21,785 nt of DNA from IMG/VR virus record IMGVR_UViG_3300025162_000193, positions 1-21,785 of that record; one strand, 5' to 3'. The translations under genes and the position numbers were made by a program. This document shows, one piece after another, positions 1 through 21,785 of this stretch. This stretch comes from a virus. Under the pieces are notes generated by a model that had not been told where the DNA came from, ran no database searches, and worked only from the letters and a program-made list of their open reading frames with translations. How positions within the stretch are numbered: position 1 is the first letter of the stretch; the number at the start of each line of letters is the position of its first letter.

Positions 1-1
1 C

Positions 2-94
2 CCACGCACTGACACCGCCGCGCACTTCCTCGCGGACCTCGCGGAGGCAGGCGTCATAACGATACTGGAGGTCGACGATGAGTCGACGCAATAG
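2..94 (+). CDS. C-terminal end of an unidentified gene (partial)
   Basis: An open frame enters from the left edge and runs about 30 codons to a TAG at 92-94. It overlaps the next gene's ATG at 78 by 17 bases. The visible tail contains HFLADLAEAGVITILEVDD, which looks like an ordinary soluble helix-strand segment, and its codons end mostly in G or C. The other two plus frames of this stretch contain stops or read as low-complexity sequence. No family can be recognised from 30 residues. It could be a chance open frame, but its position just before a tightly linked operon favours a real gene end. Confidence 0.45.
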   Translation, partial: PRTDTAAHFLADLAEAGVITILEVDDESTQ

Positions 95-863
95 GCGTGA
101 CTACTGGCAGAAAATCGACTGGCCGAAGTACATCGCGACGCTCGAAGCCGAGTACGCGACGCATTCCCGCCTGTACCTCGGGTACGGCTCGAATCTGAAC
201 GTCTTGCAGATGCAGGCGCGGTGTCCCACCAGCCTGCCGGTCGGGAAATTCAGGCTGAGGAATCACAAGCTCGTCTTCTCCTCGGTGCTCACCGTCGAGA
301 AGTGCAAGGGCTTAAGCGTACCCGCCGCGCTCTGGCGCGTAGCTCCGCAGGATATCGCGTCGCTCGACTCTTACGAGGGCTACCCGCACCTGTACGACAA
401 ACAGACCTGCCGCGCGTGGGTGGGAGGCAAGCTCGAAACAGCCTTCTACTACACGCTAAACGAGCCCTACGCGGTCGAGCCCCCGTGCATCTCCTACTAT
501 GAAACGTGCGCCGAGGGGTACGCCGAGTTCGGGCTCGACCTAAGCGTACTCGACGCAGCGGTCGCCGAGGCCGAGGTCGCCGCGCGCGAGGCCGAGGGTA
601 CTATCGAACAGTGCGGGTCCTGCATGGAGCACCAAACGCGCGGCACGATGGAGTATACCCGGAGCTTCGGCTACCTCTGCCCGTCTTGCGCAAAGGTGCT
701 CGGCTACGACTGGAGCTACGACTACGACCGCCCGACCTACGACTACGACGACACCACCGGGTCGAGCCACCGCATCAGCGACGACTATAACCTCATGCGC
801 GAGCTTGACTGGACCCGCGACGAATCGCGGGACGTGTGGGACGGAACCAATCTGACACTCTAG
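78..863 (+). CDS. Gamma-glutamylcyclotransferase-fold protein with zinc-ribbon-like tail
   Basis: Residues 31-150 match the GGCT/AIG2-like fold. YGSNL is at 36-40, the substrate-binding loop that opens the domain, and the LDxxEGYPxLY signature is at 96-106, with E100 in the place of the family's catalytic acid. Family enzymes cyclise gamma-glutamyl amino groups to release 5-oxoproline, so the likely substrate is a gamma-glutamyl peptide or isopeptide; the actual substrate is unknown. After a short helical linker (155-175) there are paired cysteines C179/C182 and C201/C204 spaced like a zinc ribbon, then a Tyr/Asp-rich acidic tail (206-225). Start: ATG at 78 with GGAGG at 67-71. At 261 residues it is longer than simple GGCT proteins (about 150-190). 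In phages such genes can accompany amidoligases; none is visible here, though only 94 bases of upstream sequence are present. Confidence 0.82.
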   Translation: MSRRNRRDYWQKIDWPKYIATLEAEYATHSRLYLGYGSNLNVLQMQARCPTSLPVGKFRLRNHKLVFSSVLTVEKCKGLSVPAALWRVAPQDIASLDSYEGYPHLYDKQTCRAWVGGKLETAFYYTLNEPYAVEPPCISYYETCAEGYAEFGLDLSVLDAAVAEAEVAAREAEGTIEQCGSCMEHQTRGTMEYTRSFGYLCPSCAKVLGYDWSYDYDRPTYDYDDTTGSSHRISDDYNLMRELDWTRDESRDVWDGTNLTL

Positions 864-871
864 GGGGCATC

Positions 872-1090
872 ATGAACCACGCACCTATCGGCTACGTCTA
901 CGAGGCCGATGCACACTGTCCGGGCTGCGCCTTCGCGAGATTCGGCCTCATGCGCGACGACCCCGACACACTGGACGCGGAGGGAAACCCCATCGGCGTC
1001 ATCGCGCCGTGGGACGAGACCCCCTCCGAGGGCGAGGTCTGCGGCACCTGCGGCGACGAGATATCCGAGCCTTGGTGGGCTGCGCTATGA
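872..1090 (+). CDS. Small zinc-ribbon-like protein
   Basis: A 72-residue protein with two CxxC knuckles, C16/C19 (AHCPGC) and C57/C60 (VCGTC), separated by an acidic segment containing DAEGNPIGVIAPWDE. The spacing suggests one zinc site. The start is ATG 872, preceded by the purine-rich AGGGGGC; an in-frame ATG at 836 lies inside the previous gene and is not needed. It ends in a 4-base ATGA overlap with the next gene, so translation is probably coupled. Function unknown; a zinc-stabilised adaptor or nucleic-acid-binding role is only a guess. Confidence 0.75.
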   Translation: MNHAPIGYVYEADAHCPGCAFARFGLMRDDPDTLDAEGNPIGVIAPWDETPSEGEVCGTCGDEISEPWWAAL

Positions 1091-1404
1091 GCGACCACAC
1101 CGGCATCGACTGCCCGCCGAACTATCACGAGCTGCTGCGCTACTTCGCGCAGCTCGCCGAGGAGAACGCACCAGTGGACGGACTCTGCATCGGCGTCGCC
1201 ATCATGGGCGGCGACGGAGGGGTATACGCCCTGCTCCGCACGGAGCTGGGCACCGTGCTCACCAGCAACGAGAAGGGCCAGTGGACCGCTGGCCTGCGCG
1301 GACACTTGGCCGAGGTCCAGTGGCCGAACGTGCGCGACAACGCCTATGCCTACGCCGAGATGCGCGGGCTCGACCTCGAAACCCACGTCGCGGGGGAAGC
1401 ATGA
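1087..1404 (+). CDS. Hypothetical protein, 105 residues
   Basis: Starts at the ATG that overlaps the preceding stop (ATGA, 1087-1090) and ends overlapping the next ATG at 1401. The protein opens with MSDHTGIDCPPNYHELLRYF, followed by an amphipathic helix (13-27), two strand-like segments around a glycine-rich turn (IMGGDGGVYALLRTELGTVL), and a C-terminal helix. This alternating pattern fits a small soluble alpha/beta protein. No catalytic motif or membrane segment is visible and I do not recognise the family. Codon use matches its neighbours. Confidence 0.7.
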   Translation: MSDHTGIDCPPNYHELLRYFAQLAEENAPVDGLCIGVAIMGGDGGVYALLRTELGTVLTSNEKGQWTAGLRGHLAEVQWPNVRDNAYAYAEMRGLDLETHVAGEA

Positions 1405-1736
1405 AGCTCATGACTAAGGAACTGGAGCGCAAGCTCCCCAAGCTCTACACGCAGGAAGGCAAGGAACTCGAAGCGCTGGTCATCATCCACTACTTCAACC
1501 CCGGCGGCATGGGCGACTGGTACATCACCGAGGGCGAGCGCGTGGACACAGTGGAGATGGACAACGACCTCCTCTTCTTCGGCCTCTGCTGCTTGTTCGA
1601 GGACGAGCTGGGCAACGTCTGCCTGAGCCAGCTCGAAGCCATCAAGTCACCGCCCTTCGGGCTCGGCGTCGAGCGCGACCTGTACTGGACCCCGAAGACG
1701 CTGAGCGCCGTGATGGAGAGCAGGGCCGCACGATGA
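1401..1736 (+). CDS. DUF2958-family protein
   Basis: A 111-residue protein whose opening (MKLMTKELERKLPKLYTQEG), central FFGLCCLFEDELGNVCLSQLE and closing GLGVERDLYWTPKTLS match the pattern I know for DUF2958, a small single-domain family common on plasmids, integrative elements and some phages. The length is typical for the family (about 110). Its biochemical role is unknown; the spread on mobile elements suggests an accessory function rather than structure. The start ATG at 1401 overlaps the stop of the upstream gene, and AGGAAC-type purine runs precede it. It ends in an ATGA overlap with the next gene, so it is part of the same operon. Confidence 0.75.
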   Translation: MKLMTKELERKLPKLYTQEGKELEALVIIHYFNPGGMGDWYITEGERVDTVEMDNDLLFFGLCCLFEDELGNVCLSQLEAIKSPPFGLGVERDLYWTPKTLSAVMESRAAR

Positions 1737-1915
1737 TGGCCGAAGAGGAAGAGCTGGCGAAGCGCCGTGACAACTTCGAATATGCGCTTGCCCAGCTGGC
1801 CGAGTGCGCTGGCCTGATGAGAAAAGAGATGCTCCAGCTCGCCTTGAGCGGCCCCATCACGTCTGACGTGCTGAGGGGGCTATCGGCTGGTGCGATTAGC
1901 CGCCGGGAGGGCTGA
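1733..1915 (+). CDS. Hypothetical helical protein, 60 residues
   Basis: Starts at the ATG overlapping the DUF2958 stop; a second ATG follows immediately, so initiation may be at 1733 or 1736. The product begins with an acidic run (MMAEEEELAKRRDN) and is predicted mostly helical through residue 40, with a short SAGAISRREG tail. No cysteine pair, membrane segment or catalytic motif is visible. It is the last gene of the first plus-strand cluster and is followed by a 150-base gap holding the promoter-like and hairpin elements. Function unknown. Confidence 0.6.
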   Translation: MMAEEEELAKRRDNFEYALAQLAECAGLMRKEMLQLALSGPITSDVLRGLSAGAISRREG

Positions 1916-1929
1916 ACGCAACCTCGTGC

Positions 1930-1957
1930 TTGACTAACCTACTCTACGCCATATAGA
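1930..1957 (+). promoter_or_regulatory. Candidate sigma70-type promoter with overlapping operator-like inverted repeat
   Basis: TTGACT (1930-1935), a 16-base spacer and TATAGA (1952-1957) form a plausible -35/-10 pair in the gap between two gene clusters. A perfect 8-bp inverted repeat, CTACTCTA (1939-1946) and TAGAGTAG (1954-1961) with a 7-base loop, covers the spacer and the -10 box, where a repressor would block polymerase. Transcription would run right, into the 2066 operon. This is a prediction from sequence only. Confidence 0.5.
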
Positions 1958-1976
1958 GTAGCCCTACAGACGCAGA

Positions 1977-2005
1977 GAGGGCGGGAGTTAGCAGCTCCCG
2001 CCCTC
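1977..2005 (+). terminator. GC-rich hairpin, terminator- or attenuator-like
   Basis: A perfect 11-bp stem, GAGGGCGGGAG (1977-1987) with CTCCCGCCCTC (1995-2005), encloses a 7-base loop. No T-run follows (GTGTGTCC), so it is not a classic intrinsic terminator. If the promoter at 1930-1957 is active, the hairpin lies about 13 bases into its leader and could act as an attenuator or an RNA-stabilising cap. It could equally end transcription of the cluster upstream. Confidence 0.6.
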
Positions 2006-2012
2006 GTGTGTC

Positions 2013-2055
2013 CACCCACCCAAGAGCAGACATCTACATCATACACCCACCCAAG
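2013..2055 (+). repeat. Two direct copies of CACCCACCCAAG in the leader
   Basis: CACCCACCCAAG occurs at 2013-2024 and again at 2044-2055, 31 bases apart. The second copy runs directly into the ribosome-binding sequence GGGAGACC and the ATG at 2066. Related sequences precede the starts at 4739, 12845 and 13357. Confidence 0.7.
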
Positions 2056-2065
2056 GGAGACCACC

Positions 2066-2224
2066 ATGAAGCGTGTCCTCGTCACCGTAGCCGTGCTCGT
2101 CGCAGCCGCCCTGTGCCTGCGCGTGGCCGGTCCCTACATCCCCTCCATCTGGCTCACCGCCGCGTGCCTCGTGGGCCTGCCTTTCCTCCTCGGTGCCGTG
2201 CTCTGCGGCTGGGTCATCGCATGA
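2066..2224 (+). CDS. Small membrane protein
   Basis: A 52-residue protein made almost entirely of two hydrophobic stretches (residues 4-24, VLVTVAVLVAAALCLRVAG, and 28-52, ending CGWVIA) separated by a short polar loop around Pro26-Ser27. It begins MKR, so the N-terminal helix could be a membrane anchor or an uncleaved signal. The start ATG 2066 has GGGAGACC upstream at good spacing. It is the first gene after the 1916-2065 control region and overlaps the next gene by ATGA. Function unknown; it is too short to assign as a holin without context, and the lysis genes lie elsewhere. Confidence 0.65.
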   Translation: MKRVLVTVAVLVAAALCLRVAGPYIPSIWLTAACLVGLPFLLGAVLCGWVIA

Positions 2225-2445
2225 GGTCCGCGACGCTGCCCATTGACATCAACTTCTCGTTTGGCGAGTCCGAGCGTGCCGAGCGCCTCTGCCCCGAGTG
2301 CGGGGCCAGCTTCTCGACGCAGTCCATGCCCTCGCATCAACAGGGCTGGGGTCCTGAGGACCAAGTCGTCGAGTGCAACCAGTGTGGCACCATCTACGGT
2401 CACGCCGTGACCGTGGGGCACTTCGATACGAAATGGATGGGATGA
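2221..2445 (+). CDS. Zinc-ribbon-like protein, 74 residues
   Basis: C24/C27 (LCPECGASF) and C52/C55 (ECNQCGTIYG) form a textbook zinc-ribbon knuckle pair separated by 24 residues. The N-terminal 20 residues are polar with a short strand-like DINFSF. Both ends are 4-base ATGA overlaps with its neighbours, which fixes the start at 2221. Zinc ribbons of this kind often bind nucleic acid or partner proteins; no specific role can be given. Confidence 0.75.
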   Translation: MRSATLPIDINFSFGESERAERLCPECGASFSTQSMPSHQQGWGPEDQVVECNQCGTIYGHAVTVGHFDTKWMG

Positions 2446-2729
2446 CCATGCCGCAGACCCCCTTCAACAGAGAGCACGTCAGCGCTACCGTCACCGAGAC
2501 CGGAGACGAGGTCCTGATGCGGTGTGAGTCGGTCTACAGCATCTCCTCACCCATCAAGCACGGTCGCATCATGAACGTGACCACGTTCGTCGCCGCCCGT
2601 GACCTGAGGGACCTCATCGAGGTGCTGGAGCTGGCCGAGACTGAGGTCTGCGCCCGAGAGGTCGCCGACGCGCTCACGTTCTACTCCGACTCCGAGCTGG
2701 TCTCCAACCCGGCGGAGGAGGTCGCATGA
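2442..2729 (+). CDS. Hypothetical protein, 95 residues
   Basis: Begins MTMPQTPFNREHVSATV at the ATG overlapping the upstream stop. A beta-rich N-terminal half (VSATVTETGDEVLMRCESV) is followed by a helix (ARDLRDLIEVLELAETEV) and an acidic tail ending AEEVA. The last 15 bases (GAGGAGGTCGCATGA) also supply the ribosome-binding site and start codon of the next gene and are repeated exactly at the end of the gene stopping at 3317. Family not recognised. Confidence 0.65.
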   Translation: MTMPQTPFNREHVSATVTETGDEVLMRCESVYSISSPIKHGRIMNVTTFVAARDLRDLIEVLELAETEVCAREVADALTFYSDSELVSNPAEEVA

Positions 2730-2857
2730 GCGAGGGTAAGGCCGAGGAGCCTATCAACGTCTGCCCGTCCCGCGACTGGTACTACTGCCAAGACTGTCGC
2801 GGCCACAACAAGTGCGACCAAGAGCCCGACTACCCAACAGGAAACGAGGCGGAGTGA
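2726..2857 (+). CDS. Tiny Cys-rich protein, 43 residues
   Basis: Reads MSEGKAEEPINVCPSRDWYY, then CQDCRGHNKC and a polar tail, ending at TGA 2855-2857. Four cysteines (C13, C21, C24, C30) with an intervening His could hold one zinc ion. Its ATG overlaps the upstream stop by ATGA and its stop shares one base with the next ATG (TGATG), so the spacing strongly supports a real gene despite its size. GGAGG sits 5 bases before the start. Function unknown. Confidence 0.62.
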   Translation: MSEGKAEEPINVCPSRDWYYCQDCRGHNKCDQEPDYPTGNEAE

Positions 2858-3063
2858 TGGCTGAGACACCGGCCTCCAACAGGCGCGACGAGCACTTCTT
2901 CAAGGACATGGCATCGCCCACTGAGCGCTTCGCCTACGTCCTCTTCTGTGAGTCCGAGGAGGCGCGTTACAAGGCGATGAAGGAAGAGGCACTGCTCGCC
3001 GCCCTCGACCTCGCCGGACTGGACGTGGGTCCTGAGGGAATCTACGCAGACGGTGCTGCATGA
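2857..3063 (+). CDS. Hypothetical helical protein, 68 residues
   Basis: Starts at the ATG in TGATG (2857), with AAACGAGGCGGAG upstream. Mostly helical and charged: RRDEHFFKDMASPTERFAYV, then an acidic/basic helix EEARYKAMKEEALLAALDL. No motif recognised. It sits between two Cys-rich small genes in the same overlapping chain, and its stop overlaps the next ATG (ATGA, 3060-3063). Confidence 0.62.
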   Translation: MAETPASNRRDEHFFKDMASPTERFAYVLFCESEEARYKAMKEEALLAALDLAGLDVGPEGIYADGAA

Positions 3064-3317
3064 AGACGTGCGGAGAGTGCAAGCAAGACGACTGCGGTGC
3101 CCGCTACAGCGCTGCCGATGTCGTGGCCTGTGACGACTTCACGGGGGTCGAGCTGGAGGCCAAGTCGCAGTGGTGCCCCACGCTGGAGGACTACAACATG
3201 CTCCGCGCCAGATACAATGACAGCATCCACCGCGAGACCATCCTGCGCGACCGCGTGACGCACTTCGAGCAGGCTGTGGCTGGCATCATCCGCTGGGCGC
3301 AGGAGGAGGTCGCATGA
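3060..3317 (+). CDS. Cys-rich small protein with C-terminal helix
   Basis: An 85-residue protein. The first 40 residues carry C4, C7, C12, C24 and C39 (TCGECKQDDCGARY...VACDDF...QWCPT), a likely zinc-binding knuckle. Residues 42-80 form one long amphipathic helix (LEDYNMLRARYNDSIHRE and onward). The overall form, a zinc knuckle followed by a helical stalk, recurs in other genes of this window. It is translationally coupled to rtcB: its last 15 bases contain GAGGAGG and the ATGA junction. Function unknown. Confidence 0.68.
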   Translation: MKTCGECKQDDCGARYSAADVVACDDFTGVELEAKSQWCPTLEDYNMLRARYNDSIHRETILRDRVTHFEQAVAGIIRWAQEEVA

Positions 3318-4468
3318 AGGTCTACGACTCCTACCGGGTTCCGTTGAAGCTCTGGCCCTCCGCGCTTGAAGAGGGGGCCATGGCTCAGGCCGAACACCTT
3401 GCCAGCTTGCCCTTCGCGTACAAGCACGTCGCCCTTATGCCCGACGCCCATCAGGGCTACGGCATGCCCATCGGGGGCGTGCTTGCGACTAAGGGTGTAG
3501 TAATCCCCAACGCTGTCGGCGTGGACATCGGGTGCGGCATGCGGGCCATCTGCACGAGCATGCACAAGGATGAGTGGCCCTCCTACCGCGTCCACATCAT
3601 GCACGAGCTTCAGCGCAGCATCCCCACGGGGTTCCGGCACCACGACCGCCAGCAGGAAGGCTGGCTGCCCGAGTTCACCAAGCTGGGCGACGTGACTGAG
3701 CGCGAGTATGAGAAGAGCCTCAAGTCCATCGGCACCCTCGGTGGCGGCAATCACTTCATCGAGGTCCAGCATGACGAGGACGGCAACGTCTGGTTCATGG
3801 TCCACTCGGGCTCACGCAACCTCGGAAAGCAGGTCTGCGACCACTACGGCAAGAGGGCCAAGGCGATGAACGCTCGTTGGCACTCCGACGTGTGCCCCGG
3901 CTGGGACCTCGCCTTCCTGCCGCTCGAAGACATCGAGGCCAAACGCTACCTTACCGATATGGAGAACTGCCTGACCTTCGCCCATGAGAACCGTCGCCGC
4001 ATGATGAAGCACATCGAGGGCGAGGTCACGGTGCTCGGCCACAAGGTCGAGAAGTTCTACGACACCCATCACAACTTCGCCGCCATGGAGAACCACTTCG
4101 GGGTGAACGTCATGGTGCATCGCAAGGGAGCGGTGCGCGCACGCAAGGACGAGATGGTCATCATCCCCGGCTCCATGGGCACGCACAGCTATATCGCCAA
4201 GGGGCTCGGCAGCCCGGATAGCTTCCAGAGCTGCTCCCACGGTGCCGGTCGCTGTATGGGCCGCATGCAGGCCCGTCGCGTCATCGACCCTGCGGCGCTG
4301 TGGCGTCAGATGGAAGACCTCGGCGTGGCCCTCTACACCAAGGACTTCACGGGCGTGGTTGAGGAGGCTCCCGGTGCCTATAAGGACATCGACGTGGTCA
4401 TGAGTGAGCAGAGCGACCTCGTATCAATCGTGACTACGCTCACGCCGATGGCGTGCATCAAGGCATGA
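3314..4468 (+). CDS. rtcB: RtcB-type tRNA-splicing/RNA repair ligase
   Basis: A full-length RtcB of 384 residues. RtcB joins RNA 2',3'-cyclic phosphate (or 3'-phosphate) ends to 5'-OH ends using GTP and Mn2+. Metal and active-site positions are intact: VGVDIGCG with D71 and C74, GGGNHFIE with N146/H147, HSGSR with H164, H253 in THHNF, and the guanylylated-histidine motif SHGAGR (308-313, H309). The spacings H147-H164 and H253-H309 equal those of the E. coli enzyme (168-185, 281-337). The length is close to the bacterial form (about 400), so it is not truncated. Start ATG 3314 has GAGGAGG upstream. No archease, tRNA or RNA-end-healing gene is visible nearby. A likely role is repair of host or phage tRNA cut by a defence nuclease; that is inference from known phage RNA-repair strategies. 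Confidence 0.95.
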   Translation: MKVYDSYRVPLKLWPSALEEGAMAQAEHLASLPFAYKHVALMPDAHQGYGMPIGGVLATKGVVIPNAVGVDIGCGMRAICTSMHKDEWPSYRVHIMHELQRSIPTGFRHHDRQQEGWLPEFTKLGDVTEREYEKSLKSIGTLGGGNHFIEVQHDEDGNVWFMVHSGSRNLGKQVCDHYGKRAKAMNARWHSDVCPGWDLAFLPLEDIEAKRYLTDMENCLTFAHENRRRMMKHIEGEVTVLGHKVEKFYDTHHNFAAMENHFGVNVMVHRKGAVRARKDEMVIIPGSMGTHSYIAKGLGSPDSFQSCSHGAGRCMGRMQARRVIDPAALWRQMEDLGVALYTKDFTGVVEEAPGAYKDIDVVMSEQSDLVSIVTTLTPMACIKA

Positions 4469-4533
4469 CTTTCGTCCTCATCGCCATCCTGCTCATCGGG
4501 TGGCCCATCTTTGTCGGGAGGTATAGGAAGTGA
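4465..4533 (+). CDS. Tiny single-helix membrane peptide, 22 residues
   Basis: MTFVLIAILLIGWPIFVGR plus two or three basic residues: one hydrophobic helix with a positively charged C-terminus. The ATG overlaps the rtcB stop (ATGA, 4465-4468) and the stop overlaps the next gene's GTG (GTGA, 4530-4533). Such perfect chaining at both ends is hard to explain by chance in an operon built on 4-base overlaps. It is too short for any family assignment. Confidence 0.5.
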   Translation: MTFVLIAILLIGWPIFVGRYRK

Positions 4534-4880
4534 GGCTGGTCATCAAGACGGTGGTGGAGGCGTCCCGCATGAAAGGCCCCGCCTTCCTCTACCGCAAGGT
4601 CGGACGCCAACAGGTCACAGACATCCGGCGCTGGGGGAAGAACTGGCTCGTGACCACGGAGACCGGCGAGTATGTCCTTGCAGGGACGCACAAGCTGGAA
4701 GTCAAGACCCGTAGTAAACACTCACCCAAGGAGACACCGTGCCCCTCATCATCACCGCAGGCGGAGGAGAAATCCACGCCGACCTCGTCAGCCCCGAAGA
4801 GACACCGACCCTCATCGACTACCTCTGCCAGTCCATCTGCGCCCCCGTCGAGTCAGGACCCGCCGACGACGCTCTTCTGA
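4530..4880 (+). CDS. Hypothetical basic protein, probably frameshifted at its end
   Basis: Starts at GTG 4530 (GTGA overlap). Residues 1-62 look genuinely coding: VIKTVVEASRMKGPAFLYRK, then WGKNWLVTTETGEYVLAG and KLEVKTR, a small basic beta-rich protein. After about 4711 the frame becomes Ser/Pro-rich low complexity (SPQAEEKSTPTSSAPKRHR) and is simply an off-frame reading of the gene starting at 4739. A tandem stop TAGTAA lies at 4712-4717 in another frame, just before the next gene's ribosome-binding site. One missing base near 4710 would restore an end at KTR-stop. The true gene is therefore probably 4530 to about 4714. Family unknown. Confidence 0.6.
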   Translation: MRLVIKTVVEASRMKGPAFLYRKVGRQQVTDIRRWGKNWLVTTETGEYVLAGTHKLEVKTRSKHSPKETPCPSSSPQAEEKSTPTSSAPKRHRPSSTTSASPSAPPSSQDPPTTLF

Positions 4881-5038
4881 GCGACCCGCGCGACCTGCCC
4901 GAGGAGTACGAGGCCGAGTTCTGGCACCGCAAGCACATGGAGGCCGCGAAAGCGCTGCGCGCCATGAGGGAGAAGAACGCCGCGCTGCGCAGGGTCATCT
5001 TCTCCGCGCTCTCCGACCTTGAGGAGGCCGTCGAATGA
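4739..5038 (+). CDS. Hypothetical protein with C-terminal coiled coil, 99 residues
   Basis: Starts at GTG 4739 with the strong site AAGGAGA eight bases upstream, inside a CTCACCCAAGGAGACACC block that resembles the leaders of three other genes here. The N-terminal half (LIITAGGGEIHADLVSPEE) is alpha/beta-like with an acidic centre. Residues 55-96 (EAEFWHRKHMEAAKALRAMR onward) are a charged helix suited to a coiled coil. It ends in an ATGA overlap. It overlaps the nominal end of the previous frame by 142 bases, which is one reason to think that frame is shifted. Confidence 0.68.
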   Translation: MPLIITAGGGEIHADLVSPEETPTLIDYLCQSICAPVESGPADDALLSDPRDLPEEYEAEFWHRKHMEAAKALRAMREKNAALRRVIFSALSDLEEAVE

Positions 5039-5487
5039 GCGAAGCGCTGGCCTCACGCCGCACGTCGGCAGGAGGAGGCGGGGCGCGTCATGGAGCCCCC
5101 TCTGCTACAAGCAACCTCGGCGGCGCAGTCGTGGACTACATCCCCATTGAGCGCCACTGCGTGTGCGGCAACCGCCTGTCAGGATTCAACCTCGACCCGG
5201 AGGAACGCTGCGAGGCGTGTGTCAAGCGGGACGCGACCACCCCAGCCCCCAAGTGGACCGCTTCTCTGGTGGCGGAGGTAAGGGACGTGCTCCGCACCCA
5301 TAACGACTACGTGGACTTCTTCCCCGTCTACCGGGCCAAGGGGTACTCCCCGGCGTCAATCAGCAGTGCCATGACAGCCGCGAAGCGCTACTTCTCGCAT
5401 AACGGCGGCTGCGTCGTAAACAAGAGAGGGCGAGGTTACAAGCTAGTCCTCAGGGAGGAGCCTGAGGGGCCTATATTGACCGAATAG
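5035..5487 (+). CDS. Zinc-knuckle plus winged-helix-like putative regulator
   Basis: A 150-residue protein. Residues 1-35 are low complexity (Gly/Ala/Ser), then a Cys cluster C42, C44, C59 and C62 (HCVCGNRLSGFNLDPEERCEAC), then a helical region (WTASLVAEVRDVLRTHNDYV) and a winged-helix-like end: YSPASISSAMTAAKRYFS (105-122) as the turn and recognition helix, followed by a Lys/Arg/Gly hairpin (NKRGRGYKLVLR). This suggests DNA binding, probably as a transcription regulator. An in-frame GTG at about 5128 would give a shorter protein without the low-complexity head; the ATGA overlap at 5035 favours the longer one. Its stop overlaps the -35 box of the next promoter. Confidence 0.6.
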   Translation: MSEALASRRTSAGGGGARHGAPSATSNLGGAVVDYIPIERHCVCGNRLSGFNLDPEERCEACVKRDATTPAPKWTASLVAEVRDVLRTHNDYVDFFPVYRAKGYSPASISSAMTAAKRYFSHNGGCVVNKRGRGYKLVLREEPEGPILTE

Positions 5488-5504
5488 GCTCCAAGCTCTA
5501 CACT
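5476..5504 (+). promoter_or_regulatory. Candidate sigma70-type promoter for the excisionase-like gene
   Basis: TTGACC (5476-5481), an exact 17-base spacer, and TACACT (5499-5504) form a good -35/-10 pair, with a purine start expected near 5511. The -35 box overlaps the end of the upstream coding region. It precedes the gene at 5590 by about 80 bases of leader. The -10 region contains CTACACTACACT, a short direct repeat that could contribute to regulation. Confidence 0.6.
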
Positions 5505-5589
5505 ACACTGGTCAACATCGGTGCCGTGCCACAGCACACTAAAACAAGAGCAGCTTGCAGAAAATACTGCGAGAGAGGAGTTCGGAGCG

Positions 5590-5877
5590 ATGCCAAGGCC
5601 CAAAGTAACCGTCGATGACGTTCCCGTGGGGCCATACGTCAACACACGAGTCATTTGCCTTACGTTCGGGTTCAGTGCAAACTACCTCGGCAAACTGAAG
5701 CGGCTTGAGGGCTTCCCGTACCTGCCCCTGCCCGGTGGGGAGGCACGCTACCGCATCAGCGAAGTAGAAGACTGGCTGCGAACGACCGGAGAATCCGACG
5801 CCAAGCAGCGTCGACCGGCGCAGGCACTACGTGCCAAGGCGGCTCGCGCCGCCATCGGAAGTAAGGCTACCCGCTAA
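5590..5877 (+). CDS. Excisionase/MerR-like helix-turn-helix protein
   Basis: A 95-residue basic protein. Residues 16-64 fit the HTH_17/AlpA-like pattern: YVNTRVICLTFGFSANYLGK as the helix-turn-helix, then the wing FPYLPLPGGEARYRISEVED ending in the typical W62-L63. The tail (73-95) is rich in Arg, Lys and Ala and could make non-specific DNA contacts. Such proteins are excisionases or small transcription regulators. The start ATG 5590 has GAGGAG and GGAG upstream; an in-frame GTG at 5521 would sit too near the promoter start site. It has its own promoter (5476-5504), so it is separately controlled. No integrase is in the window, so a role in excision cannot be argued from context. Confidence 0.72.
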   Translation: MPRPKVTVDDVPVGPYVNTRVICLTFGFSANYLGKLKRLEGFPYLPLPGGEARYRISEVEDWLRTTGESDAKQRRPAQALRAKAARAAIGSKATR

Positions 5878-5888
5878 GAAGGACCGAC

Positions 5889-6116
5889 GTGGAGGACCTA
5901 CCGAGTCACGAGGGCTGCATGTGCTGCGGCACCACCAAAGGAGCCATGCAGTCGGTGTATACATACGAAGGCGTGCTGTGTCCTAGCTGTGTGGACACCA
6001 AGGCGGGGAGGGAGCGGGAGGGCATCATGCACCGCTCCGCCATGGCACTGAACAGCTCACGGATACTTCTGGTAAGAGGAATCGTCATGCTCGCAGGGCT
6101 TACATCGGCCTGCTGA
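5889..6116 (+). CDS. Small zinc-ribbon-like protein, 75 residues
   Basis: Starts at GTG 5889 with AAGGA 8 bases upstream. The N-terminal half has C10, C12, C13 (GCMCCGTTKG) and C31, C34 (LCPSC), a probable zinc knuckle. Residues 56-75 are hydrophobic with one internal Arg (RILLVRGIVMLAGLTSAC), perhaps a membrane-associating helix. It is the last plus-strand gene and is followed at once by a strong terminator. Function unknown. Confidence 0.65.
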   Translation: MEDLPSHEGCMCCGTTKGAMQSVYTYEGVLCPSCVDTKAGREREGIMHRSAMALNSSRILLVRGIVMLAGLTSAC

Positions 6117-6126
6117 GGCATGAGGC

Positions 6127-6164
6127 GGGGGGAGGGCCGAAAGGCTCTCCCCCCTTTTCTTTTT
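6127..6164 (+). terminator. Strong intrinsic terminator of the plus-strand block
   Basis: GGGGGGAGGGCC (6127-6138) pairs with GGCTCTCCCCCC (6143-6154), with one G-U pair, across a GAAA tetraloop (6139-6142). It is followed directly by TTTTCTTTTT (6155-6164). Stem strength, tetraloop and T-run are all classic. It lies 10 bases after the last plus-strand stop codon. Confidence 0.93.
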
Positions 6165-6286
6165 GCCCTCAGGTATTATCATCGTAGTAGGCCGGCGCGA
6201 GGAAAATCCTCTGGGACGATATAGGGGCCAGCAGCCCCATATGGACTACTGACCCCCGTAGGCGCTGAAGTCACCCTTTTGAGTCC
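6165..6286. other. Convergent intergenic region with several small inverted repeats
   Basis: No gene is visible. It holds GAGGA-AAA-TCCTC (6199-6211), an ATATAGGGGC/GCCCCATAT hairpin with one bulged base (6219-6242), and AGTAG/CTACT (6186-6190 with 6246-6250) that could close the two hairpins into a three-way junction. It is the meeting point of the two transcription directions. It may be a small structured RNA, a weak terminator for the minus strand, or simply a spacer. Confidence 0.4.
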
Positions 6287-6625
6287 TCAGGGTCCGGTGG
6301 ACCGGGCTGTGAGGTTGCTCAAATCACCCTTGACGTGCGCCCTGTTCGGGTTGCGCCCCATGCGGAAGGGCCATAAGTAGCAGGTCGTCGCGGCACACTC
6401 CCTTACCTCATCCGTGGGCCGAGTGTGCAGCTCTATCGTACCGTCACCCTTGCGCCAGTCGAACTCATGCCCGCCGCAGCATGAGAGGCAGAACATCTTG
6501 ATGGCCTGCCCCTGCGTGAACTTGATTCCAGTCAGGTTGCCGTATCCCTGATTGTTCAGGGTGCCGAACTCGTCGATGACGTAGCCCGGTGCTACGAGCT
6601 TCTCTTTGCGCTTTCGAGCGACCAT
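6287..6625 (-). CDS. Phage Cys-motif protein (CLSCCGG...C...CxLWPFRMG type)
   Basis: A 112-residue basic protein with FCLSCCGG (C46, C49, C50) and ECAATTCYLWPFRMGRNPNR (C77, C82). This Cys-x2-CC then C-x4-CxLWPFR-x-G pattern is one I recognise as recurring among uncharacterised phage proteins. The cysteines could make one zinc site, and the basic WPFRMGRNPNR end suggests nucleic-acid contact. No enzymatic motif is present. It overlaps the upstream gene by 34 bases; ATG 6625 has GAAGAGGG just upstream. It is the last gene of the minus block and has no clear terminator after it. Confidence 0.72.
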   Translation of the reverse strand: MVARKRKEKLVAPGYVIDEFGTLNNQGYGNLTGIKFTQGQAIKMFCLSCCGGHEFDWRKGDGTIELHTRPTDEVRECAATTCYLWPFRMGRNPNRAHVKGDLSNLTARSTGP

Positions 6626-6897
6626 TCCCTCTTCACATCCTCAGCGATGGCGTCCACATTCAGGTGGAGTAGTTCCGCGAGCCGGTCGGCGAGGTACTCG
6701 CAGGAGAAAGCCAGCGCCTCGATTTGCTTGGCGAGGTCGCTGATACGCCTCTGGTAGACGAGCTTCGTAGCGTCCGCAGCCAAGACAATCGACTTGAGCT
6801 GGTCGTCACTCAGACGCCCACCTTGAGGCGGCTCTGGAGCCCCGATTCGATGCGGTGTAAGGATGACTCCTCCTGCCGTAGCAGCTTCAGTTGCCAT
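6592..6897 (-). CDS. Hypothetical helical protein, 101 residues
   Basis: Residues 30-95 (LSDDQLKSIVLAADATKLVY and onward) are one long heptad-like helix region, suggesting a coiled coil. The first 28 residues (MATEAATAGG...PEPPQGG) are low complexity and overlap the upstream gene by 88 bases. ATG 6897 has GGAG seven bases upstream, so the long overlap may be real; otherwise initiation could be later. Function unknown. Confidence 0.58.
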   Translation of the reverse strand: MATEAATAGGVILTPHRIGAPEPPQGGRLSDDQLKSIVLAADATKLVYQRRISDLAKQIEALAFSCEYLADRLAELLHLNVDAIAEDVKREWSLESAKRSS

Positions 6898-7079
6898 TCC
6901 AGCTCTCCAATCTCATCTTCGTCGTTTGTCGCGGTCAACTTCATCCGCAGATTCCGGGCCACGAGGTAGGACTGGGTGAGCTGCCCGATGACCCAGCCCA
7001 GTGCTTTGTCGGTGCCGTCGATGCTCGCCGCCGCACTCTCTTCTGGGGAGAGGTAGCAGGAGATGTCGTCAGTATTCAC
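6810..7079 (-). CDS. Hypothetical helical protein, 89 residues
   Basis: Starts at GTG 7079, with GAGG 7 bases upstream, and overlaps the end of the HNH-type gene by 11 bases. The protein is acidic at the front (MNTDDISCYLSPEESAAA) and helical throughout, ending in a coiled-coil-like LEWQLKLLRQEESSLHRI segment. No motif recognised. It overlaps the following gene by 88 bases, unusual even for this compact region. Confidence 0.6.
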   Translation of the reverse strand: MNTDDISCYLSPEESAAASIDGTDKALGWVIGQLTQSYLVARNLRMKLTATNDEDEIGELEWQLKLLRQEESSLHRIESGLQSRLKVGV

Positions 7080-7329
7080 TTAGGGACCTCACATATTCAA
7101 AGTAGGATGGTCCTGCCTCTGCAAGCAGACCCATAGTTTGATGGTCTCCCCGGTGCCAGAGGTCATGGTCGCGGCGGCAGAGTGGCACCATCTCCAAGAG
7201 GGAATCCCCAGCTCCATGCCCTGCCCTCTCAGGCCAATGGTGAGGGTCACATGGTGAACACCCGCAGACAAGACACGGTTGCGACTTGACCCACTGGCGG
7301 TTACGTCGGGACTCAGCATCTATCGCCAC
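7069..7329 (-). CDS. HNH-type nuclease-like protein
   Basis: An 86-residue protein with the compact zinc/HNH pattern seen in phage recombination nucleases of the NinG/DUF968 kind: C19/C22 (PCLVCGCSPCDPHHW), H30-H31 as the metal-site start, and C51...H55...H59 (VPLCRRDHDLWHRGD) as the end. Such proteins cut DNA near replication or packaging junctions; the exact substrate cannot be told from sequence. GTG 7329 gives a 10-base overlap with the upstream stop. A longer version from GTG 7350 is possible but lacks a ribosome-binding site. It lies directly downstream of the VRR-NUC gene. Confidence 0.78.
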   Translation of the reverse strand: MAIDAESRRNRQWVKSQPCLVCGCSPCDPHHWPERAGHGAGDSLLEMVPLCRRDHDLWHRGDHQTMGLLAEAGPSYFEYVRSLSEY

Positions 7330-7625
7330 CAGCCCATCGCCTTGCCGCACTGGAGGAACTCATCCTTCGAGTGGATGACCCAGTAGAGCGCCCCGTTCTT
7401 GACTGCGCTCGTGCCGAACACTTTCTGGTGGTCGCTCTGCTGGTATGTGCCGAGCTTGGTCTCCACGAAGAGGGTAGCGCCGTGCCCGAACATCGTGATG
7501 TCTGCGTGACCCGGCTCGATGTTGGCGGTCGGCTTGCTGCGGGTCTGGTGGACCTTGTAGCAGTCGAAGCCGAGGTACTTTTCTGCGTACTCCGCCAGCT
7601 CCGAGGTGAACTGGCTCTCGCTCAC
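7320..7625 (-). CDS. VRR-NUC-type nuclease
   Basis: A 101-residue protein with the VRR-NUC pattern: GHADITMF (D42), then FVETKLGTYQQSDHQKVF with E55-T-K57 and the trailing Gln/His residues, i.e. the D...ExK core of PD-(D/E)xK nucleases. Family members cut branched or Holliday-type DNA in phages, and in FAN1 as a domain. The size is right for the stand-alone phage form (about 90-130). I chose GTG 7625 because it overlaps the stop of a 34-residue gene by GTGA; an in-frame GTG at 7652 would add nine residues. With the HNH gene next to it, it probably serves recombination or replication-junction processing. Confidence 0.82.
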   Translation of the reverse strand: MSESQFTSELAEYAEKYLGFDCYKVHQTRSKPTANIEPGHADITMFGHGATLFVETKLGTYQQSDHQKVFGTSAVKNGALYWVIHSKDEFLQCGKAMGWWR

Positions 7626-7726
7626 GCCCAGCCACGCCTCAGCTTCCACCACGAGTCACCGGGATTCTCTGGCATCTTGTCCCCGACCTCCGGATTCTTG
7701 ATAGGCATACCTGTTACCTTTGCCAT
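7622..7726 (-). CDS. Tiny hypothetical protein, 34 residues
   Basis: Reads MAKVTGMPIKNPEVGDKMPE, then NPGDSWWKLRRGWA. ATG 7726 is preceded by GAGGAGTAGGAG, where the TAG is the stop of the coiled-coil gene upstream. Its TGA overlaps the GTG of the VRR-NUC gene. Good ribosome-binding site and perfect chaining support a real gene that is below usual length cut-offs. The Trp-rich basic end may bind a partner. Function unknown. Confidence 0.6.
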   Translation of the reverse strand: MAKVTGMPIKNPEVGDKMPENPGDSWWKLRRGWA

Positions 7727-7729
7727 CTC

Positions 7730-8410
7730 CTACTCCTCTCGTGCGGCCCAGCGGGCCAGAGTCCAGTGACACGAATCCCAAGCATTCATACCGTCGAAGA
7801 GGGATTTGTCGTGGTCGTATCCCTCGGGGTACGGCGTGTCGTCGGTGGGGCGCGAGTCGCACTCCTCCTCACACTCGTCGTAGCTGCTCTTCGTGTGGTC
7901 GTAGTGCTCGCAGTTCCCGCAGCACCGCAGCCGCCCCACCTCAGCCTTGAGTCCGATGTTCTCGTGGTCAGCGTCCCGCAGCTGGATGTCCAGTGCAGTA
8001 ACGCGGGCCTCGGCCTGCTCCAACCTCTTGAGCAAGTCGTCACGCTGTTCGGTGCGGAACATTAGCTCGGCCTCGGCCTCAACGCGCTTCTTCACCTGTT
8101 CGGCCGACTCATTGACTTCAGCCGCTACCTCTGCTTCCAGCTCCGCCACGCGGGCGGCGGCGGCTTCGGCTCTGAGTCTGGATGAGTCATCCCCGGCCTC
8201 CTCTCCCGGCTCAATCCACTCAGAGGCCCGCTTGAGAGTCTGCGAGTACCACTCTTCATAGGTCATGCCATTGAGGATGTGGGTCCGATAGACCCAGCGA
8301 AGTGCTTCCTCCTTGTCGAGCAACTCGGCCTCCAGCGCGGCGACCTGATAAATCAAGTCCAGCTTCGACACCAGCCTTATCTTCGGCATCCGCTCGATTC
8401 CGTCACTCAT
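7730..8410 (-). CDS. Long coiled-coil protein with C-terminal Cys-rich domain
   Basis: A 226-residue protein. An N-terminal helical part (1-65, including LRWVYRTHILNGMTYEEWYS) is followed by a long Ala/Glu-rich coiled coil (75-160). A Cys-rich end carries C163, C164, C167 (LRCCGNCEHYDH), C180, C184 and C213, which could bind zinc. ATG 8410 is preceded by GAGGAGGCCGGGG, part of a motif repeated nearby; further in-frame upstream codons belong to the previous gene. Coiled coil plus zinc knuckle suggests a scaffold or adaptor. No family recognised. Confidence 0.7.
   Translation of the reverse strand: MSDGIERMPKIRLVSKLDLIYQVAALEAELLDKEEALRWVYRTHILNGMTYEEWYSQTLKRASEWIEPGEEAGDDSSRLRAEAAAARVAELEAEVAAEVNESAEQVKKRVEAEAELMFRTEQRDDLLKRLEQAEARVTALDIQLRDADHENIGLKAEVGRLRCCGNCEHYDHTKSSYDECEEECDSRPTDDTPYPEGYDHDKSLFDGMNAWDSCHWTLARWAAREE
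8187..8205 (-). repeat. Internal copy of a start-site cassette
   Basis: The 19 bases TCATCCCCGGCCTCCTCTC (plus-strand reading) are identical at 8187-8205 and 8407-8425. On the coding strand this is GAGAGGAGGCCGGGGATGA: a ribosome-binding site and ATG. At 8407-8425 it works as the start of the coiled-coil gene; at 8187-8205 it lies inside that gene. A 13-base match is at 8492-8504 and a 15-of-17 match at 8896-8912, again at a real start. Confidence 0.75.
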
Positions 8411-8630
8411 CCCCGGCCTCCTCTCGGGCACGTTCGTCAGGGGTGTCTGACCCGCCCCAACATTGACCTGCGAAGCGGGTTGCGTTGGCACCCCCGGCCT
8501 CCTCACGGGCGGGTTCGGGGCTGCACTCTGCGAGCGTCAGCCTACGACCACAGTTGCGGCACTCGCCCCTGTGGTCGGGGTCTGCTCCGAAGTGGGTGAG
8601 CACCACGTCTCCACAATCTGGACATCTCAT
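8403..8630 (-). CDS. Zinc-ribbon-like protein, 75 residues
   Basis: C3/C6 (MRCPDCGDVV) and C24/C27 (GECRNCGRRLTL) form a compact zinc ribbon at the N-terminus. The rest is low complexity with two REEAG repeats, the second ending the protein as REEAGDE. Those repeats come from the duplicated start-site cassette described at 8187. ATG 8630 overlaps the upstream stop by ATGA, which fixes the start. Function unknown. Confidence 0.72.
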   Translation of the reverse strand: MRCPDCGDVVLTHFGADPDHRGECRNCGRRLTLAECSPEPAREEAGGANATRFAGQCWGGSDTPDERAREEAGDE

Positions 8631-8899
8631 CGCTGACCGTCCTTGACCTCGGACCGCAACTTCTCCACCTCGGCCCAAGCTGCCCTCACCTTGTCTTCTT
8701 CCAGTTTGCAGGCGCAGGCTATGTCGAGATAGTCGGCCTCGGCCTGTGTACGAGTCTCTTCACTTGCGGCCAACTGCCGAGACCTGTTCACAACCTCGGC
8801 CTCCAGCGCGGCGATGCGGTTCTCGGCCTCTTCCATCGAAACCCACGCGGTTCCGCCGTGGTTGGTGAACCTATGAATGGGCCAGTCAGCGAGGCTCAT
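8627..8899 (-). CDS. Coiled-coil protein, 90 residues
   Basis: MSLADWPIHRFTNHGGTAWV is followed by an almost unbroken charged helix to the end (MEEAENRIAALEAEVVNRSR onward), with C62 and C64 midway. Heptad-like spacing of Ala/Leu/Val supports a coiled coil. ATG 8899 is preceded by GAGGAGGTAGGGG and overlaps the upstream gene by 14 bases. It resembles the neighbouring coiled-coil genes in style, and they may be related by duplication. Function unknown. Confidence 0.66.
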   Translation of the reverse strand: MSLADWPIHRFTNHGGTAWVSMEEAENRIAALEAEVVNRSRQLAASEETRTQAEADYLDIACACKLEEDKVRAAWAEVEKLRSEVKDGQR

Positions 8900-9104
8900 C
8901 CCCTACCTCCTCGCCCGCCGCGCAGTGGATGCACTTGGCAGTAGCCTTGGCGTAGCCGTAGTCCCGCACCAGCTTCTCTTCGCGTAAGTCGTCACGCTCC
9001 TTCTTGAACTGGTTGCGCTCCCGCTCAAGACTGGCGATGCGGGCCTTGTAGCGCTCACTGAAGCAACCGCAGTCCTCGTGGTGGGTGATGTGGGGGTGGC
9101 TCAC
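8886..9104 (-). CDS. His/Cys-ended coiled-coil protein, 72 residues
   Basis: Starts at GTG 9104, in GTGA overlap with the upstream stop. MSHPHITHHEDCGCF supplies five histidines and C12/C14; the middle is a highly charged helix (ARIASLERERNQFKKERDDL); the end has C58/C61 (KCIHCAAG). The Cys pairs flank the helix, so a helical hairpin could bring them together around zinc. The final GEEVGDE comes from a start-site cassette. Function unknown. Confidence 0.64.
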   Translation of the reverse strand: MSHPHITHHEDCGCFSERYKARIASLERERNQFKKERDDLREEKLVRDYGYAKATAKCIHCAAGEEVGDEPR

Positions 9105-9250
9105 TTGTCCCTCCAGTCACGCACCGGCACTGCGAACAGTTTGGGCTGGCAGCTAGGGCAGGTCCGCACGGTGCCCGTGGCGGCAGGATTGTCGATGAGC
9201 CTGCAAGCGCAGATGGGGCAGGTGGCCGACGATGTCGTGGGCGCGACCAT
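9101..9250 (-). CDS. Small zinc-ribbon protein, 49 residues
   Basis: Reads MVAPTTSSATCPICACRLID, then NPAATGTVRTCPSCQPKLFA and VPVRDWRDK to a stop at 9101. C11/C14 and C31/C34 are in zinc-ribbon spacing. ATG 9250 shares a base with the preceding stop (TGATG), and its own stop makes a GTGA overlap with the next gene, so both ends chain exactly. Easily missed because of its length. Function unknown. Confidence 0.68.
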   Translation of the reverse strand: MVAPTTSSATCPICACRLIDNPAATGTVRTCPSCQPKLFAVPVRDWRDK

Positions 9251-9474
9251 CAGTTCCACCAGAGGCGGATGTGCGACTCGTCGTTACCTTCGCCGATGCT
9301 GATAGCGAGGTCATACCCAACGGCCTCCTTGACCAGCTGGTTGATGTCGCAGAGCCCGTAGTCCCTGTGGAACTCGACCCCCACCTCGAAGCCCATCTCA
9401 GTGTCGTAGCTAACGTCAAGCTGCGCATGCTTGGCGGCGTCTTCCACGAACCTCTTCATCTGTGATGCGGTCAC
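9250..9474 (-). CDS. Hypothetical protein, 74 residues
   Basis: Starts at GTG 9474, one base after the DnaB-like gene's stop; an internal ATG at codon 6 is an alternative. The sequence alternates helix (MKRFVEDAAKHAQLD) and strands (GFEVGVEFHRDYGLC, YDLAISIGEG), suggesting a small alpha/beta fold, and closes with HIRLWWN. No cysteine pairs or catalytic motif. Its position directly after the helicase suggests a replication-related role, but that is only context. Confidence 0.62.
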   Translation of the reverse strand: MTASQMKRFVEDAAKHAQLDVSYDTEMGFEVGVEFHRDYGLCDINQLVKEAVGYDLAISIGEGNDESHIRLWWN

Positions 9475-9475
9475 G

Positions 9476-10750
9476 TCAATCCTCGAATCGTTGGTAGCGG
9501 GGGACCCACGGGAGGGCGACGTTGCCCTGCGAGCCGTGGCGGTTCTTGGCTACGTGGATGTCCACCCAAGGAGCAGTGCTGCTGCCCCCTGAGGGGTCCT
9601 GCGGGTGCGAGAGCAGCCACACTTGGTCGGCGTCCTGCTCCAGAGACCCGGACTCACGGAGCTGGGAGAGCTTGGGGATGCCGTCACTCAGGACGGACTC
9701 GCTCTCACGGTTGAGCTGCGAGAGGGCGAGCACTGGGCAGCTCAGCTCGCGGGCGAGCGCCTTCAACTCGCGGCTGATGGTGCTGACCTCTACGAAGCGG
9801 CTCTCTTGCCTCGTGCCGTGCGTGAGGAGCTGAAGGTAATCCACAACGATGAGCTTGAGCTGCTTGCGGGCAGCGAGCTGCCGCGCACGGCTCTTGAGTG
9901 ACAGCAGGGTAAGGGACGGGTTGTCGATGACCTGCATGTCGAGTGCTGCCATCTCCCCCACCGCTCTGCCGATGCTGGCGAGCTGCTCCGGCCCGGAGTC
10001 ACGCTGACGCAGCCTCGTGAGGCTGACCTCGCCGATGGAACAGATGACGCGCTCACTCAGCTCCTGCTGGCTCATCTCCAGCGAGAAGAAGGCGACTGTG
10101 CCTTCCCGCGATACGTTGCGGGCGATGTTGAGGGCGAGGCACGTCTTGCCGATGCCGGGCCGTGCGCCGATGATGATGAGGTTGCCGTGGTGCATGCCGC
10201 TGGTCTGTTCATCGAGCAGGCGGAAGCCAGTCTTGACACTGTCGGCCACCTTGCCGCTCAGGCACTCGTCGTAGATGGCCTCTGCCGCCCTTGCGAGGCT
10301 GATGGTGTCGCCAGCGGCGTCGGGGCGCAGTTTGTAGACCTTGGCCTCAGCGGCGTCGAGCAGGGTCTGCGGCTCGTCGGTTGTCTTGTAGCCCAGCTCG
10401 ACAATCTCGTGACCCGCCTTGATGAGGTCGCGTTGGGTGCTGGTGCGCTTGACGATGTCCGCGTAGTACGTGGCGTTGCTGGCGGCTGGGCACTGCTCCG
10501 CCATGCCCACGATGTAATCATGCTCATCGGGGAACTGGGCACCGATGGTGACCACGTCAGCACTCTGAGTGCTGCTGGTCCACGCCCCGAGGATGGTGGT
10601 GAAGATGTCCCCGTTGATGGACTTGTAGAAGTCAGAGCGCGTGACCAAGTCGCTTACCGCGCCGATGGCTGACGGGTTGACGAGCATGGCCCCGAGGAGG
10701 GCCTGCTCCGCCGCCAAGTCGCACGGCGGGACGAGGTCCTCGGCCTTCAA
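9476..10750 (-). CDS. DnaB-type replicative DNA helicase
   Basis: A 424-residue helicase. The N-terminal domain (1-145) begins with the family's PPCDLAAEQALLGAML, where the bacterial form has PP(x)n-EAE-(x)-LLGA. The RecA-like domain has Walker A GARPGIGKT (195-203), SLEM (223-226), Walker B VVDYLQLL (302-309, D304), ALSQLNRE (342-349) and LRESGSLEQDADQVWLL (364-380), with the late KNRHGSQG (402-409) for the arginine-finger region. It unwinds the fork ahead of the phage replisome as a ring hexamer. The length is slightly below E. coli DnaB (471). The start is TTG 10750, forming a TTGA overlap with the Cas4-like stop, with GAGGG four bases upstream. No primase, polymerase or helicase loader is visible in the window. 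Confidence 0.93.
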   Translation of the reverse strand: MKAEDLVPPCDLAAEQALLGAMLVNPSAIGAVSDLVTRSDFYKSINGDIFTTILGAWTSSTQSADVVTIGAQFPDEHDYIVGMAEQCPAASNATYYADIVKRTSTQRDLIKAGHEIVELGYKTTDEPQTLLDAAEAKVYKLRPDAAGDTISLARAAEAIYDECLSGKVADSVKTGFRLLDEQTSGMHHGNLIIIGARPGIGKTCLALNIARNVSREGTVAFFSLEMSQQELSERVICSIGEVSLTRLRQRDSGPEQLASIGRAVGEMAALDMQVIDNPSLTLLSLKSRARQLAARKQLKLIVVDYLQLLTHGTRQESRFVEVSTISRELKALARELSCPVLALSQLNRESESVLSDGIPKLSQLRESGSLEQDADQVWLLSHPQDPSGGSSTAPWVDIHVAKNRHGSQGNVALPWVPRYQRFED

Positions 10751-11655
10751 GCAGCCCTCAAGGGGTGAAGCATCTTATCGGCGTTGGCTTCCACGAACCT
10801 CACGAGCAAGGGCAGGTCGTAGCATGCCCTCTTGGGGACCATCACCTGAAGCTCCTTGTCAATCTCCGCCCACACACTCTTGCCGGTGTCGGGCTCACAG
10901 GTGCCCTTGTAGTCGCAGTAGCGGCAGTTCCAGTCAGGCTCCAGCACAATCTGCTTGTTGTAGCTGCGGAACTCAAGCACCTTAGGGCAGGGGTCAGGCA
11001 GCCCTGACTCGCCAGCCGCACCCACGGCGTTGCGTGTGGCCTCCAGCTCGTCCATGAGCCAGCCCGTCTCAGCGGAGGGGTCCACGTCATACTCGTTCGG
11101 CTCGCCGGAGCCGTCACGGCTCACGTACCAGAGAAGCGGCGGGGCATCCAGCTCGTAATCCTCATGCAGCTCGATGTCGTAGCTGCTCGCCTGATGAGTG
11201 TGTGGCACCTTGGGCAGCTCATAGTTGGATGCGGGGCCGCGATGGGTCTTGACCTCGATGATGCGGCGATAGCCGTCGAGTCTCACTATGAGGTCCACGC
11301 GACCTCCCCAGTTACGACGACCCTCGTAGGGCACGCCGGTCTGACTGTCGATGAGGTCCCCACGCCAGAGGAAGGCGGCGGTGAGCATCGCCTCCATGTA
11401 CTCGGCCACGTCGAACATGCGCTGGCTGTTGCGCTGCTGCTCGGGAGTCTCCGCGTCCTTGACGGTGGAGAGAAGCCGGTACGCTACCGACCTAGTACAC
11501 TTGCCGATGTCGGTGCAATAGAGGCGCATCGGGTCGCGCACCTTGTCAACCTTGGGGTGATTGAGGAAAATCTCCTCGAAGCACTGGACGGCATGGACCT
11601 CGCCGTACTGGCGGGCAATCATGAAGTCGTTGTAGATGTCGGCGAGCAGTGTCAT
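10747..11655 (-). CDS. Cas4-like Fe-S PD-(D/E)xK exonuclease
   Basis: A 302-residue protein with the Cas4/RecB-type layout: an N-terminal cysteine after the first motif (YCTDIGKCTRSVAY, C53), a helix with E85, the nuclease core GGRVDLIV (D121) and RRIIEVKTHRG (E134-x-K136), a Gln-bearing helix (HTHQASSY), and a C-terminal cluster NCRYCDYKGTC (C244, C247, C253) that with C53 would hold a 4Fe-4S cluster. Known relatives digest single-stranded DNA ends and create 3' overhangs; phage forms commonly sit in replication modules. I chose ATG 11655 because it overlaps the upstream stop (ATGA) with GTGGGG just before; earlier in-frame codons lie in the previous gene. No cas1, cas2 or CRISPR array is present. 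Confidence 0.85.
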   Translation of the reverse strand: MTLLADIYNDFMIARQYGEVHAVQCFEEIFLNHPKVDKVRDPMRLYCTDIGKCTRSVAYRLLSTVKDAETPEQQRNSQRMFDVAEYMEAMLTAAFLWRGDLIDSQTGVPYEGRRNWGGRVDLIVRLDGYRRIIEVKTHRGPASNYELPKVPHTHQASSYDIELHEDYELDAPPLLWYVSRDGSGEPNEYDVDPSAETGWLMDELEATRNAVGAAGESGLPDPCPKVLEFRSYNKQIVLEPDWNCRYCDYKGTCEPDTGKSVWAEIDKELQVMVPKRACYDLPLLVRFVEANADKMLHPLRAA

Positions 11656-11777
11656 TTTCCCCACTTCCCCTTCTTCTTCTTCACCGGCTTCGGGAACGCG
11701 CACCCCGAGTAGTCCATCGACGGGCCTTCCTTGAACGCCTTGCTGTCTGCTGGCTCGACCTTCTCGACCTTCTTCAT
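11652..11777 (-). CDS. Tiny basic protein, 41 residues
   Basis: Reads MKKVEKVEPADSKAFKEGPS, then MDYSGCAFPKPVKKKKGKWG plus K. It is strongly basic at the end. ATG 11777 and the stop both make ATGA overlaps with the neighbours, which supports reality and excludes longer in-frame starts that would run through the upstream gene. The GCAFPKPxKKKK run recalls the N-termini of some phage HNH recombination proteins, so it may be the remnant of a larger gene, but I cannot show that. Confidence 0.55.
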   Translation of the reverse strand: MKKVEKVEPADSKAFKEGPSMDYSGCAFPKPVKKKKGKWGK

Positions 11778-12184
11778 GAGCGTCCCCGTGGAGTCAGCCA
11801 GCGGATGGGCATGAGCACGCCCTTGCTGGTATTGTTGTCGCCTCCGGGGGTGCATCCCGTGAGCCTGTAGGCGGCTCTCGCCGCTTCGCGATACTCGCTT
11901 GTCGGAGTGAGGATGCAGGACCACGGCCCTCCTTTAGTCTGGGTGAAGACCGTGGCCTGCAACATCGCTTGCGTCGTCTTGAACCCGCTGGGGTTGCCCC
12001 TGCTCTCGTACTCAGCGTAGGCGTTCCCCGTATCCCATGCACGAGCGATTTCGGACTTGACCTCGATGGTCACCTTGCCATCGCAGATGTTCTCAACGAA
12101 CCGCTGCGCGAGTTCTCCACCAGCGAGGTCGAACCGGAAGTCATTGTTCCACTCCAACTCAGAACGGGATGTCGTCGTCGGCAT
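11774..12184 (-). CDS. Putative EVK-motif nuclease-like protein
   Basis: A 136-residue protein. Residues 12-43 contain FRFDLAGGELAQRF...KVTIEVKSE, where E24 and E41-V-K43 fit a compact PD-(D/E)xK core, followed by TGNAYAEYESRGNPSGFKTT (52-71). This 'IEVK...TGN...EYESRGxPSG' pattern is recognisable among uncharacterised phage proteins. The C-terminal half (AYRLTGCTPGGDNN... MPIRWL) is less conserved-looking. Role inferred: DNA cleavage in replication or recombination, consistent with its place between the SSB-like and Cas4-like genes. ATG 12184 gives a 26-base overlap upstream and has no clear ribosome-binding site, so the start is uncertain. Confidence 0.65.
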   Translation of the reverse strand: MPTTTSRSELEWNNDFRFDLAGGELAQRFVENICDGKVTIEVKSEIARAWDTGNAYAEYESRGNPSGFKTTQAMLQATVFTQTKGGPWSCILTPTSEYREAARAAYRLTGCTPGGDNNTSKGVLMPIRWLTPRGRS

Positions 12185-12845
12185 CGGGGCCGTTCGGCAC
12201 AGCTATGGAGGCGAGGCCGCTCAGAGGCGGAAGGCTCGCAGCTCCTCCGACTCCGAGACCTTCATCGCTCCCAGCGACTGTATTGCTGAGTCCATCAGCG
12301 ACTGGAAAGCTGGCATCAGCCGCCGTGTCTGCCCACGCGAGGGCCTTGTCACAGTCATTGAGGAAGGTCTCCATGTCGATGCCGCTACCGGCCTGAAGCG
12401 TGGCGACCGAACGCAGCACGTCGGAGCGCTGCATCTGCACCGGGGTACGGTACTTGTCACCGGCGGGCGAGGGGGCCGAGGCGGTGGAGAGGTTACTGCT
12501 GGTGGAGTTCCCACTGCCTGTGTTGCCGCCAGTCCACGGCTCCTTGGAGTCCCACGAATCCAGCTCTCCGGGGGCGGCGGGTACGGCCTCGTTGATGAAC
12601 TTCATCATCGTGCCGGGGAAGCTCGTGCTCTCGGCCACGTCGTAGGAAATCTTGATGCGGTTGCCCACCGTCATGATGGCCGCGCAGTTGGGCTGCCCCG
12701 CCTTGGCGGAGTAGTTCCACTTCCACTGGCTGCCGCAGGTGAGCTTCACCTTCGAGGGCGGGTTACCGCCCGCCATCACTTGCACGTTGCCGATAGTGAT
12801 GACGGCGATGTTGTTCTTGCAGGGCTGGTCGGGCTTCGGAAGCAT
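12159..12845 (-). CDS. SSB-like protein (acidic DDDIPF tip)
   Basis: A 228-residue protein ending in DADDDIPF, the hallmark tip by which bacterial single-strand DNA-binding proteins recruit replication partners. Residues 10-90 are beta-rich (NNIAVITIGNVQVMAGG, KVKLTCGSQWKWNYS, NRIKISYDVAES) and could be a divergent OB fold, though no canonical SSB signature is visible. Residues 92-130 are a Gly/Ser/Pro-rich linker, 131-172 a helical segment, and 175-220 a second flexible linker. ATG 12845 has AGGAG at ideal spacing; the longer open frame upstream crosses the promoter and hairpin region. It heads the replication operon, as expected for an SSB. Confidence is in the tail and context more than in the fold. 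Confidence 0.72.
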   Translation of the reverse strand: MLPKPDQPCKNNIAVITIGNVQVMAGGNPPSKVKLTCGSQWKWNYSAKAGQPNCAAIMTVGNRIKISYDVAESTSFPGTMMKFINEAVPAAPGELDSWDSKEPWTGGNTGSGNSTSSNLSTASAPSPAGDKYRTPVQMQRSDVLRSVATLQAGSGIDMETFLNDCDKALAWADTAADASFPVADGLSNTVAGSDEGLGVGGAASLPPLSGLASIAVPNGPDADDDIPF

Positions 12846-12889
12846 GTTGTCTCCTGACGCTTGGTGGGTGGGCCTTGGAGATGGGAAGA

Positions 12890-12905
12890 CCCGCCGATTG
12901 GCGGG
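12890..12905 (-). terminator. Short GC hairpin in the leader of the SSB-like gene
   Basis: CCCGCC (12890-12895), a GATT loop and GGCGGG (12900-12905) give a perfect 6-bp stem, extendable by one G-U pair in the minus-strand RNA. TTCCC rather than a T-run follows. It lies between the promoter candidate at 12927-12955 and the gene at 12845, so it may be a leader hairpin or a weak terminator for the upstream genes. Confidence 0.4.
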
Positions 12906-12926
12906 CCTCCCCTTGTCTGTATCTGT

Positions 12927-12955
12927 ACAATAGCACACGGGCTGCTGTCTGCCAC
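12927..12955 (-). promoter_or_regulatory. Candidate promoter for the replication operon
   Basis: On the minus strand, GTGGCA (12955-12950), a 17-base spacer and TATTGT (12932-12927) resemble a -35/-10 pair, with TGC before the -10 giving an extended -10. Matches are 4 of 6 in each box, so it is moderate. It is the only promoter-like sequence in the 117-base gap before the SSB-like gene. Confidence 0.35.
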
Positions 12956-12962
12956 TTGTCGA

Positions 12963-13133
12963 TTAGCCCGCGATTGCCTTGCGATAGCTAACGCCAGTGA
13001 ACGCAAGGATAACAGCCCCGATGAGCTGTACGGCGGTGCTGTCGATGCTGACCACACCAAGGGCGGCGAGGCAAACGAGGATGAAGCTCAGGACGATGCC
13101 GATGTACGTCTTCTTGCCGACGAGGAAATCCAT
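12963..13133 (-). CDS. Two-helix small membrane protein (holin-like)
   Basis: A 56-residue protein: MDFLVGKKTYIGIVLSFILV and CLAALGVV form the first membrane helix (about 10-29), and VQLIGAVILAFTGVSYRKAI the second, with basic residues at both cytoplasmic ends. GKKTYIG followed by two helices and a final RKAI-type end resembles small phage holins or holin-like proteins. ATG 13133 shares one base with the upstream stop (TGATG). It is two to three kilobases from the endolysin, in the same direction. A holin role is plausible but not proven; a generic inner-membrane protein is the alternative. Confidence 0.62.
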   Translation of the reverse strand: MDFLVGKKTYIGIVLSFILVCLAALGVVSIDSTAVQLIGAVILAFTGVSYRKAIAG

Positions 13134-13357
13134 CAGAAGCTCCCGATGCTGATGCACTCGTCGCCCACGAAGACCGTGTTCTTGCCCTTGGGTGCCACGG
13201 TGACGACAGTGTGGCATGCGTAGTCGCTCGTCACCGTGGTCTGGACTACGGTGTACTGGTCACGCTTCTTCTTGCCCATGGTGACCTCTTCGTCCACGGT
13301 TTCGAGGCGCACGCGCTTCCTTCCGCACAGGTGACAGTTCTCTCCGCCGATGGTCAT
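13133..13357 (-). CDS. Hypothetical protein with an N-terminal Cys knuckle
   Basis: A 74-residue protein opening MTIGGENCHLCGRKRVRL (C8, C11) with a second set of cysteines at C48 and C68. The middle is beta-rich (YTVVQTTVTSDYACHTVVTV). I favour ATG 13357 because AAGGAG lies seven bases upstream within a CTCACCCACCAGAAGGAGAACACC block that matches the leaders of three other genes. The frame stays open and coding-like to ATG 13456 (adding MITPMMEAPKQTYFSPNDWQ and more), with GAGG upstream, so a 107-residue form cannot be excluded. Function unknown. Confidence 0.62.
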   Translation of the reverse strand: MTIGGENCHLCGRKRVRLETVDEEVTMGKKKRDQYTVVQTTVTSDYACHTVVTVAPKGKNTVFVGDECISIGSF

Positions 13358-13460
13358 GGTGTTCTCCTTCTGGTGGGTGAGTTCGTAGTTCCAATACTGC
13401 CAGTCGTTGGGACTGAAGTACGTCTGCTTCGGGGCCTCCATCATGGGCGTTATCATTACC

Positions 13461-13721
13461 TCATTCCTCGTCATGCTGGAAGCTGTGGATGTAGTTGCTC
13501 ATCGCGAGGTGCAGGAAGCCGACCATCTCGGTGTTGCTCATGTCGGTGGTGAGCATCAGCATCTCGCCACTCTCGTCGGCGGTGATGAGCACAGCGTCCT
13601 GCACGCGATGGTCGTCGATGAGGCCACCAAGGGCATCCCCGATGTCGGCCGGAGAGACCGAGCGTGTGTCCAGCTCTTCGTTGTCGTTGAACTGCTCGTC
13701 GGTGATGATGAGGCGCATCAT
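13461..13721 (-). CDS. Hypothetical protein, 86 residues
   Basis: Begins MMRLIITDEQFNDNEELDTR at an ATG overlapping the upstream stop, with AGGAGC immediately before. Alternating strands (AVLITADESGEMLMLTT) and helices (EMVGFLHLAMSNYIHSF) suggest a compact alpha/beta fold; the end is acidic. No catalytic motif, Cys pair or membrane helix is visible. It lies between two Cys-rich small genes. Family not recognised. Confidence 0.65.
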   Translation of the reverse strand: MMRLIITDEQFNDNEELDTRSVSPADIGDALGGLIDDHRVQDAVLITADESGEMLMLTTDMSNTEMVGFLHLAMSNYIHSFQHDEE

Positions 13722-13852
13722 GCTCCTGTCGGGAGATAGTGTTCCGTGCAACCAAGCCACGAGAGCGTCTGCTTGCCGTAAGCCTTGCACTTGCCCTGTG
13801 GGGCGGTGGTGGGGTCAAAGTGGCCGCACTTGCGGCACTCGCACAACGTCAT
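13718..13852 (-). CDS. Small rubredoxin-like Cys protein, 44 residues
   Basis: MTLCECRKCGHFDPTTAPQG then KCKAYGKQTLSWLGCTEHYL. Cysteines at 4, 6, 9, 22 and 35 suggest one zinc (or iron) site. ATG 13852 overlaps the phosphoesterase stop by ATGA and GGAAGG lies upstream at good spacing. The longer in-frame extension upstream is an off-frame reading of the phosphoesterase gene. Function unknown; one of many tiny metal-knuckle proteins here. Confidence 0.68.
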   Translation of the reverse strand: MTLCECRKCGHFDPTTAPQGKCKAYGKQTLSWLGCTEHYLPTGA

Positions 13853-14676
13853 ATTCTGCCTTCCGCGTAGACTCGATTCCTGACGGGCGTGAGAACGAGG
13901 CGGGGGTTGAGCAGGACTGTGGGGCTGTAGTCCTTCTCCTCGCCGTAGCATTGACGGCCAGCAGCGTAGGTCTGCAAGTACGAGGAGCTGTGGCAAATCC
14001 ACGCGACGTTATCCACGAGGTCCTCGCCGTTCTTGCGGCGCGAGAGGCTGGCGATGGGCTGGATGAAGGTGCGGTGCGAGTGCCCGCGAACGAGCAGGTC
14101 CACGTCCTTGAAGTGCTGGAGCTTCTTCTGCATCGAGGAGACTGCGGCACCGTCTGACTGCGGCACCTGACCACCGTGGCTGCTGTTGATGACGAACTCA
14201 GCGACGTGCTTGTTGCCGTCCTTGAAGCGCAGCGTCGTGGTACACATGCCCTCGCTGTAGCGGTCCTCGTCGCCCAACTCGCGGCAGATGTTCCTGCCGA
14301 TGGTGGTGTTGCACTTGTCGTCTAGGTACTCCTCGTGGTTGCCACGGTGCATGACGAGCACCTTGGGCCAGAAGTCCGCGACGTACTCGACGCCGTCACG
14401 AACGACCTCGTCAGCCATCTTGTCCACCTTGGCGGGGTCGATGAGCGTGTAGTCGATGGCGGCGGAGTCCCAGCGGCGTGTGTCTGACGGGACGATGCAG
14501 TCATGCAGGTCGCCCATCATGATGACGAGGGCGTTGGGGTCGCTCTGGAGCGTGTGGCTCACCTTGCGCTGGCGGCGCAGGTCGGAGTTGACGTTGACGC
14601 GGTGCTGGTCCCCTATGGGCCAAACGGTGAACGACTCACCGGGCGTGTAGTCGATGTCGTAGTTGAGGAACTTCAT
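13849..14676 (-). CDS. Calcineurin-like metallophosphoesterase
   Basis: A 275-residue protein with the full metal-site series: IGDQH (D23, H25), GDLHD (D56), GNHEE (N113, H114), SSHGG (H167) and GHSHR (H199, H201). These match the D-x-H, GD, GNHE, H and GHxH blocks of binuclear metallophosphoesterases. Substrates in the superfamily include phosphoproteins, cyclic nucleotides and nucleic-acid ends, and sequence alone does not choose. It could be a DNA or RNA end-processing enzyme; the distance from the replication genes weakens that. ATG 14676 overlaps the stop of the 64-residue gene (ATGA). Confidence 0.87.
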   Translation of the reverse strand: MKFLNYDIDYTPGESFTVWPIGDQHRVNVNSDLRRQRKVSHTLQSDPNALVIMMGDLHDCIVPSDTRRWDSAAIDYTLIDPAKVDKMADEVVRDGVEYVADFWPKVLVMHRGNHEEYLDDKCNTTIGRNICRELGDEDRYSEGMCTTTLRFKDGNKHVAEFVINSSHGGQVPQSDGAAVSSMQKKLQHFKDVDLLVRGHSHRTFIQPIASLSRRKNGEDLVDNVAWICHSSSYLQTYAAGRQCYGEEKDYSPTVLLNPRLVLTPVRNRVYAEGRI

Positions 14677-14867
14677 GAGAACGACCTTCCGGGGACGAGG
14701 TGTCCCTCTCTCTCGACAAGGCAGGCTGGCACGGCGTAGTCCGCAAACATCATGGTCTCGAAGGGACTGGCCTCTCCCTCAAGGCGCTTGTAAGCATCGA
14801 GGGAGAGGATGACTGAGGAGCAGCGCCCCCAGTTGCCGCAGTAGTGCTTGCAGACGGTGAGGCTCAG
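14673..14867 (-). CDS. Small Cys-rich protein with probable CTG start, 64 residues
   Basis: An open frame fills the gap between the endolysin and the phosphoesterase. Its stop TGA (14675-14673) overlaps the phosphoesterase ATG, and a CTG at 14867-14865 overlaps the endolysin stop as CTGA, exactly like the ATGA/GTGA/TTGA junctions elsewhere. The product contains VCKHYCGNWGRCSS (C6, C10, C16), then LSLDAYKRLEGEASPFETMM and C49. GGCAGG lies upstream of the CTG. The only ATGs are at codons 39-40. The coding look of the whole segment supports a gene with a rare start codon. Function unknown. Confidence 0.55.
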   Translation of the reverse strand: MSLTVCKHYCGNWGRCSSVILSLDAYKRLEGEASPFETMMFADYAVPACLVEREGHLVPGRSFS

Positions 14868-15514
14868 GCGAGCCTGCCGACGACGGTGACCTCATAGAAG
14901 TTGCGAACGGTGCGGCAGACCTGCCCACCACTCGAGGAAGCACCGTTCTCGCTGGTGTTGCCGCCGACGCAGTGAAGCTGGTGCGCAATATGGTCCACGG
15001 AGATGACCAGCTCGATGTGTTCGGAGCCCCACAGGGTGACCACATCACCGGGCATGGCTGAGGCAACCTCGACGCGCCGCCAGCCGTAGCGACCGGCACG
15101 GATGTTCTCGGTCCAGATGGGTACCGAGGCAGCGCCGGGGAACACCTTGAACTTCTTCCCCATCTCCTTCGCGATGGTGGCGAAGAGCCACGTCACGAAA
15201 GAGGCGCACCACGCCTGACCGAACATGCGGGTGATGGATTCGTAGATGTGGACGCGGGGACCGTCGTTGCTCCCGGCGGGCATCTCTTTGATGCCTACCT
15301 CACGCTGAGCCAGTGAGACCACGTTCTGCTTGAGGGTGCGAGGGAAGAGCTTGTCACGACAGTCGAGCTTGTCGGTGTGGCCGCAGATGGCGTAGGAGAG
15401 GCGCTGGGCCGCCTTGCCCCAGACCGGGACCATGGTCATGTCGTCGTGCTGGGAGAGGTTGTGGGAGCGAGCGTACTTGCGCATGGAGTATTTCAGGCGA
15501 ACAATGTTGACCAT
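14864..15514 (-). CDS. Endolysin with CHAP-type peptidoglycan hydrolase domain
   Basis: A 216-residue protein. Residues 65-170 match CHAP-type amidases/endopeptidases: AQREVGIKEMPAGSNDGP at the domain start, QAWCASFVTW with the nucleophile C103, PGDVVTLWGSEHIELVIS with the partner H166, and GGNTS (184-188). These enzymes cut peptidoglycan cross-links at lysis. Residues 1-60 (YARSHNLSQHD... WGKAAQRLSYAI) are a separate unrecognised domain. ATG 15514 is preceded by GGAAGG at good spacing; the frame continues upstream to 15658, but that part crosses promoter and repeat elements and has an unlikely composition. No signal peptide is visible, so export needs a holin. Confidence 0.85.
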   Translation of the reverse strand: MVNIVRLKYSMRKYARSHNLSQHDDMTMVPVWGKAAQRLSYAICGHTDKLDCRDKLFPRTLKQNVVSLAQREVGIKEMPAGSNDGPRVHIYESITRMFGQAWCASFVTWLFATIAKEMGKKFKVFPGAASVPIWTENIRAGRYGWRRVEVASAMPGDVVTLWGSEHIELVISVDHIAHQLHCVGGNTSENGASSSGGQVCRTVRNFYEVTVVGRLA

Positions 15515-15555
15515 CAAATGCCTTCCGTTAGTGTGAGATTCACATCCGTAAGCGT

Positions 15556-15583
15556 AGTATATCACGGACAACGGAAGAGTCAC
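15556..15583 (-). promoter_or_regulatory. Candidate extended -10 promoter for the lysis genes
   Basis: On the minus strand, TGATATACT (15564-15556) is an extended -10 (TG, one base, TATACT). GTGACT at 15583-15578, 16 bases upstream, is a partial -35 (TGAC matches). It lies about 40 bases before the endolysin start in the only AT-rich gap of this arm, so the lysis genes probably have their own promoter. Confidence 0.5.
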
Positions 15584-15615
15584 TCGTTGACAAACCGCAC
15601 GTTCCTTATCTCTTT

Positions 15616-15661
15616 CTCTTGCTCTTACCGGGTGATTTACTAGTCTCTGTAAGAGCAAGAG
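15616..15661. repeat. Perfect 13-bp inverted repeat with 20-base loop
   Basis: CTCTTGCTCTTAC (15616-15628) is the exact reverse complement of GTAAGAGCAAGAG (15649-15661). No T-run follows on either strand, so it is not a standard terminator. Its place upstream of the promoter at 15556-15583 and just after the holin-like gene's stop suggests an operator or another protein-binding site. Confidence 0.85.
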
Positions 15662-15683
15662 CTTCTAGCGCAGAGCATGGCAG

Positions 15684-16040
15684 TCAGCGGAAGAAGTGCT
15701 CCATCATGCCGAAAACGATACCAGCTACACCGGCCGTGACTCCTATGACGCCCACGAGCACGCGGGCCACTCTCGCCCGGTAGGCTTGAGTGATGACCTC
15801 TTCCTCAGCGTGGTGGACTGCGGTGTCCACATATGGCTTCGCGCGTGCGCTGCAATCCTCAATCTTCGAGTCCATCAGGGAGGGCATGTCGTCAAGCTTC
15901 TGTTCCATGCGGTCCTGCCACTTGCTCTCAGCTTCGACGTGCTGCTCGAAGGCCCCGAGGAGCTTCATCGCCACGTCGCGTAGGGATGCCGCTTCAGCTG
16001 CGCTTCCGACGCCGAGGATGAGGGCCTCCTCTCTGGTCAC
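15684..16040 (-). CDS. Membrane-anchored helical protein (holin/XhlA-like position)
   Basis: A 118-residue protein. Residues 1-90 are a long charged helix suited to a coiled coil (KLLGAFEQHVEAESKWQDRM onward), and residues 92-112 one membrane helix (VARVLVGVIGVTAGVAGIVF) with an HFFR end. A helical stalk with a single C-terminal membrane anchor next to the endolysin resembles hemolysin XhlA-type or holin-accessory proteins. GTG 16040 overlaps the tail protein stop (GTGA). It may help lysis or sit in the host membrane at infection; the evidence is layout only. Confidence 0.65.
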   Translation of the reverse strand: MTREEALILGVGSAAEAASLRDVAMKLLGAFEQHVEAESKWQDRMEQKLDDMPSLMDSKIEDCSARAKPYVDTAVHHAEEEVITQAYRARVARVLVGVIGVTAGVAGIVFGMMEHFFR

Positions 16041-18607
16041 TGCGTCTCCTTGACTTGGATACGGATGGTGCCTTCAAGGGGAGCCGCCGAGGAGGGGTTT
16101 GCCTGCGTGAACTCGACTACATCTATGGTGCCCGCGTAGGTGCCGTTGAAGTTGTCGGTGAAGGTGGCCTGCTTGTCGGCCACGTCGAAAACGTGCTGGA
16201 TGGCGACTGTCGGGTCCTCACCCCAGCGACCAGACCCGGCTCCCTCTACGCAGTTGAGTGTGTAGACGTGCTTGCGCGTCTTCACGAAGTCGAAGAAGCA
16301 GGTCCACCCCCTGACCACGGGCGAGGAGGTGCAGGAAGCGTTCGGAGTGAGCTTGATGCGTAGCTTGATGGAGTACCCCTGCGTGTTGATGGGGATGACG
16401 GTCTCCGTCTGCTGCGCGTTCGTGACGGCGGTGCCGTTACCCGGCTGACCGTCAATCCACCAATCGCAGTCCACGGTGGAAGCGAGGGGTAGTTCATCGT
16501 GTGAGATGACGACGCGGCGATAGTCCTTCTTCAGCGAGCCGGTATGGAAGGTAGTAGCAGAGCTGACCAGTGAGCCGGTGGGGTTGAAGCCGGGGCGGCT
16601 GATGGCGTACCCAGCTCCGCCGACGAAGGTGAAGGGAGCCATGACCTCAGCCCTGAGGAAGGCGATGCCCGGATGAGAGAGCACTTCAGTCTCCTGACCG
16701 GCCCCCACGCCGCCCTGTGAGTTGAGGGTGATGGTGTCGATGGCTGCACCCGTCGAGAAGTCGAGCTTGATGCGGTTCGCCGAGGCATCAGGCGAGGTCG
16801 CCTGCGTGCTCATCGCCGTCGCGGCATCCCCGTTCACCGCCACGGTGCAGGTGGTGCCCTGCAAGGTGATGCGCACGGTCTTCGCTGCGGTACAGGAGAG
16901 CAGCTTGTTCGCGAGGGTGTACCTGTCGTTGTTTCTTTGGCTGTACAAGAGGTCCGTTGACCACATGAAGACTCCGCTGTTCGTGTAAGTGGTCTCCCAG
17001 TAGCCGGGTTGCCCCATGACGACTCTCCAAGTGTCGTGCCGTGTCTGTATCTCAGCCCACTGGTGAAGCGCGATGGAGCTTGCGCCGATGGTCACGTAGC
17101 ACTCACGCACGCCGTCGCGTAGATACACGTTGATGTCGCCCGACTGGGAGCCGGGAATGACAAGCTCCAAGGTGGAGCCGTTGGCGTTGTTTAGGACGGC
17201 GTCCTTGACCGGAGCCGTGCCGCACGGGGGCACCGCCACCCAGCTCTGCGCTGCTCCCGTGAGCTGCGCGCTCCACGCCGCGCCGCCGCCCGTGAAGGTC
17301 CACGCGCCCTCGGAGTCGGGGGTCGGAGTCCAACCCAAGGGGTGGAAGTGCGTGCCGACTCCCGCGTAGAGGTCGCTGCCATCCCAGTACAGCTCGCTGC
17401 CCGTGTTCCACGGGACATCGGTGACGCCGAGCTGGGAGTTGTTGAGGTCGAAGGCGTGAGAGAGGCCGCTGCCGTCGATGTCCCAGCGATAGATGCCTCG
17501 GTTGGTCGTGATGTACATATCCTTCTCTGCTTCGCAGAGAGCGTAGACCCGGTTGTCGTTCTCAGTACTGGTCGGGTCCTCCGTCCACTCCGGGTAGTCG
17601 CCGAGCGTGAACAGCGGAGCGAAGATGCTCTGGTTGGTAGCACATACGTAGACCCCGCCCCGGCCAACGCCCGCGTAGCTGGTCTCCTGATAGCCGCCGA
17701 CGTAGAGCATGGAGAGGTAGCCGAGAGCACAGGTAGCGATGAAGCCCGCCGGGTACTCGCAGAACTGCGTGACGACGTAGCCCTCGCCGGGCTTGTTCGT
17801 GACCTCGAAGGCATAGCTGCGTCCGCCCTGCTGCATCACCCAGTAAATGGCGTTGGCGGCCGAGACGAGGGCTACGGAGCTGACCGTCACGCCGGAGAGG
17901 AAGGCGGCGTTCTTGGCGGTGAAGGCTCCCGCGTCGCTGAATACCCCGACCTGCGTCGAGTTGCATCCGTAGAGGTAGCCGCCGCAGAAGGCGATGTGCG
18001 TGATGTTGGCGACTGTGGACCAGCGCGTCACCACGTTGGCGCTCGTGACGCGCCAGATGCCGAAGGTGGCACCGCCGGTAGGGATGGTGCAGTAGACGTT
18101 GCAGCCATCGGTGCAGAAGGCGCTGATGGTGCCGGTCGGCGCGCCCGTGAGAGCGTGCGTGACCCAGTGCGCACCGTTGTCTACGGTGCTCTTGAGGACG
18201 CCTCCGGCGAACCCCATCCAGAAGCGCCCGAGCGCCGAGAACACGGGGCCGGTGACGGCCACGCCGCCGACCGTGCCGCTGCGGTGCTCGATGGGGCGGC
18301 AGAGCTGGAGTTGACCCACCTTACGCACGTCTATGTTCTGCGATGAGAGGTAGCGCCCAGCGGACGCCTTCTCCCCATCGAGAGTCTCCTGCCCCTGCCC
18401 CTCGGACCAATCGAGCATGGCGAGGGCCTTATCGGACTCCGAGTCGCGCACGTCGTAGACGCCACCGGCAGCAGCGGGGCTGGTGCTGGCGCTGATGGGT
18501 ACGTTGGGGGCGCTTTTTGTGTGGACGGTGCCCGTCTGCGAACCCTCAAGGAGGTAGTACTCACGGGCCACACCCTCGGCGCTCCTTATGGTCAGGTCAG
18601 CGCTCAT
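16037..18607 (-). CDS. Large tail protein, propeller-like and lectin-like
   Basis: An 856-residue virion protein. The N-terminal part (1-110) is mixed; residues 110-410 are repeats of short strands and Gly-rich turns with an Asp-box-like TVDNGAHW (141-148) and IYRWDIDGSG-type blade ends, suggesting a beta-propeller. Residues about 485-645 (GDINVYLRDGVRECYVTIG... KTVRITLQGTTCTVAVNG... IDTITLNSQG) resemble a concanavalin-like jelly roll. The end is beta-rich. Such proteins are tail-tip or fibre components that bind host surface glycans. ATG 18607 overlaps the upstream stop (ATGA). The fold calls are from pattern, not search. Confidence 0.75.
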   Translation of the reverse strand: MSADLTIRSAEGVAREYYLLEGSQTGTVHTKSAPNVPISASTSPAAAGGVYDVRDSESDKALAMLDWSEGQGQETLDGEKASAGRYLSSQNIDVRKVGQLQLCRPIEHRSGTVGGVAVTGPVFSALGRFWMGFAGGVLKSTVDNGAHWVTHALTGAPTGTISAFCTDGCNVYCTIPTGGATFGIWRVTSANVVTRWSTVANITHIAFCGGYLYGCNSTQVGVFSDAGAFTAKNAAFLSGVTVSSVALVSAANAIYWVMQQGGRSYAFEVTNKPGEGYVVTQFCEYPAGFIATCALGYLSMLYVGGYQETSYAGVGRGGVYVCATNQSIFAPLFTLGDYPEWTEDPTSTENDNRVYALCEAEKDMYITTNRGIYRWDIDGSGLSHAFDLNNSQLGVTDVPWNTGSELYWDGSDLYAGVGTHFHPLGWTPTPDSEGAWTFTGGGAAWSAQLTGAAQSWVAVPPCGTAPVKDAVLNNANGSTLELVIPGSQSGDINVYLRDGVRECYVTIGASSIALHQWAEIQTRHDTWRVVMGQPGYWETTYTNSGVFMWSTDLLYSQRNNDRYTLANKLLSCTAAKTVRITLQGTTCTVAVNGDAATAMSTQATSPDASANRIKLDFSTGAAIDTITLNSQGGVGAGQETEVLSHPGIAFLRAEVMAPFTFVGGAGYAISRPGFNPTGSLVSSATTFHTGSLKKDYRRVVISHDELPLASTVDCDWWIDGQPGNGTAVTNAQQTETVIPINTQGYSIKLRIKLTPNASCTSSPVVRGWTCFFDFVKTRKHVYTLNCVEGAGSGRWGEDPTVAIQHVFDVADKQATFTDNFNGTYAGTIDVVEFTQANPSSAAPLEGTIRIQVKETQ

Positions 18608-19428
18608 CGGGCCATCCACGGCGGCAGCTTGTTGGCGGCGAGCTGGAACTGGTAGCGCATCAGGAGGGCTTGCGTGGCGTCCGCCATCTGACGCGGGGAG
18701 AGGGTGCCCACGCCCATCGTGTTGACAGCGATGTCAGAACGCACGCGGGGAGCCATCTTCTGTGTGAGCAGGTACCAGCAGGCGTAGGAGATGATGGGGT
18801 CCTTGGCCCTGTCGGGCAGGCCAACGTCGTCTAGCGTGGTGTCGTCATCTACCAGAGGGGCGGCACGGTTTATGCAGCGAACGCGCATATACCCAGAAGG
18901 AGCAGAGAAGAAGCGCAGGTTCAAGCAGCCGCCATCTGAGAACCAGTCGTACTTGGAGCGAGCCATCCTCGTCCATGCCCCAGTGTTGCTCGTGCGGGTC
19001 TCTACGGCGGTGATGAACTGTACCGCCGGGGCCAGCGCGTACTCGTAGGTGTCGCCAAGGAGGGAGATGCTGGTGTCGGCTTTGGCGACGTAGAAGGCCG
19101 GGAAGAGGTTGTCGACAGCGGCGTCCACCGCCTGCCCCACAAGGGTCATGGGCCAGCAGAGGTACTTGTAGCGGATACGCACGAGCACGGAAGCTGCGGG
19201 GGCGATGTTGAAGGTGATGGTTCCGGTGTAGTAGTCCATCGTGAGGGCGCTCGTGGTGACGCCGTCCTTCGTCGCAATCACGCTGCCGGGGGCGATGCGA
19301 TACCCTAGCGGGGCGAGGATGTAGCTCGCCGTCGCACCGTCGCCGGTCGTCTCCGCGTAGCCGTCGAGAGCCACATTCTCCAGCTCGTCATTCACGAGGC
19401 CGACGAGTTCGAGGCGAGTCACAGTCAT
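18604..19428 (-). CDS. Virion protein, beta-sandwich plus helical neck-like domain
   Basis: A 274-residue protein. Residues 1-20 form a helix; 25-80 are an immunoglobulin-like or sandwich segment (DGATASYILAPLGYRIAPGS, MDYYTGTITFNIAP); 90-210 mixed with many aromatic strands; 225-270 helical (SPRQMADATQALLMRYQFQL) ending PPWMAR. The TGDGATASYxL...DYxTGTITF pattern is common in phage structural proteins. It may be a head-tail connector or tail-assembly protein, which I cannot decide. ATG 19428 overlaps the repeat protein stop (ATGA). Confidence 0.65.
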   Translation of the reverse strand: MTVTRLELVGLVNDELENVALDGYAETTGDGATASYILAPLGYRIAPGSVIATKDGVTTSALTMDYYTGTITFNIAPAASVLVRIRYKYLCWPMTLVGQAVDAAVDNLFPAFYVAKADTSISLLGDTYEYALAPAVQFITAVETRTSNTGAWTRMARSKYDWFSDGGCLNLRFFSAPSGYMRVRCINRAAPLVDDDTTLDDVGLPDRAKDPIISYACWYLLTQKMAPRVRSDIAVNTMGVGTLSPRQMADATQALLMRYQFQLAANKLPPWMAR

Positions 19429-20495
19429 AGATGAGCACCCCCTTTGTTGGGCAGTCGCTTTGATACGTTGTCTAGTATCATTATACCATTGTTATGCAGA
19501 CGCCCCCCGCCCTCACGGTCCATCGCGGCAAGCTTTCCATGGAGCACCTTGGAGTCGTGAAGGAGGCGTAGCACGTCGATGCGCCCGGTAGCGTCGACGG
19601 AGATGCTCACCTGTCCCGACAGCAGAGCCGTGCGAATCAGCTCCACGTTGGCGACGCTCAGGCTGACCCCTGCTTGTCCCGCGAGGGTGTACATGAAGCC
19701 GAGCAGAGCGGTGGCGCTCAGGCTGATTCCTGCGCCTCCGGCAAGGGGGCGCTTGGCAGCGAGTGTGGCGCTTCCTGCGCTCAGGCTGATGGAGGCGGGG
19801 CCAGTTAGTGCGGGCTTACCCTGCAAGGCTGCGGTGGCACTCAGCGCGATGCCCGCAGGCCCGGCGAGTGGGCGGTTGGCGGCGAGTGTGCCCGTCGCAT
19901 CCATGCCGACGCCCGCGACTCCGGAGAGCGCCCAGACGGCCTCGATGACGCTGATTGCCGCCGTGGCGCTGACCCCGACCGCCCCAGCACCCGAGAGCGC
20001 GAGGCTGGCGAGGATGGCTGCGGTCGCACTGGCGCTGACTCCCGCTGCCCCGGCAAGCTGGTAGACCGTGCCGCCGCCATTGAGAATGATGGAGGCTGTC
20101 GCGCTGATGCTGATGTCCGCGCTACCGGCAAGAGTGGCGACGAACTCTGTGAGACTGATGGTGCCAGTGGCCGACATGGCTATGCCTGCGCCACCAGCGA
20201 GCCCGGCCCGAAGCGCCAGCGCAGCCGCGACAGACAGGGAGATGCCAGCGCTCCCAGCCACCCCAGCCTTGATAGCCGCTGCTCCTGTGGCCGAGAGGGC
20301 CACTCCTGCATTACCGGAAAGACCAGCCCGTAGCGCGGCGGACCCACTCGCCCCCATGCCGACACCTAGCACTCCTGCAACAAGGGAGAGCGTGTGCATG
20401 TCGCCCGATGCTCCCATGCCTACTCCCGAGCTGCCCGCGAGCTGGTACACGGACCCTCCACCAGCAGTCCCGTCGAGTAGGAGCAGAAGGGTCAT
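19425..20495 (-). CDS. Virion protein with fourteen tandem 20-residue repeats
   Basis: A 356-residue protein. Residues 16-310 are about 14 copies of a 20-24 residue repeat, consensus (L)-(A/S)-G-x-A-G-(V/I)-x-(L/M)-S-A-T-(A/G)-x-(L/I), for example LAGPAGIALSATAAL and LAGGAGISLSATALL. The alternating small and hydrophobic residues suggest a solenoid or a stack of beta hairpins. A distinct C-terminal segment (311-356: LLHDSKVLHGKLAAMDREGG and onward) follows. It is encoded among tail genes and its composition is almost free of Lys, Arg and Cys in the repeats, so a fibre or spacer role is likely. ATG 20495 overlaps the upstream stop. Not recognised as a named family. Confidence 0.72.
   Translation of the reverse strand: MTLLLLLDGTAGGGSVYQLAGSSGVGMGASGDMHTLSLVAGVLGVGMGASGSAALRAGLSGNAGVALSATGAAAIKAGVAGSAGISLSVAAALALRAGLAGGAGIAMSATGTISLTEFVATLAGSADISISATASIILNGGGTVYQLAGAAGVSASATAAILASLALSGAGAVGVSATAAISVIEAVWALSGVAGVGMDATGTLAANRPLAGPAGIALSATAALQGKPALTGPASISLSAGSATLAAKRPLAGGAGISLSATALLGFMYTLAGQAGVSLSVANVELIRTALLSGQVSISVDATGRIDVLRLLHDSKVLHGKLAAMDREGGGRLHNNGIMILDNVSKRLPNKGGAHL
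19461..19488 (-). promoter_or_regulatory. AT-rich intragenic promoter and operator-like repeat
   Basis: On the minus strand, TGGTATAAT (19488-19480) is a perfect extended -10. Immediately after it lies TGATAC-N8-GTATCA (19480-19461), an inverted repeat at the expected transcription start. No good -35 is present. It is inside the last codons of the repeat protein gene, about 50 bases before the next gene, and uses rare-looking ATA, CTA and TCA codons in an otherwise G/C-ending gene. Confidence 0.5.
19572..20450 (-). repeat. Coding tandem repeat, about 14 units of 60-72 bp
   Basis: The repeats of the 356-residue protein are diverged at DNA level, but they keep CTSGC(A/C)GG-type blocks and GC(C/G)AC-rich ends each 60-72 bp. 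Units with an exact 20-residue length dominate (for example residues 228-247 and 248-267), while others insert 1-4 residues at the turn. No exact long DNA repeats are seen, so the array is old or under selection. Confidence 0.75.
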
Positions 20496-21487
20496 GCGCG
20501 ACCGAAGACGATGAGGGGGGAGAGGTCGTTGCCGGTCGTGTAAGTTACGTAGCAGCAGTAGCTCTCTGCCCAGTCTTCAAGAGACGTTCCGAACGGGTCA
20601 CTGAATGTGCCGTAGGTGGCAAAGTTGTAGGCGTTATTCCCGGCGCCTACTATCTGACAGAGGAAGTCGATGCCGCTGGAGTCTGTCTCCTGCGCCAGCC
20701 AGTACGTCCCGGCGGGAAGCGTGACCTGCGATGCAGGCGTGAGCGCGACCCACGCCGCAGCAGCGTTGTCGGCAATCGCCGCCGAGGCGTTGTAGGTCAG
20801 CTGGAGCGCGCCGGGAGAGCCAGATGAGTCGGCGTATATTGCGGCCTTGATGTGAGCGTTCGCCGCGTGTCCTGAGTGCTGGTTGTCGACGTAGGTGCTG
20901 AAGTTCCCCATGACGCCGGATGCCGTCAGCGTGAACTTCGAGGCCAACTTGTTCCCGAGGTTGCCTCCGTCTAGCGCTGGGCTGGTGACGTCCTGATTGC
21001 CGAAGTAGGGCGCGGTGCTATAGGTAGCGTAGAACGACGGGTTGGTATTGTTCTGTCCGCCAGCGGGATACGTCGTGGGAGTGCCAGAGCCATACGCAGC
21101 GCCAGTGGAAGCGAAGTAGCCGCCATTGGCGTCCCCGTATATCTTGACTCCACTGGCATTACTGTCGAGGTGAATGCCCAGCCAGTAGTCTGCGGCGGGA
21201 AGACTGGGAGGGCTGGAGAATCCGAAGTAGACCCAGCCGGGAGCTTGATTGTCTGAGAGCGCGACAGGTGCGCTGACGGCTTGCAGGGTGGTGGGGTTGC
21301 CCCCCGTGGCGCTGTAGATGACCCCCCTGCAATAGCAGGCTGCGTGCCCTGCGGTTTGATTATCGAGGTACCCCGAGACTCCGGAGACGGTACCCGTCTC
21401 AGTGAGCGTGAACCGTCCCGAGATGATGGAATCGGCATCCCCGTCATCGTAGGAAGCACCGATGCTTGTCTTGCCGAAGGTCGTCAC
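20492..21487 (-). CDS. Tail protein with two duplicated beta-sandwich domains
   Basis: A 331-residue protein made of two related halves. Domain 1 has FTLT (26-29), YLDNQTAGHAA (40-50), WVYF and YWLGIHLDS; domain 2 has FTLT (185-188), YVDNQHSGHAA (199-209), WVAL and YWLAQETDS, an offset of 159. Each half looks like a jelly-roll that could bind carbohydrate, and C51, C53, C277, C311 and C312 are unpaired in the pattern. It sits between two other tail genes. GTG 21487 follows the preceding stop by 6 bases with GAGCTGAC upstream. The likely role is a fibre or adhesin domain; the fold is inferred. Confidence 0.72.
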   Translation of the reverse strand: MTTFGKTSIGASYDDGDADSIISGRFTLTETGTVSGVSGYLDNQTAGHAACYCRGVIYSATGGNPTTLQAVSAPVALSDNQAPGWVYFGFSSPPSLPAADYWLGIHLDSNASGVKIYGDANGGYFASTGAAYGSGTPTTYPAGGQNNTNPSFYATYSTAPYFGNQDVTSPALDGGNLGNKLASKFTLTASGVMGNFSTYVDNQHSGHAANAHIKAAIYADSSGSPGALQLTYNASAAIADNAAAAWVALTPASQVTLPAGTYWLAQETDSSGIDFLCQIVGAGNNAYNFATYGTFSDPFGTSLEDWAESYCCYVTYTTGNDLSPLIVFGRA

Positions 21488-21493
21488 GTCAGC

Positions 21494-21785
21494 TCATGCG
21501 TAGAAGCAAACGCCTGTAGGCGCTGTGGCGGGAGCCGATGCGCCCGCGACAGCCGTCGCCGCTCCCCATCCGATGCCCGTGGCGAAGTTGGCGATGGGCA
21601 GCCCATGAGGGGCGATGACGAGCGTGCCTGTCCCCGCCGTGATGGGCACCGGCAGAGAAAAGATGACCGATGTGCCCAGAGTCGGTGTACCGGCGGTGTT
21701 GAAGAACTGAATCCACGTCACGGCTGCTACGCCGTTGACTACGTAGAGGCCGTAGAGGCTGCCCGCACTAGCCTTGACGCTACCG
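21494..21785 (-). CDS. Virion/tail protein, C-terminal part (partial)
   Basis: The open frame enters from the right edge and stops at 21494. The visible 96 residues begin GSVKASAGSLYGLYVVNGVA and continue AVTWIQFFNTAGTPTLGTSV to APTGVCFYA. The pattern 'SVKxSAGxLYGxYVxN...xVQFFNxAG' is one I know from many phage structural proteins, as a compact beta domain at the C-terminus. A GTG at 21721 is an internal Val codon, not the start, because the frame stays coding upstream. The gene's beginning is outside the window. Confidence 0.78.
   Translation of the reverse strand, partial: GSVKASAGSLYGLYVVNGVAAVTWIQFFNTAGTPTLGTSVIFSLPVPITAGTGTLVIAPHGLPIANFATGIGWGAATAVAGASAPATAPTGVCFYA

Follow-up and report, generated by a model that had tools for sequence, protein, structure and literature searches.

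A gene of an uncultured phage encoding a candidate single-stranded DNA-binding protein with a bacterial SSB-type tip

The window considered here comprises positions 1 to 21,785 of a record of an uncultured virus (IMG/VR record IMGVR_UViG_3300025162_000193). On its minus strand lies a gene running from 12845 down to 12159, the translation of which is a protein of 228 amino acids with the C-terminus DADDDIPF. A preliminary description of the locus, made from the sequence alone, had placed a protein with this ending, similar to that of bacterial single-stranded DNA-binding proteins (SSBs), at 12159-12845; the coordinates are right, with the gene on the minus strand, and translation confirms the ending, which is kept across the family while the linker before it has diverged. 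The plus-strand translation of the same interval is unrelated to the 228-residue product. A Shine-Dalgarno-like AGGAG precedes the ATG, G+C at the third codon positions of the frame amounts to 81%, and homologues are found in other records, which together indicate that this is a real gene. The features of the gene and its surroundings are as follows.

9476..10750, minus strand: DnaB-type replicative helicase gene, downstream (DnaB_C E 1.3e-78; phrog_19 E 8.2e-90)
10747..11655, minus strand: PD-(D/E)XK (Cas4/RecB-like) nuclease gene, downstream (PF12705 E 8.3e-08; phrog_1706 E 1.5e-14; both from a scan of the longer ORF 10747-11703)
11774..12184, minus strand: ORF of 136 amino acids, phrog_13596 (unknown function), downstream and overlapping the 3' end of the SSB-like gene
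12159..12845, minus strand: SSB-like gene, 228 amino acids, with ATG at 12845 and stop codon at 12161-12159 (from translation and relatives)
12162..12185, minus strand: SSB-type tip DADDDIPF, residues 221-228, resembling the ends of 22 control SSBs
12186..12299, minus strand: flexible linker 2 (from its composition), residues 183-220; dN/dS 0.69, 12 gapped columns
12300..12455, minus strand: conserved, probably helical segment, residues 131-182, with RTP.Q.QR ... FL..CD..LAWAD (alignments A2 and A4); dN/dS 0.31
12456..12563, minus strand: flexible linker 1, residues 95-130, rich in G/S/T/N/P; dN/dS 0.58, 11 gapped columns
12564..12845, minus strand: N-terminal domain, residues 1-94, basic (pI 9.2), with a predicted OB fold; dN/dS 0.24
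12851..12855, minus strand: Shine-Dalgarno-like AGGAG, five bases before the ATG of the SSB-like gene

The order in which the SSB-like gene is followed by the genes for the PD-(D/E)XK nuclease and the DnaB-type helicase, all on the same strand, recurs in each of the six distinct loci of the family, the helicase gene of one of them (L004) being cut by the contig end. The 136-residue ORF is present in two of the six (the window and L003), and its pelagiphage relatives adjoin genes for DNA polymerase or exonuclease. To judge by eye, its product may be a small nuclease-type protein. A six-frame search for the SSB family PF00436 (E<=1) in the nine related records, of which some are no more than short fragments, returned no match, while 12 of 14 control genomes were positive. 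DnaB is encoded in all four of the long related records (42.5, 45.3, 51.0 and 49.6 kb). The three DNA polymerase families sought in these four records, which may be incomplete, namely family A, family B and Pol III alpha, gave no match, and end repeats were absent from the records at the lengths tested.

Relatives of the window protein occur in nine other records of the viral collection, all of them uncultured phage contigs. One of these loci (L002; 12,684 bases within a 42,549-base record) is identical to the window along its full length and represents the same virus. After identical proteins are merged (L002 with the window, L005 with L007, and L008 with both L009 and L010), the family comprises six distinct proteins including that of the window, with which each of the other five shares 54-59% identity. 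The viral collection was scanned four times by pattern, and these scans together yielded the same nine records; they need a conserved peptide, and distant relatives would escape them. No relative was detected by tblastn among 50,697 phage records, whether queried with the window protein at E up to 1 or with the L005 member at E up to 10, nor among 72,556 plasmid records queried with the L003 member at E up to 1. Pattern-based scans of GTDB, in which each of 84,980 species was represented by a single genome, likewise gave no relative, again with the limit that distant ones would escape. The single GTDB match obtained with the mid-tail segment as query (L138) is false, being a 50-codon open frame antisense to an ORF of 508 amino acids. 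Searches that proceeded through the neighbouring genes (nuclease, DnaB, the 136-residue ORF and terminase) uncovered no more distant family member. Family profiles run against the ORFs of loci L027-L128 recovered the known members only, profiles run on 36 records more remote from the family recovered none, an empty result that carries no weight without a positive control, and a 53-kb phage record with a 26%-identical nuclease (L049) contains no ORF bearing the tip.

Comparison with family libraries gave a similarly negative picture. Neither the whole protein, nor its N-terminal domain, nor the mid-tail segment has a significant match in Pfam, PHROG, NCBIfam or PDB sequence searches, and the window protein matches no Pfam family at E<=1. 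Member scans of alignment A1 against Pfam and PHROG, which covered five of the six distinct proteins, gave no match at E<=10 to the HMMs of either the SSB family PF00436 or DUF669 (PF05037), and no PHROG match better than E 0.07. The preliminary description had named a match to a standard SSB family as one result that would refute its proposal, and these searches produced none. Several weak matches were dismissed as chance: the NCBIfam model NF005051, "single-stranded DNA-binding protein" (E 0.17), which was reached by the L003 member only and covers residues 82-119, mostly linker; the Pfam family MccV (E 0.013), found in one of five members; an NCBIfam lipoprotein signal peptidase model (best E 0.01), at 15.6 bits against a cut-off of 241; and PDB sequence matches to LynD, a stretch of XpsB and a P450 (E 0.7-1.4). 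A term-based search of the literature, covering titles and the openings of abstracts, turned up no published description of the family.

The six proteins share a constant order of parts, in which a basic N-terminal domain is followed by a linker, a conserved segment, a second linker and an acidic tip. Mean pairwise identity is 79% in the N-terminal domain, 52% in linker 1, 63% in the mid-tail segment, 43% in linker 2 and 76% in the tip, and 23 of the 30 gapped columns of the alignment fall within the two linkers. For the eight codons of the tip dN is 0.14, with dN/dS not measurable owing to saturation of dS. Charge is divided along the chain, the N-terminal domain having a pI of 9.2 as against 4.1-4.5 for the acidic pieces of the tail. 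The division into two long linkers with a helical segment between them, suggested in the preliminary description, is thus upheld as far as linker, conserved segment and linker are concerned, by composition, indels and dN/dS; the helices (139-154 and 158-174) appear only in a full-length AlphaFold2 model of low confidence, which was built from six sequences and discarded at a pLDDT of 32. No such segment is known in the layout of bacterial SSBs, and it may resemble a motif found in other phage SSB-like proteins.

An acidic ...PF tip is found in all six distinct members while the linkers diverge, with DDDIPF as the ending in five and DEDSEFPF in the sixth (L010), which therefore closes with FPF. 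When the tip was defined as [DE], zero to five residues and a terminal [ILFVM]P[FW], and sought among six-frame ORFs of at least 60 amino acids, the family member was the sole bearer in each of the four long records (1 of 217 ORFs in G001, 1 of 232 in G002, 1 of 256 in G004 and 1 of 253 in G009). The 22 control SSBs, drawn from 32 bacterial-genome loci, all end in PF after acidic residues, which is preceded by I, L or V in 21 and takes the form PPF in the other, and one of them ends in FSDDDIPF. Among 74 more distant DnaB-bearing loci, a similar ending occurs in 10 of 2896 distinct ORFs. These ten comprise four Pfam SSBs (L062, L066, L069 and L120), one protein close to DUF669 (L076), two DnaB proteins (L081 and L119), one HNH protein (L081) and two proteins without a Pfam match (L081 and L100). 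The tip is therefore rare and its bearers are mostly replication proteins or DUF669-like, and alone it is not diagnostic of an SSB.

Two of these loci deserve separate description. Within L081:2877-6433, an HNH protein (KSVELPF), DnaB (KSDDLPF) and a 213-residue protein without a Pfam match (SGDELPF) are encoded near one another, possibly reflecting a docking tail shared by several replication proteins. At L076:2738-3136, on the plus strand, a DnaB-bearing phage locus encodes the protein resembling DUF669, which narrowly misses the Pfam cut-off (E 0.0007) and carries the tip EEEMPF.

The fold of the N-terminal domain was predicted with AlphaFold2 from the 95 residues of the relative in L004 and the six-sequence family alignment. 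The five models have mean pLDDT values of 68, 63, 54, 53 and 39, and the best of them (pLDDT 68.1, pTM 0.57) is of moderate confidence. It contains strands at 6-22, 29-34 and 39-43, a helix at 51-54, and strands at 60-69 and 77-86. With moderate confidence, the model points to an OB fold at about residues 8-92, in the canonical strand order, where strand 3 is followed by the helix and then by strand 4. The preliminary description had proposed structure prediction for these residues, and the prediction, made on the relative's domain, returns the OB strand order at the confidence just stated (pLDDT 68).

Structural comparison of this model is consistent with the same fold class. The best Foldseek match in the PDB is a subunit of RPA from Pyrococcus abyssi (E 0.029, probability 1.00), and the 50 matches listed include OB domains of lysyl-tRNA synthetases, RPA subunits, mycobacterial SSBs, PriB and PrgE, along with a few whose fold is not clearly OB, such as Potempin A, an Rhs immunity protein and CipA. 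In the viral model library the best match is an uncharacterised protein (E 0.005); among the 50 listed, four are DUF669 proteins and two are annotated as SSBs, one of which comes from Brevibacterium phage Cantare and is labelled an ssDNA-binding protein, and many entries lack an informative name. No match in either library reached E 0.001. VIA-align placed RecO first (Z 8.3, rmsd 2.8 over 74 aligned residues), with a second RecO entry at Z 7.7, a best Z of 7-8 being, by the tool's own note, typical of models without a clear match. After RecO, the 50 matches listed include tRNA synthetase OB domains, PolC, Ten1, HIN, RPA, PriB, CusF and SSB, where RPA, PriB and SSB score Z 6.4-6.9 and PriB, present in several entries, 6.5-6.7. 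Judging from their titles and from what is known of those folds, we take all 50 to be OB folds; absence of a family such as T7 gp2.5 from this list does not exclude it. Each score is modest when taken alone, and the assignment to the OB-fold class rests on the fact that the PDB matches converge on a single class of fold. The view that the protein is without a recognisable SSB fold is accordingly not supported, as an OB fold is predicted for the domain and its PDB neighbours are mainly OB proteins, RPA and bacterial SSBs among them, and the lack of a standard OB signature holds for its sequence only, in which no SSB family is matched.

One of the viral fold matches, M4W9T9, is probably gene 40 of the Mycobacterium phage FF47, the two being paired by their protein length of 215 amino acids alone. 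FF47 gene 40 was considered as a relative and set aside, for it has an acidic tail without such a tip and no sequence relation to the family was shown. In PHROG it matches two families, of which one carries the label DNA polymerase and the other has no known function.

Profile-profile comparison by hhalign against 23 SSBs gave the N-terminal domain a probability of 0.2% and an E of 0.39 (alignment A7), or 0.5% (A3). Both values fall short of the 2.2% reached by the top-scoring of 29 shuffles of the columns of A7. A higher score (4.3%, E 0.0095; the shuffle control covered A7 only) was obtained with the full alignment, in which the similarity spans the linker, the mid-tail segment and the tip as aligned with SSB tails, and not the OB domain. 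Sequence comparison thus lends neither support to, nor grounds for excluding, common descent of the N-terminal domain with bacterial SSBs.

Taken together, the predicted OB domain, the basic domain joined to an acidic tail, the conserved tip, the place of the gene and the lack of any other SSB candidate make an SSB the best explanation of the protein, which is probably the phage's own OB-fold ssDNA-binding protein, equipped with a tip directed at host proteins. Against this reading count the lack of a sequence-level link to SSBs, the moderate quality of the OB model and the presence of similar tips on proteins that are not SSBs. The RecO and PriB matches raise instead the possibility of an accessory factor, a PriB- or RecO-like OB-fold mediator that would assist in placing the phage DnaB, or a recombinase, onto ssDNA while its tip reaches host proteins, and the position of the gene upstream of DnaB in six of six loci would suit such a role. 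Those fold scores (8.3 and 7.7 for RecO, 6.5-6.7 for PriB) lie near the range common for models with no clear match and are shared by other OB folds in VIA-align. The combination of basic domain, flexible tail and tip, on the other side, is the layout of an SSB, in records where no other SSB candidate was found. To our knowledge RecO and PriB themselves carry no SSB-type tip, which also counts against a mediator, and this reading is considered unlikely.

Two further explanations are less likely still. The close match of the tip to those of bacterial SSBs, and the restriction of sequence relatives to these phages in the collections searched, would be expected of a decoy that displays the tip in order to occupy or redirect host SSB-binding proteins, with no important binding of DNA. 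A decoy is nonetheless very improbable, given that the N-terminal domain is also under purifying selection (dN/dS 0.24), is basic and has a predicted OB fold, and that the gene lies within a replication cluster. That the protein has some other function and resembles an SSB at its end by coincidence gains something from the ten tip bearers among the 2896 distinct ORFs of other phage loci, six of which are not Pfam SSBs; set against this are the presence of the acidic ...PF tip in 6/6 members, its uniqueness in each of the four long records and the predicted OB domain, and coincidence is rated the least probable of these readings. The suggestion of a new or highly diverged single-strand-binding family therefore stands in its description of a diverged candidate family without a sequence match to any SSB family, and ssDNA binding itself is something that we infer. 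Most likely, the gene encodes a new, highly diverged ssDNA-binding protein, of the kind that covers ssDNA while DNA is replicated, whose family is absent from the libraries searched.

If the protein is indeed an SSB, its small N-terminal OB domain (about residues 8-92) would bind ssDNA, the two low-complexity linkers would serve as flexible tethers, and the acidic tip would act as a bacterial-type docking peptide for the host proteins that read the SSB tail. Once the phage DnaB had unwound the DNA, the tip would thereby link the resulting phage ssDNA to host enzymes of replication and repair, a coupling suggested by the lack of any recognised DNA polymerase in these phages. The mid-tail segment could provide a second site of interaction or self-association, possibly for the phage DnaB or the PD-(D/E)XK nuclease. 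A more elaborate and rather doubtful version holds that the family arose independently as a phage SSB with a bacterial tip, and that its mid-tail helices recruit the cognate DnaB or nuclease, such that the tail serves both host and phage; the mid-tail module would then hand ssDNA to the cognate DnaB and PD-(D/E)XK nuclease. With a module that has stayed conserved while the linkers on either side drift, the family offers a way to test whether an SSB tail can have a further docking site in addition to the tip.

Among known systems, bacterial SSBs (PF00436; phage copies in phrog_44) share with the family the predicted OB fold, the basic domain, the flexible linker and the DDDIPF tip, and in some other phage loci (L062 and L066) SSB genes likewise adjoin DnaB. 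They differ in that the family has neither an HMM match to them nor significant profile similarity in the OB domain, and in that its extra conserved segment divides the tail into two linkers. Four major groups of SSBs from dsDNA phages are cited in PMC5686142, namely E. coli-like, T7-like, T4 gp32-like and N4-like, and in general sequence scans the family matched none of them; for the T4 gp32 and N4 types, this lack of a significant match refers to general library scans only. With T7 gp2.5 and Enc34 ORF6 (DUF2815) the family shares an OB fold, here predicted, and an acidic tail, here of pI 4.1-4.5. The hallmark of those proteins is a long helix right after strand 2 (PMC5686142), whereas strands 2 and 3 of the present model are four residues apart and its sole helix, a short one, comes after strand 3 and before strand 4; the family also has no Pfam match.

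Two other papers (PMC3208561; PMC11137577) provide precedents, from phage or plasmid, for OB-fold SSBs that bear no clear likeness to those of the host. The lactococcal Orf14bIL67 and p2 SSB are there described as a phage-only family without sequence similarity to host SSBs (PMC3208561); library scans gave no sequence match of the present family to them. PrgE of plasmid pCF10 is an OB-fold protein far from bacterial SSBs in sequence (PMC11137577), and is among the Foldseek matches listed for the N-terminal domain (8s4s_B, E 0.17), though without a match in the PDB sequence search. DUF669 phage proteins account for four of the 50 viral fold matches listed and include the DUF669-like protein with a similar tip noted above (L076); the family differs in lacking a Pfam DUF669 match, the resemblance being one of fold only. 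The protein has a good claim to represent a new family, one that belongs to a known kind of system and has an unusual conserved module in its tail. Phage SSBs without sequence likeness to known ones can be overlooked, and here the tip, the gene order and a fold prediction confined to one domain indicate an SSB missed by every family library used.

Elsewhere in the window, two genes on the strand opposite to that of the SSB-like gene can be named from their domains. Positions 3314-4468 (plus strand) encode an RtcB-type RNA ligase (PF01139 E 3.1e-111; phrog_1075 E 2e-118), and positions 78-863 (plus strand) a protein with a gamma-glutamyl cyclotransferase (AIG2-like) domain (PF06094 E 3e-08). 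A longer record of the same virus encodes a tyrosine integrase (L019:1752-2771, plus strand; PF00589 E 7e-17), and the phage may therefore be temperate.
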